Source: Deltaproteobacteria bacterium
GTDB lineage: Bacteria; Myxococcota_A; Polyangia; Haliangiales; SHYZ01
Reading direction: 5' to 3'
Assembly (NCBI GenBank): GCA_016210055.1
Contig: JACQUZ010000011.1
Location: forward strand, 1-64,000
Length of the DNA stretch: 64,000 nucleotides
The position numbers were made by a program, and so were the translations under genes. Below the pieces are notes generated by a model that saw only the letters and a program-made list of their open reading frames with translations, did no database searches and was not told the origin of the DNA. Below, in pieces: positions 1-64,000 of this stretch (the stretch's first letter is position 1; the number at the start of each line of letters is the position of its first letter).

Positions 1-707
1 AACTGAATGAACTCCATGTTCCCGATCCGGGCGCCGACGCGATAGGCCATGGCCACTCCGTCTCCGGTCGCGACGTCTGGGTTCGTAGTGTAAAGGTAGA
101 CTTTCCCCGCCCCGCCCGAGGCGAGGACGGTCGAGCGCGCGATGACTGGCTTGACCTCGCCGGTCTTCTGGTCGAGGACATACGCGCCAAAGCAGGCGTC
201 GGGACCGCCATATTTTGCCATGGTGAGCAAGTCCACGGCCATGTGGTCTCGAAGGATGGAAATGCGATCGCCGCGATTGAGGACCGCCTTGAGAAGAGAC
301 CTCTCGATCTCGCGTCCCGTGGCGTCCTTGGCGTGGGCAACCCGGCGCGCGGAGTGGCCCCCTTCGCGGCCGAGGTCGAAATTCCCATCGGGTGTTCGCC
401 CGAACTGCGCGCCATGCTTCTCGACCAGCTCGAGAACGTGCTTGGGCCCACCGCGGACGCAAAGTTCGACGATGTCCGGATGACAGAGCCCATCGCCCGT
501 GCGGAGGGTGTCTTCCACGTGCTTGTCAAACGAATCGTCGGGCGAGAGGACCGCCGCAATCCCCCCCTGCGCGAAGCTCGTGTTCGAGTCGTCCGGAGCA
601 TGCTTTGTGACGAGCAAGACGGTGCCGTGCTCGCTCGCGTTGAGCGCGAAGTAGAGGCCGGCTAGCCCAGAACCGATGACCAGGAAGTCCGCTTCCAAGG
701 CTGACAT
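1..707 (-). CDS. nadB: L-aspartate oxidase (N-terminal part, cut by window edge)
   Basis: FAD-dependent oxidation of L-aspartate to iminoaspartate, the first step of de novo NAD synthesis. Translation of the minus strand from an ATG at 707 begins MSALEADFLVIGSGLAGLYF, a Rossmann FAD-binding GxGxAG motif near residues 12-17. It continues with the family hallmarks SFAQGGIAAV and REGGHSARRVAHAKDATGREI. About 235 codons are present. The reading frame runs off the left edge at ...GNMEFIQ, so the C-terminal half is outside the window. It is divergent from the transglycosylase gene at 760, with only about 50 bases between the starts. The family call is secure; nadB rather than a succinate dehydrogenase flavoprotein is supported by the REGGHS/TGREI motifs. 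Confidence 0.93.
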   Translation of the reverse strand, partial: MSALEADFLVIGSGLAGLYFALNASEHGTVLLVTKHAPDDSNTSFAQGGIAAVLSPDDSFDKHVEDTLRTGDGLCHPDIVELCVRGGPKHVLELVEKHGAQFGRTPDGNFDLGREGGHSARRVAHAKDATGREIERSLLKAVLNRGDRISILRDHMAVDLLTMAKYGGPDACFGAYVLDQKTGEVKPVIARSTVLASGGAGKVYLYTTNPDVATGDGVAMAYRVGARIGNMEFIQ

Positions 708-759
708 TGGGCGGAGACTACCGCGACGGCCTTGGGGTTGCTAGGATCGCTAGTGCGGG

Positions 760-1422
760 ATGCGGATTCCTCTGTTGTCATGGGCTACGGTGGCCGCCAC
801 CTTGATGCTCGCGAGTCACTGGGCGATCGCTCGGGCCGATGTGTACACGTACACGGATTCGAGCGGCGTGATTCATTTCACGAATCTGGAGCCCAAGGGG
901 AGTCACCGCAAGAAGTGGAAGAAGATCTACAGGATTGGGCCTGGCAAAGCGTCGGCCGTCCGCGGTGACTGCAAGAGGTGCGATCTCATCCCAGCGCGGG
1001 ACCGCTCACCGGATCGCTATACCCGCTACGACGCGCATGTCCTCGAGGCTGCCTCCCTTTACCAGATTCCCGAGGCACTCATTAGGGCGATCATCAAGGT
1101 CGAGTCCGACTATGACCCAAGAGTCGTGTCGTCGGCGGGTGCTCGGGGTCTCATGCAGCTCATGCCGTCGGTTTGCAAGGACATGCATGTGGAGAATGTT
1201 CACGAACCTAGGGACAACGTTCTCGGGGGGACTCGCCTGCTCCGGATTCTGGCGAATCGATTCAATGGGGACCTGGTTCTGACGATCGCCGCCTACCATG
1301 CGGGCGCGTCGGCGGTACGGAAGTACGGCGCGATTCCCCCCTATCAGACCACGCAGCTCTACGTGCGGATGGTGCTTAAGCAGTACTACAAGTTCAAGGA
1401 GATGATCGCGAAGCAGGGCTAG
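760..1422 (+). CDS. Secreted lytic transglycosylase (DUF4124 + SLT domain)
   Basis: Predicted periplasmic murein transglycosylase of 220 residues. Residues 1-26 form a signal peptide (MRIPLLSW..., cleavage near AIARA-DV). Residues 27-45 (VYTYTDSSGVIHFTN) match the short DUF4124 module often fused to transglycosylases. The SLT domain covers roughly residues 95-210: the catalytic Glu is E115 in IIKVESDYDP, followed by GARGLMQLMP, NVLGGTRLL and TIAAYHAGASAVRKYG. These are the standard E-S, GLMQ and AYNAG-like motifs. The ATG at 760 is the only start that keeps the signal peptide. It would trim or recycle peptidoglycan glycan strands; its physiological partner is not shown by the context. Confidence 0.9.
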   Translation: MRIPLLSWATVAATLMLASHWAIARADVYTYTDSSGVIHFTNLEPKGSHRKKWKKIYRIGPGKASAVRGDCKRCDLIPARDRSPDRYTRYDAHVLEAASLYQIPEALIRAIIKVESDYDPRVVSSAGARGLMQLMPSVCKDMHVENVHEPRDNVLGGTRLLRILANRFNGDLVLTIAAYHAGASAVRKYGAIPPYQTTQLYVRMVLKQYYKFKEMIAKQG

Positions 1423-1478
1423 AATGGTAAACCCTCGGCTTGACGCAGTGCTCGTTGGCCGCGTACCTTGAGAGCGCC

Positions 1479-2819
1479 GTGTCGGAAAAGGACTATCTTC
1501 AACACTTGGCTAGGGGCGGGGAGTTGTTGCGTGCTGAACGGATGGAGGAGGCGCGTGCGCAGTTCGACGCGGCGCTGGCCCTTAAGCCGAGCGACAGCAA
1601 GGTGCTCAACTTGCTGGGGCTCACGTCGTTTCGCCTCGGGGAGTACGGGAATGCGCTGGGCATCTACAACGATCTCGTGGTGCGCCAACCTGAGGACCCG
1701 GCGCTACGGCTCAACCTGGGGCTCGTGCACCTCAAGATGGGGGAAGTTGGAGAGGCGATTCGAGAGCTCACGCGAGCGCGAGAGCTCGACCCAAATCAGC
1801 TGCGGACTTTTGGGTACCTCGGGCTCGCTTACGCCCGGAATGGAGAATACGCGAGCGCACGCGAGGCTTTTCTCAAAGCTGGTCAGGAGGACCTGGCGCG
1901 TGAGATGGAGCAATACCTTGCACCTGCGCCGGAGGGATCTGCGGGCGATAACGGGGCAAGTAGCGGGGCCCAAGCGCGGGCCAGCGATGAGGACGAGGGA
2001 GTCCCCGTCGACGAGAGCCTCTCGGTGGGCTCCAGTGACATCCTCGAGGAGCGGCAGGACTCAAGCAGCCCGGCAAGGGACGGGATTGTCCAAGCAGCAG
2101 TGCGCGCTGCGAAGCTCTTGGATCCCGAGGAAGCGGTCGTCGGAGCAGGTGAAGGCCACTCGCTCCCCGTGACGGTGACGGCGTTCGCGACCTCTCGACT
2201 CATTCGTCCTGATGACGGCAACCTGCCGTTCGAGCTCGCGGCTGGTGGTACCCTTATCGTTCGCGTGCGTGGACGGGTTGTGACCCGGACCGAGGGGGTA
2301 CTCGCCTCCGGTGGTGCGCTTTCCTACGAACCGGCGGTCAAGCGAGTGCGCGGGCGAATGACCGAGGAGCCACTCGGGTCGGAAGCGAGACCGATGTTCT
2401 CTGTTTCTGGGGAAGGTCACTTGGTCGCTTCGCCGCGCGGAGGGCGATTCACGGCGCTCCAGCTCGTCGACGACATTTTGTACCTGCGCGAGGAGCACGT
2501 CTACGCTTTCGAGGAGCGGCTGCGCTGGGAAAACGGCGGAATCCCCGGTGCTGGAGGGCAGATTAATGTCCTCCAGTTCCGTGGCGAGGGGTTCGTTGCC
2601 CTCCGCACGCGCCGGTCGCCTTTGAGCATCAAGTTGTCCGAGGACCGAGTGCTCTATGTCGATGCCGACGTGCTCGTCGGCTGGATAGGACGGGTCGTGC
2701 CTCGTGTCGTCGCGGGGGCCACGAGTGGGGACTCGTCTGCGCCCTTTGTTGAATGCACTGGCGAAGGCGTGGTCCTGCTCGACGAGCCCGAACCGCCGGA
2801 GCAGGCGGAGGGGTTGTAG
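1479..2819 (+). CDS. TPR-repeat protein with C-terminal AIM24-like domain
   Basis: 446 residues if translation starts at the GTG at 1479 ([16 protein letters not shown]...); an in-frame TTG at 1440 would add 13 residues but looks worse. The N-terminal third holds about four tetratricopeptide repeats ([66 protein letters not shown]). After an acidic, Ser-rich linker comes a beta-rich domain from about residue 235 ([18 protein letters not shown] ... [13 protein letters not shown] ... [26 protein letters not shown] ... [13 protein letters not shown]) that resembles the AIM24/DUF124 fold. No enzymatic role is evident; TPRs suggest protein binding. Its stop overlaps the GTG start of pgsA (TAGTG), so the two are probably translated together. 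Confidence 0.8.
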
Positions 2820-3544
2820 TGGTCGACAATCCGAGCAGCATCCAGGGTGCCGGTGACGCTGGCACCGATGATGTCCCCCCCGCCAAGCGGCGGCGTCGAA
2901 GACGCCGGGGGCGCGGGGCGGATCCAGCGCGCGTGCGGCGGCTTCGTCCCCTGAGCGAGGAGGTCACCCAGCTTCCCAACCTCCTCACCTTGGGGCGCAT
3001 CGCGACTCTGCCGCTGGTGCTCGCCTTCATCGATAACTACAGCCGCTTGCTTAGCTTCACGTCGGCCGTCATCTTCCTAGCGGGGGTCATCACCGATGTC
3101 CTCGACGGGTACTTAGCGCGTCGGCGCGGACAGGTGACGGTGCTTGGCCAGTTCCTCGATCCGCTGGCGGACAAGTTGTTCGTGCTGGGAGTGCTCGTAT
3201 TCCTGGTCGCGCGCGATCGCGTGGCGGAGTGGCTCGTTGTGGTGCTGATGTCGAGAGAGCTAGCCGTGACCGGGCTCCGATCGATTGCTTCGAGCTATGG
3301 TCTCGTGATTGCCGCTGGCGGGGGCGGGAAGGCGAAGACGGCGTTGCAAAGCGTTGGGTTGGTCTTCTTGCTGCTTCATTTTCCGTACAAGCTCATCTTC
3401 TTCGATTACGTGGTTGATTTTCACAACCTCGGCACGTACCTCCTGTACCTATCGCTCGTCATGTCGGTCTGGTCCTTCGGCGAGTACCTGCGCTTTTTTG
3501 TCCGTGCCGCAGAGGAGAAGGCCAAGCGGTCCAGGGAGCCATGA
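2819..3544 (+). CDS. pgsA: CDP-diacylglycerol-glycerol-3-phosphate 3-phosphatidyltransferase
   Basis: Integral membrane enzyme making phosphatidylglycerol phosphate, the committed step to PG and cardiolipin. The CDP-alcohol phosphotransferase signature D-x2-D-G-x2-A-R-x8-G-x3-D-x3-D is complete: [12 protein letters not shown], then [10 protein letters not shown]. Several hydrophobic helices follow. The chosen GTG at 2819 overlaps the upstream stop; it gives 241 residues with a very basic, Arg-rich N-terminal extension ([20 protein letters not shown]) before the conserved [12 protein letters not shown]. Earlier in-frame starts lie inside the upstream gene. The stop overlaps the ATG of pabB (ATGA). 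The basic tail is unusual in length and may interact with anionic lipid or nucleic acid; that is inference. Confidence 0.9.
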
Positions 3545-4875
3545 TTCGGATACCGGGGCCCGATCTTTCTCCCATCGAAGCGGCTCGGAGGCTCGGAGGA
3601 AAGCCAGGACGCTTCCTCCTCGACAGTGCCAGCGACGCGGATGGGCTCGGGCGATGGGCGCTGGTATCCGCCGAGCCAGAGAGGGTCGAGCGTGCGAGGG
3701 TAAGGGGTGGCGAGGAAGACCTTCTTGGAGAGTTGGCTCGGGCTGAAGAGCGGGCGCTGCCCCTTGCTACCCAAGGTACTGGGCCCGTGCCCGTTGCGGT
3801 GGGGTATCTAGGCTATGACCTAGGGCGCAACGTCGTGGGGCAGGGGCCGCTCTTTCGCGCGGCGTCTTCAGCCGCGGTGGATGACCTGGGCCTCGACGAC
3901 GCGTGGTTCGGCTTTTACGGGGCGACCTGGCGCCATGACCGGCTCACAGGACGTGGTGAAGTCGTGGGCGTCGACGAGCGGGCGGCGTGGAAGCTTCGCA
4001 AGGCGCTCGACGAACCGTCGCCCGCCACGCGGATGCTCGAGGTAGGGCCACTCCTATCGGATCACGAGCCGTCACGTCATGTTGCGGCGATCGAGCGGGC
4101 GCTCGAGTACATTCGAGCCGGGGACATCTACCAGGTGAACCTCGCGCGCAGGTTGCGGGCGAGGATTCTCTCCCATGGGGATCCTCTTGCGGTTTACGAA
4201 CGGGTGACGGGCGACGCACCGGCGCCGTTCGGCGCGCTTTTGGAGTGCGAGGACATGACCATCGTGTCCAATTCTCCCGAGCTGTTTCTGTGCCGGCGAG
4301 CGGGATCGTCGGTGGTGGAGACTCGCCCCATCAAGGGAACCCGGGCCCGTGGGCGGGAGGCAGGTGTCGACGCGGTCCTTGCAGGAGAGCTCTCGCGTGA
4401 CGAAAAAGAGCGCGCGGAGCACCTGATGATCGTCGATCTCGAGCGTAATGACCTGGGCCGGGTTTGTCGCACGGGGAGCGTGCGCGTTGACGACTTCGCG
4501 CGTGTTGTCTCCTTGCCGACGGTGCACCACCTTGTATCTACGGTGTCGGGCGAGCTCCGTCCCGGAGTCGGTGTTGCCGACGTGCTGCGGGCGACATTTC
4601 CAGGCGGATCCATCACGGGCGCGCCCAAGCTGCGGGCAATGCAGGTGATTGACGAGTTGGAGCCGGTGACGCGCGGGGTATACACGGGAGCGATCGGGTA
4701 CGTCGGCGCAGGCGGGGAGGTGCAGCTTTCAATCGCGATTCGCACGGCCATCTTGGCGCGGGGTTCTCTGCACCTGCACGTCGGAGGTGGAATTGTCGCG
4801 GATTCGCGTCCCGAGCGAGAGCTCGAGGAGACCGAGGAGAAGGCGGCGGCGTTTCGGCGGGTGCTGTCGGGCTAA
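3541..4875 (+). CDS. pabB: Aminodeoxychorismate synthase component I
   Basis: 444 residues; converts chorismate plus ammonia (from a PabA-type amidotransferase) to 4-amino-4-deoxychorismate for folate. The chorismate-binding C-terminal half shows [55 protein letters not shown] and [11 protein letters not shown]. The GGSITGAPK and PIKGT forms fit PabB better than TrpE (which usually has AGT-SGAPK). The ATG at 3541 overlaps the pgsA stop by 4 nt, implying coupling. No pabA or pabC lies next to it, so the amidotransferase must come from elsewhere. It converges with the lipoprotein gene at 4872, stop codons overlapping by 4 nt. Confidence 0.9.
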
Positions 4876-5657
4876 GGCGAGAGAGGCAACACCGCCGTCG
4901 TGACGAAGAGCGCGCTCTGCGCCGCCACGCTCGAGAAACGGCTCGTCTTGCCATCCTTGCTCACGGAGTACGCAATCGTCCCGGGCGTGAGGTTGAAATA
5001 GATGGCGGTCCCTCGAGGACCGGTCACCCCGGAAGGAGTGAATAGAAACGGGGTGGCCGTATCGTAGAACGGGACGAGGCCTTGCACGTCCGTAAGGGTG
5101 GCTCCCTGCACAGGGGCGCCATTTCGTTCGACGTGGACCACGAGCAATCCAGTGCCCGGCTGGATGGCGATGTTGCTTGTCTCCGTGAGGATTCGCAGGT
5201 CGCTCCTTCGCATGACCGGGATTTTCACGTTGATGGCGCCGCCCTGGCTGCCCAGGGACACCTGGGTGGCGCCGCCAAAGTAGACATCGTTGTCCACGTT
5301 GGTCGAAACCACCGGCTCCTTGGCGCCCGTCGGGACCTCGATGTCAAAGCGGCCGTCGGCGTCCACTTTGGCGGTCTTGAGCGCCCCAATGGCAACGATC
5401 AGCTTGGAGTTTTGTACCGGTTCACAGGGCCCGACCTTGGCGGGGTCCTCGACGCGGCAGATCTGGCCGCGGATGCGGCCTGCGGCCAGGCTATCGCCGC
5501 CATCGGGTCGCGCGTCCACCGCGGCGTCGATCCCGCGGGACGTGTCCACCGGGAACCCCGGGTTTCCTCCGGGGTAGTTCCCATGATCGTCGTGACACCC
5601 CATGACCAGGGCCCAGGCCGCCCAGACCACGAAGAGATGACGAGCTTTGCGCCACAT
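4872..5657 (-). CDS. Predicted lipoprotein with carboxypeptidase-regulatory-like domain
   Basis: 261 residues. The start MWRKARHLFVVWAAWALVMGC has a basic n-region, hydrophobic core and a lipobox (LVMGC, Cys at about residue 21). The mature part begins with a Gly/Asp/Pro-rich linker (HDDHGNYPGGNPGFP). It then holds two apparent beta-sandwich segments: VGPCEPVQNSKLIVAIGALKTAKVDADGRFDIEVPTG, which resembles the carboxypeptidase-regulatory/transthyretin-like pattern, and ILTETSNIAIQPGTGLLVVHVERNGAPVQGATLTDV. It reads towards pabB and lies 3 bases downstream of lgt in the same direction. Co-location with the lipoprotein-modifying enzyme is suggestive but not proof of a functional link. Exact function unknown. 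Confidence 0.75.
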   Translation of the reverse strand: MWRKARHLFVVWAAWALVMGCHDDHGNYPGGNPGFPVDTSRGIDAAVDARPDGGDSLAAGRIRGQICRVEDPAKVGPCEPVQNSKLIVAIGALKTAKVDADGRFDIEVPTGAKEPVVSTNVDNDVYFGGATQVSLGSQGGAINVKIPVMRRSDLRILTETSNIAIQPGTGLLVVHVERNGAPVQGATLTDVQGLVPFYDTATPFLFTPSGVTGPRGTAIYFNLTPGTIAYSVSKDGKTSRFSSVAAQSALFVTTAVLPLSP

Positions 5658-5660
5658 CGA

Positions 5661-6563
5661 CTAAAGGGTAGGCGCAAATGGCTTCCCAGCCAAGCGCCGC
5701 CTGGCAACCCAGAGGCAGATGCCTAGGGGAACGAGCAGGACTCCGATCCACTGCGACGTGGAAAGCCCCGCCACGCCGCCCCGCTCGTCAGCGCGAAGGA
5801 ACTCCAAGGAAAAGCGCAAGACCCCATACAGGGCCAGGAGTGCGCCGAAAAGCTCGCCATGGGCCCGCTTACGCGGACGAAGCACGAAGTAGAGGAACAT
5901 GAAAATCAGGAGCGCCCCGCCCGATTCATAGAGCTGCGTGGGATGCACGTCGTGATGTCCCGGGAAATCGACCGCCCAGGGGACGCTGGTTGTGGTGCCA
6001 TAACAGCAGCCGTTGAAGAAGCAACCGAGGCGGCCAAAGAACAGCCCCAGCGCGATCATGGGAGCCGTGAGATCGGCCACGCGATAGGTCCCGAGCTTTT
6101 TCTTGTGGGCGAACCACAGGCCGACGGGTGCGGCCGCTAGGAGCCCGCCGTAGAACGCCAACCCACCCTGCCAGAACTTGAAGGCGGCCAGGCAGTCCTT
6201 AGGGGGGTAGCACTTGCTGGTTTCCGTGTCGCAGAGGTAGTCGTAACCGCACTGGGCGTCGGTCGTGCAGAAAAGGACCTTGGCGTCGATTGCCGGTACC
6301 AGCTTCGGATTCACGCAGAGGTTTACGAAATCACGCAGGTGCCCGTCGGCGAGCACCGAGAGGAGCCGCGCGCCGAGCACGCCGAAGACCAGCATGAGAA
6401 GCGCGAGGTCCACGATGCGATCGCCATTGCGGCCAGCCAGGTCCTCCTCGCGGCGGCAAAGCCACGTGCTCACGATGAAGCCGACCATGATCATGGTCAT
6501 GTAGGCGGGGAATTCGACCTTTCCCAAGACGGGGAGCGTGAACTCGAAGAAGATCGGCTTCAA
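5661..6563 (-). CDS. lgt: Prolipoprotein diacylglyceryl transferase with Cys-rich insertion
   Basis: 300-residue inner-membrane enzyme that transfers diacylglycerol from phosphatidylglycerol to the lipobox Cys. Family motifs are present: FWQGGLAFYGGL, FGRLGCFFNGCCYG (the catalytic-region loop) and HPTQLYESGGALLIF, with about seven hydrophobic helices. It is odd in having roughly 35 extra residues between the second helix region and the FWQGGLAFYGG segment. They contain six cysteines (NLCVNPKL, then C-x5-C-x5-C-x6-C-x5-C around LFCTTDAQCGYDYLCD). That pattern looks like a small disulfide-stabilised extracytoplasmic module and is not part of the standard enzyme. It is divergent from the methyltransferase gene at 6610. 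With lspA at 8194 it places two of the three lipoprotein-maturation steps in this region. Confidence 0.92.
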   Translation of the reverse strand: MKPIFFEFTLPVLGKVEFPAYMTMIMVGFIVSTWLCRREEDLAGRNGDRIVDLALLMLVFGVLGARLLSVLADGHLRDFVNLCVNPKLVPAIDAKVLFCTTDAQCGYDYLCDTETSKCYPPKDCLAAFKFWQGGLAFYGGLLAAAPVGLWFAHKKKLGTYRVADLTAPMIALGLFFGRLGCFFNGCCYGTTTSVPWAVDFPGHHDVHPTQLYESGGALLIFMFLYFVLRPRKRAHGELFGALLALYGVLRFSLEFLRADERGGVAGLSTSQWIGVLLVPLGICLWVARRRLAGKPFAPTL

Positions 6564-6609
6564 GGCAGGTGGAGGTTAGCATGCGGAGCACCTGTGCTAG
6601 GTTGGCTGA

Positions 6610-7269
6610 GTGAACCATGCACTCATTTCGTCCAGCTCGTCCGCGCGTGAGGTGCAGGTTGCGCCCGAGCACTATGATTTCGAAACCTACGACGACCTCG
6701 AGCGCTGGAACTCCTATTGGTACCAAATCCGCAGCGCGATACGGCTCAAGCCCGAGACGGTGCTCGAGATTGGATCGGGCAGCGGCGTTTTCCGGTCGTA
6801 CCTGCGCAACGCGGGCATCGACGTCAAGTCAGCGGACATCGATGACTCACGCAAGCCCGATATCGTCTGCGACGTGTGCGACTTGGACGGCACGCTCCCG
6901 GAGGGAATGAAGTTTGACGTCGTGGCCGCATTTCAAGTGCTCGAGCACCTGCCGTTCCCGATGTTCGAAAAGTGCCTGGACGGGATCGCCCGCCGTGCCT
7001 CGCCTTACGCGTTGATCTCTTTGCCGGTGCACGGGATCCAACTTCGCCTGAGCTTTGGCCTCGGCGATCTCCACCTGGGTTTCGGCTGGAAAATGCGCAA
7101 GCCGTGGAAGTTCCGCCCCAATAAGGAGCACCACTGGGAGCTGGGCTGGGGCTATTCGGTCGGCAGAATCACGAGGATCATGTCGAGCCGCTTTGACGTG
7201 CTTGATCGCTTTTACGTGAAGGAGAATCCGTACCACTACCTTTGGGTGCTGAGGTCGAAAGTCGCTTGA
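6610..7269 (+). CDS. Class I SAM-dependent methyltransferase
   Basis: 219 residues starting at a GTG (6610). The Rossmann motif I is VLEIGSGSGVF (about residues 50-60), with an acidic end of strand 2 (VKSADIDD), motif around VCDVCDLDG, and the post-II segment FDVVAAFQVLEHLPFPMF. This is typical of Methyltransf_11/25 small-molecule or lipid/sugar methyltransferases. The substrate cannot be told from sequence. Its last 92 bases are antisense to the end of the glycosyltransferase gene that runs towards it, an unusually long convergent overlap. Both could act on a cell-surface glycan, but only proximity supports this. Confidence 0.82.
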   Translation: MNHALISSSSSAREVQVAPEHYDFETYDDLERWNSYWYQIRSAIRLKPETVLEIGSGSGVFRSYLRNAGIDVKSADIDDSRKPDIVCDVCDLDGTLPEGMKFDVVAAFQVLEHLPFPMFEKCLDGIARRASPYALISLPVHGIQLRLSFGLGDLHLGFGWKMRKPWKFRPNKEHHWELGWGYSVGRITRIMSSRFDVLDRFYVKENPYHYLWVLRSKVA

Positions 7270-8197
7270 GACACCGCATCACGTGACCTGGTACCCCTGG
7301 GATCAGCGAGAGGGTGCCCATGACTCGCTTGGCGATGGTGTCGTGGGCCTGCGAGTCGCCCCACATCCAGGCCACCGTCCAACCGTACACGGTGACCACG
7401 TAGAGCGGGTAGAGCCCGATGACACGGGCCGGGTGGTACCGGCCGATGATTCGATGCACGAAATCGAGCAGGCGCTCGAAGTACTCTCCGGCCGTCATGT
7501 ACCGCTTGTCCAGCCCCCCCTTGACGTTTCGCCCGCGCAGGACGACAGGGCGCGGGTCAAACGCAAAGTACTCGTCCTTCCGCTTGGAGCGCGCTGCGCG
7601 AAAGCCGAAGGAAGCCTCGTCCTCGATGCGCGTGTCCTCGTCCCAGCCGCCGAAGCGCTCCAGGGCGCTCCGCCGGATCGAGCCGTTCGTCCCGTGGACA
7701 GAGTCCACGGGGGCCTTGCGCCGGTCATGCCTTACGTACGTCCAGGGCATCTTTAGAAGGGGCGAGAACATCTGGCATCGGCGGTAGGCGAGCCATGGAA
7801 TGGCGGATGTATTCCTCTCTCCTGGGGAGTTCTTGTGCCTTCCCGTGATCCCGAGGCAACGGGGATCCTCGTAGGCCGCCGCGTGGGCGCTGATCCAATG
7901 TGGACCTTCGGGCAGGTCGTCATCGTCGATAAAGAGGAGAAGCTCACCACGAGCGGCAAAGGCGCCCACATTGCGTGCGCGAGCTCCTCCTAGGGGAGGA
8001 TGAGAAAGGAGCCGGACTCGCGGATCGCGCACAAGGACATCCAGGCGGGCGGCGTCTCTTGCGGCGACCTTCGTGCTCTGCTCGACGACCACGATTTCGA
8101 AGCTGGGGTGGTCTTGCGCCAAGAGGGCGGTCAGGAGCTCGCAGAGGGCCGGGATCCGGTTGTAGGACCGGACCACCACCGAGACGCGAGGCGTCAT
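7178..8197 (-). CDS. Family 2 glycosyltransferase
   Basis: 339 residues from the ATG at 8197 (MTPRVSVVVRSYNRIPAL). The longer open frame upstream is discarded because it overlaps lspA and lacks family similarity. GT-A features: the N-terminal SVVVRSYNR nucleotide-binding strand, VVVEQS, GGARARNVGAFAARGELLLFIDDDD (the DxD metal site), and ED in the later acceptor region (TRIEDEASFGF). A single hydrophobic helix lies near the C-terminus (VIGLYPLYVVTVYGWTVAW), so it may be membrane-anchored. Its ATG overlaps the lspA stop by 4 nt (ATGA), so it is probably the last gene of an ileS-lspA-glycosyltransferase operon. The sugar donor and acceptor are unknown. Confidence 0.85.
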   Translation of the reverse strand: MTPRVSVVVRSYNRIPALCELLTALLAQDHPSFEIVVVEQSTKVAARDAARLDVLVRDPRVRLLSHPPLGGARARNVGAFAARGELLLFIDDDDLPEGPHWISAHAAAYEDPRCLGITGRHKNSPGERNTSAIPWLAYRRCQMFSPLLKMPWTYVRHDRRKAPVDSVHGTNGSIRRSALERFGGWDEDTRIEDEASFGFRAARSKRKDEYFAFDPRPVVLRGRNVKGGLDKRYMTAGEYFERLLDFVHRIIGRYHPARVIGLYPLYVVTVYGWTVAWMWGDSQAHDTIAKRVMGTLSLIPGVPGHVMRCLKRLSTSAPKGSGTDSPSRKSDQARQSGST

Positions 8198-8715
8198 GAA
8201 GCCGATGACGTGGGCTGGGTGACCTTGGCCTTCTTCTGCTCCCTTCCAATGTCCAAGAACATGATTGCCACGCCCACGCAAAGGGCGGAGTCGGCGATGT
8301 TGAACGCAGGCCACTCGTGGACGTTGTACTTCCAGACGATGAAGTCCGTCACCTTGCCGGCGAAAATGCGGTCGATCACGTTGCCTACGGCACCGCCCGC
8401 GATGAGACCCAGGGCCGTCGTGACCCATTTCTGTGAGTCATGAGCCCGCCGCAAGATCATGATGATCGCGGCGAATGCGCCGATTCCTACCACGGATAGG
8501 AATACGCGGGCCCAGGGCGCCCAGTCAGGCCGGTTGAAGAGCCCGAATGCGCTGCCCGTGTTGAACGACAGGCGCATGATCCAATAGCCATCGATCACCG
8601 GGAAGCCGGCGTACCCGTACTTCGCGAGCGCAGCGCGCGCCCAGTACTTGGTGATCTGGTCCAACGCCAAGATCACGAAGCCAATCAAGATGAACAGCTT
8701 GTAGCGACGAGGCAT
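8194..8715 (-). CDS. lspA: Lipoprotein signal peptidase II
   Basis: 173-residue inner-membrane aspartyl protease that cleaves the signal peptide of diacylglyceryl-modified prolipoproteins. Four hydrophobic helices are evident. The conserved motifs are DQITKYWA (near residue 18), FNTGSAFGLF, GGAVGNVIDRIFAGKVTDFI (first catalytic Asp in the NVIDR-VTDF block) and FNIADSAL (second catalytic Asp). The ATG at 8715 overlaps the ileS stop by one base (TGATG); a TTG three bases earlier is also possible. The ileS-lspA order is a common bacterial arrangement. The stop overlaps the downstream glycosyltransferase start. Confidence 0.95.
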   Translation of the reverse strand: MPRRYKLFILIGFVILALDQITKYWARAALAKYGYAGFPVIDGYWIMRLSFNTGSAFGLFNRPDWAPWARVFLSVVGIGAFAAIIMILRRAHDSQKWVTTALGLIAGGAVGNVIDRIFAGKVTDFIVWKYNVHEWPAFNIADSALCVGVAIMFLDIGREQKKAKVTQPTSSAS

Positions 8716-11564
8716 CAACTAGCTCCTACCACGCGTGCGCAGCGATTGCACAGATCGGATTGCGTCTCAGTGTATTTCCAGCACCGATCGCAGCGCCTTC
8801 CTGGGGCCTGGCTCGCCGACAGCTTGGGTTGCCCATCGAGCGCCGCACCCTCGGTCATTACCACGCTCGACACGCCGAAGAGGTCCGCAAGGAGGGACGC
8901 GTTGGGCCCGAGGAAGTCCAACTCATCGCGCGGTGCGGCGATGGTGATCTGGGCATCGAGGGGGTGGTGCTTCTCGGCGCGGAACGGCTCGAGGACCTTG
9001 AGCGCCCGGGCGCGGTACTCAAGGAGCTTGGCCCAGCGCTTGGCCACGGGATTGTCGTCGCCAAGCGGGGCACCCTCGGGAAGCAAGGCCAAGTGGACCG
9101 AGGAGGGATCCTTCCCTCGCTTAGGCAGGCGACGCCAAGTGTCCTCGGCGGTGAAGCAGAGGATTGGTGCGGCCAAGGTGCAGAGCGCCCGAGAGATGGC
9201 GTACATGGCCGTCTGCGCGGCGCGGCGAGAAGGGCTGTCCTTTCCGTCGCAGTACAGGCGGTCCTTGACGACGTCGAGGTAGAAGGCGGACAGGTCGATG
9301 GTCACGTAATCGAGGAGCGTCCGGAACACGACATGGAACTCGTAGTCCTCGAAGGCGCGGCGCACGCGCGCTACTACGTCGCCCAAGCGGAGCAACGCAT
9401 GGCGGTCAAGATCCGTGAGGTCTGCATCCTTGAGCCCATGCTGGGCCGGGTCGAAGTCGAAGAGGTTTCCGAGGAGGAACCGGCAGGTGTTCCGGTATTT
9501 CCGGTAGGACTCCCCGAGCTGATTCAAGATGGTGCGCGAGTAGGTGATGTCGTTCCTAAACTCGGCAGACGCGACCCACAACCGGAGGAGCTCCGCGCCC
9601 TGCTTCTGGATGACCTCTTCCGGCGGGATGTATTCGATCTTTCGCCCTTCGCGGCGGGCTTTCTCGATTTCCGACTTGGAGTACGGACGGCCGTTTTCGT
9701 CGAGGACGAAGCCGTGGGTGAGCACCGCTTTGTAGGGCGCGTGACCGACCACACCCAGGCCAGCGAGCAGCGAGGAGTGAAACCAGCCACGGTGCTGGTC
9801 TGAGCCTTCCAAGTACAGGTCGACCGGCTCGCCCAGCTCTGGGTTTGGCGCGCAGGTGGCGAGCCAACTAACGCCCGACTCAAACCACACGTCGACGATG
9901 TTCTCTTCCTTGCGGAAGCTCCGTCCGCCGCAATCCTGGCACTCGGCGCCAGGCGGTAAGAGCTCCTCTTGGGATCGGGCGAACCAAGCGTCCGACCCTT
10001 CTTTCTCAAAGATCGCAGCCACGTGCTCAATCGCGGCGGGGTCGAGGTGTTCCTTGCCGCACGCCACGCAAAACATGACCGGGATGGGGACGCCCCAGGC
10101 CCTCTGGCGTGACAAGCACCAGTCAGGGCGGTGCTCAATCATGCCAAAGATACGGTTCTTGCCCCAGGGCGGAATCCAGCGGGTGTGCTCGATCTCCTCG
10201 AGCGCACGGCGCCTAAGGTCCGCCTGCGATAGGGAGATGAACCATTGGGGCGTGGCTCGGAACAAGACGGGGGTCTTGCACCGCCAACAGTGCGGGTAGC
10301 TGTGGCGGATCGACGCCTTGGGATCTGAAAGGAGCGCCCCGGTCTCCACAAGGGTGGCAACGATTCGGGGATTCGCCTCCCACACGGGCATTCCGGCCCA
10401 ATTCGGGACATCGGCCGAAAACCGGCCCTTGTCGTCGACGGGTGCATAGGTCTCGAGCCGATGCGCCTGGCCGACTGCGTAGTCCTCTGCGCCATGTCCA
10501 GGCGCGGTGTGCACGAGTCCGGTGCCTTGCTCGAGAGTGACGTGGTCCGCAAACCATGTCCGAAAATCGTTTTCTCCCTTGGGCGTGGCGTGGATGGGGT
10601 GCCTGTAACGCGCCGCCTCGATTGTGGCCAGGCGTTTCGCGTCGATCTCGACCCAGGTCGGCTCGCCTGCTTCAAGCCCGCATTCCTCGAGGAACGCGCG
10701 CGCCCGCTCCTTGGCGACCAGGTAGTATTCCCCAGGCGACATGCTCGACGGAACAGCGACGTACGAAATCTCGGGGTGGAGGACCACCGCCAGGTTCGCT
10801 GGTAAAGTCCAGGGTGTGGTGGTCCAGATGACGAGGGAGAGCGTCTTCCCTTTGAGCTTGTCGTCGAGCTTGCCGGCGTCGAAGTCGACCAGGGGGAATC
10901 GCACGTATATTGATGGCGAGGTGTGATCCCGGTATTCGATTTCAGCCTCTGCCAAGGCCGTAGCGTCTTGGGGACACCAATACACGGGCTTCTTGCCGCG
11001 GTAGAGGTACCCACCTCGCGCGAAGGCGGCGATGGCGCGCACGATAGCTGCCTCGTAGGACTTATCGAGCGTCAGGTACGGGCGGTCCCAATCCCCGAAC
11101 ACGCCGAGACGCTTGAATTCCTCCCTTTGGATGCCCACGAACCTCATCGCGTATTCGTGGCAGGCCCGCCGGAATTCCAGGGTCGACATCTGCGCTCGCT
11201 TGGCGCCTAGGTCCCGCTCGACCTGGAGCTCGATCGGGAGGCCGTGACAATCCCATCCGGGAATATACGGTGAAGCCTGATTGATCATGGTGCGATACTT
11301 GACCACCATGTCCTTCAGGATCTTGTTCAAGATGTGACCGTAGTGGATATGGCCGTTCGCGTAGGGAGGACCGTCGTGGAGGATGAACTTGGGTCGCTCC
11401 CGCCTTGCGGAACGGATCTGCTGGTGCAGGCCCTGATCTTGCCATTCCTTAAGGATTTCGGGCTCCCGCTGGGCGAGATTCCCTTTCATGGGGAAGTCGG
11501 TCTGCGGGAGGTTTAGCGTTTCGCGGAAATCCTTGCTCTTGGGCGTTTCTGACTCGGAAGCCAT
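8715..11564 (-). CDS. ileS: Isoleucyl-tRNA synthetase
   Basis: 949 residues, normal length for the bacterial enzyme that charges tRNA-Ile. The class I HIGH region is DGPPYANGHIHYGHILNK (about residue 64). The editing domain includes VIWTTTPWTLPANLAV and DYAVGQ. The catalytic end contains WFHSSLLAG. The C-terminal zinc ribbon CDRCWKYTETQSDLCNRC is present. The KMSKS loop is altered to PYSKS (positions 9672-9686) and is followed by about a dozen extra residues (EIEKARREGRKIEYIPPEE). The lysine and serine of the SKS core remain. The ATG at 11564 lies 66 bases from the divergent kinase start at 11630, leaving a short shared promoter region. Confidence 0.95.
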   Translation of the reverse strand: MASESETPKSKDFRETLNLPQTDFPMKGNLAQREPEILKEWQDQGLHQQIRSARRERPKFILHDGPPYANGHIHYGHILNKILKDMVVKYRTMINQASPYIPGWDCHGLPIELQVERDLGAKRAQMSTLEFRRACHEYAMRFVGIQREEFKRLGVFGDWDRPYLTLDKSYEAAIVRAIAAFARGGYLYRGKKPVYWCPQDATALAEAEIEYRDHTSPSIYVRFPLVDFDAGKLDDKLKGKTLSLVIWTTTPWTLPANLAVVLHPEISYVAVPSSMSPGEYYLVAKERARAFLEECGLEAGEPTWVEIDAKRLATIEAARYRHPIHATPKGENDFRTWFADHVTLEQGTGLVHTAPGHGAEDYAVGQAHRLETYAPVDDKGRFSADVPNWAGMPVWEANPRIVATLVETGALLSDPKASIRHSYPHCWRCKTPVLFRATPQWFISLSQADLRRRALEEIEHTRWIPPWGKNRIFGMIEHRPDWCLSRQRAWGVPIPVMFCVACGKEHLDPAAIEHVAAIFEKEGSDAWFARSQEELLPPGAECQDCGGRSFRKEENIVDVWFESGVSWLATCAPNPELGEPVDLYLEGSDQHRGWFHSSLLAGLGVVGHAPYKAVLTHGFVLDENGRPYSKSEIEKARREGRKIEYIPPEEVIQKQGAELLRLWVASAEFRNDITYSRTILNQLGESYRKYRNTCRFLLGNLFDFDPAQHGLKDADLTDLDRHALLRLGDVVARVRRAFEDYEFHVVFRTLLDYVTIDLSAFYLDVVKDRLYCDGKDSPSRRAAQTAMYAISRALCTLAAPILCFTAEDTWRRLPKRGKDPSSVHLALLPEGAPLGDDNPVAKRWAKLLEYRARALKVLEPFRAEKHHPLDAQITIAAPRDELDFLGPNASLLADLFGVSSVVMTEGAALDGQPKLSASQAPGRRCDRCWKYTETQSDLCNRCARVVGAS

Positions 11565-11629
11565 GAGTGGCGCGAACTATAGCAGAACCTCCTCAAAGTT
11601 CCGTCCTGTCGGCCGATCGGATACGGGGG

Positions 11630-14014
11630 ATGGCGATGGACGAGGCGGAACGACTTCAGGCGCTGCACCGGTACGCGATTCTCGACACGCCCGAGGAAGA
11701 AACATTCGCCCGCCTGGTGCGCCTGTGCGCCAACTCGCTGGGCGTGCCAATGGCTGCCATCGGGTTCGTCGACGGGCAGCGGATTTGGCTCAAGGCTTCT
11801 CACGGCCTCCCGATGCGGGAGGTGCCCCGCGAGGGAGCGTTTTGCTCCCATGCGATCCTGTCCGACGACGTCATGGTGGTCCCGAGCGCGAAGGAGGACC
11901 CGCGGTTCATGAATCACCCGTTCGTCATTGGGAAGCCGGGGATTCAGTTCTACGCGGGATGTCCGCTCCGAACGCCCGGCGGGCACCGGATTGGTACCCT
12001 GTGCGCCCTCGACCTCGTCCCCCGGGAGCTTTCCCACGAGAAGCGGGAGCTCATGCGCGATGTGTCCGCTCTCGTCATGCATGCGCTTTCGTCCAGGCTT
12101 TCGTCCGCCCGCGCTGCCCGCTCCGAGGAGGCCTTCACTCAGGCAGAGGTGACGTTTCGATCCTACTTGCACCACACTCCCGAGGCCGTGGTCATCCACC
12201 GGGGCGGCCGCGTCGTGCATGTCAACCCATCGCTCATCCTTCTTCTCGATCTCGGGCGGCCGGAAGATGTCGTGGGTCGCCACTTCCTCGACATCGTTCA
12301 CTCCGAGGACCGGGCGAAGGAATCCGAGCGCATCCGCCTCGCCATGACCGGACGGAACCTGCCGTCTGAACAGGTGCGATGGGTCAAGAGGCGAGGAGAC
12401 CTCGCGATCGTCGACGCGTTTTCGATCCACCGCCGCTTCGAGGGGGAGTCGTCAGTGGTTACCATCGCCCACGACGTGACCGAGCAGAAGCGAGCGACCG
12501 ATGCGCTCCGCCGGTCGGAGGCGGGGTTCCGGGCACTTATCGAGTGTTCTCCGGACGCCATCATGGTGCACAGGGATGGCCGGCTCGTCTACGCGAACCC
12601 CGCATCGTCGCTGCTGCTCGGCTTCCCCCACCCCGGAGTGATGGTTGGCTCGACACTCGCGGAGCTCGTGCACTTGGAGAGCCGGGGGCAACTCATGGAC
12701 CGGCTACGCACGCTGGAGTCGTCGCGCGCGCCCACGCCTATCATGGAAGTGCGCCTCCTGCGCAAGGACCGCATGGTCGTCGCCGTGGAAATGGTCGCCC
12801 TCATGGTGGACTTCGATGGTGGCCCGGCCATCGTGACGGCCTGCCGCGACATCACGGAGCGCAAGCAAGTGCATGCGCGGCTTCTCTCCGCAGACCGCAT
12901 GGCCTCGCTGGGTACCCTTTCGTCCGGTATCGCACACGAGATCAACAACCCGCTCTCGTCGGTGATCGCCAACTTGGGCTTCTTGTCCGAGGAATTGAGC
13001 GAGCTCTTCCAAAATGGCTCGGCATCCAGGGCACGCGTGAGCGAAGTTCGGGAAATGTTGTCGGAAGCCGTGATGGGCGCCGATCGGGTGCGGAAGATCG
13101 TAAAGGACCTCAAGATCTTTGCACGCGGTGACGAAGACCGGCGCCAGGCGGTGGACGTGCGCAAGGTGCTGGATTCAACGCTCAACGTGGCGGCAAACGA
13201 GCTCCGCCATCGGGCGCGGCTGATCAAGGACTTTGGAGACGTCTTGCCCGTGAACGCGAGCGAATCGCGCCTGGGTCAGGTGTTCTTGAACCTGGTGATG
13301 AACGCCGTGCACGCGGTTCCCGAGGGGGCGGCTGAGCGAAACGAGATTCGCGTGACCACGCGCACCGACGGAACGGGGCGCGTTGTCGTGGAAATGGCAG
13401 ATACTGGATCGGGCATTCGGCCGGATATCCGCTCGCGAATTTTCGACCCGTTTTTTACGACCAAGCCCGTGGGGATTGGAACCGGGCTGGGGCTTTCCAT
13501 CTGCCAGGGGATTATCAATTCCCTGGGGGGCGAGATCCAGGTCGAGAGCGAGATAGGGAAGGGGAGCATGTTTCGCGTCTTGCTCCCCGGGATCGCGAAA
13601 TCGGCTGCCAGCGTGCCGCCTGTCCTTGCAAGCACCGCAATGTCCAAGCGGGCGCGCATCTTGGTGATCGACGACGAACCGCTCATTGGGGCGGTATTTC
13701 GGCGGACGCTCGGCCGCGAGCATGAGGTGGTATTCGTGACCAGCGCCAAGGAGGCCGTCGAACGCATCGTTGAAAAGAGGGAGACCTTTGACCTGGTATT
13801 TTGCGATCTCATGATGCCCGAGGTTACGGGCATGGATCTCCACGCCGATCTCCAAGTGCGTTATCCCGAGCTCTTGGCCAAGATGATCTTTCTCACCGGT
13901 GGGGCTTTTACGGCGCGCGCCCAGGAGTTCCTCGATTCAGTCCCCAACCCGTGCATCGAGAAACCGTTCGATCCGGCGATGCTCTTGACGCTGGTCGGGA
14001 AGCGCCTCGGTTGA
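11630..14014 (+). CDS. Hybrid sensor histidine kinase: GAF-PAS-PAS-HisKA-HATPase-REC
   Basis: 794 residues from the ATG at 11630; a GTG at 11567 would add 21 residues but would lie almost on the ileS start. It has no membrane segment, so it is a cytoplasmic sensor. Order: GAF (LVRLCANSLGVPMAAIGFVDGQ ... about 20-160); two PAS domains (LHHTPEAVVIHRGGRVVHVNP, then IECSPDAIMVHRDGRLVYANP); dimerisation domain with phospho-acceptor H436 in SGIAHEINNPLSS; ATPase domain with N-box LNLVMNAVHA, DTGSGI and GTGLGLSICQGI; and a receiver domain with phospho-acceptor D726 in VFCDLMMPE and conserved K in IEKPFDP. The C-terminal receiver means phosphate could be held internally or passed on. No DNA-binding partner lies next to it. 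Signal unknown. Confidence 0.92.
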   Translation: MAMDEAERLQALHRYAILDTPEEETFARLVRLCANSLGVPMAAIGFVDGQRIWLKASHGLPMREVPREGAFCSHAILSDDVMVVPSAKEDPRFMNHPFVIGKPGIQFYAGCPLRTPGGHRIGTLCALDLVPRELSHEKRELMRDVSALVMHALSSRLSSARAARSEEAFTQAEVTFRSYLHHTPEAVVIHRGGRVVHVNPSLILLLDLGRPEDVVGRHFLDIVHSEDRAKESERIRLAMTGRNLPSEQVRWVKRRGDLAIVDAFSIHRRFEGESSVVTIAHDVTEQKRATDALRRSEAGFRALIECSPDAIMVHRDGRLVYANPASSLLLGFPHPGVMVGSTLAELVHLESRGQLMDRLRTLESSRAPTPIMEVRLLRKDRMVVAVEMVALMVDFDGGPAIVTACRDITERKQVHARLLSADRMASLGTLSSGIAHEINNPLSSVIANLGFLSEELSELFQNGSASRARVSEVREMLSEAVMGADRVRKIVKDLKIFARGDEDRRQAVDVRKVLDSTLNVAANELRHRARLIKDFGDVLPVNASESRLGQVFLNLVMNAVHAVPEGAAERNEIRVTTRTDGTGRVVVEMADTGSGIRPDIRSRIFDPFFTTKPVGIGTGLGLSICQGIINSLGGEIQVESEIGKGSMFRVLLPGIAKSAASVPPVLASTAMSKRARILVIDDEPLIGAVFRRTLGREHEVVFVTSAKEAVERIVEKRETFDLVFCDLMMPEVTGMDLHADLQVRYPELLAKMIFLTGGAFTARAQEFLDSVPNPCIEKPFDPAMLLTLVGKRLG

Positions 14015-14035
14015 CTTGCATGCTACCGTATCCGA

Positions 14036-14476
14036 ATGCAACGGGCACCTTGGGACACCTACTTCATGAACATCGCCCAGGTGGTGGCCTCACGGTCCAC
14101 CTGCCAGCGCAAGCTGGTTGGTGCGGTCATCGTTCGAGACAAGACGATCCTGTCTACCGGGTATAACGGCTCGGTCCGTGGCATGCCCCACTGCACCGAC
14201 GTGGGCCACATGATGGAAAACGACCACTGCGTGGCCACCATCCACGCCGAGGCGAACGCTATTATTCAGGCGGCCAAGAACGGCGTGATGATCGATGAGT
14301 CTACCATCTACGTCACCGCATCACCGTGCTGGAGCTGCTTCAAGCAGATCGGGAACGCTGGGATCAGGCGCATCTGCTACGGCGAGTTCTACCGCGATTC
14401 GCGGATCTTCGACGTGGCTTCGGCGCTCGGAGTCGAGCTGGTGCACATCCCGGTCGCGAGCGCGGTGGCTACCTAG
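14036..14476 (+). CDS. Deoxycytidylate (dCMP) deaminase, ComEB-type
   Basis: 146 residues. Zinc-dependent deaminase; the signature HAEANAII (His plus catalytic Glu) and the PCWSC-x-K pair of zinc cysteines are present. STCQRKLVGAVIVRDK and GYNGSVRGMPHC are typical of the dCMP deaminase/ComEB subgroup rather than tRNA adenosine deaminase. It would convert dCMP to dUMP, feeding thymidylate synthesis. The ATG at 14036 starts 22 bases after the kinase stop, so it may be read from the same transcript, but no functional link to the kinase is implied. It ends convergently 9 bases from the ABC-F gene. Confidence 0.88.
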   Translation: MQRAPWDTYFMNIAQVVASRSTCQRKLVGAVIVRDKTILSTGYNGSVRGMPHCTDVGHMMENDHCVATIHAEANAIIQAAKNGVMIDESTIYVTASPCWSCFKQIGNAGIRRICYGEFYRDSRIFDVASALGVELVHIPVASAVAT

Positions 14477-14485
14477 CGCGTGCGA

Positions 14486-16408
14486 TCACCCCTGGGCATC
14501 CTCGGCAAGTTGCTGCCCCAGGGTTTCCCACTCCTCGAGCCTTTGGCGCAGCCGCTCGTTGGCGGCCTGTTCGCTTGCCACCAAGACATTTAGCTTCTGC
14601 CAGTCTCCGCCATGATCGGCGGCGAGCCTTGCGCGGAGCGCCGAGAGCTCCTCTTCGAGCGCCGTGATTTCCTCCTCGAGCGCACGGAAGCGCCGTTCGA
14701 TCTTGGCGCGCTCTGACTTGCGTGCCTTGTCCTTTTCGAAGTCGTACTTGGCCGCCGTTTTTTCCTTCTTGGGCGATGGCTCGCGCGGAGGCTCGTCTTC
14801 TTTCCGTGAGGCCAGGCGTCGCTTCCAGTCCGAGTAGTTGCCGGTCTCCACCTCCACTTGACCGTCGCCAACGACGAAGAGCTGCGTGACCACCTGGTCG
14901 AGGAAGAAGCGGTCGTGCGAGACCACCACGAGGGTCCCTTCGTAAGCGCGAAGCGCTTTCTCGAGGACTTCGCGCGCGGGGATATCGAGGTGGTTCGTTG
15001 GCTCGTCGAGAACCAGGATGTTCGCGGGCCGAAGCATCATCTTGGCGAGCATCAGGCGGTTCCGCTCGCCACCCGAGAGGCCCCGCACCACCCGGAACAC
15101 GTCGTCCCCGAAGAATCGGAACCGCGCTAGGTAATTGCGCACCGCGTCCGGCGACATGTCCCCGCGGACGGAACGGATCTCGTCCACGAGTGATCGCTCG
15201 TCTTCCAGGTCCGCGAGCTTCTGATCAAAGTACGCGGTTCGCTGGTCCTGACCGCGGCGCAGGGAGCCTGCGAGCGGTCGAAGCTTCCCAAGGAGCGTCT
15301 TTATGAGGGTCGACTTGCCACAGCCATTGGGCCCGACGACGCCGATCCGTTCCCCACGGTACACGATCAGGTCGATCCCTTCGGCGAGTGGCAGAGCGCC
15401 TTCGTATCCGATAGAAAGCCCTTCCGCGGCAAGGACTTCCTTGCTTCCAGGGCGCTCGCCCACTTCAAAGCGGAGCCCGATGCGTCCCGCATGTTCCCAG
15501 GTATCGCGGTGCCACTCAAGGCGCTCGATCTTGGCCAGCATCTTGCGACGGGACTTCGCCTGGTTGGTCTTTTGGCCGGCGATGTTTCGACGGATGAAAT
15601 CCTCGGTGCGCGCGATCTCTTCCTGCTGGCGCTTGCAGGCCGCAAGGAGGAGCTCCCTGCGCTTTTGCCTCTCGGCCACGTACTGGGACCAGCCGCCCAC
15701 GTATTCCTCCAGGCTGCCATCGTCGATCTCCACCACGCGATTCACGACAGCGTCCAAGAAGTAGCGGTCGTGGGAGACCAGGACAAAGGCGCCGGGGTAG
15801 GTCGCGAGAAACCTCTCGAGCCGCTCGCAGGCGGCGGTGTCCAGGTGGTTGGTGGGCTCGTCGAGCAGCAAGAGATCGGGCTGGCACAGGAGCACCTTGG
15901 CAAGCTCGAGGCGGTTGCGCTCGCCGCCAGATAACGTGTTGACGCTCCGCTCGAGGTCAACTTCGTCAAAGCCGACGTCGGTGGCCAGCTCTCTGACCCT
16001 AGTCTCGAGGGTATAGCCGCCTCGATGGCGATAGACTTCCTCGAGCTGGCCATACCGGTCGAGCTCGGTCGGGCTTGGATCATGCGCCAGCTTCTCGCCC
16101 AGGGATTCGAGCTCCCTTCGCATCGACAGGAGCTCGGCGAGCGGTGCGAGGAGCGCCGATCGGACCGTGCCCTCGCCCTGAAATTCCTGCGATTGCTGCA
16201 GGTACCCCACTGTGATGCCCCGGCTGCGCGCGACCTGGCCGAGCTCCGGAGCGAGGCTCCCATGGAGAAGCCGGAGCAGGGTCGACTTGCCCGCACCGTT
16301 GGGCCCGACGAGCCCGATGCGCTCTCCTGCATTGACCTGCCAGGTAAGCCCATCGAAGAGCTCTTCGCCTGCATAACCGAACCGCACATCCGTCAGCTGA
16401 ACCAGCAT
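14486..16408 (-). CDS. ABC-F family ATPase (YheS/Uup-like)
   Basis: 640 residues from the ATG at 16408 (MLVQLTDVRFGY); a TTG nine bases upstream is less likely, and an AGGAA lies upstream of the ATG. Two soluble ABC domains without membrane segments: first Walker A LVGPNGAGKST, signature LSGGERNRLELAK and LLLLDEPTNHLD; second VVGPNGCGKST, LSGGERNRLMLAK and ILVLDEPTNHLD. The interdomain linker (QTNQAKSRRKMLAKIERLE) and the charged C-terminal coiled coil (EEEITALEEELSALRARL) match ABC-F proteins that act on ribosomes. The C-terminal coil favours Uup/YheS over EttA. Whether it confers antibiotic tolerance or general translation rescue cannot be told. Confidence 0.9.
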   Translation of the reverse strand: MLVQLTDVRFGYAGEELFDGLTWQVNAGERIGLVGPNGAGKSTLLRLLHGSLAPELGQVARSRGITVGYLQQSQEFQGEGTVRSALLAPLAELLSMRRELESLGEKLAHDPSPTELDRYGQLEEVYRHRGGYTLETRVRELATDVGFDEVDLERSVNTLSGGERNRLELAKVLLCQPDLLLLDEPTNHLDTAACERLERFLATYPGAFVLVSHDRYFLDAVVNRVVEIDDGSLEEYVGGWSQYVAERQKRRELLLAACKRQQEEIARTEDFIRRNIAGQKTNQAKSRRKMLAKIERLEWHRDTWEHAGRIGLRFEVGERPGSKEVLAAEGLSIGYEGALPLAEGIDLIVYRGERIGVVGPNGCGKSTLIKTLLGKLRPLAGSLRRGQDQRTAYFDQKLADLEDERSLVDEIRSVRGDMSPDAVRNYLARFRFFGDDVFRVVRGLSGGERNRLMLAKMMLRPANILVLDEPTNHLDIPAREVLEKALRAYEGTLVVVSHDRFFLDQVVTQLFVVGDGQVEVETGNYSDWKRRLASRKEDEPPREPSPKKEKTAAKYDFEKDKARKSERAKIERRFRALEEEITALEEELSALRARLAADHGGDWQKLNVLVASEQAANERLRQRLEEWETLGQQLAEDAQG

Positions 16409-16476
16409 GAATGGCAATTCCTAGCATGAGTTTCCCTCGCAGTGTCGGCCCCATGTGGTATGGATGACGGGCGCCG

Positions 16477-17253
16477 ATGGCAGCGAAGCTGGAAGACATC
16501 GTCCGCCACCTCGATGGTCTGCTCGAGGTCCACTTATTTAAGGACTACGGCCCAAACGGGTTACAGGTCCAGGGCAGGGGAGAGGTACAGCGCATTGCCA
16601 CCGGGGTGTCGGCAACGCTCGCGTTCCTGGAGCGCGCCGCGGAGATGGATGCGGACCTGGTTGTGGTGCACCACGGCTTGATTTGGGGCAAGGGGATAGA
16701 GCGGGTGACTGGGGTCACAGCTCGGCGGCTCGGGTTCCTTTTGTCCCGAGGGATGTCGCTACTTGGGTATCATCTGCCCCTGGACAAGCATGGACAACTT
16801 GGCAACAACGCGGGGCTCGCCGATGCGTTGGGCCTTCCCATGGAGCGACGCAGCTTTGGTGACGTCGGGGGCCAAGACCTGGGTATCTACGCGGATCTCG
16901 AGGCACCCGTTTCGCTTGCCGAGCTTGTTCTCCGAGTCGAGAATCGGGTCTTGCGCGGGGAGGCAGCCAGGTTCGTTTTCCCTTACGGTCCGCCGACTGT
17001 CCGGCGGGTGGGCCTATGTTCCGGGGCCGCGGGTGATTTCGTGGAGGCCGCAAGGAATGCGGGCTGTGATGCGTACGTGACCGGCGAGCTGGCCGAGCGC
17101 GCGGGTGAGCTTGCCCGTGAGCTGGGGATTTCGCTGATTGCGGCGGGGCACCACGCAACGGAAATCTTTGGACCCCGCCGGCTTGCCGATCATCTAAGAA
17201 ATGCGTTTCCCAGCGTGCAGGTCGAGTTTTTCGACGTGCCATCGCCACTATAA
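16477..17253 (+). CDS. Nif3-like dinuclear metal-centre protein
   Basis: 258 residues of the widespread NIF3/YbgI/YqfO family. Visible hallmarks are the NGLQVQG segment, the metal-binding VVVHHGLIW, the YHLPLDKHGQLGNNAGLADAL motif and the C-terminal IAAGHHATEIFGPRRLADHL. These supply the His, Asp and Glu ligands of the dinuclear site. It has been annotated as GTP cyclohydrolase I type 2 in places, but the biochemical role of the family is not settled, so I do not assign one. It is divergent from the ABC-F gene and lies 13 bases upstream of serA, so co-transcription is likely. Confidence 0.88.
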   Translation: MAAKLEDIVRHLDGLLEVHLFKDYGPNGLQVQGRGEVQRIATGVSATLAFLERAAEMDADLVVVHHGLIWGKGIERVTGVTARRLGFLLSRGMSLLGYHLPLDKHGQLGNNAGLADALGLPMERRSFGDVGGQDLGIYADLEAPVSLAELVLRVENRVLRGEAARFVFPYGPPTVRRVGLCSGAAGDFVEAARNAGCDAYVTGELAERAGELARELGISLIAAGHHATEIFGPRRLADHLRNAFPSVQVEFFDVPSPL

Positions 17254-17266
17254 AGAGAGGATTGCC

Positions 17267-18874
17267 ATGGACACGTTCAAGGTACTTGTGGCTGATGACC
17301 TTTCGACGCGCGGCGTCGAGATCCTCCGGTCCAGCAAGAAGATCGACGTAGACGTGAAAGTCGGGCTCAAGCCTGCCGAGCTCTTGCAGATCATCCGGAA
17401 CTACGATGCGCTCGTGGTGCGCTCTGCCACCAAGGTGACGGCCGAAGTTCTCGAGGCGGGAACAAGGCTCAAGATCGTTGGACGCGCCGGCATTGGGGTG
17501 GACAACATCGACGTGAAAGCAGCCTCGAGGCGAGGGGTAATTGTCGAGAACACGCCTTCGGGCAACGCGGTGACCACCGCGGAGCACGCCCTGTCACTGC
17601 TGCTATCGCTGGCCCGGAAAATCCCGCAGGCGACCGCGTCCATGAAGGCGGGCAAGTGGGAAAAGAAGAAGTTCCAAGGGGTGGAGCTCCTTGACAAGGA
17701 AATGGGCGTGATAGGCTTGGGGAATATTGGCCGCATCGTCGCCGACCGGGCGTGTGGCCTGAAGATGAAGGTCATTGCCTATGATCCCTTCATCAGCAAG
17801 GAGGCGGCAGCCAGCCTCGGCGCTGAGCTCGTGACGCTCGACGAGCTTCTTTCGCGCGCTGATTTCATCTCCGTGCACACGCCGCTCACTCCCGATACGC
17901 GGGGGCTCATCAACGAAGCGGCCTTTGCCAAGATGAAGCCGGGCGTTCTCGTCATCAACGCGGCCCGTGGGGAAATCGTCGATGAGGCGGCGTTGGTCAA
18001 GGCCCTCGAGTCGGGCAAGCTCGGGGGAGCAGCCCTCGACGTGTTTGCGAAAGAGCCGCCCGACCCGAGCTCCCCGACGGTCCTGCATGAGAAGGTGATC
18101 TGCACGCCGCACCTTGGGGCTTCGACCGACGAGGCGCAGGAGAAGGTCGCGATCGAGGTCGCCGAGCAGATCGTGGCATTCGTAGACCGGGGCGAGGTCA
18201 AGAACGCGGTCAATATCGCGCCCGTGCGTCCCGAGGTTCTGCCACGCCTCCAGCCTTGGATGGACCTGGCGGCGAAGCTGGGTTCCCTCATCGGACAAGT
18301 CCACCCGCGTGAGGGTGGAATCGAGGAGCTCGAGGTCGAAGTCATCGGTGAGGTCGCAGACTACGGGGTTTCCCCGGTCGGGCGCGCTGCCCTCGCGGGG
18401 CTCCTGCGCACGTTCCTGGACGTCCCCGTGAACGAGGTGAACGCCCCGATCATCGCTGGGGAGCGCGGCCTGCGGGTGGTCGAGGTCAAGCGTCACCAAG
18501 GCGTTAATTTCTCTGCGGCCGTGGGGCTTCGCACCCGCGGCGCGTCCGCGACGCGCTACGTTCAGGGAACCATTTTCCGCGTCGGCGATCAGCATGAGCC
18601 GAGGATCGTCCAAATCGACGACTTCGTCCTCGATGCGGCCCCAGAAGGGAGGATCCTCTTCATTCAGAACGCCGACCGCCCGGGCGTGATTGGCCACGTC
18701 GGGACGGTCCTCGGACAAAAGGGGATAAACGTGGCCAGGCTTCACGTGGGCCTGGACAAGACCAAGGGCACTTCGGTGCAGCTCTGGAACGTTGACGCGG
18801 AGCTTCCGAGCGCTCTCCTGGAAGAAATTCGCCGCCAGCCGAACATTGTCTCGGCCCAGCAGGTCACGCTCTAG
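17267..18874 (+). CDS. serA: D-3-phosphoglycerate dehydrogenase
   Basis: 535 residues; first step of serine biosynthesis (3-phosphoglycerate to 3-phosphohydroxypyruvate, NAD-linked). The ATG at 17267 follows AGAGAGGA. Features: NAD-binding GVIGLGNIGRIVADRA, the catalytic Arg in NAARGEIVDEAAL, active-site Glu region and His in TPHLGASTDEAQ. There is an intervening (ASB) domain (LPRLQPWMDLAAKLGSLIGQ) and a C-terminal ACT domain (LFIQNADRPGVIGHVGTVLGQKGINVARL). The ASB+ACT architecture is the long type, in which serine feedback is common. An upstream in-frame start overlaps the Nif3-like gene and is rejected. Confidence 0.95.
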   Translation: MDTFKVLVADDLSTRGVEILRSSKKIDVDVKVGLKPAELLQIIRNYDALVVRSATKVTAEVLEAGTRLKIVGRAGIGVDNIDVKAASRRGVIVENTPSGNAVTTAEHALSLLLSLARKIPQATASMKAGKWEKKKFQGVELLDKEMGVIGLGNIGRIVADRACGLKMKVIAYDPFISKEAAASLGAELVTLDELLSRADFISVHTPLTPDTRGLINEAAFAKMKPGVLVINAARGEIVDEAALVKALESGKLGGAALDVFAKEPPDPSSPTVLHEKVICTPHLGASTDEAQEKVAIEVAEQIVAFVDRGEVKNAVNIAPVRPEVLPRLQPWMDLAAKLGSLIGQVHPREGGIEELEVEVIGEVADYGVSPVGRAALAGLLRTFLDVPVNEVNAPIIAGERGLRVVEVKRHQGVNFSAAVGLRTRGASATRYVQGTIFRVGDQHEPRIVQIDDFVLDAAPEGRILFIQNADRPGVIGHVGTVLGQKGINVARLHVGLDKTKGTSVQLWNVDAELPSALLEEIRRQPNIVSAQQVTL

Positions 18875-18908
18875 GCATCCTGAAAGGTAGACTGGACTCA
18901 CATCCGTG

Positions 18909-20285
18909 ATGGAGCGTTCTCCCATCCGACTTCCTGTCGGGGTACGTGATTTCTTGCCCCGCGCGGCAGCGCGCCGGCGGGCCATTGCCGAGGCCTTGCT
19001 CGCCGAGTTTGAACGCTGGGGCTATGACCGCATCATTACCCCCGGGTTCGAATACGCCGACGTGCTGTCGCGTGGCATGGGGGAGGATGCGCGCGGGGCC
19101 GCGCTTCGCTTCGTGGAGCCAGCGACGGGTGAGATCGTCTCCTTGAGACCCGACATCACGCCGCAGGTGGCGCGGCTCGTGGCCACGCGCCTCCGTGACG
19201 TCGGAGGGCCGATTCGCCTCTGCTATGAGGGCTCGGTACTTCGATTTGCCCAAGGTGCGAGGGGGCAGCGGGAGCTGATTCAGGCTGGGGTGGAGCTCAT
19301 CGACGCGCCCAGCCCCGAGGGCGACGCCGAGGTCATTGCACTAGCGACGGCAGCTCTTTGCGCAGCCGGGATCAGGGATATCACCGTTGACCTGGGACAC
19401 ATCGTCGTGGCCAAGACAGCACTAATGGCGGTGGAAGACCCGGAACTTCGAGCAGAGCTCAAGTTTCTCGTGTCCAAGAAAGATCGAGAGCAGGTGGCAC
19501 TGGCCTGTGCGAGAGCCAAGCTGCCTCCGCGGAGGCGCCGTATCCTCGAGGCGCTCCCCGACTTGCACGGAGACCCGGGCGGAGTTCTCAAGCGTGCGCG
19601 GGCGCTCCCGCTCGATGCAAGGGTCCGCGGAGCCCTCGAGGACTTGGAGCGCGCCATTGACGCCGCCGTCGAAGAAGGGCAGCTCGCTCGTCTCACCGTT
19701 GACCTGGGCGAAATGCGCGGCTTTGAGTACTACACGGGGATCTGCTTTTCCGCCTATGTCCCGGGCGTGGGCGACGCTGTGCTTCGGGGCGGGCGTTACG
19801 ATGATCTCGTCGGTCGCTATGGCCGCGAGGCGCGGGCCACGGGGCTTGCGGTTGATGTGGAGGCGATCGCTCAGGCCGAAAAACAGCGGGGAGTGCCGTC
19901 GCCAAGGGCCGCGGCAGGGATCCTCGTGGTTGAGAAGGGGCCGGTACGTGAGCGTGCTTTCCGCGTGGCTCGCTCGCTGCGGGCGGCGGGCGCTCGCGTC
20001 TCCGTGGACATATGCCCGCGCAGCGGTGACGAGGAGGTAGTCCAATATGCCGCTGGCATTGGCGTGCGGGTGGCTCTCGTTTTAGATGGTAGAAAAACGC
20101 GTCTCTTGGAGCTCACATCGATCTTGCCCGCCGGGGTTCATGGCTCGGCGGCGACCGTGCGTCCGGTCGGGTCTGAGTCATTGGCGCAAGCCATCCGAGG
20201 GAATAGCGGACCTCTTCTCAGGGAAATGGGTCTCATGCCAGCCGGGCGGCGTCGGTCCCCTGGACAAGGCACGAGATCGGCTTGA
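18909..20285 (+). CDS. hisZ: ATP phosphoribosyltransferase regulatory subunit
   Basis: 458 residues. It resembles histidyl-tRNA synthetase but lacks the full aminoacylation motif set. Present are RLPVGVRDFLPRAAARRR, the motif-2-like SLRPDITPQVARLVA, LCYEGSVLRF, GQRELIQAGVELID and RGFEYYTGICFSAYVPG with GGRYDDLVGRYG. These are HisZ signatures. HisZ partners the short form of HisG in histidine synthesis; hisG is not in this window. Directly downstream, overlapping only through minor in-frame starts, is purA; a hisZ-purA order is known from other proteobacteria. An additional C-terminal anticodon-binding-like tail (about 100 residues) remains. The ATG at 18909 is preferred over a GTG three bases earlier. 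Confidence 0.85.
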   Translation: MERSPIRLPVGVRDFLPRAAARRRAIAEALLAEFERWGYDRIITPGFEYADVLSRGMGEDARGAALRFVEPATGEIVSLRPDITPQVARLVATRLRDVGGPIRLCYEGSVLRFAQGARGQRELIQAGVELIDAPSPEGDAEVIALATAALCAAGIRDITVDLGHIVVAKTALMAVEDPELRAELKFLVSKKDREQVALACARAKLPPRRRRILEALPDLHGDPGGVLKRARALPLDARVRGALEDLERAIDAAVEEGQLARLTVDLGEMRGFEYYTGICFSAYVPGVGDAVLRGGRYDDLVGRYGREARATGLAVDVEAIAQAEKQRGVPSPRAAAGILVVEKGPVRERAFRVARSLRAAGARVSVDICPRSGDEEVVQYAAGIGVRVALVLDGRKTRLLELTSILPAGVHGSAATVRPVGSESLAQAIRGNSGPLLREMGLMPAGRRRSPGQGTRSA

Positions 20286-20305
20286 AGAAAAACCGGAGAA
20301 ACGCA

Positions 20306-21604
20306 ATGGCTGTCGTCGTCATCGTTGGAGCACAGTGGGGGGACGAGGGGAAGGGGAAGGTCGTCGACCTCTACACGGAGCACGCCGACGTGGTGGCCCG
20401 TTTTGGCGGGGGGCCCAACGCGGGTCACACCCTCGTGGTCGATGGGAACAAGTTGGTCACGCACCTCATCCCGTCGGGAGTCCTGCGAGCTGGGAAGAAG
20501 TGCGTGCTCGGGGACGGGATGGTCGTGGATCCCCAAACGCTCCTGGAAGAAATAGCGGGAATCAAGTCTCGCGGATATCTCGTCGACGACGGCGACTTGC
20601 TCATCGGGGAACGAGCCCACGTGATCCTCCCGTACCACCGGAGAATCGATCAGATCCGCGAGTCCAGGGCAGGTGCCATCGGTACGACAAAGCGTGGGAT
20701 TGGGCCTGCCTACGAAGCCAAGGTCGCGCGCCGCGGTATTCGCATGGCGGATCTTCTTCGCCCGGATCGCCTTCGTGCGCTTGTTGCACAGAACCTGGAC
20801 GAGGTGAACCCGTATCTCGAACGACTTGGTGGCGAGGCCTTCCAAGCCGACATCATCGTGGACGAGGCGCTCCGCCATGGGGAGTCGCTTCGCCGATACA
20901 TCGCCGACGCCAGTCGGTTCGTCCATGACTCAATCCGGCGTGGGCAGAGCGTGCTGTTCGAAGGCGCACAGGGAGCCCTGCTCGATGTCGACCACGGCAC
21001 GTATCCTTTTGTCACGTCGTCATCGACCCTTGCAGGGGGGGCTTGCACAGGGCTGGGAATAGGTCCCACATCAATCCACGTGGTTATCGGCATCACGAAG
21101 GCCTATGCGACCCGCGTGGGAGGGGGGCCTTTCCCTACCGAGCTGGATGGCACGGAGGGAGAGCGCCTGCGGGACGCCGGTGCGGAGTTTGGCTCCACGA
21201 CGGGGCGTCCGAGGCGATGCGGGTGGCTCGACATCCCTGGCCTGCGCCTCGCGGTGCGAATCAACGGCATGGCTGGACTGGCCTTGACCAAGCTCGATGT
21301 CCTAAAAGCCATCCGGCCTATCAAGATGTGTGTTGCCTATCGCCTGGGAGGGAAGCTCCTTGACGAGATCCCGCAGGATCCCGCGGACTTGGCGCACGCC
21401 GAGCCGGTCTTCGAGACCCTCGACGGGTGGAGCGAGGACATCCGTGACGTGCGGGATCTGGACGACCTTCCGCCGGGGGCGCGACGCTACTTGGCAAGGA
21501 TTGAAGACCTCCTGGGCGTGCCGCTTTACCTGGTGTCGGTGGGACCAAGCCGGGCGGAGACAATCGTACTCAAGAATCCTTTTCGAGCGGAACGAACCGA
21601 ATGA
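20306..21604 (+). CDS. purA: Adenylosuccinate synthetase
   Basis: 432 residues, usual length. GTP-dependent condensation of IMP and aspartate, committed step to AMP. The N-terminal GTP-binding segment VGAQWGDEGKGKVVDL, the catalytic FGGGPNAGHTLV with its general-acid His, and GTTKRGIGPAYEAKVARRGIRM, the QGALLDVDHGTYPFVTSS block and GRPRRCGWLD are all present. The ATG at 20306 follows a GGAGAA ribosome site; a TTG at 20282 overlaps the hisZ stop and is less likely. Transcription is likely continuous from hisZ. A small GC-rich inverted repeat (GCGCC...GGCGC) follows at 21642-21658 and overlaps the next promoter. Confidence 0.95.
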   Translation: MAVVVIVGAQWGDEGKGKVVDLYTEHADVVARFGGGPNAGHTLVVDGNKLVTHLIPSGVLRAGKKCVLGDGMVVDPQTLLEEIAGIKSRGYLVDDGDLLIGERAHVILPYHRRIDQIRESRAGAIGTTKRGIGPAYEAKVARRGIRMADLLRPDRLRALVAQNLDEVNPYLERLGGEAFQADIIVDEALRHGESLRRYIADASRFVHDSIRRGQSVLFEGAQGALLDVDHGTYPFVTSSSTLAGGACTGLGIGPTSIHVVIGITKAYATRVGGGPFPTELDGTEGERLRDAGAEFGSTTGRPRRCGWLDIPGLRLAVRINGMAGLALTKLDVLKAIRPIKMCVAYRLGGKLLDEIPQDPADLAHAEPVFETLDGWSEDIRDVRDLDDLPPGARRYLARIEDLLGVPLYLVSVGPSRAETIVLKNPFRAERTE

Positions 21605-21639
21605 CCGGCGCGTGCGTTTGCTTGAAACGAGGAGCTTGG

Positions 21640-21668
21640 TTGCGCCGTAAACAGGCGCTTTCTATAAT
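21640..21668 (+). promoter_or_regulatory. Sigma70-type promoter for the GltJ-like gene
   Basis: TTGCGC at 21640-21645 and a perfect TATAAT at 21663-21668 are separated by 17 bases. The expected start point is near 21675, about 35 bases before the ATG at 21711. A short inverted repeat, GCGCC-N7-GGCGC (21642-21658), lies in the spacer and could be a weak terminator for purA or an operator. Confidence 0.65.
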
Positions 21669-21710
21669 GACTCGCCGTTCATGACTTTCGCCCGCGGAGA
21701 CGAGGCCACG

Positions 21711-23690
21711 ATGAAGATCGTCTGTGATAGCTGTTCGACCAAGTACTCGATCGCGGATGAAAAGGTCCGCGGCAAGGTATTCAAGATCAAGTGCAAGAAG
21801 TGCAGTCACGTTATCGTGGTCAAAGGCGACCCAGAGACAGCGGAGCCAAAATCCCCGAGCGGTGGGTTCGACCAGAAAGAGACCCGCGTTTTCGACTACG
21901 GAGAGCAGGGCGCTGCAGCTGCGGCCGGCGGCCAGGCGTCTGCATCCGATGAGCCCCGTTGGCATCTCGTAGTCGACCGAGAACAGGTCGGCCCCATGAC
22001 CGCCGCCGAAGTTCAAGACCGATGGACCCGCGGTGAAATCAACGCCGAGACCTACGCCTGGCGAGAAGGTTTCGCGGATTGGCAGCGGATTGGGGCGATC
22101 GAAGAGCTCGATTTCCTTACGTCTGGAGGAGGAGCCACAAAGGTTTCCCCAAATCCGTCATTCCCTTCGGCTGCAGAGCCAGGCGGGCTGTTCTCGGCGG
22201 GTGCCGTTCAGGGCAGCTCGTCGGGGCCCTTTGCCAAGTCTGATCCATCGGACCTGTTCTCTTCGCGTTCGGGTGGTATTGCCGACGATGAAGGGGCACA
22301 GGACCTGTTCGCGAGTGCGCCTCCGACCGTGTCCTCGTCATCGGCAGGCGAGGGAGCGGTTTTTTCGTCCGCGCAACCCCCGGCCGAGCCCACGAACCCA
22401 CAGCCAGCGCGCAAGACCCAGCCCCATGGTGGCGATCTGTTCGCTCCGGCAGGGGCAGAAGCTGCTCCTCGGGGCTCGGCTGCCTCCTCTCCGGCAGTCG
22501 CCCAGGCCGAAGTCAGCGTTGACCCTCGGCTCGATGTGCGGCCGCTTGCTGGCCAGCGGAATGAGAATTCGGTCCTCTTCTCGCTCAAGAACTTGACGGC
22601 CATGGCGAACGAGTCCGCACCCAAGCCGAGCTCACCTTCGACTCCAGGTTTTGCGTCAGGAGGAGGAAGCGAGGCTTCCGGACTCATCGACATCCGCGCG
22701 ATGGCGTCCATGACCATGGGGGGCAAGAAAGAAGAAGGTGTGCCGCGAAATGACGATGGCCTTCCCATTTTTGCCCCGAGCGCGTTCGCGGCGCCACCCA
22801 GTGGCGTGCTTATCCCTACTGCGTCGAGTTCTCAGCCCAAGTGGATGAACTCCTTCGTGATTGGCGGGATCGCGGTGCTCGCGGTGGCCGTCGTCGTGCT
22901 GGGCGTACTGGTCTTCAAGGGCAGGAGCACGTCAGTGGCAGGGCGCCTTCCAGAGGGAGTGCCTGTCTCTAGCGAAAACGGCCTGGATGTTCCGCCTTCG
23001 GGCGAGAAAGGCAGCGTAGCCGAGGAGAACCGCGTGGCGTTACCCGGTACGACCACTGCTCCACCCTCCCCGGCGCCGCCACCTTCCTCCGTGGGGACAT
23101 CTCCCGCGCCCGCGCCATCCGCGGCTCCGACGCCTTCATCTAGGGAGTCAAGGACCAGCAGCAAGGAACCGCAGCGCCGAGCCGAGACCAGAAACGAGGC
23201 GAGAACCGAGACCAAGGAAAAGCGCGGACGCGAGAGGGAGCCGGAGAAGCAGCCTGCCCGAAGCTCCGCAGCCAGCGACCCTGCCCCCAAGGCCTCGAAG
23301 GAAAAATGCGACGAAGTGGCTTGCCTGGTCGATTCAACCCTCCCTTGCTGCAGGAAAGGCGGGTCGAGCGGGAGCAGCTCATCGTCGAGCTCCTCAGCGT
23401 CAGCGGGGGGATCGAACCTGCCAAGCACCCTGTCGAGGAGCGACATCGTATCGGGGATTGGAACCGTTCGCGGACGCGTGATGTCTTGCAACGATCAGTA
23501 CAAGGTGGCAGGTACAGTCATGGTGAAGCTCCTCATCGACAACGATGGCACCGTCTCGAGTGCGAGCGTCCAGGGCTCGTTCGCCGGTACCCCAACCGGC
23601 TCCTGTGTCGAGCGGGCCACCAAGGCAGCGCGGTTCAAGAAATTCAGCGGCGCCAAGGTCCCGGTACAGTATCCTTTCGTCTTCAGGTAG
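21711..23690 (+). CDS. GltJ/AgmX-like protein: zinc ribbon, GYF, membrane helix, TonB-C-like domain
   Basis: 659 residues from the ATG at 21711 (MKIVCDSCSTKYSIADEKV). Order: MJ0042-type zinc ribbon (CDSC ... CKKC, residues 5-36); GYF_2/DUF4339 domain (WHLVVDREQVGPMTAAEVQD ... ETYAWREGFADWQRI); a long Ser/Pro/Ala-rich low-complexity region containing the ENSVLFSL motif at residues 285-292; one membrane helix (FVIGGIAVLAVAVVVLGVLVF, about 382); a Pro/Ser-rich then Lys/Arg/Glu-rich stretch; and a C-terminal domain (about 570-659, GTVMVKLLIDNDGTVSSASV ... FAGTPTGSCVERATKAARF) of TonB-C/AgmX type. Zinc ribbon plus GYF plus TonB-C is the architecture of the Myxococcus gliding protein GltJ (AgmX). 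Only one TonB-C-like domain is present and the rest of a glt cluster is not here, so it may be a paralogue. Confidence 0.8.
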   Translation: MKIVCDSCSTKYSIADEKVRGKVFKIKCKKCSHVIVVKGDPETAEPKSPSGGFDQKETRVFDYGEQGAAAAAGGQASASDEPRWHLVVDREQVGPMTAAEVQDRWTRGEINAETYAWREGFADWQRIGAIEELDFLTSGGGATKVSPNPSFPSAAEPGGLFSAGAVQGSSSGPFAKSDPSDLFSSRSGGIADDEGAQDLFASAPPTVSSSSAGEGAVFSSAQPPAEPTNPQPARKTQPHGGDLFAPAGAEAAPRGSAASSPAVAQAEVSVDPRLDVRPLAGQRNENSVLFSLKNLTAMANESAPKPSSPSTPGFASGGGSEASGLIDIRAMASMTMGGKKEEGVPRNDDGLPIFAPSAFAAPPSGVLIPTASSSQPKWMNSFVIGGIAVLAVAVVVLGVLVFKGRSTSVAGRLPEGVPVSSENGLDVPPSGEKGSVAEENRVALPGTTTAPPSPAPPPSSVGTSPAPAPSAAPTPSSRESRTSSKEPQRRAETRNEARTETKEKRGREREPEKQPARSSAASDPAPKASKEKCDEVACLVDSTLPCCRKGGSSGSSSSSSSSASAGGSNLPSTLSRSDIVSGIGTVRGRVMSCNDQYKVAGTVMVKLLIDNDGTVSSASVQGSFAGTPTGSCVERATKAARFKKFSGAKVPVQYPFVFR

Positions 23691-24480
23691 AACTGTTTCG
23701 CTCGCGGTTTCCTCGTCGCAACCTTCCCGCGGACACGGCCGCCCACCCAACCAGGGCGAACGCGAGGGCTCCAACTGCAATCCATGTCATTCTCGGACGC
23801 CTCGCGACGCGACGGCCGGTGCTTTCCACTCGTTCCGCCGCAAGAGGTGCGTCTACCAGGTACTTGATGAGGATCCCGCGTTCTCCTGGGCGCCCGGGCG
23901 GGCCACGGTGGGTAAACCGGAGCTGCATGCCCGACCCTCCCCGGCCAAGGTGTGCTTCGACGACGCGCACGCCCGGCGCTTCTTCTATTCTCGTCTCGCT
24001 TTCACCGGGAAACGGCAGGGTCCATAGGTCGTCAAGCCAGACGACATGTTCCCAGGCAGCTGGCTTGGCTAGCGGTATTGTGATGGCCAGATCGACGGAA
24101 AAGGCACCACCTGTGACCGAAGGCGTGCCGAGGCCCACGTCGGCAAGGCTCCACTTGGTGCTTGGGGGCTCTCCGTCGATCTCCAGACGCAGCGAGGGAG
24201 CGATCTCGGCAACGAGCGCATGGCCTAGCGCCTCCGCCTCGGCTGGCTCAATGACACCGTTCTTGTTTTCATCCATGCGGATTCGCTCGGCGGCACCAGG
24301 CCGCTCGCCAAAATAGGCCGTATACGCCACGCGCACCGAGTCCGGGGAAAGGACGATCTTCGCGTATCGGTTGTTTTGGGTCGGGCTAGGCCCCACGTGC
24401 GAGGCCAGGGGCACAAGGAGCGGCAGGAGGGCGATCCCTCCAGGCCGCAGGCGAAGAAGCTCGAGCACGTAGCACTTCAT
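23683..24480 (-). CDS. Membrane-anchored protein with EF-hand-like loop
   Basis: 265 residues from the ATG at 24480 (a GTG is three bases before it). The N-terminus MKCYVLELLRLRPGGIALLPLLVPLASHV is a signal sequence. An EF-hand-like acidic loop, DENKNGVIEPAEAEALG, lies near residue 70. It sits in a segment (NRYAKIVLSPDSVRVAYTAYFGERPGAAE) reminiscent of the extracytoplasmic N-terminal region of some nickel/cobalt exporters. The C-terminus has one helix (MTWIAVGALAFALVGWAAVSAG) followed by basic residues, giving a periplasmic domain tethered at the C-terminus. It converges with the GltJ-like gene, overlapping 8 bases. Function unknown; calcium binding is only suggested by the loop. Confidence 0.7.
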   Translation of the reverse strand: MKCYVLELLRLRPGGIALLPLLVPLASHVGPSPTQNNRYAKIVLSPDSVRVAYTAYFGERPGAAERIRMDENKNGVIEPAEAEALGHALVAEIAPSLRLEIDGEPPSTKWSLADVGLGTPSVTGGAFSVDLAITIPLAKPAAWEHVVWLDDLWTLPFPGESETRIEEAPGVRVVEAHLGRGGSGMQLRFTHRGPPGRPGERGILIKYLVDAPLAAERVESTGRRVARRPRMTWIAVGALAFALVGWAAVSAGRLRRGNRERNSST

Positions 24481-24523
24481 CACCTTGACCTCACTCGTCA
24501 GAAGGAACTATTTTAGCCATGCG

Positions 24524-24739
24524 ATGGCAACCGAGGTTCGAGCCCACATTACCGGTACTGTTTGGAAAATCGAGAAGAAGCCAGGGGATTCGGTCTCCGA
24601 GGGGGACACGGTGGTGATCCTTGAATCAATGAAAATGGAGATGCCCGTCGAGGCTCCTGGCTCGGGAACGATCTCGTCGATCAAGTGCAAGGAAGGGCAG
24701 GCGGTCGACGAGGGAATGGTCCTGGCGACGATCGACTAG
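24524..24739 (+). CDS. Stand-alone biotinyl/lipoyl carrier domain protein
   Basis: 71 residues from the ATG at 24524. It is essentially only a biotin-attachment domain: the ESMKMEMPVEAPGSG motif carries the biotinylatable Lys, and hairpin strands flank it (ITGTVWKIEKKPGDSVSEGDTVVIL ... EGQAVDEGMVLATI). Such single-domain proteins act as biotin carboxyl carriers of acyl-CoA or pyruvate carboxylases. No carboxylase subunits or birA lie next to it, so its partner enzyme is unknown. It ends 8 bases from the convergent MCE operon. A start at 24485 would add 13 residues without domain support. Confidence 0.85.
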   Translation: MATEVRAHITGTVWKIEKKPGDSVSEGDTVVILESMKMEMPVEAPGSGTISSIKCKEGQAVDEGMVLATID

Positions 24740-24747
24740 CCCCAGCA

Positions 24748-25794
24748 TCATCGGGCTGATGTCCCATCGCGTGGGCCGAGCGTCACCCACGGGGTCTGCT
24801 TGAGCGCTCGCAAGATGTCTTTGACGTCGTCCACTAGAGATTCGTCCTGGAACAGGGCGGCGAGGGTCCCTTCTCCCTGGCGGAACATGTCCATCATGCG
24901 CTGGGCCCGCCGGAGGAGGTCGTCGGTCCTTGCGAGGAGGTCGGTGGCGCGGGTCGCGATAACGCGCAATTCGGCGAGTCTCTTTTCCGCCTCGACCTCT
25001 GCCAGCTTTTCGAGGCGAGGCAAGATGACGTCCAGCTTGGACCGAATCGATGCGACCTGTCCTTGGGCGCGTGTCAGAAGCTCGCCCAAGCGATCGGCGA
25101 CTCTCCGTAGCCGTGCTGTGGTGAGCCCTTGCCTGTCCAGGTCAGCCAACAGGGCGGCCAGCTGGTCGACAAGGTGCGATCCTCGCTGGAGCGTGCGCGT
25201 GAGAATCCCCGGTTGGGGTTCGATTTGGACGGTCAGACGGGATAGCTCTTCGACCGCCACGGCGAGGTCGCGGATTTCTGGAATGCCGTCCCGTAGGAGC
25301 TCCGTCACGACCTTGAGGTTCTGGTAGGCATCCTGAAGGAGTTGATCCAGGCGCGGCGGATCGATACCCCGCACCGAAGCCCCATCGGCAAGGGGCGCGC
25401 CTGGCTCGGCTTCGGGCGGGAGCACGGCCTCGAGAGAGGGCTCACTGAAGGGGGATACCTGATGCACGAAGAACTGCGTGTTGTCGCGCAGCATGTGAGC
25501 GCTCGTCCGATCGATCCAGAGGTCGAGGACGACTCGCCACGCGGGGTCCCCTGACGCCACCCTCGCGCTCTCTCGCGTCGGGAGGAACCCAATCCGTCGC
25601 ACGTGCCCGATCTCACGACCCCATGCTCTGACCTTGTGCCCTTCCTTGAGCGGACCGACGCGCGCGAGCTCGACATGGATCCTCGCACCCCGGCGCAAGC
25701 GACGCCCTTCGGAGAGGAACACGAGCGCGACGAGGGGCAGGAGAAGGCACAATACCCATGCACCCACGCGGACGTTCAGCCGATCCTCATTCAC
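24748..25794 (-). CDS. MCE/MlaD-family lipid-transport protein, second copy
   Basis: 348 residues from the GTG at 25794, which overlaps the stop of the preceding gene (GTGA). One N-terminal membrane helix (VGAWVLCLLLPLVALVFL) is followed by a divergent MCE domain (IHVELARVGPLKEGHKVRAWGREIGHVRRIGF ... VVLDLWIDRTSAHMLRDNTQFFVHQV). A long helical C-terminus follows, with a leucine-rich coiled-coil-like segment (LTQRG-type amphipathic heptads, TDLLARTDDLLRRAQRMMDM). MCE proteins form hexameric periplasmic tunnels for phospholipid; this one would share a ring or stack with the neighbour. It is the last gene of the six-gene Mla-like set. The MCE domain is more diverged than that of the first copy. 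Confidence 0.85.
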   Translation of the reverse strand: MNEDRLNVRVGAWVLCLLLPLVALVFLSEGRRLRRGARIHVELARVGPLKEGHKVRAWGREIGHVRRIGFLPTRESARVASGDPAWRVVLDLWIDRTSAHMLRDNTQFFVHQVSPFSEPSLEAVLPPEAEPGAPLADGASVRGIDPPRLDQLLQDAYQNLKVVTELLRDGIPEIRDLAVAVEELSRLTVQIEPQPGILTRTLQRGSHLVDQLAALLADLDRQGLTTARLRRVADRLGELLTRAQGQVASIRSKLDVILPRLEKLAEVEAEKRLAELRVIATRATDLLARTDDLLRRAQRMMDMFRQGEGTLAALFQDESLVDDVKDILRALKQTPWVTLGPRDGTSAR

Positions 25795-26807
25795 TGCCGC
25801 CACAGGAACTTCCAGGGGTTGCGCTTGAGATCCCGGACGAGCTCCTTGAGATCGGCGTAGAGCTCTTCTCTGGCGAGAAGCTGGCCTGCGGTTCCCTTGC
25901 CTGCTCGCAAGTCGGCCAGGAGCCCGATGGCGGCGTCGACGAGGGTTCCACCCTTGTCCATGAAGGCACTGGCGGAATCGGCAGCGCCCAAGGCACGCTC
26001 GACCCGCTCGGCTGTCACGAGGCCCAGGACTCGCGTCCCCTCGTCGGCGACCTGCGAGGCCTTGGGGCCCAGGTCAGTGAGGACGCGGTCGGCGCTCGCC
26101 AATGCCCGATCCAAATCCGTCAAGGTTCGCCCAACGATGGTCGGATCGCCAACTCCCTCGTGGAGATCCGCAATGGCGCGACTTCCTTCGTCGGCCAGGC
26201 GCTCTGCAGCGACAATCAACTTGCCAATGGCTTGGCGGTTCTCGCCGAGGAGAATGTTGAGCTCGCGCACGGCGCTGGCGCTGTTCGCAATGAGATCGCG
26301 TATGAGGCCCTTGTCCTTCGTCAGGAGGTCGGTAACCGAGTCCAGGAATTCGTACAGCCGGGCGACAATGAGGTCGGTCCTGGGCGGGTCGATCCCGACG
26401 TGGATCGACCCCGCTGGAATGGCGGGCTTGTCGTGCGAGCCGGGCACGATTTCCAGGTATTGCTCCCCCAGCACGCCGGCGGTGTTCACGAAGAACTGGG
26501 CGTCCTGTCGGATCGTGTCTCTAACCCGCTCCTCGAGCCACAGCTCCAGGCGGACTTGGACGCGCCGGCCGGTCTTCTCGTCCACGCGTCCTCCCAGGAA
26601 ATGCACCTGGTCTACCTTGCCCACCTTGATTCCAGATACCTTCACCGGGGCGCCCGGTTGGATGTTGCCGCTGAAGTTGAAATCCACAAAGAGCGGATAG
26701 CCCTTCCCAAGAGAGAACCCACCGAGCAGCAGCACGAACGCTGTGAGGACCGCCACCGAGAACGCGATCAGCGCGCCAACCCGGAACTCCAAGCTACGGT
26801 TGCTCAT
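25791..26807 (-). CDS. MCE/MlaD-family lipid-transport protein, first copy
   Basis: 338 residues from the ATG at 26807 behind GAGG; a TTG at 26819 overlaps the upstream stop. N-terminal helix (FRVGALIAFSVAVLTAFVLLLGGF), then a clear MCE domain: YPLFVDFNFSGNIQPGAPVKVSGIKVGKVDQVHF ... RVQVRLELWL ... RQDAQFFVNTAGVLGEQYLEIVPG. The GVLGEQYLEI ending is a typical MlaD feature. The remaining ~200 residues are helical and rich in Ala, Asp and Leu, with no known domain. It is predicted to be a periplasmic, single-pass substrate-binding ring component working with the adjacent MlaE/MlaF homologues. Confidence 0.9.
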   Translation of the reverse strand: MSNRSLEFRVGALIAFSVAVLTAFVLLLGGFSLGKGYPLFVDFNFSGNIQPGAPVKVSGIKVGKVDQVHFLGGRVDEKTGRRVQVRLELWLEERVRDTIRQDAQFFVNTAGVLGEQYLEIVPGSHDKPAIPAGSIHVGIDPPRTDLIVARLYEFLDSVTDLLTKDKGLIRDLIANSASAVRELNILLGENRQAIGKLIVAAERLADEGSRAIADLHEGVGDPTIVGRTLTDLDRALASADRVLTDLGPKASQVADEGTRVLGLVTAERVERALGAADSASAFMDKGGTLVDAAIGLLADLRAGKGTAGQLLAREELYADLKELVRDLKRNPWKFLWRQ

Positions 26808-26815
26808 GACTTGCC

Positions 26816-27568
26816 TCAAAACCCTGGCGTTTCCATTGGGCCCAAGGAGCGTCCCGAAATGAACTGCTGGATTACCGGGTCGTTGCTTTCCTGGAACTCC
26901 CTCGGCGTGCCTAAGCGGTTTACCACGCCGCGGTAGAGGAATGCGATTCGATCGGCAATGGAGAATATCGAAACCAGGTCGTGGGACACGACAATGGACG
27001 TCACGCCGAGGGTATCCGAGAGCTCGCGGATCAATCGATCGATGCGCCGCGCAGAAACAGGATCAAGCCCTGTCGTTGGCTCGTCAAACAGGACCGCCTC
27101 GGGGTCGAGGGTGAGGGTGCGGGCAATGGCCGCACGCTTGCGCATTCCGTCCCCGAGCTCATTCGGGTATCGGCTCGCGAACTCCGTCATGTGCACCTGC
27201 TCGATGCGTCGCATGGCTTCGGTCTTGGCGTCTCCAGGCGAGAGTCGCTTGTGCTTGCGCAGGGGGAGCATGACATTCTCCAGGATGGTCATCGAGTCGA
27301 AGAGCGTGCTGTTCTGAAACACCATTCCACAGCGCTTTCGGATGGGGTAGAGCGCTCGTTCCTCGAGGTGATCGACACGAACTCCGTCGAGCAGGATTTC
27401 CCCAGCGTCGGGGCGAATCAGCCCGATCAGGTGCTTGATCGTGACCGATTTCCCGACCCCAGACGTGCCGATGATGAACATGACCTCACCTTTTTCGACG
27501 GAGAGGTCGAGACCCCGGAGCACGGGCTTGCCCCCGAACGATTTCTTGATGCCGCGGAACTCGATCAC
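26816..27568 (-). CDS. MlaF-type ABC ATPase, second copy (altered signature motif)
   Basis: 250 residues from the GTG at 27568, which overlaps the permease stop (GTGA). A much longer open frame upstream lies inside the permease and is rejected. Walker A is IIGTSGVGKSVT, the Q-loop is MVFQNSTLFDSMT, Walker B is AVLFDEPTTGLDP and the H-loop is VVSHD: all intact. The ABC signature, normally LSGGM in MlaF proteins, reads LGDGM (residues 138-142, NELGDGMRKRAAIAR). It has lost the conserved Ser, and an Asp replaces a Gly. In an ABC dimer this signature faces the partner's Walker A, so the site using MlaF copy one's Walker A is predicted to be weak. Confidence 0.9.
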   Translation of the reverse strand: MIEFRGIKKSFGGKPVLRGLDLSVEKGEVMFIIGTSGVGKSVTIKHLIGLIRPDAGEILLDGVRVDHLEERALYPIRKRCGMVFQNSTLFDSMTILENVMLPLRKHKRLSPGDAKTEAMRRIEQVHMTEFASRYPNELGDGMRKRAAIARTLTLDPEAVLFDEPTTGLDPVSARRIDRLIRELSDTLGVTSIVVSHDLVSIFSIADRIAFLYRGVVNRLGTPREFQESNDPVIQQFISGRSLGPMETPGF

Positions 27569-28368
27569 GCGCCGGTCTCCGCTTGGAGAAAAAAGTATCC
27601 AAAGGCGGAGAGGAGGAAATCGAGAAGGATCACGGCGAACGATGACCCGATCACCGCGCGGGTCGTTGCCGAGCCAACTCCCTCGGAGCCGCCGCGGGCG
27701 GCGAGCCCGCAGGTGCCAGCGACCAGCGGAACGGCCGCACCGTAGGCCAGCGACTTGATGAGTCCCACCAAGAGGTCGCCGGACATCACCCGTTGTGCGT
27801 TGAGAAACACCCGGGGATTCACCTGGAACGAGGTCCACGCCGTCAAAGCTCCCAGGCCGAGCGCGACTACGCTGCCGAGAATCGCGAGGACCGCGGTCAT
27901 CAAGCAGCAGGCGAGAAACCGCGGGACGATCAGGTGCTCGACAGGGTCTACGCCAGACATGCGCAGGGCATCCACCTGCTCGGTGACCACCATCGAGCCG
28001 ACCTCGGCCGCAATCCCTGCGCCCACCCGCGTGGCGAGCATCATGGCGGTGAGGGTGGGGCCGAATTCATGGACCAAGATCTTGATGAACTCGGCGCCGA
28101 CGAAGCTCAAGTCTCCCGTGACGCGCCCCGCTTGGAGGCATGTCTGGAACACCAGGACCATCCCCAGGAAGCCGAGCGTGACCATCACGAAGAGGACCGA
28201 CCGGTTCCCGATCTCGAACATCTGGGTGACTAGGTCGGCGCTCTTCCAGCGACCGCGCAAGACAAGGACCTCGGTGCGAACGAACACCGAGAACAGCATC
28301 CTTACGAACGAAGCCGCTGAGAGCGTGAGGGCTCCAAGCCCTTGAATGGATGTTCTGAGGGCTCTCAT
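27565..28368 (-). CDS. MlaE-type permease, second copy
   Basis: 267 residues from the ATG at 28368, which overlaps the stop of the first permease (ATGA). Polytopic membrane protein (five or six helices) of the MlaE/DUF140 family. The characteristic cytoplasmic-side segment FGPTLTAMMLATRVGAGIAAEVGSMVVTEQVDALRMSGVDPVEHLIVPR is present. The Glu-Gln-x-Asp-Ala-Leu core and the later GGSEGVGSATTRAVIGSS region match MlaE. It is less like canonical MlaE than copy one in the middle (ATRVGAGIAAEVGS instead of a GRVGAN form). It would pair with its neighbour rather than itself, if the transporter is heterodimeric. Confidence 0.9.
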   Translation of the reverse strand: MRALRTSIQGLGALTLSAASFVRMLFSVFVRTEVLVLRGRWKSADLVTQMFEIGNRSVLFVMVTLGFLGMVLVFQTCLQAGRVTGDLSFVGAEFIKILVHEFGPTLTAMMLATRVGAGIAAEVGSMVVTEQVDALRMSGVDPVEHLIVPRFLACCLMTAVLAILGSVVALGLGALTAWTSFQVNPRVFLNAQRVMSGDLLVGLIKSLAYGAAVPLVAGTCGLAARGGSEGVGSATTRAVIGSSFAVILLDFLLSAFGYFFLQAETGA

Positions 28369-29138
28369 TTGAGGAGAAATGTAAGGAAGAAATCGAGGAG
28401 CATGATCAATATTGCGGCAGAAACTACCGCCGCGTTGACTGCTCGCCCGACGCCAACGGCACCCCCGCGCACGGAGATGCCGAAATGACAGCTCGTCAGC
28501 GCCACCGCCAAGCCGAAGGCGGCCGATTTGATGAGGCCGTGGGTGAGATCCCCGATCGAGAGGTTGTCGGAAAAGGAATGAAAGAAGGTCGCCAGCTCGA
28601 CATGGAGGAGCAGCTTGGCGAAGATGGCCCCTCCGGCGATGGCGACGAGGTCCCCGATCACGGTCAGGCAGAACAGCATGACCACCATCGCCACGACCCG
28701 CGGCGTGAGGAGGTACTGGATGGGGTCAATGGCGAGGGCACGGAGTCCATCGACCTGCTCGGTCACGGTCATGGTTCCGAGCTCGGCAGTGTTGTTGGCA
28801 CCCACGCGGCCCGAAAACATGAGGGCGATGAGCATGGGGCCCACCTCCCGAAATACCGCGTAGCCGGTCGCCCAGCCGACGAGCCCAGTGGCGTTAAAGC
28901 GGTGCACGAAGATCGCCGATTGGATGACCATGATGCCGCCCGTGAAGAACGCGGTCAGGGCGACGATGGGAACCGAGCGGTTGCCCATTCGGTGGAGGTT
29001 TCGCCATAGCTCCGTTCCGTCAAGGGACGGCGGCACCAGCGACCTCACCACGCGCGCAAGAAGCACGGCCATGCCCCCGGTCTCGCGGGCGAGAAAAACG
29101 GCGCGACCGCCAAGGTGGACCAGCGCGCGGGTGATCAC
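28365..29138 (-). CDS. MlaE-type permease, first copy
   Basis: 257 residues from the GTG at 29138, overlapping the upstream ATPase stop (GTGA). MlaE-family permease: VFREVGPMLIALMFSGRVGANNTAELGTMTVTEQVDGLRALAIDPIQYLLTPRVVAM is the family signature, and GGAVGVGRAVNAAVVSAAILIML the C-terminal one. An N-terminal amphipathic segment precedes five predicted membrane helices. In characterised Mla/MCE systems two MlaE chains form the inner-membrane channel that feeds the MCE ring. Having two distinct MlaE genes side by side, each overlapping its neighbours by 4 nt, suggests one copy of each per transporter. Confidence 0.92.
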   Translation of the reverse strand: MITRALVHLGGRAVFLARETGGMAVLLARVVRSLVPPSLDGTELWRNLHRMGNRSVPIVALTAFFTGGIMVIQSAIFVHRFNATGLVGWATGYAVFREVGPMLIALMFSGRVGANNTAELGTMTVTEQVDGLRALAIDPIQYLLTPRVVAMVVMLFCLTVIGDLVAIAGGAIFAKLLLHVELATFFHSFSDNLSIGDLTHGLIKSAAFGLAVALTSCHFGISVRGGAVGVGRAVNAAVVSAAILIMLLDFFLTFLLK

Positions 29139-29872
29139 AGGGGCCCTTCCAGCTCGCCGCGCACGAACTGACGGACCGCGGGGTCGTCGGCGTCCCCCAC
29201 GGTGTCAGAAGGCCCATCATAGAGGACGCGCCCTCGGTACAGCATGGCCAACCGGTCCACGAACGCGCGCAGGCCGGCGACATCCGAGGAGACAGCGACG
29301 ACCGTCGCTCCGGTCGCTTCTTGCTCCGCGCGCAAGAGATCGTAGATCTTCGACGACGTCACGGGGTCGAGGCCGGCCGTCGGCTCGTCGTAAATGACGA
29401 GGTCGGGGCGCGCGATGGTCGCCCTGGCAATCCCGACCCGTTTCTTCATGCCACCCGATAGCTCCGAGGGGGCCTTGTCTTCGGATCCAGCAAGGCCCAC
29501 GGCACGAAGCCGCTCGTGAACCCGGCGATCGATTTCCTCTTCGGCGATACCTCCGCGCTGCCGGAGCGGGAAGGCCACGTTCTCTGCCACCGTCATGAAA
29601 TCGAAGAGCGCGTAGTTCTGAAAGAGCATCCCAATCTTCTTGCGGAAAGGGCCTAGGGCCTCCTCGCCGAGCTTGGTGATGTCCTGTCCGTCGACGCGTA
29701 TGACCCCTTCGTCCGGTCGGTAGAGGCCGCAGACGAGCTTCGTTAGCACGGTTTTTCCGCTCGCACCGGGCCCAACAAGGCCCCAACGCGTGCCCCTGGG
29801 GATGGAGAGCGTGATGCAATCGAGCAGTGGCGAATCGCCAAACCCCTTTTTCACGCCCTCCATGCGGATCAT
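29135..29872 (-). CDS. MlaF-type ABC ATPase, first copy (missing H-loop His)
   Basis: 245 residues from the ATG at 29872. Walker A LVGPGASGKTVLTK, Q-loop MLFQNYALFDFMT, signature LSGGMKKRVGIAR and Walker B LVIYDEPTAGLDP are intact. The H-loop histidine, expected in a VVSHD-like sequence, is replaced by Ser196 (VAVSSDVAGL). The H-loop His senses the ATP gamma-phosphate in active ABC ATPases, so hydrolysis at this chain's own Walker A/B site is predicted to be impaired. The signature it donates to the partner site is normal. This is the first gene of the F-E-E-F-D-D set, 48 bases downstream of the TPR lipoprotein gene. Confidence 0.9.
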   Translation of the reverse strand: MIRMEGVKKGFGDSPLLDCITLSIPRGTRWGLVGPGASGKTVLTKLVCGLYRPDEGVIRVDGQDITKLGEEALGPFRKKIGMLFQNYALFDFMTVAENVAFPLRQRGGIAEEEIDRRVHERLRAVGLAGSEDKAPSELSGGMKKRVGIARATIARPDLVIYDEPTAGLDPVTSSKIYDLLRAEQEATGATVVAVSSDVAGLRAFVDRLAMLYRGRVLYDGPSDTVGDADDPAVRQFVRGELEGPL

Positions 29873-29920
29873 GCGGGGCGATTCTATATCAGGCCTTCGC
29901 GTGATCGTTTCGGGATCGCG

Positions 29921-31012
29921 CTACATGCAATGGAGGCGCGTGGTCGCCTGAGGGATCTGTTCTTGGTGAAACTTGGACTCTGGAAAGCGGCTCTTGAGCA
30001 CGCCGAGGGCCTTGCACGCGTGCTCCCAGTCCCCAAGGAGCTCATGGGTTCGCGCGATTTCAAAAAGAGCCTCGTCGACCAGGGCGGAATCCGGAAAGCG
30101 GTCCTCCAAGTTGGCGAACTCCTTGAGGGCGGAGCGCGGGTCGCCCAGTCGGTCACGGACCAACCGACCGAGCGCAAGCTGGGCATCATCCAGCCAACTG
30201 GAGTGGTACGACCCGACCAGAAACGATTTTTCCCGCGTGTCGAGGAGGTTTCGGTAACGCTCCGCCGCACCTTTGTAATCCTTGATGGCCTCCGAGAGCT
30301 GGGCGCCGTGATACAGGGCGTCGTCTCGAAAAGGGCTGGAGGCGTGGTGCTTCACCAGGAGGTCATAGGCACGCATGGCTTCGGCGGGGTTAGCCATTTC
30401 CTCTCTCGCAAGGGATGCCATCGCATTAAGGAGGTTGTCGGCTATTTCGGTGCCCGAGAACCACTGGTAGAGCTGATCGAGCTGGGTGAAGAGGGCCTGG
30501 GCATCACGCTTTCGTCCATCCCGCATGAGGATGCGCAGTGCTTCGTCGGCGTAGGGATCATTCGGATAGGAGGTGATGGTTTTCCAAAACCGCTCGTACG
30601 CTTGCTTGTCGTGACCGGCCGACGATAGGTGCAGGCGGCCGGCGGAGACGAGCGCTATGGCCCCAGGGTGTGCCGTCGACCCATCTGTAGGCACGAATGA
30701 CGACGGGGCAGAGCCGGCAAGGGTCTCGTAGGCCACGATGGCCTCGGCGGTGCGACCGAGCCTTTCGAGGGAGGATGCTCGGCCTAGTTGAGCTGCGGCA
30801 CACCATTTCTGGCGGCTCTCCGGGTTGCTCTGATTTTGGCAAGAGTAGGTCGCCGCCTCGTAGGCCTGGAGCGCTTCGAGAGTGCGTCCCTGGGAGTCCA
30901 AGGACTCTGCCCGAACCAGCTCCACGGGTGCCTTCGACGTGGCACACGCGAGCCAAAGCAGGGCGGCAAGGCAGGCGACGCCCCACGTCATGTGCTCGCG
31001 TCGGGGGGTCAC
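29921..31012 (-). CDS. TPR-repeat lipoprotein
   Basis: 363 residues from the GTG at 31012, which overlaps the threonine aldolase stop (GTGA); an internal ATG at 30991 is also possible. The N-terminus [23 protein letters not shown] is a signal peptide with a near-lipobox (WLAC; Trp at the -3 position is atypical). The rest is built of TPR-like helical pairs: [110 protein letters not shown]. The repeat style recalls BamD/YbgF-like periplasmic TPR proteins. Its position directly before the doubled MCE transporter suggests a periplasmic partner, which is inference. Confidence 0.8.
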
Positions 31013-32037
31013 ATGGCCACCGTGCGATTGAGAACCTCTGCTGCTTGCTCGCATCCCGCGCGGCTCACATCCATGTGGGTGACCAACCGAATCCTGCGAG
31101 GGCCCACTGCGTTGAACAAGACCCCCTCGTCCCGAGCGCGCACCACGAGCTCGCCTGCCGTGGGACCATGTTCGTCGATATCCACGAGCACCATGTTCGT
31201 TTGAACGCTCGACCGGTCAACTCGGAGCCGTGCGGATTCGGCTAGGAGCTCCGCGAGTCGCCGCGCGTTGGCGTGATCTTCAACCAGCCGTTCCCTGTGG
31301 TTCTCCAAGGCGAACAGCCCGGCGGCGGCAAGGACCCCCGCCTGTCGCATGCCGCCACCAAGCATCTTGCGAAACCGGTGGGCACGGTGGATGAGCTCCC
31401 GTGAGCCGCAAAGAACGGAGCCCACCGGGGCGCCGAGACCCTTGCTAAGGCATGTCGAAACCGTATCGAAGCCTGCTGCAAGCTGGCGCTCGCTTGCTCC
31501 GGTGGCCACACTCGCGTTCCAAATTCGTGCCCCGTCGAGGTGCGTGCGTAGCCCGAGGGCTCGAGACGCCTGAAGAATTCCTTTGACCTCCACGTCGGAC
31601 CAAATTCGACCGCCTGCGCGGTTGTGCGTGTTTTCGACGCACACCAGGCGGGTGGGTGAGAAGTGATGGTTGTCGGGCTTCGCTGCCTGTTGCACGTCGG
31701 CGGCGGAGAACATCCCCCCCTTCCCAACGATGGTGAACTGCACCCCTGCAATGGCAGCGCCCGCACCCGATTCGTACAGCCAGTTGTGGGAGTCCTCACC
31801 GTCCAGCACGTCGTCGCCGGGCTCTGCGTGCACCTTGAGAGCTACCTGATTGGCCATGGTTCCAGACGGCATGAAGAGGGCCGCTTCAACTCCGAGCAAG
31901 TCGGCGACGCGCTCCTCTAGGCGGTTCACGGTCGGATCCTCGCCATACACGTCATCCCCGACTTCGGCGCCCGCCATGGCCTTGCGCATGCCAGCGCTAG
32001 GCAGGGTCACCGTGTCGGAGCGCAGATCCACCCGCAT
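31009..32037 (-). CDS. ltaE: Low-specificity L-threonine aldolase
   Basis: 342 residues. PLP enzyme cleaving L-threonine/allo-threonine to glycine and acetaldehyde. Family motifs are [56 protein letters not shown], the substrate/PLP region [10 protein letters not shown] and the PLP-binding Lys in [16 protein letters not shown]. The start MRVDLRS at 32037 is the conserved N-terminus. The stop overlaps the start of the TPR lipoprotein, so an amino-acid enzyme is translationally linked to an envelope operon, which is a surprising pairing. Upstream lies a large inverted-repeat element (32083-32250), which separates it from the next minus-strand gene. Confidence 0.93.
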
Positions 32038-32082
32038 GGTGCAATATATATCCGAAAACCTTGCTCTACTGGACGGGAGATT

Positions 32083-32250
32083 CGCTAAGGGCCCGGCACG
32101 GAATAGGTCGCGCGAATCCGGGCGTCGAGGCGCTCGGCTGGCGAGGCGCGAGGAGGGCGAATACCCGTCGGTATTTAACCGACGAGCAACGAAGCCAGAC
32201 GAGATGGATCGGCGCCCGGAGCGCGCGAGATATTCCGTGCCGGGCCCTAA
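32083..32250. repeat. Large imperfect inverted repeat / hairpin element
   Basis: An 18-base sequence, AGGGCCCGGCACGGAATA (32088-32105), recurs as its exact reverse complement at 32231-32248. Further pairing continues inward: TCGCGCG (32108-32114) with CGCGCGA (32222-32228), and TCCGGGCG (32117-32124) with CGCCCGGA (32213-32220). At the centre a perfect small hairpin, CGTCGGTATTTAACCGACG (32166-32184, 7-bp stem, 5-base loop), sits between the arms. The whole lies in the 209-base gap between ltaE and the preceding gene, and its right end touches that gene's stop codon at 32247. It could be a MITE-like repeat, a structured non-coding RNA or an elaborate terminator. I saw no second copy in the window. 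No open frame within it looks coding. Confidence 0.75.
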
Positions 32251-32756
32251 GGTGCTGCACGGTTCTCGCGAGACTCTCCCGCAGTCTTTGGCCTAGGGGG
32301 CGGTCCTATCTCGTCGCGTAGCTTTTGCTCCAAGCGCGAAAGGAGCCCCTCCTCGGAATACACGGGACGATCCGGGATATTGACGATGAGCTTCGTGAAC
32401 GCGCGCCCCTTGTCGTCCTTGACGCGGACGAGCTCCATGGCCCCTGTAAAGACCTTCTTTCGGTCGGTGAGCTCGAACAAGATGTAACCCGCCTCGCCGT
32501 CACGCTCGACGATCTTGCACCTCTCGTCGAGGCGCAGGAAGCGCAGGGCTGCTGGCCACACCTGATCGTACGGGTGCTCCGACTCACGCACCGCGCGGGC
32601 GCCTGCCGCTATTGGGAAGAAAATCGCGAGGAGCAGCGCTACGCCGACGAGACCACCCCCGGCTCCCCGTCGTCGTCGGGGGGCGCCTTTGCGACGAGCG
32701 ATGACCAGGAGAGATGGGTCACGTGAAGCGAGATCGCGCCGACCCCGAGGTACCAC
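32247..32756 (-). CDS. Small exported protein of unknown function
   Basis: About 169 residues if the GTG at 32756 is used, which overlaps the end of the flippase-like gene by 118 bases. The exact start is uncertain because no ATG lies upstream of the signal sequence. A hydrophobic segment ([22 protein letters not shown]) behind an Arg/Lys-rich stretch ([11 protein letters not shown]) looks like a signal peptide. The mature part ([41 protein letters not shown]) fits small periplasmic or lipoprotein domains in which a Y-x-x-V-W-x-A-x2-x-L pattern recurs. The C-terminus is Pro/Arg-rich. No enzymatic motif is visible. Coding status is likely because the pattern of a folded domain is clear. Confidence 0.6.
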
Positions 32757-33715
32757 ACCAGCTGAATCCCGTGGAGCAGGACGGCGTAGAGAAGGCCCGC
32801 CCCGCGGGCCACGGGCTCCGGCATGTAGAGCGACAGCCCCATCACGGTGAACGCCTGGAACTGCCCCACCAGCCCCGGCGAGTTGGGGAGCGTTATCCCC
32901 ACCGCGACGATCCCCATGGTAGCGAATGCCCCGATGACCGAAAGCTCCAGGTGGCTCCCCTGCGCCAAGACCCACATGCCCAGGCCGTTGCATGCCCAAT
33001 AGAGTGCGCTCCAAAAGACGAACATCGCAAGATTGCGTCCGTCCTTCAAGACGAGGAAACCGCTGATGAGCTTGTACAGCTTCTCTTCCAGCTTGTCAGC
33101 GAGGCGCGGCACGAGCTTGCGCGCGCCTGTGAGGAGCACGGCCACGTGCACGGCCTGCCTCGGCCACTTCAGGGCAAAGGCCAGGAACGTCATCGCCGCC
33201 AGGAAGATTCCCAGCGACGCGTATGCCATCGGCATCATCCACGACGGCGCGGCGGGTCCGCGGAGCGCAAAGCAACACGCAAACACCATGAGCGAAACCA
33301 TGAGGCCATCGACGATGCGTTCGACCGCCACGGTACCGAGCACGGCCGAGGCCGACACGACGCCCTTGCGCCGCAGGAGCGCCGGACGCACGAACTCGCC
33401 GAGGCGGGCCGGCAGGGCCAAGATCGCCATGAATCCGACAGATGAGATGGCAAGGAGCCTCCCTGGTGGGAGAGGAGCTCCAATCGGGGCCAGGAGATTG
33501 TTCCAGCGCCAGGCGCGGAAGAAGTGGGTGGCCATGAGGAAGACGACATACCCGACCAGGTAGGGCCAGAAGGTCCCGAAGTCCATGATCGCGATGGCCT
33601 CGGAAAGCTTGTGGCGGGCCTCGGCGTTGGGCCATGCCAGCCAGGCGCAGACCGCCAGCATGAGAAAGGAAAGACCCAGGTTAATCGCAAGCTTCACAAC
33701 CGACGAGGTGAGCAT
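32639..33715 (-). CDS. Flippase-like integral membrane protein (UPF0104/LPG-synthase TM-type)
   Basis: 358 residues with about eight hydrophobic helices. The family features are [74 protein letters not shown] and the later [22 protein letters not shown]. This is the membrane domain related to lysylphosphatidylglycerol synthase and polysaccharide/lipid flippase-like proteins. It lacks the soluble aminoacyltransferase domain, so it is more likely a lipid- or glycan-carrier protein than a lysyl-transferase. It lies downstream of a nucleotide-sugar dehydrogenase on the same strand, in keeping with surface-glycan work. Precise substrate unknown. Confidence 0.85.
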
Positions 33716-33757
33716 AACGGACTGAAGAGCGCAAGGGCGCTGGGAGGGCCAGCAATG

Positions 33758-35065
33758 CTAGATGGTCACGATTTTTTGCTTCGCGTCCGGGGTATTCCTG
33801 AGCGCCTTGGTCGCGTTGCGGGTATCGATGATCAGGCGCGCTTCCCTCGTGACTTGGGCGTAGTCGATGGTCGTGTGGTCCGTGACAATGACGACCGCAT
33901 CGAAGCTCCCGAGGTCAACGAGCGGCACTGAGTCCATTTGCATTTTGCCAAGGTTAATGGAAGGGATGAACGGGTCATGGAACGAGACGTGAGCCCCTCG
34001 TTCTTCCAGGAGCTCAATGACGTCGAGGGCCGGGGACTCGCGCACGTCGTCGATGTCCCGCTTGTACGCGACCCCAAGGACCAAGATCTTGGAGCCCTTG
34101 ACTGCACGCTCCCTTTGGTTGAGCGAGTTGGCGACGCGCGCGACCACCACCTCGGGCATGCCGGAGTTAATCTCGCCAGCCAGCTCGATGAACCGCGCGT
34201 TGTACTTTAGGGTCTTGAGCTTCCACGATAGGTAGAGCGGGTCGACAGGGATGCAGTGTCCACCGAGTCCCGGGCCGGGGTAGAACGGCATGTAGCCAAA
34301 GGGCTTGGTCGCAGCCGCGTCGATGACCTCCCAGGTGTTGAGGCCAAGACGCTGGCACATGATCGCGACTTCGTTGACCAAGCCAATGTTTACCGCGCGG
34401 AAGGTGTTCTCGAGGAGCTTCACCATCTCTGCCGCATCGGTCGAGGATACGGGCACAATGGTCTCCATTACCTCGCGGTACATCCCATGGGCTACTTCGA
34501 GGCATTGGGGCGTGACGCCGCCGATGACTTTGGGGGTGTTTTTGGTATGGAACTTGGCGTTGCCCGGATCCACGCGTTCGGGCGAGAAGGCAACGAACAC
34601 GTCTCGCCCCACCTTGAGCCCGGTATCTTCCAGTCGCGGAACGAGGACTTCGCGGGTGAATCCTGGAAACGTGGTGGACTCGAGGATGACCAACGTGTCC
34701 TTGTGCAGCCTTGGCGCCAAGTCGTCGGCCGCAGCCATGATGAAGGAATTGTCCGGGTCCTTTGTCTTGTTGAGCGGCGTGGGGACGCAAATGATGACCA
34801 CGTCCGCTTGAGCCAGGACGTCCGGGTCGTTTGACGCCTTGACCTTGCCGGACGACACGAGAGGCGCGAGCACATCCGTTGGCACGTCTTTGATGTAGGA
34901 ACGCCCGGCGTTTACGGACTGGGCTTTTTCCGCGCTCTTGTCGTACCCGACCACGCGGAAGCCCGCCTTGGCGACCTCGACCACCAAGGGGAGGCCGACG
35001 TATCCGATGCCGATCACGGCGACCTGCGCTTCTCGACTCTGAATCCTTTGGAGCATTGATGACAT
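33758..35065 (-). CDS. UDP-sugar 6-dehydrogenase (WecC/WbpA-type)
   Basis: 435 residues. NAD-dependent oxidation of a UDP-HexNAc or UDP-hexose to the uronic acid. The N-terminal Rossmann motif is VAVIGIGYVGLPLVVEVA, then VVIICVPTPLNKTKDPDNSF. The catalytic Cys sits in GPGLGGHCIPVDP, with the conserved Lys in DAAATKPFGYMPF. The C-terminal domain has VLGVAYKRDIDDVRESPA. The GGHCIPVDP and YKRDIDDVR forms fit the UDP-N-acetyl-mannosamine/glucosamine dehydrogenase branch better than UDP-glucose dehydrogenase (Ugd). The start at 35065 follows GGAG. Adjacent CpsB-like phosphatase and flippase-like genes suggest a capsule or exopolysaccharide locus. Confidence 0.9.
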   Translation of the reverse strand: MSSMLQRIQSREAQVAVIGIGYVGLPLVVEVAKAGFRVVGYDKSAEKAQSVNAGRSYIKDVPTDVLAPLVSSGKVKASNDPDVLAQADVVIICVPTPLNKTKDPDNSFIMAAADDLAPRLHKDTLVILESTTFPGFTREVLVPRLEDTGLKVGRDVFVAFSPERVDPGNAKFHTKNTPKVIGGVTPQCLEVAHGMYREVMETIVPVSSTDAAEMVKLLENTFRAVNIGLVNEVAIMCQRLGLNTWEVIDAAATKPFGYMPFYPGPGLGGHCIPVDPLYLSWKLKTLKYNARFIELAGEINSGMPEVVVARVANSLNQRERAVKGSKILVLGVAYKRDIDDVRESPALDVIELLEERGAHVSFHDPFIPSINLGKMQMDSVPLVDLGSFDAVVIVTDHTTIDYAQVTREARLIIDTRNATKALRNTPDAKQKIVTI

Positions 35066-35104
35066 GAGGTCTCCTGCACTCTTCCTGCCGGTGCGTGTCG
35101 CTAT

Positions 35105-35833
35105 CTATCGCTGTCTATCAGGCAACTCGCCACTCAAGATGCAACGTGGGTTCTCTAAGAGGAGGCGAGTCACCACTTCTTCGCCAAGCCTTTTCCTGAT
35201 CCAACCGATCCCTTCCGCGGCCTGCCGGATGTCGGAAGGGGTGTGAACATCTGACGCAACTGCGTGGGCGATGCCGTCGGCAACGAGGCGCTTTGCCAGT
35301 CGTCCAAGACGAAACCCATGGTAGCCGGCAAGGGCAGCCAGGTCCACCACCAGGGCGCAGCTCCGGCCGATTCGTTCCAGGCGATCCAGGTCTTTCCAGA
35401 ACGGCGTGTAGCGTTCTGGGTGGGCCATGACGGGGAGGTACCCGCGGGTCGAGAACTCGAAAAGCGTATCCTCGAAACGTACTGGAATTTCGGACGTGGG
35501 AATCTCAAACAGGAAGGCACGCCCTTCATTGTAGCGAGGGAACGACATGTCTCGCATGCGGCTGAAAAAGACGTCATCCCAGAAGTTTTCGGCCGCAACG
35601 CCCAAGGTGAGGCCTATCCCTGCCTCGGTGACCGCGCCGCGCGCCTCGACATGGGCTCGATGGATGCTCGAAATAGCGGGGAGAAACTGCGCGGCTTTTT
35701 GGTGCGGGGTGGCAAGAACCTGCTCGAAGCCGACCTCATTGAGGCCTTGGAGCATGGCCATCGTGGTAGCCATGTCGGGCGAGCCATCGTCCAGCGCCGG
35801 CAAGACGTGGGAATGTAGGTCGACGTAACCCAT
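35105..35833 (-). CDS. CpsB/YwqE-family (PHP) tyrosine-protein phosphatase
   Basis: 242 residues. PHP-fold metal-dependent phosphatase that typically dephosphorylates the tyrosine kinase controlling capsule or exopolysaccharide chain export. The PHP metal motifs are DLHSHVLPALDDGSP (near residue 5), LATPHQ, VMAHPERYTPF and ASDVHTPSD. No bacterial tyrosine kinase gene (BY-kinase) is found in the window; its substrate may be encoded elsewhere. It precedes the nucleotide-sugar dehydrogenase by 39 bases on the same strand, so this small operon (phosphatase, dehydrogenase, flippase-like protein, small exported protein) looks dedicated to surface polysaccharide. Confidence 0.88.
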   Translation of the reverse strand: MGYVDLHSHVLPALDDGSPDMATTMAMLQGLNEVGFEQVLATPHQKAAQFLPAISSIHRAHVEARGAVTEAGIGLTLGVAAENFWDDVFFSRMRDMSFPRYNEGRAFLFEIPTSEIPVRFEDTLFEFSTRGYLPVMAHPERYTPFWKDLDRLERIGRSCALVVDLAALAGYHGFRLGRLAKRLVADGIAHAVASDVHTPSDIRQAAEGIGWIRKRLGEEVVTRLLLENPRCILSGELPDRQR

Positions 35834-35992
35834 GTGAGTCGGGGCTCGCTGATAATAGGATCCCGCCTGGGGTACTGCAACTCCTGGAAAATAATCGGAG
35901 GCGTCGTTGATTGTCCTGGCATCGCGTGGTACATACTCTTGTCAACCATCGAGCACTCATCACCAACCCGCTCTTGGAGGTTGAAGTTGCAA

Positions 35993-36763
35993 ATGGCGGA
36001 CAAGCGCGAGAATTCCGTCCTCTTTTCCTTACGCGAGCTCAGGCAAATCGAGGACGACCGAATCAAGCAGGAAGAAGACGACCTCCGTCGCAAGGAGGAA
36101 GAGGCGCGGCTGGCCAAGGAGGAAGAAGTCCGGCGCGCCCGCGAGGAGGAAGAGCGTAGGCGTCGTGAAGTAGAAGAAGCGGAGCGGCGCCGTGTCGATG
36201 AGGAGCAGCGTCGGGTCCGGGAAGACCAGCTACGCCTCGAGGAGGCGGAACGACGGGCACGCGTCGAAGCCAATGTTCGCCTTGAGGAGCATCGAATCAA
36301 GGCCGAAGCCGAGGCGAGGGTGGTTGCCGAGGCGCATAGGAAGAAGCCGACCGGGCTCATTGCAATTGCCGGCGTGCTCGTCGTTGCGGTCATCGGGCTG
36401 GCGGTATTTCTTGTGCAACAGAACAAAGAGCAGCAGAAGGCGCTCATGGCGCAGAAGCAGGCGTTCGAGGAGGAGCAGCAGCGCCTGAAGAAGGAAAAAG
36501 CTGAGCTCGAGATGAAGATGATTGCGCTCAACGAGGATTATCAGCGCAACGAAAAAGAGATCGATGCCCTGATTTCGCAGGTACAGAAAGAAGCAAATCA
36601 GGCGCGACGTGAGGAGCTCATGCGAGAGATCGATCGACGGCGCGGGGCGCAGAACAACGCCAGGTCGGAAATCGAGAAACTCCGGGAGCAGACCAAGAAG
36701 AAGCCCAACCTCAAAGACCCCTGCCTGAATTCCGACGATCCGCTGTGCGGGACGTCTCGCTAG
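35993..36763 (+). CDS. Coiled-coil single-pass membrane protein with ENSVLFSL motif
   Basis: 256 residues from the ATG at 35993, behind GGAGG. It begins MADKRENSVLFSLRELRQIEDD, an ENSVLFSL motif shared with the GltJ-like protein at 21711-23690. Residues 20-110 are a highly charged, Glu/Arg-rich coiled coil. One membrane helix follows (TGLIAIAGVLVVAVIGLAVFLVQQ), then a second coiled coil (NKEQQKALMAQKQAFEEEQQ ... RRGAQNNARSEIEKL). The C-terminus DPCLNSDDPLCGTSR has two Cys. Topology: cytoplasmic N-terminal coil, periplasmic C-terminal coil. No known enzymatic domain. The opposite-strand phosphatase gene is divergent, with a 159-base gap that holds no convincing promoter beyond weak matches. 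Confidence 0.8.
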   Translation: MADKRENSVLFSLRELRQIEDDRIKQEEDDLRRKEEEARLAKEEEVRRAREEEERRRREVEEAERRRVDEEQRRVREDQLRLEEAERRARVEANVRLEEHRIKAEAEARVVAEAHRKKPTGLIAIAGVLVVAVIGLAVFLVQQNKEQQKALMAQKQAFEEEQQRLKKEKAELEMKMIALNEDYQRNEKEIDALISQVQKEANQARREELMREIDRRRGAQNNARSEIEKLREQTKKKPNLKDPCLNSDDPLCGTSR

Positions 36764-36809
36764 CGTTTCTCTCTGTTCAACGTTCAACCCAACAATAATG
36801 GAAGATTGA

Positions 36810-36838
36810 GACCCGATCCCTCAGGGTGGGATCGGGTC
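36810..36838. terminator. Bidirectional hairpin terminator
   Basis: A perfect 11-bp stem (GACCCGATCCC at 36810-36820 and GGGATCGGGTC at 36828-36838) with a 7-base loop lies between the converging coiled-coil gene (ends 36763) and the TIG-domain gene (ends 36858). A run of T is not obvious on either side, so it may work with Rho or as a structural barrier. Confidence 0.65.
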
Positions 36839-36857
36839 CAAGTGCCCCGGCCGGGAA

Positions 36858-38117
36858 CTAATACGGATGGTGATGATTCACGCCCTGTGGATGCGGATGG
36901 GCGTGCGGGTGGTGGTGGTGGTCCCCTGCTTCGTGCGGATGCGCGTGGGCATGGTCATGGCCCGCATGGCTATCCGGCGGTGGCGGCGGCGGTGGCGGTG
37001 GCTCGATCACCTCGAACGGCATGGCCAGGCGGTGCCCTCGGTCCTCGACGACGATCTCCGTTCGCCCTTTGACTCCGGCGGGAATGGCAATCACGATTTC
37101 TTTCTCGCCCCGCCTGGCAACGATCCCGCAGGGCTGGGTTCCTACCGATACCTTGGCCTGCGGGCTAAGCCGGTCACCTCGCAGGGTGACCTGGGATCCC
37201 GGCGGTCCGCTCTTGGGCTCATGCGATGTGAGCACGGGCGGCAAAAGGACATCGAAGCGCCAGCGCGTGCGCTCCCGTCGCCCGTGCGCTTCCCACTCGA
37301 GCACGCCGCTCACAGCCCCCTGGGGAATGGTGACGACGCAGTGATCGGCAGCACGCTTGACCACCGGCAGCGCGGTCTGACCAAGGTAGAACGTCCCGGC
37401 CGCGTCGAGCTCTCTGCCCTGAATCGCCACCTGCACTCCGGCAAAACCGCTCCCCACCGAAATGCCATGAACTTCGGGGAAGACAAGTACCTGGAAGGGT
37501 TGCGCCGTAGTCGCTTGGCCGCCCCGCGTGCGCACGGTAAGGGCTTGGCTTACCGCGTTTGCCGGTATCACCACCTCGATGGCGGTTTCGCCTTTCCTGA
37601 CTGCGTGCAGGCGTGCGCCGCCGAAGTAAACCTCGGCATCGGCGGTAAACCCGGTCCCCGTAATGGTCACCCGCGCCCCCGCAGTACCCGAAGCCGGCGA
37701 GAACCCCGTTATCGCCGGGGGAGGGATGACGACAGAAAAAGACCCGATAAGGATGTCGTTTCCCACACCGGGGTGGCGCAGGGAAAGCATCCCCTCTCCG
37801 ACCTGTTCGGGGACCGCGATGACGATGGCAGTCGGGCCGATGGATTCTGCGCGCAAGGGGCGACGCCCGAAAAGCACCTTGGACTGTGGGGTGAAACCGT
37901 TGCCTTGAATCGTGACCTTGGTTCCTGCGGGACCAGAAGCGGGTGCAAATCCGCTTACCGTGACCACCTGCTTCGGGGGCGGATCGGCAGGTTTTGCCGG
38001 TACAACGTTTTGCTCCTTCTTTTTGCGATGGTCCCGAACCTGCACTTGCGCATCAGCGCCAACCGCTTGGGTTGCCAATGTGAAGGACACGGCAACCAGA
38101 ACGCCACGTAGCCTCAT
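36858..38117 (-). CDS. Secreted IPT/TIG-repeat protein with His-rich C-terminal tail
   Basis: 419 residues with a signal peptide (MRLRGVLVAVSFTLATQAVGADAQ). At least three IPT/TIG immunoglobulin-like repeats follow: GFAPASGPAGTKVTIQGNGFTP, GFSPASGTAGARVTITGTGFT and HEPKSGPPGSQVTLRGDRLSP. An intermediate diverged one is GSGFAGVQVAIQGREL. The tail (about residues 375-419) is a Pro run followed by a dense His/Asp/Gly stretch (SHAGHDHAHAHPHEAG...). That is a likely transition-metal (zinc/nickel/copper) binding region, as in metal-storage or metallochaperone tails. The combination of TIG repeats and a His-rich tail is uncommon. Function unknown; possibly a metal-responsive adhesin or envelope metal buffer. 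Confidence 0.8.
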   Translation of the reverse strand: MRLRGVLVAVSFTLATQAVGADAQVQVRDHRKKKEQNVVPAKPADPPPKQVVTVSGFAPASGPAGTKVTIQGNGFTPQSKVLFGRRPLRAESIGPTAIVIAVPEQVGEGMLSLRHPGVGNDILIGSFSVVIPPPAITGFSPASGTAGARVTITGTGFTADAEVYFGGARLHAVRKGETAIEVVIPANAVSQALTVRTRGGQATTAQPFQVLVFPEVHGISVGSGFAGVQVAIQGRELDAAGTFYLGQTALPVVKRAADHCVVTIPQGAVSGVLEWEAHGRRERTRWRFDVLLPPVLTSHEPKSGPPGSQVTLRGDRLSPQAKVSVGTQPCGIVARRGEKEIVIAIPAGVKGRTEIVVEDRGHRLAMPFEVIEPPPPPPPPPDSHAGHDHAHAHPHEAGDHHHHPHAHPHPQGVNHHHPY

Positions 38118-38241
38118 GGTTCCTCCTCAGTCCAGACTTACCTGTGCTTGGACTCCCTAGCGCGACGGGTATTCAATGGGCCCAGCGACCCTAGCATGTC
38201 GTGGAGAACGGAATCAACGTGACGCGCCGCTCTCGGGTTGA

Positions 38242-38257
38242 CCAAGGACGTCCTTGG
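38242..38257. promoter_or_regulatory. Perfect 16-bp palindrome upstream of coaX
   Basis: CCAAGGACGTCCTTGG is an exact palindrome starting 34 bases before the coaX ATG. TTGACC (38238-38243), a good -35 hexamer, overlaps its left end. A weak -10-like region (GGATAACTT) lies downstream, so the palindrome would occupy the promoter spacer as an operator might. The 158-base gap from 38117 to 38276 otherwise holds nothing recognisable. Confidence 0.4.
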
Positions 38258-38275
38258 GGATAACTTGCCGCACCG

Positions 38276-39043
38276 ATGCTGCTCGTCGTCGACGTCGGCA
38301 ACACGAACACGGTCCTCGGAGTCTATGAGGGGGATTCCCTCCTCGCGCATTGGCGAATCGAGACCAAGAAGGGGCGCACCGCAGACGAATACGCGATTGT
38401 CCTGCGCGAGCTGTTCGCGCTGTCTGGACTTTCGTGGCCGTCCATTTCGGCTGGGATCGTTTCGTCAGTTGTTCCGCCGGTTCTTTTTCCGATCGAGGAT
38501 TTTTTTCGGAGGCACCTCCACGTGTTGCCGCTGGCGGTTGGTCCGGGCATAAGAACCGGCATGCCGATTCTCTATGAAAACCCGCGGGAGGTCGGGGCGG
38601 ATCGCATCGTCAACGCTGTCGCAGCCTATGACCGATTCCAAAAGGGGTGCATCGTCGTTGACTTCGGCACCGCCACCACGTTCGACGTGATCACGCCGCG
38701 AGGCGAGTACCTAGGCGGTGCCATCGCGCCAGGCATCATGATTTCTGCCGACGCTCTCTACCATGCTGCGGCGAAGCTCCCGCGCGTGGAGCTCTCGCGG
38801 CCCGCGAAGGTGATTGGCAGGAATACCATCGCCTCGATCCAGTCGGGGCTGATATTCGGATATGCAGGGCTCGTCGACTCCGTCGTAGAACGCATGCGCG
38901 CGGAATTGGACTTTCCCATGCGCTGCCTGGCGACAGGAGGGCTTGCGCCTCTGATTGCCAAGGAGTCGCGGACGATTGAGGAAGCCGACGAGATGTTGAC
39001 GTTGCGTGGCCTAAAAATCCTTTTCGAGCGCAATCGGTCCTGA
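38276..39043 (+). CDS. coaX: Type III pantothenate kinase
   Basis: 255 residues of the ASKHA-fold kinase family that phosphorylates pantothenate without ATP-feedback control, the first step of coenzyme A synthesis. Motifs: phosphate-1 LLVVDVGNTNTVLGVY, the DEYAIVLRELF segment, PREVGADRIVNAVAAY, phosphate-2 VVDFGTATTFDVI and GGAIAPGIMISADAL. The length is standard. It lies just before the EF-G paralogue on the same strand (18-base gap), so they may be co-transcribed; no functional link is implied. In many bacteria birA precedes coaX, but here it does not. Confidence 0.93.
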   Translation: MLLVVDVGNTNTVLGVYEGDSLLAHWRIETKKGRTADEYAIVLRELFALSGLSWPSISAGIVSSVVPPVLFPIEDFFRRHLHVLPLAVGPGIRTGMPILYENPREVGADRIVNAVAAYDRFQKGCIVVDFGTATTFDVITPRGEYLGGAIAPGIMISADALYHAAAKLPRVELSRPAKVIGRNTIASIQSGLIFGYAGLVDSVVERMRAELDFPMRCLATGGLAPLIAKESRTIEEADEMLTLRGLKILFERNRS

Positions 39044-39061
39044 AGGGGGAATGACGCAGCC

Positions 39062-41143
39062 ATGAAGCGATATGAGACCAAGGACATCCGAAACGTAGTC
39101 TTCGTTGCACACGGTGGGGCGGGCAAGACGTCGCTCGCAGAAGCTTTCCTGTATGACGCGCGAGCCGTCACACGGCTGGGCGTGCCTGGGACCGATGCGT
39201 CGAATTTCGACTACGAGCCAGAAGAAGTGAAGCACCACGCGACGCTCCAGACCTCGATCGGCTACGTGGAGTGGCAGAAGAAAAAGATAAACATCCTAGA
39301 CACCCCCGGTGACCAGAACTTCCTCGTCGATACGAAGATCACCATGCAAGTGGCTGCGGACGCGGTGGTGGTCGTCGTGAGTTGTCCCGACGGGGTCCAA
39401 GTCGTGACCGACAAGGTGTGGCAGCTTTCCGACGAGCTCGGCCTTCCCCGCGCCATTTTCGTCAACAAGATGGATCGGGAGCGCGCGGACTTCGATACCT
39501 GCGTGGCAGACATCAAGAAATCGCTCTCGGAGAAAGCGAGCCCGATTCAGCTCCCCATCGGCAAGGAAGGTGCCTTCGAAGGGATCATGGACCTTCTTTC
39601 GCTGAAGGCATTCCGGTTTGTCGAGGAAGGGACGGTGATGCAGTCGTACGATCTGCCGTCCGGACTCGCAGAGACCGCGCGAAAAGCGCGCGAGAAGCTC
39701 ATTGAAGACATTGCCTCTTCCGACGACGTGCTGCTCGAAAAATACCTGGGGACGGGCGAGCTATCCGACGAAGAAATCCAGCGTGGCCTCGCCAAGGCGT
39801 TTCTTTCCGGTGGGCTCATCCCGGTCCTGTGTGGCTCCGCAGGGCGCAACATCGGCATGCAGCCGCTCATGGACCTGATCGCGAACACGTTTCCAGCCCC
39901 CGACCAGCGTCCAGCCCGCCCCGGGGTCGATGACAAGGGTCACGCTATTGAGCGGTCCGCCCGCGACGAACAGCCGTTCGCTGGACGGGTTTTCAAGACC
40001 ATTGGGGCGGATATTGGAAAGATCTCCTTGGTGCGCGTCCTTTCAGGAAAGCTCACGGCAGACTCCAATGTCGTAAACTCGAGCAAGGACCACGCCGAGC
40101 GAGCCGGCGCCCTTTACGCGCTCATTGGCAAGAAACGTGAGACGGTCTCGGAGGTTGCTGCCGGTGACATCATCGGCCTAGCGAAGCTCAAGGTAACCAA
40201 GACAGGCGACACCCTATGCGACGAGAAGTCGTTCTTCCGGCGCCCCGACCTCGACTTGCCACAGCCGGTCATCAAGTACGCCGTGCAGCCCAAGTCCAAG
40301 GGGGATGAAGACAAGCTGGGCGCCAAGCTACACGACATCCAAGACGAGGACATCGCGCTCCGCGTGGAGCGGGACCGCACGTCAAAGGAGATCCTCCTTT
40401 GCGGAATGGGGCAGTCCCACATCGAGGTCACCGTCGAGAAGCTTCGCCGGCTGGGAATCGAAGTCACCCTGGCGCTCCCGAAGATTCCGTACCTGGAGAC
40501 GATCAAGGGGCGGGTGCAGAACGTCGAGGGCAAGCACAAGAAACAGACCGGCGGCAAGGGGCAGTTTGGCGTGTGCTACCTCCACCTCGAGCCGCTGGCT
40601 CGTGGCACAGGCTTCGAGTTCGTGGACGCCATCGTCGGTGGTGCCATCCCACGCCAGTTCCTCCCGGCGGTGGAAAAAGGGATTCGCGACCGAATGACCA
40701 AGGGGGTCATCGCGGGCTACCCGGTGACTGACGTGAAGGTGACCGTGATCGACGGCAAGTACCATGACGTCGACTCTGACTCCCGATCCTTTGAGATCGC
40801 TGGGTCCAAGGGCTTCCAGGCTGCATTCAAGTCAGCAAAGCCTCTGCTCCTCGAGCCGGTGATGGAGGTGGAAATCACCTGCCCCGAGGAGTACATGGGC
40901 GATATCATGGGCGACATCAACTCCCGTCGTGGCCGGGTGCTCGGCATGGAATCAAAGGGGAAGAACCAGGTGATCAAGGCTCATATCCCCATGAGCGAGA
41001 CGCTCAAGTACTCGGCCGACCTCCGTTCCATGACGGGCGGGCGTGGCTCCTTCTCCCTTGCGTTCTCCCATTACGATGAGCTTCCGTCTCATCTTGCCGA
41101 CAAGGTCATCGCCGAGGCGAAGCTGCAGGAGGAAGAGGACTAG
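39062..41143 (+). CDS. Elongation factor G-like GTPase (FusA2 type)
   Basis: 693 residues with full EF-G domain order: G domain (P-loop AHGGAGKTS at about residue 16, NKMD, and switch II ILDTPGDQNF), EF-Tu-like domain 2, domain III (RTSKEILLCGMGQSHIEVTVEKL), domain IV (GGAIPRQFLPAVEKGIRDRM) and domain V (GDINSRRGRVLGME ... GGRGSFSLAFSHYDELPSHLADKVI). Canonical EF-G has AHIDAGKTT and DTPGH-V-DF. Here the P-loop has Gly-Gly for Ile-Asp, and the catalytic switch-II histidine is Asp84. These changes are those of EF-G paralogues, not the housekeeping FusA. It is probably not the main translocase; it may act in recycling or stress. Confidence 0.87.
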   Translation: MKRYETKDIRNVVFVAHGGAGKTSLAEAFLYDARAVTRLGVPGTDASNFDYEPEEVKHHATLQTSIGYVEWQKKKINILDTPGDQNFLVDTKITMQVAADAVVVVVSCPDGVQVVTDKVWQLSDELGLPRAIFVNKMDRERADFDTCVADIKKSLSEKASPIQLPIGKEGAFEGIMDLLSLKAFRFVEEGTVMQSYDLPSGLAETARKAREKLIEDIASSDDVLLEKYLGTGELSDEEIQRGLAKAFLSGGLIPVLCGSAGRNIGMQPLMDLIANTFPAPDQRPARPGVDDKGHAIERSARDEQPFAGRVFKTIGADIGKISLVRVLSGKLTADSNVVNSSKDHAERAGALYALIGKKRETVSEVAAGDIIGLAKLKVTKTGDTLCDEKSFFRRPDLDLPQPVIKYAVQPKSKGDEDKLGAKLHDIQDEDIALRVERDRTSKEILLCGMGQSHIEVTVEKLRRLGIEVTLALPKIPYLETIKGRVQNVEGKHKKQTGGKGQFGVCYLHLEPLARGTGFEFVDAIVGGAIPRQFLPAVEKGIRDRMTKGVIAGYPVTDVKVTVIDGKYHDVDSDSRSFEIAGSKGFQAAFKSAKPLLLEPVMEVEITCPEEYMGDIMGDINSRRGRVLGMESKGKNQVIKAHIPMSETLKYSADLRSMTGGRGSFSLAFSHYDELPSHLADKVIAEAKLQEEED

Positions 41144-41146
41144 ACC

Positions 41147-42298
41147 ATGCCGCTTCCGCGGACTCCGCTTGACCTCCAAGCGCTCAGCGATGCTGCACGC
41201 AAGGCCCTCTCAGGGCCTCCGCCACTCAAGCTCATGGCGGCGCGGGGTCTCGCCCCCCTGCCCAAGCCCGCGGATGTCGTCTCGGTGTTGTATCAGCTGT
41301 CGCTAGAGACCGACGCTCCACTGCGGACTACCGCAGAAAAAACCGCCCGGGAACTGCCCGACAGAATCCTCGGCACTGCACTCGCGGATCCGCAGCTGGA
41401 TCCGCGGGTGCTCGATTTCTTTGCTGAATTGGTTGTCAGCCGACCATCGGTGCTCGAGGCCTTGATCCTGAACCATGCCGCGGCCGACGAGACCATAGTC
41501 ACCTTGGCCCAGCAGCTAGGAGAGCGCGAGCTCGATCTCATCGCGCAGAATGAGCAGCGGATCCTGCGAGCGCCCGGGATCATCGGGGCGCTTTACATGA
41601 ACAAGAACACCCGCATGTCCACGGTAGACCGAGTCGTGGAGCTTGCGGTCCGGCACAAGATAGCCGTTCCTGGGATCCCAGCCTGGGATGAAGTCGTGGC
41701 CGCAGTGCTTGGGACGGCCAAGCCTACCGTCGGACAACAGGCCGCCGCACCGGCTTCGAAGGACGCCGAGGAGATCGACGCGCTCTTCGCCGCCGCGGTG
41801 CAAGTCGGCTCGGGTGAGCCGGAGGACAGGGTCGCCGATTCATCCTTTGCCGAGGAAGAAAAACAAGAGACCGCCGAGCAGGCCAAGAAAAAGGTCCCCA
41901 TCGACCGGTTGAGCATCCCCGCGAAGATTCGCCTTGCCACCGTGGGCAATGCCTTCGCGCGCTCGATTCTCATCCGCGACTCCAACAAGCAGGTGGCCTT
42001 GGCGACCATCCGTTCACCCGCCATGACCGATAACGAGGTGATTAAGTTCAGCGCATTTCGCTCGTTGTCCGATGAGGTGATCCGGGTCATCGCCAATTCC
42101 AAGGACTGGACGAAGAACTACCAGGTGAAGCTGAACCTGGTGAACAACCCCAAGACCCCCCTCTCGACAGCGTTCAAGTTCTTGCCGTTCCTCCAGGTGC
42201 GCGACCTCCGCTCTGTGGCCAGGTCCAAGGGGATTCCGCAGGCTCTCGCGAACCAGGCGAAGAAGCTCGTGACCGCCAAGATGTCTGGAGGGGACTAG
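41147..42298 (+). CDS. Helical-repeat protein of unknown function
   Basis: 383 residues, starting 3 bases after the EF-G paralogue stop, so almost certainly co-translated with it. The sequence looks alpha-helical throughout. An N-terminal part (LKLMAARGLAPLPKPADVVSVLYQLS ... DRILGTALADPQLDPRVLDFFAELV) leads to an acidic/basic linker (EEEKQETAEQAKKKVP). The C-terminal half (DRLSIPAKIRLATVGNAFARSILIRDSNKQVALATIRSPAMTDNEVIKFSAFRSL) resembles leucine-rich or HEAT-like repeats. No signal peptide or catalytic motif. I do not recognise a named family. The tight coupling suggests a partner of the EF-G-like GTPase, perhaps on the ribosome, but that is inference. Confidence 0.8.
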   Translation: MPLPRTPLDLQALSDAARKALSGPPPLKLMAARGLAPLPKPADVVSVLYQLSLETDAPLRTTAEKTARELPDRILGTALADPQLDPRVLDFFAELVVSRPSVLEALILNHAAADETIVTLAQQLGERELDLIAQNEQRILRAPGIIGALYMNKNTRMSTVDRVVELAVRHKIAVPGIPAWDEVVAAVLGTAKPTVGQQAAAPASKDAEEIDALFAAAVQVGSGEPEDRVADSSFAEEEKQETAEQAKKKVPIDRLSIPAKIRLATVGNAFARSILIRDSNKQVALATIRSPAMTDNEVIKFSAFRSLSDEVIRVIANSKDWTKNYQVKLNLVNNPKTPLSTAFKFLPFLQVRDLRSVARSKGIPQALANQAKKLVTAKMSGGD

Positions 42299-42320
42299 GG
42301 AGTTTCTGGAACCCGGGGGC

Positions 42321-42533
42321 TCATCCCTGGGCCTTAACCTCGGCGAGCTCCTCGATGCACGACGCGTTTCGATGACGCGCCGTGGGCAGGTGTGCATCCC
42401 AGCAGGCGAGGGAGCAAAACATGAGCTTGAGCCGGCCCGCATTGCAGGCGGTCACGGAGCAGCGGAAGTAGCGGCTCCCGAGCGGGATCTTCTTCCGGCA
42501 CATGGAGCAGACGGCGAACGTATCGTCTGGCAT
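42321..42533 (-). CDS. Small zinc-finger-like protein
   Basis: About 70 residues from the ATG at 42533 (MPDDTFAVCSMCRKKIPLGS); an alternative ATG is at 42548. Eight cysteines are seen in total, in a C-x2-C ... C-x4-C ... C-x3-C arrangement (VCSMC, FRCSVTAC, MFCSLACWDAH) that looks like a compact two-site zinc finger. The C-terminal H-x4-H (HLPTARH) could supply further ligands. It lies convergently 22 bases from the helical-repeat gene and is divergent from the kinase-like gene at 42653. Small size and lack of neighbours in one operon leave its role open, but the pattern of cysteines argues that it is a real gene. Confidence 0.62.
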   Translation of the reverse strand: MPDDTFAVCSMCRKKIPLGSRYFRCSVTACNAGRLKLMFCSLACWDAHLPTARHRNASCIEELAEVKAQG

Positions 42534-42652
42534 CGCGAGGCAAATCATACTTTCCTTCCGCGGTCCTCGTAAAGGCACGTCTCGCTCGGTCCATGAGAAT
42601 CCCGGGGCCCGGGAAATGGATCGCCGCTCGGGTCCCGTGGTATCCTCGGAAA

Positions 42653-43768
42653 GTGCGACTCGCCGGGTGCATCCTGCTCGAGCTCGCGGCCTTTGCATCT
42701 CTCCTCTTAGGCACTGGGGTTGGTGTCTACTACGGCGGGCGGGCCGCGTGGGAACGCGGAGAAACGCCCGCCCACGCGGCGCACGTGGTCACGGCGGCGA
42801 AGGTCCCATCAGGATCCAGGGGCAGCTTCGAAGAGCTTGGGCTCCTCCCCCTGGAGCGTCCAGGCCGAATCGACGAAGTCCCTGCCAAGTTTCCAATTTT
42901 CAAGGGGATTAACGTTGAATACCTGCTCGCGCCGCTGCGAGCGAGCCCTGTCCGCAGGGTCAAGTTCAACAGGGGCGGGTCGTCCATCTCCCTCCGCATC
43001 GACTTCGAAGGGGGAGGGCGCGCTGCGTTCAAGCCGGACCAAACCAACCTGCAGACGATTCCGCGCAAGGAAATAGCGGCTTATCGCATCGATCGCCTGC
43101 TCGGCCTTGGTGCGGTGGCGCCCGCGATTGGCCGCAAGTTCTCCCGTGAAGAGCTCTTTGCCAAGATCGATCCGGCGGACAGGGGGGGAGTCTCCCGCTT
43201 CATGGCCGAAGTCACGACGGACGAGCAAGGGATGGTATCGGGCGAGCTTTCGTGGTGGATTCCCGAGATCGTCAACGCCACCATCTTGGGCTTCCAGGTG
43301 GACAGCGTGGACGGGATGGTGCTCTGGAAGCGCTATCTTGCCGCAGGGGCACCCATGCCTGCTGAAGCCAGCGTCCTTCTGCCGCAACTCTCCAACGCGG
43401 TGGCCTTTGATTTCCTGATCAACAACGTCGACCGCTGGTCCGGCTCGAACTGCAAGGCTTCACCCGACATGCGCTACCTGTATTTCATGGACAACGCGCT
43501 GTCTTTTGCTCTGGAGCCACAGGGCTCGCTCAAGGTGCAGACGTACCTTTCGCGGGTGCAAAAGTTCTCGCGATCGTTGTACTTGGCGCTCAAGACGCTG
43601 GACCAGAAGAGGGTAGTTGAAGCCATGACCAGTGACGCAGCACCCTATGATCGCCTGCTTTCCGAACGTGAGATTGGTGCCATGATGGCTCGTCGTGATC
43701 GACTGGTGGCATATATCGATGATCTCGTGGCCACCCATGGTGAAGACCTGGTGCTGGTGTTCCCATGA
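42653..43768 (+). CDS. Membrane-anchored FAM20C/HipA-like kinase candidate
   Basis: 371 residues from the GTG at 42653 (an ATG at 42593 would add 20). Residues 3-27 are an N-terminal membrane helix or signal anchor (LAGCILLELAAFASLLLGTG), placing the rest outside the cytoplasm. The body carries kinase-like landmarks: a Lys in GGGRAAFKPDQTN (K127), the segment AVAFDFLINNVDRWSGSN (D260) and a metal-binding-type DN in YLYFMDNALSFAL (D280-N281). The L-x-N-x-D-R ... DN arrangement recalls the secreted kinase FAM20C (LIGNMDRHHYE ... HLDN) and the HipA fold. This is my reading of motifs, not a database match. It overlaps the HEAT-repeat protein gene by 4 nt (ATGA). Confidence 0.65.
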   Translation: MRLAGCILLELAAFASLLLGTGVGVYYGGRAAWERGETPAHAAHVVTAAKVPSGSRGSFEELGLLPLERPGRIDEVPAKFPIFKGINVEYLLAPLRASPVRRVKFNRGGSSISLRIDFEGGGRAAFKPDQTNLQTIPRKEIAAYRIDRLLGLGAVAPAIGRKFSREELFAKIDPADRGGVSRFMAEVTTDEQGMVSGELSWWIPEIVNATILGFQVDSVDGMVLWKRYLAAGAPMPAEASVLLPQLSNAVAFDFLINNVDRWSGSNCKASPDMRYLYFMDNALSFALEPQGSLKVQTYLSRVQKFSRSLYLALKTLDQKRVVEAMTSDAAPYDRLLSEREIGAMMARRDRLVAYIDDLVATHGEDLVLVFP

Positions 43769-45192
43769 CGAGTCCCCAGTCCCCTTTGCCAGCGTGTCCG
43801 ACGTGTGGGAGGCCTATCGATCCCTTGCGCGCGCCCGTGGCCCGGATTTCCGGGGGGAGGATCGTAACCTACTGCACTCCAGCGTGCGCACGAGGCAAGC
43901 CCGCCGCCCAAGAAACGGCGGGATTCGAGGGCACCAAGTCTGAGGTCTCGGTCCTGCCCGCAAGGACGGAGCCCACGCCACCGACCCCGGTGGAATCGCA
44001 AGGGGCTCGCGTCCCCGTCCTGGAGCCGCCTCCTCCTGTGCTTGTTCCTCCAGCCATGGATCGAGCGACCGTGGTGCCACCACCAGCCGTGGTCCGGCAC
44101 GAGGACACTGCCGTTCCAGGCGAGCCACAGGCAGCGGCTACGCCAGCGCCTTCGGCTTTTGGCGCAAGGCGTCGGGTCGGAGTGGCTGCCTTGGTGGCGA
44201 GTGCCCTCGTCCTATTCGGTGCCGGTGTTTTTGTCATGCGACGCCACCAAAGCGTCAATCCGCCACCGACGAGGGTAGCCCCGGTGCTCGAAATGCAGGC
44301 GCCCTCTTCAGCGATCGCCATTTCACCTGCCCCTCGCCCAGTCGACCGGGCGACCGTGCTCCGCGAAGCGCGGGAAACCCTTGTGAGTGATCTTTCAGAT
44401 GCATCGCCAAGGGTGAGACGACTTGCAGCCCAGGCGCTTTCGCGCACTCGCGATCCCAGGGCGCTCGAGGAGCTTCGGAAGGCGCTCGCTCGAGAGGAGA
44501 GCGAGATCACGAAGCTCGAGGTTGCCCACTCTTTGGCTCGTGCTGGGGAGGCCAGCGGGTATGAGCACCTGGTAAATGCGCTGCGCTCGCCCAGGCGTGA
44601 CGTTCGCCTGCAAGCGGCGCGAGGCCTAGCGAGCCTCGGGGACCCGCGCGGTAAGGACAGGCTCAAAGAGGCGCTCTCGATAAACACCCTGCGTCTCGGT
44701 GCAGCAGAAGCGCTTGCCCTTCTCGGGGACGAGCCGGCGATCTCGATCCTCAAGGAGGCGTTGGCAGGCAAGAACGCCGAGGCCCAGATGCGGGCTGCCG
44801 TAGCCCTGGGAAGGGCAGGGGACCCGTCGGGGCTCGAGTGGCTGAAGGCAATGACGGCAGGCGGCAAGGTCGAGCTCGGGGCCGCGACCGCCCTCGCCCG
44901 TTTTGACGATCCAGCCGCCCTTCCTGCGCTCGTTCGAGCCCTGGAGCTCACGGCGCTCAGACACGAGGCAGCCATTGCCTTGAGGCGGATGGGCGCCGAC
45001 GTGGATCCAGGGCCACTCGCCGCCGCACTCGTCGCAGGGGACGAGCTTGCCCGTACCACCGCTGCAGAGGCAATCCTCATCCTCTATGACGAGGAGCGAC
45101 CCGCCGAGCTCGCGGCCGAGGTGCCCGCCCCGTCGCCGGCATCTGCCGCCGCTCCGGCGCCCCTTAACGGTCCCGCTGGAGCCACTCGTTAA
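43765..45192 (+). CDS. HEAT-repeat membrane protein with N-terminal zinc ribbon
   Basis: 475 residues; the ATG overlaps the kinase candidate's stop. Order: a Cys-rich N-terminus (CPTCGRPIDPLR ... VTYCTPAC, probable zinc ribbon), a long Pro/Val-rich disordered segment, one membrane helix (VGVAALVASALVLFGAGVFVM, about residue 140), then HEAT/PBS-lyase-type repeats over about 200-440 (VRRLAAQALSRTRDPRALEELRKAL, VRLQAARGLASLGDPRGKDRL, AQMRAAVALGRAGDPSGLEWL, GAATALARFDDPAALPALVRAL). HEAT repeats bind proteins or scaffolds; the repeats lie on the far side of the membrane from the zinc ribbon. Translationally linked to the kinase candidate, so it may be its partner or substrate adaptor (inference). 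Confidence 0.82.
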   Translation: MTSPQSPLPACPTCGRPIDPLRAPVARISGGRIVTYCTPACARGKPAAQETAGFEGTKSEVSVLPARTEPTPPTPVESQGARVPVLEPPPPVLVPPAMDRATVVPPPAVVRHEDTAVPGEPQAAATPAPSAFGARRRVGVAALVASALVLFGAGVFVMRRHQSVNPPPTRVAPVLEMQAPSSAIAISPAPRPVDRATVLREARETLVSDLSDASPRVRRLAAQALSRTRDPRALEELRKALAREESEITKLEVAHSLARAGEASGYEHLVNALRSPRRDVRLQAARGLASLGDPRGKDRLKEALSINTLRLGAAEALALLGDEPAISILKEALAGKNAEAQMRAAVALGRAGDPSGLEWLKAMTAGGKVELGAATALARFDDPAALPALVRALELTALRHEAAIALRRMGADVDPGPLAAALVAGDELARTTAAEAILILYDEERPAELAAEVPAPSPASAAAPAPLNGPAGATR

Positions 45193-46409
45193 TGGCGCGT
45201 GACCTCCGGCTCTTCTACCTGTTCCGCCTCCTTTCGACGAGCTACCTGTTCGTGCCGATCGAGTTGGCGTATGCCACCTCGCGAGGCCTCAGTTTCACCC
45301 AAGCGATGTTCTTGAGCACCATCTACAGCTTGGTCGTGATCTTGACCGAGCTTCCCACTGGGGTCCTGGCAGATCGCATTGGTCGTCGTGCAGCCATGAT
45401 GGCCGGAGCCCTCGCGATGGTTGCCGCCTGTGCCGTGTTCACCGTGGCCAAGGGCTTTCCCACGTTCGCCGTGGGATCGGCGCTCTCGGCCCTGTCCATG
45501 ACCCTTTGCTCGGGAGCCGACTCCGCCTACTTGTTCGATCTGCTCAACGACAACGGCCAGGGCCACGAGTATCCACGACGAGAAGGGACCGCATCGGCGT
45601 GGCACCAGGCGGGCCAGGCGCTCGCGTTCGCGGCAGGTGGACTTCTTGCCGCCCGTGACCTCGCCCTTCCTTACATCGTCACGGGTGGGGTGGCCACCCT
45701 GGCGTTCCTGGTCGCGGTGTTCATGCGCGAGGGGCGCGCGAGTGGTACGCGCCCGAACGTGTCGGTGAGGGAATACGTGCACCTCATGCGCGAGGCGCTC
45801 ACGACGGTCGGGACACGCGACCGGCTGATCTGGGCCATTGCGTACTCGGCGGTCGTGTTCGCGCTGCTTCGCGCGACCATCTACATCCTTCAGCCGTACC
45901 TCGCTTCAGCGGGCTTTGGCATGGCGCAGGCAGGCTTCATCTTCGCGGCCATGTACCTGGCGGCCACCGCCGTGTCGCACCGCGCGGATGCGCTCAGGCG
46001 ACGCTTTGCCGAGCCCACGCTCCTCTGGCTGCTCCTCGGCACGCTCGTGGTGACGTTCCTCTTGCTCGGCGGCTCAGTGGGCCCATGGAGCCTGGCGGTC
46101 CTTGTCGTGCAAGCGGGTGCTAATGGGCTCTACTCACCACTCGTCAAGCCGCTCCTCAACCGCGAGATCGATGATTCGGGAAGGCGCGCGACCGTGCTCT
46201 CCGTCGAGAGCATGGTTCGGCGTGCCGCCCTTGGGATCTTTTCGCCCCTTGTCGGCACGCTCATGGAACGATACGGGGCAAGCGCGGGGCTCCTGTCCTG
46301 CGGACTTGTTGGAGCCATAGGGCTCGCTATCTTGGTGGTCACGTTTCGCGCGCCGACCGTTCCGGCCGTGGGCACGCCCGAGGAACCAAAGGCCCGCAAG
46401 GCCGCTTGA
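45192..46409 (+). CDS. MFS-family transporter
   Basis: 405 residues, about 12 predicted membrane helices. The MFS motif A-like GVLADRIGRRAAMMAG lies after the second helix. Charged loop EYPRREGTASAWHQAGQ and helix 11-12 region SMVRRAALGIFSPLVGTLMERYGASAG follow. It starts with the ATG overlapping the previous stop (TAATG), so it is in one transcription unit with the HEAT protein. The substrate cannot be predicted. Its location next to a surface-exposed kinase candidate is not explained by known systems. Confidence 0.88.
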   Translation: MARDLRLFYLFRLLSTSYLFVPIELAYATSRGLSFTQAMFLSTIYSLVVILTELPTGVLADRIGRRAAMMAGALAMVAACAVFTVAKGFPTFAVGSALSALSMTLCSGADSAYLFDLLNDNGQGHEYPRREGTASAWHQAGQALAFAAGGLLAARDLALPYIVTGGVATLAFLVAVFMREGRASGTRPNVSVREYVHLMREALTTVGTRDRLIWAIAYSAVVFALLRATIYILQPYLASAGFGMAQAGFIFAAMYLAATAVSHRADALRRRFAEPTLLWLLLGTLVVTFLLLGGSVGPWSLAVLVVQAGANGLYSPLVKPLLNREIDDSGRRATVLSVESMVRRAALGIFSPLVGTLMERYGASAGLLSCGLVGAIGLAILVVTFRAPTVPAVGTPEEPKARKAA

Positions 46410-46484
46410 GTTGGCCTGAGTGGCCGATTTGACACCCGACCCGCCTTTTTGCAGACTTCGTCGGTCTACCAAGAAGCGCGAGCC

Positions 46485-47918
46485 GTGAGCGACAAGCAAC
46501 GAGTCCATTTCGTATCCCTGGGGTGTCCAAAAAACCGCGTCGATACCGAGGTCATGCTCGGCCATGCGCTCGCAGAGGGGCATGAGGTCGCTAGAGACCC
46601 CGCTTCCGCCGACGTCATCGTGGTGAACACCTGTGGCTTTATCGGCGAGGCGAAGCAGGAGTCCATTGACACCATCTTGGACATGGCGCGCTACAAGACC
46701 GACGGAGCGTGTCGCAAGTTGGTCGTCACGGGGTGCCTGACCCAGAGGTATCCGACCGAAATTGCGGCGGAGATCCCGGAGATCGACCAGATCTTTGGTT
46801 CGGGCGAGGTGGAAAAGGTCGCCCGTTCCTTCAGCTCCGACCTCCCGCAGGCCGACGAAGGCGGCGGCCGAATCGACGTGGCGAAAGAACCGAGCTACCT
46901 CTATGACGCAAGGACCCCGAGGGTGGTCGCTGGCCCGACGTACACGGCCTACGTGAAAATCGCCGAGGGTTGTGACCGTCCTTGCGCTTTCTGCATCATC
47001 CCCAAGCTTCGCGGTCCGCAGCGTTCCCGGGAGGTTGACGACGTGGTGTCCGAGGTCGAGGGCCTGGTCGACCGGGGCGTGCGCGAAGTTAACCTGGTGG
47101 CGCAGGACCTCACCAAGTACGGTGATGACCTTATAGGTCATCCGAGCCTCGCAGGGCTCCTTCGGCGCGTTGCCCGCGTTCGCGGCGTTCGCTGGGTGCG
47201 ACTCCATTATGGATATCCCACCGCGGTCACCGACGAGCTCATCGACGTGATTGCGTCCGAGCCGACGGTAGTCAAGTACCTCGATGTGCCCCTCCAACAC
47301 GTGGACGACGGCGTGCTCAAAAAGATGCGTCGGGGGCATGGCGAGCGCGCCTTGCGTGAGCTCGTTTCGCGGTTGCGCTCCGGGGTGCCTGGCATCGTCC
47401 TTCGCACCACGTTTCTCGTGGGGCATCCGGGGGAAACGGAGGAGGCCTTCCAGCGGCTTCATGATTTCGTCGCCGAGTCGAAGTTCGATCGCGTGGGGGT
47501 GTTCACCTATTCGCGAGAAGAGGGAACGGTTGCGGCGATGCTTCCCGGGCGCGTGCCCGCAGCCACGGCGCGGAAGCGGCGGACGGCACTCATGCGGCTG
47601 CAGCGCGGGATCTCGAGGAAGCTCCAGAAGGCCCTGGTGGGCACCGAGCTCGACGTGCTCGTCGAGGGGATCTCCGAGGAATCGGAGTACCTCCTGCAAG
47701 GGCGATGGGCTGGGCAGGCACCTGAAATCGACGGAGCCGTGTTTCTAGCCGACGGAGCTGCCCAGCCAGGGGACCTCGTCCGCGCGCGGGTGACCGCGTT
47801 TTCGGACTACGACCTGGCGGCGTCAATCCTCCACGTGACGGATCCGTTCCGTGAGGTCGGCGAGAAGCCGAACGACTCGGACGCAAGCCCGCTCTTGCGC
47901 AACGGGGACCAGAGATGA
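46485..47918 (+). CDS. rimO: Ribosomal protein S12 methylthiotransferase
   Basis: 477 residues from the GTG at 46485 (SDKQRVHFVSLGCPKNRVDTE). Radical-SAM enzyme that adds a methylthio group to an Asp of ribosomal protein S12. Domains: UPF0004 N-terminal cluster-binding region (LGCPKN, VNTCGFIGEA, VVTGCLTQRY, the three Cys of one Fe-S cluster), radical SAM (EGCDRPCAFCIIPKLRG, CxxxCxxC; LVAQDLTKYGDD) and the C-terminal TRAM domain (GTELDVLVEGISEESEYLLQGR ... GDLVRARVTAF). It distinguishes itself from MiaB by LGCPKN and by the LRGPQRSREVD form. An upstream TTG at 46449 is possible but lacks support. The stop overlaps the dehydratase start. Confidence 0.92.
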   Translation: MSDKQRVHFVSLGCPKNRVDTEVMLGHALAEGHEVARDPASADVIVVNTCGFIGEAKQESIDTILDMARYKTDGACRKLVVTGCLTQRYPTEIAAEIPEIDQIFGSGEVEKVARSFSSDLPQADEGGGRIDVAKEPSYLYDARTPRVVAGPTYTAYVKIAEGCDRPCAFCIIPKLRGPQRSREVDDVVSEVEGLVDRGVREVNLVAQDLTKYGDDLIGHPSLAGLLRRVARVRGVRWVRLHYGYPTAVTDELIDVIASEPTVVKYLDVPLQHVDDGVLKKMRRGHGERALRELVSRLRSGVPGIVLRTTFLVGHPGETEEAFQRLHDFVAESKFDRVGVFTYSREEGTVAAMLPGRVPAATARKRRTALMRLQRGISRKLQKALVGTELDVLVEGISEESEYLLQGRWAGQAPEIDGAVFLADGAAQPGDLVRARVTAFSDYDLAASILHVTDPFREVGEKPNDSDASPLLRNGDQR

Positions 47919-48811
47919 CGAGCGCGTTCGCACAACTCGTCAGGAAGACGCCCATGGTGCCGGCACCAGCCTTGATACCAAGCCAGGGCGCGGAGGTGTA
48001 CCTCAAGCTCGAATCGCTCCAGCCCTCCGGCTCGTTCAAGCTGCGTGGGGCTGCCCTGCGCCTCGACGCCTTGGATGCAGCTGAGCGCTTGCGCGGCGTG
48101 GTCGCGTCGTCGGCTGGGAACCACGGCCTAGGGGTCGCGCTGGCTGCTTTGACCCTCGGAATTCGGGCCACGGTTTTTGTGCCCGAGACCTCTCCGGCGG
48201 CAAAGCGGCAAGGGATTGCGCGTCTTGGGGCAACCGTGGTGGCCTTTGGGGCGACCTATGACCAGGCAGAACACGCGGCGCGCACCTTTTCGGCCGAGAC
48301 GGGTGCCGTGTTCGTGTCGCCCTTCGACGATCCGTGGGTGATCCGGGGCAATGGCGGCACCCTCGCTGAAGAGATTCTCGAGCAACGACCCGACGCTCGC
48401 CAGGTGGTCTGTACGGTGGGTGGAGGGGGACTCGCCGCCGGCCTCGCAGAAATCCTGACCCCAGCGGGCGCGAGCATCGTCGGCGTGCAGCCACGTGGAC
48501 ACTGCGCCATGTCAGAGTCTTTGAGGCTCGGGAAGGCGCTCGTCGAGTACCACGGCGAGCCGACGCTCGCAGGGGGCTGTGAAGGAGGCGTGGCGGAGCG
48601 CACCTTCGAGGCGTGCGTGCGTCATCGCGTCACCATGACGCTCGTCTCCGAGGACGCCATTCGCCGCGCGATGACCTTTGCGCAAGACCGCCTCGGGCTG
48701 GTCGTCGAGCCGACTGCAGCCGTCGCACTGGCCGGGATCCTCGAGGGCGCAGTCCCCACCTTGGTCCCCACCGTGGTCGTGGTGAGCGGGGGGCAGGCTC
48801 CCTCCACGTGA
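47915..48811 (+). CDS. PLP-dependent threonine/serine dehydratase
   Basis: 298 residues of the type II fold PLP family; ATG overlaps the rimO stop by 4 nt. Features: PLP Lys in PSGSFKLRGAALRL, the SSAGNHGLGVALAA asparagine loop, PLP-phosphate-binding glycine loop CTVGGGGLAAGLAEIL, and the C-terminal VVVVSGGQ. It lacks any C-terminal regulatory (ACT-like) domain, so it is more like catabolic threonine/serine dehydratase or serine racemase than biosynthetic IlvA. The C-terminal SGG-Q-A replaces the usual SGGN. It would make 2-oxobutyrate or pyruvate plus ammonia. Substrate preference is open. Confidence 0.87.
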   Translation: MTSAFAQLVRKTPMVPAPALIPSQGAEVYLKLESLQPSGSFKLRGAALRLDALDAAERLRGVVASSAGNHGLGVALAALTLGIRATVFVPETSPAAKRQGIARLGATVVAFGATYDQAEHAARTFSAETGAVFVSPFDDPWVIRGNGGTLAEEILEQRPDARQVVCTVGGGGLAAGLAEILTPAGASIVGVQPRGHCAMSESLRLGKALVEYHGEPTLAGGCEGGVAERTFEACVRHRVTMTLVSEDAIRRAMTFAQDRLGLVVEPTAAVALAGILEGAVPTLVPTVVVVSGGQAPST

Positions 48812-48815
48812 ATCG

Positions 48816-50498
48816 GTGAACTTGCATGCGAACAACGGGGGGAGCACGCCCCTCGGACAGGTGTTCACGCCGCCGGCGGTGGCGGACTTGGTGCTCGCTC
48901 TTGCGCTCGAGGGCTTGCCCAGCACTGCGACGGTGCTGGACCCGGCGTGCGGGGACGGAGTGTTCCTTAAACGAGCTCGCGTCACGGGGATCTCGGCAGA
49001 TCGGCTGCACGGGATCGAGCTTTGTCCGGCAGCGGCGGCGAAGGCGGTCGGGCGTGTTCCAGGAGCCCACATCACGTGCGGCGACTTCTTCGAGGAGCCG
49101 CCTCGGCAATTCGACGCCGTAGTCGGTAATCCGCCTTACGTAAGGCAGGAGTTCCTCGACGCGATGCGAAAGCGCGCCATCGCGAGGCAACTCCGCGAAG
49201 ACTGGCCCGAGCCATCCCCCGCACCCGGTGAGCTCTTCCAGGGGCGCGCCGACCTTGCCATGGCCTTTGTCGCCCGGGCATTGCGCTTTGCGAGGCCCGG
49301 AGGGCGCGTGGCGTTCGTCCTGTCCCAGGCTGTGCTCGATGCCGACTACGGCCGTGACCTCGAGCGCTTCCTCGTCGGGCGAGGTCGGCTTGTCGCGGTG
49401 ATCGCGAGCATCGAGGAACGCTGGTTCTTGGACGCGGCGATCCACGCCGCCGTCGTCGTGCTCGAGCGGACTAACCAAGGGCAGGGCGAACCTCCTCTTG
49501 TCGCGCGGCTGCGCGTGCCCGTGGCCGAGGCCGCACGGGTCGTGCGCGGCGTAGGTGACCTAGCCCGCGTCGCCGACCTTCGCCCCGTAGGCAAGCGAGG
49601 GGCAGGCGTGGGTTCTCTGCGGGGACAGCTCAGGGCACCAGGCGCGTGGCTGGACTTCGCCGCTGCGGCCGGGGAACTCTTGGTCCCCTTGTCCGACCTG
49701 GCGGACGTGAGACGGGGCGTCACGTCGGGCCAGAACAGCTTCTTCTACCTGTCCCGCGTGGAGGCGGCGCGCAAGGGTATCGAGCCTCGTTTCCTCGTGC
49801 CTCTCCTGCGCAGCCCAAAGCAGGCCATCCAGGTCCTCGTGGATCCCGCAACGCTCCCAACGGTGGCATTCCAATGCGATGTGCCCGAGGAGGAGCTCGC
49901 CATGTTCCCAGGCGCGAGCGCGCACGTGGCCTCAGGCACAAAGCTCGCTGCGTCGCCCTCGCTCTCTTCCCGGGCCCGCTGGTGGTCGCTTCCTGCGAGG
50001 CCAGCAAGGCTGTTTCTCACCAAGGCGTACGACGAGCGTTTTGTCCAGGTCTTGGCGACCGCACCAGTCATCGCCGACCAACGCATGTATGCCGTGGACC
50101 CGCGCGGTGTCGACCTGGAGCTCCTCGCTGCGGTGCTCAACAGCACGTGCACCGCGCTGGCCCTCGAGGCACTCGGTCGTGCCTCCATGGGGGATGGGGC
50201 GCTCGAGTGGTCGGTGGGTGATGCGAGAAACCTGCCGGTGCTCGACGTGCGGCGTCTTGAACTGGATCTGGATGCCGCTGGGGTGGCACGAGATGCATTC
50301 CGAAGGCTATCCACCCGTGCGGTAGGGCGCATCTCGGTGGACGTGCACTCACCCGAAAGGCAGGCCCTCGATGGCGCGCTCCTCTCGGGCATGCCCCACT
50401 TGCGGGCGCTCCTTGCAGGAGCGCGGGACGCGCTCGTCGGCGCCGTGGCCACCCGTCTCGCTAAGGCCCTTAGCCCGAGGTCTCCTCATGGCCCATGA
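48816..50498 (+). CDS. N6-adenine DNA methyltransferase (TaqI-like)
   Basis: 560 residues from a GTG at 48816. SAM-binding motif I is VLDPACGDGVFLKRA (about residue 40), with an earlier F-T-P-P segment (GQVFTPPAVADLV) typical of gamma-class adenine methylases. Motif IV is GNPPYVRQEF (about 108). A C-terminal target-recognition-type region follows (DLADVRRGVTSGQNSFFYL ... LPTVAFQCDVP), as in M.TaqI/Eco57I-like enzymes. No restriction endonuclease gene is adjacent, so it appears as a solitary methylase or a type IIG enzyme without a visible nuclease motif. The last 29 bases overlap the convergent ABC permease gene. Confidence 0.85.
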   Translation: MNLHANNGGSTPLGQVFTPPAVADLVLALALEGLPSTATVLDPACGDGVFLKRARVTGISADRLHGIELCPAAAAKAVGRVPGAHITCGDFFEEPPRQFDAVVGNPPYVRQEFLDAMRKRAIARQLREDWPEPSPAPGELFQGRADLAMAFVARALRFARPGGRVAFVLSQAVLDADYGRDLERFLVGRGRLVAVIASIEERWFLDAAIHAAVVVLERTNQGQGEPPLVARLRVPVAEAARVVRGVGDLARVADLRPVGKRGAGVGSLRGQLRAPGAWLDFAAAAGELLVPLSDLADVRRGVTSGQNSFFYLSRVEAARKGIEPRFLVPLLRSPKQAIQVLVDPATLPTVAFQCDVPEEELAMFPGASAHVASGTKLAASPSLSSRARWWSLPARPARLFLTKAYDERFVQVLATAPVIADQRMYAVDPRGVDLELLAAVLNSTCTALALEALGRASMGDGALEWSVGDARNLPVLDVRRLELDLDAAGVARDAFRRLSTRAVGRISVDVHSPERQALDGALLSGMPHLRALLAGARDALVGAVATRLAKALSPRSPHGP

Positions 50499-51168
50499 CG
50501 CGCATGATGCCCAGGCTGAGCCACGCCGCAGCGAGAACCCCAATCGTCAGCGCCGAGGAAGCGACGCCTAGCTCGGGATCTGTCGAAAGCCCGGCGACGA
50601 CGCGGGAATGGAAGAGCACGGTGGCCTGGTTGGCCTTGGGAATGAACCACGCGACCTGCTCCACCAAGACCAGCACGAACAGCGCCAGCGACATGGCATG
50701 CCGCGGCCAGGCGGCCGCCACGCCGAGGGCCACCGCCGATGCGGCGACAGACGCCAAAGCCGCCGCCCCGATGCTGCGGAGGAGCGCCGTCAAAGGGGCA
50801 TCGGAAATCAAGGCTGCCACGACAAGCGATAGCGTTGAAACGACCGCCAGGGAAGGCGCCACGGCCACGAGCTTCCCGAGGAGCAAGGCCGGCCGAGCGA
50901 ACGGGCGTGACCAGAGATAGGCGTACGTCTTCCCTTCAAGCTCATCCCGAACTGCCCCGGCGAGCAGCACCGCTGCAGAGAGGTTGATCAAGAACCGGAG
51001 CACGCTCTCCACGGCCGCGGCAAATCGATCTTGTGCTCCGCCCGCGCCTGCGGGCCATGCGGAGGCCAGAATCGGCATGAGCATGAGGAGCAGGACAAGC
51101 CACGCGCTCCGTCCTCGCAGAAGCCTGCGAATGTTCAAGCGGGCGCAGATCAACGTGGCGCGGATCAT
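50470..51168 (-). CDS. ABC-2-type permease, second copy
   Basis: 232 residues from the ATG at 51168, overlapping the second ATPase stop (ATGA); the longer frame upstream lies inside the ATPase and is rejected. Six hydrophobic helices. An ABC-2 fingerprint is VRDELEGKTYAYLWSRPFARPALLLGKLVA, the E-x-K/G-x-x-x-x-L-x-S-R-P coupling segment seen in related exporters. It is the last of four overlapping genes (ATPase, permease, ATPase, permease). The substrate is unknown; it runs towards the methylase gene and overlaps its 3' end. Confidence 0.83.
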   Translation of the reverse strand: MIRATLICARLNIRRLLRGRSAWLVLLLMLMPILASAWPAGAGGAQDRFAAAVESVLRFLINLSAAVLLAGAVRDELEGKTYAYLWSRPFARPALLLGKLVAVAPSLAVVSTLSLVVAALISDAPLTALLRSIGAAALASVAASAVALGVAAAWPRHAMSLALFVLVLVEQVAWFIPKANQATVLFHSRVVAGLSTDPELGVASSALTIGVLAAAWLSLGIMRVMGHEETSG

Positions 51169-52103
51169 GCCTTGCCCCCGGCGGCGGTGAGGTATTCGAA
51201 AACCGACTGCATGTTGTTGTCTGGCGAGGAAAGGGACTCGATTCTTATCCCCAGCTCGAGCACTGCCTTGGGTATCGCGTCGTAGAGCTCGTCGGGCGCA
51301 CGGGTCTCGAGCTCGACCGCCGACCCCGCCAGCTCGGCACGCACGACGTGCGGCGCGGTGATGAGGTGCCTCGCAAGTTCTCGCGGGCGATCGCACTCGA
51401 CCCGCACGCGGTGCGGGTGCTTGTCGATGAGCTCTCGGATTCGGTACACGTTCCCCTCGGCGAGCACCTGTCCCCGGTAGAGGAGGACAATCTCCTGGGT
51501 GATGGCCTCAATCTCGTGGAGGACATGGCTCGAGACCAGGATGACCTTGCCGGCCGCCGCGAGCGCGCGCAGCCGTGACAGGATGGAGTTGCGCGCCACT
51601 GGATCGCAACCGGTGAGCGGCTCGTCGAGGACAAGCATGTCGGGGTCGTGCACCATGGCTTGGGCCAGCTTGGCTCGCTGTCGCATTCCCTTGGAGAAGC
51701 CAGCCAGGCGCCGGTCGAGCGCATTTTCGAGCCCGAGCGAGACGAGGATTTCCCTCGAACGGTGGCGGGCTTCTCGCTTGCCCATGCCCGACAACTCGGC
51801 CATGTAGGCGACGAACTCGCTCGCCGTGAGCTCGTCGTAGAGCCCCTCATGCTCCGGGCAGTACCCCAAGCGACGGCGTACCTCCGACGAGGCGACCACG
51901 TCCTCGCCGTACACGAGCACCCGCCCGCGCGAGGGGCGAGCGAGGCCGCACAGGAGTCTCATCATGGTCGACTTCCCAGCGCCGTTGGGTCCCAAGAGCC
52001 CGATGACCCCACGTTCGATGGTCATGTTCACGCCGGAAAGTCCCAGCACTTGTCCGTACCACTTGGACACTTCCTCCAGCCGAATCGCCGGTGCCGCGCT
52101 CAC
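51165..52103 (-). CDS. ABC-2-type exporter ATPase, second copy
   Basis: 312 residues from the GTG at 52103, overlapping the first permease stop (GTGA). A far longer open frame reaching 52877 is inside the permease and is rejected. Walker A GLLGPNGAGKSTMM, Q-loop GYCPEHEGLYDELT, signature FSKGMRQRAKLAQ, Walker B MLVLDEPLTGCDP (the D-loop Leu is Cys) and H-loop SSHVLHE are all present. It is an ABC-2 ATPase of the CcmA/NatA-like group with a C-terminal extension of about 100 residues. It partners one of the two adjacent permeases. Confidence 0.88.
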   Translation of the reverse strand: MSAAPAIRLEEVSKWYGQVLGLSGVNMTIERGVIGLLGPNGAGKSTMMRLLCGLARPSRGRVLVYGEDVVASSEVRRRLGYCPEHEGLYDELTASEFVAYMAELSGMGKREARHRSREILVSLGLENALDRRLAGFSKGMRQRAKLAQAMVHDPDMLVLDEPLTGCDPVARNSILSRLRALAAAGKVILVSSHVLHEIEAITQEIVLLYRGQVLAEGNVYRIRELIDKHPHRVRVECDRPRELARHLITAPHVVRAELAGSAVELETRAPDELYDAIPKAVLELGIRIESLSSPDNNMQSVFEYLTAAGGKA

Positions 52104-53002
52104 GAGCCACCTCCCACGCCAGATCGCTCGGCACGCTTCACTTGGCGGAGAACGAGCCAGGCGGCCAGAGAGCCAAGGGCGACGAGGGACAGCGCCGAAG
52201 CCCACGCTGGCGCAGCCTCTGGCCTGGGGTCGATCCCAAAGATCCAGCCAGACACCGCATCCAGGCAGGCATCGACCGACGCCAACCGCAAGAGCGGCTG
52301 GTCGTAGGCTTCGCCGGCCTGGACCAACGTGTTGCCAAGGGCCAGGGTGTATATCGCGAAGAGCCCCTGCGCGACACGGCGATTCTTGACCCACGCGCCG
52401 ATGGCGAGCGGAATAAGGACATATACCGGCGTGCTCATCGCGCCAGAAGCGAGCGCGCGCAAGAACAGCGGCAAGTGCCTCGCTAAGTCGCTTCCATCCT
52501 TGGCCATGGCTAGGCGCAGGAGCGACAACACCAGCGGGCCGGCGAGCATCGCGATACCGACGAGGGCCGAGGCGCCCAGCACCTTTCCCAGCACGTAGTC
52601 GCGCGGGCGAATCGGCCGCGAAAAGTAGAACTGGAACGCCCCTGCCTTGAGATCGTCGGCCACCGCGGGACAAACCGCTGTGAGCGCCAGCAGGAATCCG
52701 ACAAATCGAAAAGCCGCCAACGATTGGTAGATGATGGCGTCCGCCCGCAACATCGGCACGCCTTGGGTGCTCAGGTGGCTCTCGACCTGCTTGCCAAGGT
52801 ACATGCCCCCTGTGAAAGCAACGGTGATAATGGCAGCGAGGAAGATCGGCGCCTTGACTCCCCATCGAGATCGCCAAGCCACCGTGACGAGGTTGTGGCT
52901 AATGGCCAAGAAACGCAGGGTTGGTGGCACCCGAACGCCGCGGTAGGGCTCGTACCCCAGCTCGTGGATAGTTGCCCGCGCGGGGCTCGTGCTGGTGTTC
53001 AT
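52100..53002 (-). CDS. ABC-2-type permease, first copy
   Basis: 300 residues from the ATG at 53002 (MNTSTSPARATIHELGYEPYRGVR), overlapping the first ATPase stop (ATGA). The opening segment H-E-L-G-Y-x-x-Y-x-G-x-R is a conserved N-terminal cytoplasmic element in ABC-2 permeases of this type. Six or so hydrophobic helices follow, with the coupling region DDLKAGAFQFYFSRPIRPRDYVLGKVLG. Its partner permease at 50470 has a shorter N-terminus without that motif, so the two are not identical duplicates. Confidence 0.86.
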   Translation of the reverse strand: MNTSTSPARATIHELGYEPYRGVRVPPTLRFLAISHNLVTVAWRSRWGVKAPIFLAAIITVAFTGGMYLGKQVESHLSTQGVPMLRADAIIYQSLAAFRFVGFLLALTAVCPAVADDLKAGAFQFYFSRPIRPRDYVLGKVLGASALVGIAMLAGPLVLSLLRLAMAKDGSDLARHLPLFLRALASGAMSTPVYVLIPLAIGAWVKNRRVAQGLFAIYTLALGNTLVQAGEAYDQPLLRLASVDACLDAVSGWIFGIDPRPEAAPAWASALSLVALGSLAAWLVLRQVKRAERSGVGGGS

Positions 53003-53910
53003 GAGACCGCCCGGAGAAACGCCGCCTCCAACGTAACGCGGAGCGGGCACAAGTGACGGAGCTGCACGCTCGAGGCCACGGCTGCGGTGAGGATCAGGCT
53101 CGGATCGGCGTCCCCAGGCAGGCGCACCGCGACTCCAGGGAGAAGCCCTTCGAGGGGCTCCACCTCGCACCCTCTCTCGGTGAGACGCACGACCAACCGC
53201 TCGATCCCCTCCTTCACTCGCACCTCGTATCTCGTGGGTCCCTTTTCCCCCACGAGCTCGGGCACGGAGCCCGCGAACACGAGGCGCCCCTCGTGCAGGA
53301 CGACGACCTGATCGCACGTGCGTTCCACGTCGTGGAGAAGGTGGGTCGAAAGGATCACGGCGCTTCCATGCCGCTCGGGCAACTCGGAGATGAGCTGAAG
53401 CATCTCCTCTCTCCCTCTGGGATCCAACCCGCTTGTGGGCTCGTCGAGAAATAGGAGCTCTGGGCCGTGGACAAGGGCCTGGGCTAGCTTCACCCTCTGT
53501 TTCATTCCCGTGGAGTACCCCTCCACGGGCTGATAGCGCTTGTCCTCGAGCCCTGCGTAGTAGAGGGCGGCGTGCGCGCGCTGCATCGCGGCGGCCCGGG
53601 GCAGCCCCGACATGCGTCCAGCGTAAGCGCACAGCTCCACGGCGTTCAGGTGGGGGAGGGTGCAGTCGACTTCTGGCATGTAGCCGACGCGGTCCCGAAT
53701 CTGAAACGCCGCTTCCCTGGGGTCAAACCCCAAGACGCGAGCCGAGCCCTGGAATGGCGCGAGCCCGAGCAGCACTTTCAAAAGCGAGGACTTGCCAGCG
53801 CCATTGGGCCCGAGGAGGCCGATGCGCTTGCCCTGGAACTGGGAGGTGACTCCGCGCAGGGCCTCGATCGGGCCATACCTCTTGACGACGTCCACGAGGT
53901 CTACCAACAC
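52999..53910 (-). CDS. ABC-2-type exporter ATPase, first copy
   Basis: 303 residues from the GTG at 53910 (MLVDLVDVVKRYGPIEALRG); an in-frame upstream ATG at 53970 is possible but adds no conserved sequence. Walker A LLGPNGAGKSSLLK, Q-loop GYMPEVDCTLPHL, signature YSTGMKQRVKLAQ, Walker B LLFLDEPTSGLDP and H-loop LSTHLLHD are intact. It is followed by the first permease, then the second ATPase/permease pair, each joined by 4-nt overlaps: one translationally coupled four-gene exporter. Divergent from the barrel gene at 54090, with a 179-base gap that carries the sigma54-type promoter for the latter. Confidence 0.88.
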   Translation of the reverse strand: MLVDLVDVVKRYGPIEALRGVTSQFQGKRIGLLGPNGAGKSSLLKVLLGLAPFQGSARVLGFDPREAAFQIRDRVGYMPEVDCTLPHLNAVELCAYAGRMSGLPRAAAMQRAHAALYYAGLEDKRYQPVEGYSTGMKQRVKLAQALVHGPELLFLDEPTSGLDPRGREEMLQLISELPERHGSAVILSTHLLHDVERTCDQVVVLHEGRLVFAGSVPELVGEKGPTRYEVRVKEGIERLVVRLTERGCEVEPLEGLLPGVAVRLPGDADPSLILTAAVASSVQLRHLCPLRVTLEAAFLRAVS

Positions 53911-54041
53911 GCCTCGTTTGTACCACGGCTCCGTGACTGTCCATTCACGCGGGTGGCGCATGCGACACACCGAACCCCGGGGAGGGCGGAGAAAAGGGAA
54001 AGCATTTTGTCATGTTACATTATCGCCAGCGGCTCACCCCG

Positions 54042-54057
54042 CGGCACGTCGCTTGCC
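54042..54057 (+). promoter_or_regulatory. Sigma54 (-24/-12) promoter
   Basis: CGGCACGTCGCTTGCC matches the sigma54 consensus TGGCACG-N4-TTGCW at all but the first and last base. GG at 54043-54044 and GC at 54055-54056 are exactly 10 bases apart. The predicted start point is near 54068, upstream of an AAGGAGG ribosome site (54075-54081) and the ATG at 54090. The neighbouring gene encodes a sigma54 activator. Confidence 0.7.
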
Positions 54058-54089
54058 TTGAGCCATTGGATCAGAAGGAGGCTATCCCC

Positions 54090-54740
54090 ATGAAGCCCCG
54101 ATGCTTGCTTGCCACCCTTGCCTCGGCCCTAATCGTGATGGGCTCGTCCAGCGCGGACGCCTGTCGCATTTGGATAGCGCCACGAGCGGGTTTTCATGGC
54201 CACGTGAACTTTGGGGGAGGGATCATGCTCGCCCCAGGGTATTGGTACACCGGCCTAGGGCTCGCGGCTGTGCGTATCCTCGACCAAGCAGGCGGGACCG
54301 AACAGCTCGAATCCGGTGGCGGCGTTTCGCTCTATGCCGGTGTTCGGCTGAACGAAGTCCTCTCGCTGGAGCTCGGGTGGCTCGCCAGCTTCCACAACCC
54401 GACCCGCATCAACACGTGGTACGGACCCGACGTCGATTTCCTGGTGCTCGACGGCGGGACGTTCGACGCCCGAGTCCATCTCTCCCCATCCGAACGGTTC
54501 GATCCCTATCTCACCGGTGGTCTGGGGCTCTACACGTTGTCCAGCGAGCATTTCGGGATCGATAGCATTGGCAGCGGCTTCCAAGTTGGCGGCGGATTCG
54601 ACTACTGGATCGCCAGCGTGGCGTCCGTAGGAATTCGCGTTCGATTCCACGGGATTTCAATGGATGCCCCAGACAGCCGGGACGACACGTTGTTCATCAG
54701 CGCGGCCTCTGCGGAAGGGGCGGTGACCCTTCACTTCTAG
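54090..54740 (+). CDS. Outer-membrane beta-barrel-like protein
   Basis: 216 residues from the ATG at 54090, behind a strong AAGGAGG (54075-54081). Signal peptide MKPRCLLATLASALIVMGSSSADA. The mature part alternates hydrophobic strands typical of a small OmpA/OmpX-like or opacity-type barrel: GGIMLAPGYWYTGLGLAAVRIL, GGGVSLYAGVRLNEVLSLELGWLA, FDPYLTGGLGLYTLSSE, GFQVGGGFDYWIASVASVGIRVRFHGI, with a C-terminal Phe (VTLHF), as expected for Bam-dependent insertion. A near-consensus sigma54 promoter precedes it, and the giant sigma54 activator follows 58 bases downstream, so it is probably a regulated target. Function otherwise unknown. Confidence 0.83.
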   Translation: MKPRCLLATLASALIVMGSSSADACRIWIAPRAGFHGHVNFGGGIMLAPGYWYTGLGLAAVRILDQAGGTEQLESGGGVSLYAGVRLNEVLSLELGWLASFHNPTRINTWYGPDVDFLVLDGGTFDARVHLSPSERFDPYLTGGLGLYTLSSEHFGIDSIGSGFQVGGGFDYWIASVASVGIRVRFHGISMDAPDSRDDTLFISAASAEGAVTLHF

Positions 54741-54774
54741 CGGGACAACTTAATTTACTTTCCGTGCTTGCTTG

Positions 54775-54794
54775 GTTGGCGCTAGACTGCCAAC
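54775..54794. promoter_or_regulatory. Inverted repeat just upstream of the kinase-activator gene
   Basis: GTTGGC (54775-54780) and GCCAAC (54789-54794) flank an 8-base spacer, ending 4 bases before the ATG at 54799. A related TTGCCAAC occurs just past the gene's stop (59857-59864 region). It could be an operator for autoregulation or a short hairpin; no test is possible from sequence alone. Confidence 0.3.
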
Positions 54795-54798
54795 TTAG

Positions 54799-57700
54799 AT
54801 GGCGCAGAGGCTGAGCCGTTCTCGTTATCGTCTCGTCAGGCGAATTGGCTCGGGGAGCGACGCCGACGTATTTCTAGCTCTCGACACCGAGCGTGGGGAC
54901 GCGCCGCGTGCATTGAAGGTGATTCGAGGAGCGAGCGACGCCGCGGCCCGCGATCGGCTCATGGGCGAATTTCTCCGCCTCGCGTCCTTGTCCCACCCTC
55001 GCCTCGTCCGCGTGTACGACTTGGAGGTGGCGACTTCGCAGGACTTCTTGCCCCCTGGCACGCTGTTCTTCACCGGCGACCATGTAGACGGGCGCTCCCC
55101 AGCTGATGTTCTTCGCGAGTTGCCCGAGGAGTCACGTCCTCGGGCGCTGTGCGACCTGGCCGTCGACGTTGCGTCCGCCTTGGCGCACGTGCACGCCCGC
55201 GGCCTGGTGCACCACGACGTCAAGCCTGCGAACCTGCTCATCACGAGCCAGGGGCACGCGATGCTCCTCGACTTGGGGCTTGCAGCCGCGCGGGCGACGC
55301 TCGGTGCTCCTCGCGGCACGTTGCTTACCATGGCGCCGGAGGCCCTCGCTGGTACCAGTGACCCTCGCGTGGACCTCTACGCACTTGGCGCGACCCTGTA
55401 CACGCTGGCGTGCGGTCGTCCGCCCTTCGACGCGCCCGACCCGGGCAGCCTGGCCCACGCGATCCTGCACGCGCCCCTTGTCCCCCCGAGCGTCCTCGCC
55501 CCGTACCTTCCCGAGCCACTGGCGAACCTGGTCGTGCGGCTTCTCTCTCGTCGGCCAGAGGTACGCCCGTCCTCGGCACCCATGCTCCTCGAGGAGCTTG
55601 CCCGCGTGCGGGAGGCCTGTGGATGGGGTGGACCCATCATGGACGAAGGGGCCGATCAGGCGGACACGAGGTTTCCTGCCACCCTCCTTCCGCCGCCGCT
55701 CGTGGGGCGTGAACAACAGCTCGCCACCCTGGACGACGTGGTGCTATCGCTCGCTGGAGGACACCCGCAGGCACAGGTCGTGCGCATCGTGGGCGCGACT
55801 GGGATGGGCAAGTCTAGGCTCGTTACAGAGGCCATCGCGCGACACCAGGTACGGGTCGCCGAAGGCCGTGCGGCGGCGATTCGGGTTGTTCACGGCGGCT
55901 GGGAGGAGGTCGTTTCCGCCGTGGGCGAGCCAAGCGCGGAGGTGGCGGCTCATGGCATGCAGGACGCGGAGGCGGGCGCACGAATGGGCGTGCGCGTGGC
56001 CGAGCACGTGGCGTCTGCCCTCGTTGAGTTGGGGCGAACGAGCCCAACCCTTGCTTGCCTTGAAGATGCTGACCTAGACGACCGTTCCCAGGCCCTCGTG
56101 GCGCTCGCCGAGGCAGGAGGACTCCAGGGTGGCGCCTGTGCCCTCATCGTCACCACAGGAGAGGAGCCCAAGGGGGGGCTGCTTTCCGATGGCACCCTTG
56201 CGCTGACACTCCCTTCGCTCTCGCCGTCCCAGGTGGCGGATCTGGCCGCCGCGATGGTTGGCCGATGCGTCGACTCCGCGTGGACCGCCGCGCTGGCCCG
56301 GCACGCCGGAGGGAACCCCGGTCTTTGCGTGGAGGCGATCCGGGAGGCGGCGGCCCGTGGCGGCGTCGGCGCCATCGAGCGGGTGCCCGCCCGGGAGCTT
56401 CTCGGCGATGACGGGCTGGCTGCGCTCCTGCACCAGCGCATGGCTTCCCAGCCGCAGGCGGCACGCGCGATCATGGAAGTCGTCGCGGTCTGGGGCATGC
56501 CTGCGGACGTCACCGACGTCGCGTGCCTGACCGGGGTTGCCCCGGCCGAGGCATGGGCTAGCATCGCCGACCTCGCCGCGAGCGGCTTGATCATCCTCCA
56601 TGGAACTTTGCCCGCCCAGCGAGTCGCGCTGCCGTCGCTCGTCCATGAGGACCTGATCCTCAAGGGTATCCCTAGCGACCGCCGCCTCGAGCTTCACCGC
56701 GCAGCCTTGGCCCGCCTTGACACGAAGGGCGAGAAAGACCCTCGTCTCCTCGTGCGGCACCTGCTTTCGTGTGGCCAGCCCAGTGATATTGCGGCTGCCG
56801 CCCTCGCCGCAGCACGCGCCACCCGCGTGGATGGAGACCTTCGCGGCGCCTGGTCCTTCTTGCAGCAAGGATTGCCACATGCCGGGGGCGACACCCGGAA
56901 CGAGGTCCTTGTGGAGCTCGCTGAGGTGGGCATTGTGCTCTGCCGCTACGACGAAGCCGCCTCGGCCGCGGGGCAAGTGGAGCAAGAGGGCCCCTGGCAG
57001 CGCCGCGCCCAACTCCTACTCGCACGGGCGCTGTCCAGGCAGGGGCATTTCGACGCGGCTGCCAGGCTCCTGGAGCAGCTTTGTCGCGCCTCTCCTGAAG
57101 ACGAGGAGGCGCAGGGCGCTCTGGCGAGGCTTCGCGTAGGCAAGGGGGAGCATGAGCAGGCGCTTGCCATAGCTGGCTCTCCAGAGGAGGAGGAACCGAC
57201 ACGTGGTGCGCTTAGCCCTGGGCGGGCCCTTCGTCTCGAAGCGGCGGGCCTGGCGGCCATGTACCTCGGGGACGGCACGCGTGCCGAGCATGCGTTCGCA
57301 CGTCTAAGGCAGGCAGCCGAGGCGACAGGAGACCGCGTGCTTCTTGGACGGTCGATGGGCCTTCTCGGGCTTCTTGCCCAACGTCACGGGGACGTGGTCC
57401 AAGCCGCAGACCGATATGGCGAGGCCCTCGCCCATGCACGCGGGGCGGGAGACCTGCATGGTGCTTCCGTCTACGCGATGAACCGGGCCAGCGCTCTTGC
57501 TGAGCGTGGCTTTTTTGCCGAAGTCCTTTCCGCCACCGCCGACGCTATTTCGGGCCTTCGTCGACTCGGGCGCGTGGGCGAGCTCGCCGGGGCGTACTAC
57601 AACCGTGGGATCGCATTACTTGCCCTCGGGGAAATCTCGGCCGCAAGGCACGCGTCGATTCGCGCCCTCTCGGAGGCCGAGTCACGCGGTCTCCCGCAGC

Positions 57701-59853
57701 TCCTCGCCCTTGCCCACCTGCTTTCGGGGGACATCTCACGTCGCGAGGGGAACCTCGGGGTAGCTCTTCAGGCTTACGAGCGTGCCACCCGTGTCCTGTC
57801 GTCGGTGGGGAGCATGCGGGCCCTGGCCGAAATCAACCGCGCCGAAGCCCTCGCGGAGCTCGGGCGCCAGGAAGAAGCAGAGATTGCCCTCCGGGAAGCC
57901 TCGGCGGCTTGCCAAGACGCCGACGAGCGGGACCGAGTGGCGCTCACCGCTGCCCGAGTGGTCCTGTCTTGCGGTGGTCCAGTCGAGGGCGCTCTTTCGC
58001 AGCTCCTCCCGGCGGCTCGGCGGCTTCGGGAGACCGGTCGCTTGGATCTCGCCTGGAGGGCCGACCTGTGCGCGGCGAGGCTGCACGTCATGGCCGGAGA
58101 CGTGCGTGCTGCTTCCGAGCTCGCCAGGCGCGCTCGCGCCACGTGGGACGAGCTCAAGGACCGGGCGCCAGAGTCCCGTCGTGCTCACCTGTCAACCGAT
58201 CCAGACGCCTGCGCCCTTGACGCGCTCGATTGCAGGCTCGTGCCGCCCGTCCCCACGAGTCGCGCGGTGGAAGCAGGGACTCGTTCCAGCGCCGCCCTGC
58301 AGCGCCTCAGACGCCTTGTCCTCCTCGGGAAACGGCTCAACGCTGAGCTCCGCTTGGGACCCCTCCTCGAGGACATCATCGACGCGGTGATCGAAGCAAC
58401 GTGTGCCGAGCGCGGCTTCTTGCTCCTGAGAAAAGACGGGGTGCTCGAGGTTACCGTCGCGCGCAACATCGATCAGGTGGCGTTGTCTGGCACCGATCTG
58501 GCCGTAAGCCGATCCATCGCTGAGCGCGCGGCCAGGACTGGCGAGCCCGTGGTGACCGTTGATGCAGCCATGGACGAGCGCTTTGGCAGCGCCGCGTCGG
58601 TGGGCGCCCTCAAGCTCCGCTCGGTACTCGCCGTTCCGCTGTGCGTCAAGGGGCAAGTGGTGGGAACCATCTACGTGGATCATCGCTTCCGCACCGCCGC
58701 GTTCGACGAGGAGGCCGTCGAGCTGGTGATGGATCTCGCCGACATTGCGGCCATCGCCCTCCACAACGCGCGCCTGGTCGAAGAGAACGAGCGACGGCGA
58801 GAAGAGGTCGCCGAGCTCGGCAGGCGCCTTCAGGAAGAGGTGGAGCGCCAGCGCGCTGAGCTCGACAGCGCTCGTGCCACCCTTCGCAGCAGCGCGGCCC
58901 TGGAACTGAAATATCGATACGACGCTCTCGTCGGACGGTCACCGCGGATGGTCGAGCTTCTCCGGCTGGTCGACCGGGCGACAGAGACATCGCTCCCTGT
59001 TGTGATCCATGGCGAGAGCGGCACCGGCAAGGAGCTCGTGGCGCGCGCGCTCCACCAGAACAGCGCGCGCCGCGACCAACCGCTCGTCACGGTCAACTGC
59101 GCCGCGGTACCCGAGACTCTCCTCGAAGATGAGCTCTTTGGTCACGTGCGGGGTGCCTTTACGGGGGCCGACAGGGACCGGAAAGGGCTCTTCGAAGTAG
59201 CCGATGGCGGGACCCTGTTCTTAGACGAAATCGGGGACACCTCGTTGGCGATGCAGGCCAAGCTCCTTCGCGTGCTGCAGGATGGCGAAATTCGGCGCCT
59301 GGGGAGCGAGCGTTCGAGAGCCGTCGACGTGCGGATTACCTGCGCCACCCATCGGGACCTGCGTCAGCTCGTCGAGACAGGGCGCTTTCGCGAGGATCTA
59401 TTCTATCGCCTCAACGTGATCCCGATTCATATTCCGCCGCTTCGCGAGCGGACCGAGGACATACCCGCCCTTGTGGAGCATTTCCTCGACCGAATGGCGA
59501 GCCGAGGGATGCCCAAGAAGACGGTGGATCGCCGTGCCCTGGCTCGCCTGCTCGCCTATCCTTGGCCCGGAAACGTCAGGGAGCTCGAAAACGAGATCCT
59601 TCGCGCCGCCGCCCTCGGGGGGGCGGTGATCACGCTTTCGGACTTGTCCCCCCGGGTGGCTACCGAGGGGCCAGAAAAGCACGGTTCGCAAAACGACGAG
59701 CTCTCGCTCAAGCCCCGCGTGGAGATGCTCGAGCGTACTCTCCTTCGCCAAGCACTTGCCAAGTCAGGTGGGAACCAGACGGTAGCGGCCAAGCTCTTGG
59801 GGCTGTCCCGATTCGGGCTGCAGAAGAAGCTCAAGCGATATGAGTTGTCATGA
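54799..59853 (+). CDS. Ser/Thr kinase - AAA - TPR - GAF - sigma54-activator fusion
   Basis: 1,684 residues. Domain order: protein kinase (about 9-265; Gly loop RIGSGSDADVF, K40 in ALKVIRG, catalytic loop HHDVKPANLL with D140, metal motif DLG at D158); AAA/STAND-type ATPase (about 300-620; Walker A GATGMGKSR starting at residue 332); a long helical TPR-like region (about 650-1150); GAF (about 1190-1325); sigma54-interaction AAA+ domain (about 1375-1610; Walker A GESGTGKE at 1405, GAFTGA at 1452, GGTLFLDEIGD Walker B, and a second-region arginine-finger block); and a C-terminal Fis-type HTH (GGNQTVAAKLLGLSRFGLQKKL). It merges Ser/Thr signalling with sigma54 transcription activation. HHD and DLG replace the usual HRD and DFG. 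No receiver domain is seen. Confidence 0.88.
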   Translation: MAQRLSRSRYRLVRRIGSGSDADVFLALDTERGDAPRALKVIRGASDAAARDRLMGEFLRLASLSHPRLVRVYDLEVATSQDFLPPGTLFFTGDHVDGRSPADVLRELPEESRPRALCDLAVDVASALAHVHARGLVHHDVKPANLLITSQGHAMLLDLGLAAARATLGAPRGTLLTMAPEALAGTSDPRVDLYALGATLYTLACGRPPFDAPDPGSLAHAILHAPLVPPSVLAPYLPEPLANLVVRLLSRRPEVRPSSAPMLLEELARVREACGWGGPIMDEGADQADTRFPATLLPPPLVGREQQLATLDDVVLSLAGGHPQAQVVRIVGATGMGKSRLVTEAIARHQVRVAEGRAAAIRVVHGGWEEVVSAVGEPSAEVAAHGMQDAEAGARMGVRVAEHVASALVELGRTSPTLACLEDADLDDRSQALVALAEAGGLQGGACALIVTTGEEPKGGLLSDGTLALTLPSLSPSQVADLAAAMVGRCVDSAWTAALARHAGGNPGLCVEAIREAAARGGVGAIERVPARELLGDDGLAALLHQRMASQPQAARAIMEVVAVWGMPADVTDVACLTGVAPAEAWASIADLAASGLIILHGTLPAQRVALPSLVHEDLILKGIPSDRRLELHRAALARLDTKGEKDPRLLVRHLLSCGQPSDIAAAALAAARATRVDGDLRGAWSFLQQGLPHAGGDTRNEVLVELAEVGIVLCRYDEAASAAGQVEQEGPWQRRAQLLLARALSRQGHFDAAARLLEQLCRASPEDEEAQGALARLRVGKGEHEQALAIAGSPEEEEPTRGALSPGRALRLEAAGLAAMYLGDGTRAEHAFARLRQAAEATGDRVLLGRSMGLLGLLAQRHGDVVQAADRYGEALAHARGAGDLHGASVYAMNRASALAERGFFAEVLSATADAISGLRRLGRVGELAGAYYNRGIALLALGEISAARHASIRALSEAESRGLPQLLALAHLLSGDISRREGNLGVALQAYERATRVLSSVGSMRALAEINRAEALAELGRQEEAEIALREASAACQDADERDRVALTAARVVLSCGGPVEGALSQLLPAARRLRETGRLDLAWRADLCAARLHVMAGDVRAASELARRARATWDELKDRAPESRRAHLSTDPDACALDALDCRLVPPVPTSRAVEAGTRSSAALQRLRRLVLLGKRLNAELRLGPLLEDIIDAVIEATCAERGFLLLRKDGVLEVTVARNIDQVALSGTDLAVSRSIAERAARTGEPVVTVDAAMDERFGSAASVGALKLRSVLAVPLCVKGQVVGTIYVDHRFRTAAFDEEAVELVMDLADIAAIALHNARLVEENERRREEVAELGRRLQEEVERQRAELDSARATLRSSAALELKYRYDALVGRSPRMVELLRLVDRATETSLPVVIHGESGTGKELVARALHQNSARRDQPLVTVNCAAVPETLLEDELFGHVRGAFTGADRDRKGLFEVADGGTLFLDEIGDTSLAMQAKLLRVLQDGEIRRLGSERSRAVDVRITCATHRDLRQLVETGRFREDLFYRLNVIPIHIPPLRERTEDIPALVEHFLDRMASRGMPKKTVDRRALARLLAYPWPGNVRELENEILRAAALGGAVITLSDLSPRVATEGPEKHGSQNDELSLKPRVEMLERTLLRQALAKSGGNQTVAAKLLGLSRFGLQKKLKRYELS

Positions 59854-59932
59854 CCTTGCCAACTTGGTTGCCATGAGTGCTCGCCCATGACTCCAATACG
59901 TCCTCTTTTCACTGGGTTAGACGAGCGATGCC

Positions 59933-59949
59933 TTGGCCGCGAAATTGCT
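59933..59949 (+). promoter_or_regulatory. Weak candidate sigma54 promoter
   Basis: TTGGCCGCGAAATTGCT has GG (59935-59936) and GC (59947-59948) spaced by 10 bases, with TTGC intact, but only TGGC of the -24 element. The predicted start (near 59960) would fall inside the GGGGAG ribosome site of the lipoprotein gene at 59966, which argues against it. Kept because it lies beside the activator gene. Confidence 0.3.
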
Positions 59950-59965
59950 TTCTTGGGGAGAATAG

Positions 59966-60352
59966 ATGACCCGAGTGGTGACCCTCATCCAATGCGCGCT
60001 TGCCGTGCTTGTCTTCTCCTGCACCACTCCGACAATTCCCTTGCCCCCACCCGAAGTGGAGGCCATTGAGTTCACGCTCGAGGAAGGCTGGGCTACGTTC
60101 CGCTACACGTTGCCCAAGGTCGATTACGCGAATGCCCGTGTCTTCATCATGAACGAGGATCTCGGGGGAAAGGGGATCGTTGCCGCCGCTGCCGCCGATG
60201 GAAGCGTTCCGCAGACCCAGCCCTTCCAGGCAGCGGTAGGCCATCGAATCCAGGTCATCTTCGCCCGTGATGCGGAACCGGACGAATCGAGCGCAAGGGT
60301 CTGCGTCGTGTTTCGACCCGGAAGCCTGACTGACGAGGACTTCTGCCGGTGA
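59966..60352 (+). CDS. Predicted lipoprotein
   Basis: 128 residues. MTRVVTLIQCALAVLVFSC is a short lipoprotein signal with Cys at about residue 19 (LVFSC). The mature part is beta-rich (VEAIEFTLEEGWATFRYTLPKVDYANARVFIMNEDLGG) with a conserved-looking C-terminal Cys pair (ARVCVVF ... EDFC). No family recognised. It follows the giant activator after 112 bases that hold a possible sigma54 site and a GCCAAC-like repeat, so it may belong to the same regulon. Confidence 0.7.
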   Translation: MTRVVTLIQCALAVLVFSCTTPTIPLPPPEVEAIEFTLEEGWATFRYTLPKVDYANARVFIMNEDLGGKGIVAAAAADGSVPQTQPFQAAVGHRIQVIFARDAEPDESSARVCVVFRPGSLTDEDFCR

Positions 60353-60370
60353 GCGAGGCGGAGACGCGAC

Positions 60371-61243
60371 TTACTCGGAGATGCGGATCTTGGGTGGGAG
60401 GAAGAACGAGCAGCCTGCGCCAAAGAACAGGTGGTTTAGGAAGCGCTTGTCTTTCCCATCGACCCAGCCGTCTGCGTTGAAGTCCAACCCGCTTGGATTG
60501 TCGTTAAACCAGTAGCTGCTCATGGAAAGGTCGACGGCCACCCACTTGTTGATGAAGGCATGAATTCCGACTGCAGCGAGGGCACCGATGTTGGTCCCTG
60601 CGTTGTTCGGGCAGTCATTTCGCGGATCGTCAAAGACGTCCTTGCTCGTCCCGTCCTTGTACTCGATCGTTCGATCCTTTACGCGCGAGCAGCCATTCGA
60701 CGTGCCGAAGGCGCTCTCGGTCTTGACGACCCCCATGCCGCCCTTGATGTACACGTCGAAATTGACGAAGGTCTTTTGGAAAACGGAGAGCTTGCCAAAC
60801 CACGGGGTGAGCGCCACGTACGCGCCGCCATGGAGTGGCGTGCGATTCACGTGATCTTCGTATTGCTTCCTTGACGGTGCGATTCCATCTTCCTGTCCAG
60901 GCTCACCGAGCGCGCTCTTGATCTCACTTCCGAGCGCGCTGTCTCGCGACGTGCCGAAGAACGCCTGGGCGCCGATGGAGAGGGAGTCGGTGAGGTGGTA
61001 CTCGAGCTTCAAGCCGCCGGAATAGGTGTCCTTGTTGTCCGCAGCGACGGACATGTCGAACGTCGGTGCCAGCTCGAAGCGCTTTTCCCGCAGTTCCATC
61101 TTGTGGCGCACTGCTGGCTGCCCTTCCAACAAGGAACGCCGGGCGTCTGCAGTACCGGGCGAAAGAATGGCGACCGCGAGCAACACGGCGCCCACGGTGG
61201 GCGCTGTGCGGGCAAGCTGCTGAGAAGACTTCTGCATCATCAT
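60371..61243 (-). CDS. Outer-membrane beta-barrel protein (first of a pair)
   Basis: 290 residues from the ATG at 61243, behind GAGGAG; the frame extends upstream but that part overlaps the neighbouring gene. Signal peptide-like N-terminus (TAPTVGAVLLAVAILSPGTADA). The body is strand-rich: SGGLKLEYHLTDSLSIGAQAFFG, PLHGGAYVALTPWFGKLSVF, FVNFDVYIKGGMGVVKTES. It resembles the barrel domain found in pairs in myxobacterial genomes, some of which are gliding-related. An EF-hand-like insert (DFNADGWVDGKD) and a Cys-containing loop (NGCSRVKDRT ... RNDCPNN) lie between strands. It starts 11 bases after the preceding barrel gene on the same strand. Confidence 0.8.
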   Translation of the reverse strand: MMMQKSSQQLARTAPTVGAVLLAVAILSPGTADARRSLLEGQPAVRHKMELREKRFELAPTFDMSVAADNKDTYSGGLKLEYHLTDSLSIGAQAFFGTSRDSALGSEIKSALGEPGQEDGIAPSRKQYEDHVNRTPLHGGAYVALTPWFGKLSVFQKTFVNFDVYIKGGMGVVKTESAFGTSNGCSRVKDRTIEYKDGTSKDVFDDPRNDCPNNAGTNIGALAAVGIHAFINKWVAVDLSMSSYWFNDNPSGLDFNADGWVDGKDKRFLNHLFFGAGCSFFLPPKIRISE

Positions 61244-61254
61244 CCGTATCTCCT

Positions 61255-62133
61255 CTAGCGGAATGTCGTATATCGGAAGGAGGTCGGGAACCACATGCTG
61301 AGCCCAGCCTGGAACATGATGTGGTTGATTAGCTTGCTGTCCGCCTGGTCCTTTGCCGTTTCCACAGGCAGGAATGGCTGCCGATTGGCATCTTCGTACT
61401 TGTCGATGAAGACGTAGTCTCGGACGCCCAGGTTGAGCGTAAGCCACGGCGTGAGAAACACGCGTGTCGTAAGACCTGCCGTGGGCGTGATGAGGAGGTT
61501 CTTCCACGCGGGGAATTTCTCCGGATTGGGATCGCGAGGAATGATTTCGGATTGCGTCATGCCTACCCCGACGGTGAAGAGCCACTCCCAGTGAATGATC
61601 CGTCGGTTAAAAATGGTGAACTTTCCATAGATGGGAACGTAGTGAAAATTCAGAGATGCCGACCAAAGGTACTGATTCAGCGTCGGGAGGCGGCGGTCCT
61701 GGCGTGCCACCAGGTCGTAGGTCTCACGGAAGCTCTTGGTGAACGCCTGTGCTTCGAGCCCGACAGCCAGGACGTCCGTGAGATAGAAGTTAGCCTGCGC
61801 ATTGGCGGCGTGGTGCTGGATCATGTTGTCGTTGATGGTCAACCCGTAGGACGGCACCAGCTCGAAGCGGTTCATTTTCAAGAATGGTTTCCGGATGACC
61901 ACTACGATGTCTTGCCAGGACACGCGTTCTTCACCCAACGCCATGTCCTTCTCGGCTTGTCCTTCGCTAGAGCTCTCTTCCGCGGAGGCTTCTGTGCCAC
62001 TGGTCGATTGCTCGGATTCTTCCACCGTGAAGCTCTGCTCCGCGGAAGTCCTGTCCTCAGACTGCGCGGTCGCCAGGCGAGGGAAGGCGAGCGCTGCGAA
62101 AGCCGAAACGACCAGGATCGCGCGCTGGATCAT
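61255..62133 (-). CDS. Outer-membrane beta-barrel protein (second of the pair, upstream gene)
   Basis: 292 residues from the ATG at 62133, preceded by AAGGAGCC. Signal peptide MIQRAILVVSAFAALAFPRLATAQ. An acidic Ser/Glu-rich N-terminal stretch (SEDRTSAEQSFTVEESEQST) precedes a barrel similar in pattern to its neighbour: FELVPSYGLTINDNMIQHHAANAQANFYLTDVLAVGLEAQAFT, LNFHYVPIYGKFTIFNRRIIHWEWLFTVGVGMTQSE, FLTPWLTLNLGVRDYVF. Both end in aromatic residues (TTFR; ISE in the other). A sigma70-like promoter lies upstream (62203-62232). The paired arrangement and sequence style suggest a hetero-oligomeric or sequentially acting pair in the outer membrane. Confidence 0.82.
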   Translation of the reverse strand: MIQRAILVVSAFAALAFPRLATAQSEDRTSAEQSFTVEESEQSTSGTEASAEESSSEGQAEKDMALGEERVSWQDIVVVIRKPFLKMNRFELVPSYGLTINDNMIQHHAANAQANFYLTDVLAVGLEAQAFTKSFRETYDLVARQDRRLPTLNQYLWSASLNFHYVPIYGKFTIFNRRIIHWEWLFTVGVGMTQSEIIPRDPNPEKFPAWKNLLITPTAGLTTRVFLTPWLTLNLGVRDYVFIDKYEDANRQPFLPVETAKDQADSKLINHIMFQAGLSMWFPTSFRYTTFR

Positions 62134-62202
62134 GAGAAGGCTCCTTGCGTCGAAATCATGAGTGAATTCGCGGGCTTGGGTGACTGGCTCAAGGTTTTCG
62201 CG

Positions 62203-62232
62203 ACTATAGCACGCGAAATTTTGGACGAGCAA
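62203..62232 (-). promoter_or_regulatory. Sigma70-type promoter for the paired barrel genes
   Basis: On the minus strand, TTGCTC (62232-62227) and TATAGT (62208-62203) are separated by 18 bases. The start point would be near 62196, leaving about a 60-base leader before the ATG at 62133. The 154-base gap between this operon and ftsY otherwise holds nothing recognisable. Confidence 0.55.
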
Positions 62233-62286
62233 GAGCTTTTCTTCCGGGTGCTTCCGCAGTGCTCGGGGTGTTATTCATGCTGGCGG

Positions 62287-63495
62287 TCAGGCAGCCTTGG
62301 ATTCCCCCTCCCGGTCAAAAAGCGCCGCGACAAATTCGGCGGCGTTGAACTCCCGAAGGTCTTCGACCTTCTCGCCGATGCCGATGTATCGGATGGGGAG
62401 CTTCAAGGTGTCGCAAATCCCCAGCACCACCCCGCCCTTGGCTGTTCCATCCAACTTCGTGAGGACGATCCCCGTGATGTCCAGTGCCTCCTTGAACATC
62501 TGAGCCTGGGCAATGGCGTTTTGTCCCGTCGTGGAGTCCACCACCAGGAACGTCTCGTGTGGCGCCTGGGGCATTGCCTTGCTTGCCACCCGTCGCACTT
62601 TTTGCAGCTCCTCCATGAGGTCCGACTTGGTGTGCAACCGTCCCGCCGTATCTGCGATTAAGACGTCATAGCCCTCGGCTTGGGCATGCCTTATCGCCTC
62701 GAAAACGACAGATGAGGGATCGCCTCCCTCCTTGCCCTTGATGATGGGACATCCCGTTCGCTGGCCCCAGATCTCGAGCTGCTCCGTGGCTGCCGCGCGG
62801 AACGTGTCACCGGCAGCGAGGAGAACCTTCTTCCCATTTTGGGTGAGCTTTGCCGCGAGCTTGCCAATGGTGGTCGTCTTGCCGACCCCGTTGACTCCAA
62901 CGACCAAGAGCACCAGCGGTTTCGCGACTTCGAAGTCGAGCGGGGGCGCGCCCACGTCGAGTATGGCCGTCGATTGCTCCTTGATCTTGTCCCAGATCGT
63001 CTCCACGTCGGCGAGTTGATCGCGGGAGAGCTGGCCCTTCACCGACTCGAAGAGCTTCTGCGACGTCTTCACGCCAATGTCAGCGGTGAGGAGGACTTCT
63101 TCGAGGCGATCGATGGTCTGCGGATCGATCGTCTTCTTTCCCTGAAACAGGGCGCCTATCTTGGCTATGAATCCACCGCGCGTTCTTTCGAGGCCAACCT
63201 TGAGCGGTTTTGCTTCTCGTGCAGCCCGCACCACGGCCGGTTCGGGCACCATGGTCGGCTTTTCCTTGGGCGGCGTGACCTCGAGCCGCTCGGCGGTGAC
63301 TTCTTCGGGCGGCGGCTTGAGAGCTGGCGGGGCGGCCACGCGTTCTTTGAGAGGGGGCGTAGGCTTGGGTGGCGCCAGTTTCTCGGCGCGCTTGGCTGGG
63401 GGCAGCTCCGCCCGCCTCGCTCGCTTGATGGCGATGGCGACGCCCAGCGCCAGGGCAACGAGAATCGCCAAGAAGACCACGACTTCGGTAGACAT
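62287..63495 (-). CDS. ftsY: Signal recognition particle receptor FtsY, membrane-anchored form
   Basis: 402 residues from the ATG at 63495; the open frame to 63585 has no family-like sequence. It targets SRP-bound ribosomes to the membrane. Residues 5-24 ([20 protein letters not shown]) are a membrane anchor, followed by a Pro/Lys/Glu-rich linker (about 35-110). The NG domain then has [17 protein letters not shown] (G1), [36 protein letters not shown] (G3), [12 protein letters not shown] (G4) and [19 protein letters not shown] membrane helix replaces the acidic A-domain of E. coli FtsY and is commonly seen in related bacteria. It is downstream of the partial gene at 63545 on the same strand. 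Confidence 0.93.
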
Positions 63496-63544
63496 GCGGC
63501 GCAAGGTAAGATGCGGCGCGCCGTGGGTCAACCTGCGCGCGTGG

Positions 63545-64000
63545 TTACGTTCGCGGGCTCCGGCTGCTTTCCAGCCGGACCGCATCCACCTGGGCCTTGA
63601 CCGTCAAGAGGATGCTTTCGTCCGGGATCCGGGAGGAATAATAGGTCTCCTCGACGAGATCGGTCAGGTCGCGGAGCGGACCGCCGGGCAACTGTCCCCG
63701 CGCGTGCCGGCAGATTTCGCGCGGTGTCCACACGCCCCACAAGTCTGGCGAAGGGAGAAGCCGAGCCGCTACGCCGCGATACATCGCAAAGGCACGCTCG
63801 CGCACCGGAATGAGATCGATGCGCATCCCTCGGAGCTCGCCCCGGTGGGGGATGGAAACCTCAAACCGCTCGGTCACGAATCCGTGGCAGCAGGCCTCCA
63901 CGCGCCAAGGCCCTGCCGTGAGAGGGGGCGTCTCGAACTCACCGGTCTCGCCCGTGACCACCACGACTGGAGCGGCACTTGGTGAGATGAGAGTCAGCCC
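63545..64000 (-). CDS. C-terminal part of a protein with regulatory-like and DUF4129-like regions
   Basis: The open frame continues past the right edge of the window; 152 codons to the stop are visible and the N-terminus is missing. The first visible part ([36 protein letters not shown]) looks like the end of a carboxypeptidase-regulatory or transthyretin-like beta-sandwich. The end ([35 protein letters not shown]) recalls the C-terminal helical tail of DUF4129 proteins (a TPREF ... L-x-x-L-x-x-x-x-Y-S pattern). Only 49 bases separate it from ftsY, so they may share a transcript. Which protein this is cannot be told from the fragment. Confidence 0.55.

Follow-up and report, generated by a model that had tools for sequence, protein, structure and literature searches.

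There is debate about the transport direction of MCE transporters and about their ATP coupling. In E. coli, the two MlaF subunits clasp each other through a C-terminal tail. Among the described systems, those closest to the locus studied here are MlaFEDB of E. coli, P. aeruginosa and A. baumannii and the mycobacterial Mce1 system (YrbE1A/YrbE1B, MceG and Mce1A-F). In MlaFEDB, both MlaF and MlaE are homodimers and two complete ATP sites are present (PMC7784689). Ser146 in the signature of E. coli MlaF coordinates ATP (PMC7784689), and the K47A and E170Q mutants of this protein fail to complement (PMC7367683). The Mce1 system has a heteromeric permease pair and six long-armed MCE proteins, while its ATPase MceG is a single protein that forms a homodimer and is encoded elsewhere (PMC9882608). 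A third group for comparison is the ABC transporters with a degenerate site, such as TAP, TM287/288, TmrAB, Pdr5 and ABCG5/G8, in which complementary lesions are restricted to one composite site, affecting the signature of one NBD and the catalytic Glu, H-loop or Walker A of its partner (PMC7756269). In the usual degenerate site, one NBD has a changed signature and the second a Glu to Asp replacement or an altered H-loop (PMC7756269).

In this study we analysed a stretch of 64,000 nucleotides of a Deltaproteobacteria bacterium (contig JACQUZ010000011.1), hereafter the window. It contains six genes in the order F1-E1-E2-F2-D1-D2, all on the minus strand, which very probably encode an obligate heteromeric MCE-type lipid ABC transporter in which one ATP site is degenerate and the other works. 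The genes and their neighbour are as follows.

29135..29872, minus strand: F1, MlaF-like ATPase with a degenerate ATP-binding half and a normal signature (ABC_tran, 115.8 bits, Pfam)
28365..29138, minus strand: E1, MlaE-type permease, first paralogue (MlaE, 237 bits, Pfam; E1 clade SH-aLRT 99)
27565..28368, minus strand: E2, MlaE-type permease, second paralogue (MlaE, 184 bits, Pfam; E2 clade SH-aLRT 99)
26816..27568, minus strand: F2, MlaF-like ATPase with a normal ATP-binding half and a degenerate signature (GTG start; ABC_tran, 101.8 bits)
25791..26819, minus strand: D1, MCE protein with a TM helix, an MCE domain and a long helical arm (MlaD, 58.3 bits; AF2 model)
24748..25803, minus strand: D2, a second, divergent MCE protein laid out like D1 (MlaD around the cut-off; AF2 model)
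29921..31054, minus strand: TPR protein with a lipobox-like signal, LWLAC (TPR_6/YfiO, Pfam; homologues adjoin F1 in many loci)

The cluster is of the MCE/Mla type, since MlaE-fold permeases, an MCE protein encoded alongside and MlaF/MceG-type ATPases are all present. Pfam matches in the cluster were ABC_tran twice, MlaE twice (E1 and E2 both above the PF02405 cut-off of 22.5) and MlaD (D1). These matches and the gene calls bear out the order MlaF-MlaE-MlaE-MlaF-MlaD-MlaD proposed earlier by a sequence-only reading. That reading also described the genes as overlapping, which stands for F1/E1, E1/E2 and E2/F2 (4 nt each) and for D1/D2 (13 nt) but needs a qualification at F2/D1: the 4-nt overlap exists there if D1 starts at TTG (25791-26819), and there is no overlap if it starts at the alternative ATG at 26807.

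The AF2 model of D1 aligns to Mce1B over its length and to MlaD over the MCE domain. D2 scored 24.0 bits for MlaD in the Pfam search and 26.3 bits in the genome search against a cut-off of 25.1, and its AF2 model has a TM helix, a beta domain and a helical arm. D2 is present in some relatives only, and the relatives' loci contain one or two MCE genes beside the two permeases. The TPR protein is probably a lipoprotein, and it is possible that it is a further component of the transporter.

The system resembles MlaFEDB in having MlaF-like ATPases, MlaE permeases and MCE proteins, and its closest solved structures include MceG as well. The solved chains closest to F1 are those of MlaF, MceG and other ABC proteins, and those closest to F2 are MceG, its nearest solved relative, and MlaF. 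Unlike MlaFEDB, however, the cluster encodes two diverged ATPases and two diverged permeases, and in our trees F1, E1, E2 and F2 each form a separate single clade. The MCE proteins also differ from that of MlaFEDB in carrying long helical arms. The clasping C-terminal tail of E. coli MlaF is absent from both ATPases, a point against the heteromeric reading; in the alignment F1 ends at MlaF residue 252 of 269 and F2 five residues further. No MlaB (STAS) gene was found in the cluster, and the STAS_2 matches in the genome are on other contigs. For MlaC and MlaA, no PF05494 or PF04333 match was found in the genome, which is rated 98% complete. This genome also contains further MlaE loci as well as a canonical MlaF. 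With Mce1 the system shares the heteromeric permease pair and the long-armed MCE proteins, whereas the number of the latter is one or two instead of six. It shares with the degenerate-site ABC transporters the confinement of complementary lesions to one composite site, although those transporters belong to other folds.

The motifs on which this last likeness is based are located in the window as follows.

29750..29773, minus strand: F1 Walker A, GPGASGKT, with Ala at the fourth position and the Lys kept (Ala in 77/114 F1 orthologues)
29447..29461, minus strand: F1 intact signature LSGGM, residues 138-142 (SGG in 148/149 F1 orthologues)
29285..29287, minus strand: F1 Ser196 codon replacing the H-loop His (Ser in 122/149 F1 orthologues)
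27143..27157, minus strand: F2 degenerate signature LGDGM, residues 138-142 (SGG in 0/159 F2 orthologues)
26978..26986, minus strand: F2 intact H-loop SHD, His196 (His in 159/159 F2 orthologues)

The sequence-only reading had noted Ser196 beside a normal signature in F1 and LGDGM beside a normal H-loop in F2, and its residue numbering proved exact for both proteins. It did not list the replacement of the fourth-position Gly by Ala in the Walker A motif of F1, which is a further lesion in the same composite site. The catalytic Glu is retained in F1 of the window, and that of F2 is Glu163. In the alignment, the position of Ser146 of E. coli MlaF is taken by a Gly in F2. Asp at the first signature Gly was found in no other case among about 35 ABC domains of the same genome, which were collected through PF00005 loci. 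A few unrelated ABC families among these domains carry other non-standard signatures or H-loops.

The pattern is not peculiar to this genome. We surveyed orthologues in Myxococcota, together with Bacteroidota matches, mostly in draft MAGs. In the 149 distinct F1 orthologues, the catalytic Glu never occurred together with the H-loop His; the states at these two positions were E/Ser in 112, D/His in 26, D/Ser in 10 and D/Gln in 1. The F1 signature was normal in all but one of them, the exception being LAGGL at locus L301. Conversely, all 159 distinct F2 orthologues lacked a normal signature and retained the Walker A Lys, the Q-loop Gln, the catalytic Glu and the H-loop His, and the fourth Walker A position was Gly in 127/127 F2. 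The Walker A Lys and the Q-loop Gln were retained in every F1 as well. Across many families of the phylum, F1 lesions were thus limited to the ATP-binding half (Walker A, catalytic Glu and H-loop) and F2 lesions to the signature, while the motifs of canonical MlaF relatives from the same and other genomes were intact in 44/44. The type of F1 lesion depends on the lineage. In the class of the window's genome, His is changed to Ser and the Glu is kept. Outside this class, Glu was changed to Asp in every case examined and the H-loop His was mostly kept; in family f12 most F1 have both Glu to Asp and His to Ser. The intact H-loops outside the class were considered as counter-examples and dropped, as the catalytic Glu is Asp in each such case examined. 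Apart from one minor exception, the site assignment holds for all 308 distinct orthologues, and the motif pattern is therefore not due to chance. The survey thus found the lesions of both NBDs confined to one composite site and the other site complete, as in asymmetric ABC transporters. Homologous operons with both motifs intact or with randomly scattered lesions, which would have spoken against the earlier proposal that the two lesions meet in one site and leave the opposite one intact, did not turn up, and the proposal is supported.

An F1-F2 heterodimer could also be imagined in which nearby residues offset the motif changes, so that hydrolysis takes place in both sites and the halves do not differ in function. 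The change of Glu to Asp is conservative, F1 of the window has the Glu, and the MlaF EQ mutant retains about 20% activity (PMC7784689). However, in one site the motifs of F1 and the signature of F2 have drifted and the other site is nearly invariant, which is the hallmark of asymmetric ABC transporters (PMC7756269), and we consider a symmetric heterodimer very unlikely.

Distribution of the genes bears on whether F1 and F2 belong to one transporter. Among 290 genomes, both were found in 160, one only in 12 and 11, and neither in 107 (Fisher p ~1e-51, kinship not corrected for). F1 or F2 was not detected in 23 of the 183 positive genomes, several of which are incomplete or have the gene cut by a contig end. 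Gene order varies: F1 may adjoin F2 without a permease, E1 may adjoin F2, and E1-E2 may lie away from F2-D, such that each pairing of subunits occurs while the full set is retained. In f12 genomes, F1-E1 and E2-F2-D1 are on separate contigs, and the complementary lesions are still present. No natural fusion of two different subunits was found among the ORFs of the loci collected up to that comparison. Within each clade the residues meeting in the site hardly vary, so that some 110 related F1-F2 pairs would yield little covariation signal. In some families, a beta-barrel protein is encoded between E2 and F2.

The unlinked halves in f12, where an MCE gene adjoins the E2-F2 half only, would suit a pair of independent homomeric MCE transporters, one of E1-F1 and one of E2-F2-D, which are neighbours by chance and whose ATPases are modified but working. 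Such an arrangement is highly improbable, still more so than a symmetric heterodimer. In a homodimer of F2, both sites would be without a signature, and in one of F1 both would lack His and/or Glu, so that no complete site would arise in either. F1 and F2 co-occur strictly, their lesions are complementary every time, and no MCE gene was found adjoining the unlinked F1-E1. Least probable of all is that F1 or F2 is decaying or purely regulatory and its partner teams up with a canonical MlaF encoded at another locus, for which the genome's other MlaE loci and canonical MlaF might speak, because Walker A Lys and Q-loop Gln have been retained in both proteins over a phylum, the 1.6-Mb genome G005 keeps the whole set, and decay would not leave precisely the other site intact.

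We infer the assembly of the heteromeric, half-degenerate transporter, its ATP cycle, its lipid substrate and its transport direction as follows. The core would be a heterotetramer F1-E1-E2-F2 bearing an MCE ring of D1, with D2 in this genome, in which F1 and F2 pair head-to-tail. Site 1 would pair the ATP-binding motifs of F1 (Walker A, catalytic Glu, H-loop) with the signature of F2. It probably binds ATP because the Walker A Lys is kept, and it would hydrolyse ATP poorly or not at all; since F1 of the window retains the catalytic Glu, residual hydrolysis is possible. Site 2, composed of the Walker A, Glu163 and His196 of F2 and the LSGGM of F1, is complete in its motifs and would carry out hydrolysis. 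If site 1 stays closed as a permanent ATP clamp and the cycle is driven by site 2, the halves of the pump are unequal, like those of TAP, Pdr5 or ABCG5/G8. Lipid may be guided across the periplasm by the long helical arms of D1 and D2, without an MlaC shuttle. A broader reading, which is tentative and rather unlikely as it stands, is a phylum-wide, fully heteromeric, shuttle-free MCE machine: the unequal F1/F2 on the unequal E1/E2 would push lipid one way through the arm tunnel of D1 (and D2) towards the outer membrane, where the TPR lipoprotein, joined in some families by the beta-barrel, would form that side of the machine, and the degenerate site would set the direction.

In conclusion, a heteromeric permease alone is already known from mycobacteria (YrbE1A/YrbE1B), and the new part is the proposed heteromeric, half-degenerate ATPase. 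No heterodimeric or half-degenerate MCE ATPase was found in the open-licence papers searched. In the MCE structures solved to date, both ATP sites have the same chemistry and are indistinguishable. A natural MCE transporter in which a working and a degenerate site are combined on distinct permeases would allow the halves to be mutated or labelled separately. Such a transporter would also mean that the asymmetric-ATPase design of other ABC folds arose in the MCE fold too, and it would define a lipid-transport system of the Myxococcota that has been masked by the annotation names MlaF and MlaE.

The six genes lie on the minus strand in the positions and order that the sequence-only reading had given them:

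29135-29872, minus strand: F1, the first MlaF-like ATPase
28365-29138, minus strand: E1, the first MlaE-type permease
27565-28368, minus strand: E2, the second permease
26816-27568, minus strand: F2, the second ATPase
25791-26819, minus strand: D1, the first MCE protein
24748-25803, minus strand: D2, the second MCE protein

Their Pfam names in this order are ABC_tran, MlaE, MlaE, ABC_tran, MlaD and MlaD, the D2 match being at the cut-off. The window corresponds to contig C103 in a draft genome of 5.4 Mb. F2 starts with a GTG codon at 27568, overlapping the stop codon of E2. Numbered from this codon, F2 has the signature LGDGM at 138-142, as had been read, and its H-loop His at 196. The motifs claimed for F1 were also confirmed: residue 196, at the aligned place of the H-loop His, is Ser, and the signature at 138-142 is LSGGM. 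In addition, the fourth position of the F1 Walker A motif is Ala, not Gly.

A survey of homologues for co-occurring motif changes, suggested by the earlier reading, was carried out with F1 and F2 assigned by whole-length profiles. The trees agree with this classification, F1 and F2 forming separate clades (SH-aLRT 99 and 100). All 149 distinct F1 sequences retain the Walker A Lys and the Q-loop Gln. Their catalytic-residue/H-loop pair is E/S in 112, D/H in 26, D/S in 10 and D/Q in one, and never E/H. The F1 signature has the core SGG in every sequence but one (148 of 149); the exception, among the 26 D/H sequences, has AGG. This sole F1 with an altered signature (LAGGL; L301:7425-8759) has a change that touches the otherwise complete site. 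F2 retains Lys, Gln, Glu and His in 159 of 159 distinct sequences, whereas its signature core is GDG in 111, SDG in 30, GPG in 10, GPS in three and a singleton in five, and never SGG. The motifs are intact in each of the 44 further ATPases, MlaF-like or related, that were gathered from Bacteroidota and Myxococcota.

A composite ATP site takes its ATP-binding half from one subunit and its signature from the other (PMC7756269), so the F1 and F2 lesions fall in the F1-ATP/F2-signature site. That both defects meet there and spare the F2-ATP/F1-signature site holds across lineages. In the window's class, F1 mostly has Ser for His and retains Glu; in other classes it has Asp for Glu and mostly retains His; and most members of family f12, where F1-E1 and E2-F2-D1 sit on different contigs, show both changes together. 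When the three trait columns are masked in building the F1 tree, the minimum numbers of changes on it are four for Glu/Asp, three for His/other and three for Walker A Gly/Ala; thus the F1 lesions have shifted repeatedly without leaving the one site. The normal signature is absent from F2 in all lineages, whichever way F1 is damaged. These lineages with unlike F1 damage are the most telling evidence.

Most often the genes run F1-E1-E2-F2-D, and nearer relatives of the window have a second D. In rearranged sets, F1-F2-D occurs without a permease (L052, L314, L315 and L322), E1 adjoins F2 (L037, L038, L368 and L369), E1-E2 is apart from F2-D, or F1-E1 is apart from E2-F2-D. Between them these arrangements show every pairing, yet the set is retained, as expected for subunits of one complex. 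Eight f12 loci (L239, L240, L242 and L244-L248) have an extra MlaE-ATPase-MCE operon that is very divergent, its ATPase scoring just 40-60 bits against the F1 and F2 profiles.

E2, F1 and F2 orthologues score well apart from other MlaE and ATPase paralogues. The E2 orthologue was found in 122 of 284 genomes in the phylum sample. Of the 290 genomes in the class sample, 160 have both F1 and F2, 12 have F1 alone, 11 have F2 alone and 107 have neither, at cut-offs placed in the score gap, under which divergent f12 versions count as neither; some of the 23 genomes with a single ATPase reflect partial genes at contig ends. An F2 match lies near 6.29 Mb on a 14.8-Mb contig of genome G271, of the same class as the window's genome. 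Sorangium, Polyangium, Minicystis, Labilithrix and Sandaracinus are among the named carriers. In a 1.6-Mb genome with a completeness rating of 98% (L184; G005:C157), the F1-E1-E2-F2-D set is present in full and its lesions are of the same kind.

Homodimeric E. coli MlaF no longer complements once its Walker A Lys or its catalytic Glu is lost (PMC7367683), and Ser146 of its signature makes contact with ATP (PMC7784689). Known asymmetric ABC transporters suggest, by analogy, that the degenerate site would bind ATP and hold the dimer, and that the complete site would hydrolyse ATP. Going by the family, the substrate is assumed to be a membrane lipid, either phospholipid or another kind.

D1 is modelled with a membrane helix and a confidently predicted MCE domain, followed by a long helical arm whose confidence is low when the chain is modelled alone; D2 shares this layout. 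The best structural match of D1 is mycobacterial Mce1B over its length (flexible alignment, high rmsd), followed by MlaD over the MCE domain. A search of the genome for members of the MlaC and MlaA families found none, a result consistent with a tunnel and not a shuttle. Genes neighbouring the cluster, or inserted in it in family f39, are as follows:

29921-31054, minus strand: TPR/YfiO-like probable lipoprotein with a lipoprotein-type signal, 48 nt upstream of F1
31009-32037, minus strand: threonine-aldolase-like gene, overlapping the TPR gene; synteny retained in about ten loci
24485-24739, plus strand: small ORF resembling a biotin/lipoyl carrier, convergent with D2; L198 and L207 hold homologues
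L275:6992-7792, L272:5095-5775, L274:6660-7355 and L276:6632-7291: secreted, beta-barrel-like protein of family f39, between E2 and F2

Homologues of the TPR protein adjoin F1 in about 20 of the 37 loci compared, in several families, other classes included; it is likely a further component of the system. The f39 protein, with a weak Porin_4 match in one of four, is possibly an outer-membrane partner. We infer the role of both in the transport system.

MlaF and MceG, as solved, are ATPase homodimers, consistent with the earlier statement that studied systems use identical MlaF pairs, whereas here the sequences point strongly to a heteromeric ATPase in which one site is degenerate. The closest precedent is the heteromeric permease of mycobacteria, and in the open-licence literature we found no account of an MCE ATPase that is heterodimeric and half-degenerate. 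The wider trans-envelope picture is less certain than the heteromeric ATPase. The cluster belongs to the MCE/Mla transporters as a variant outside the canonical MlaFEDB system.
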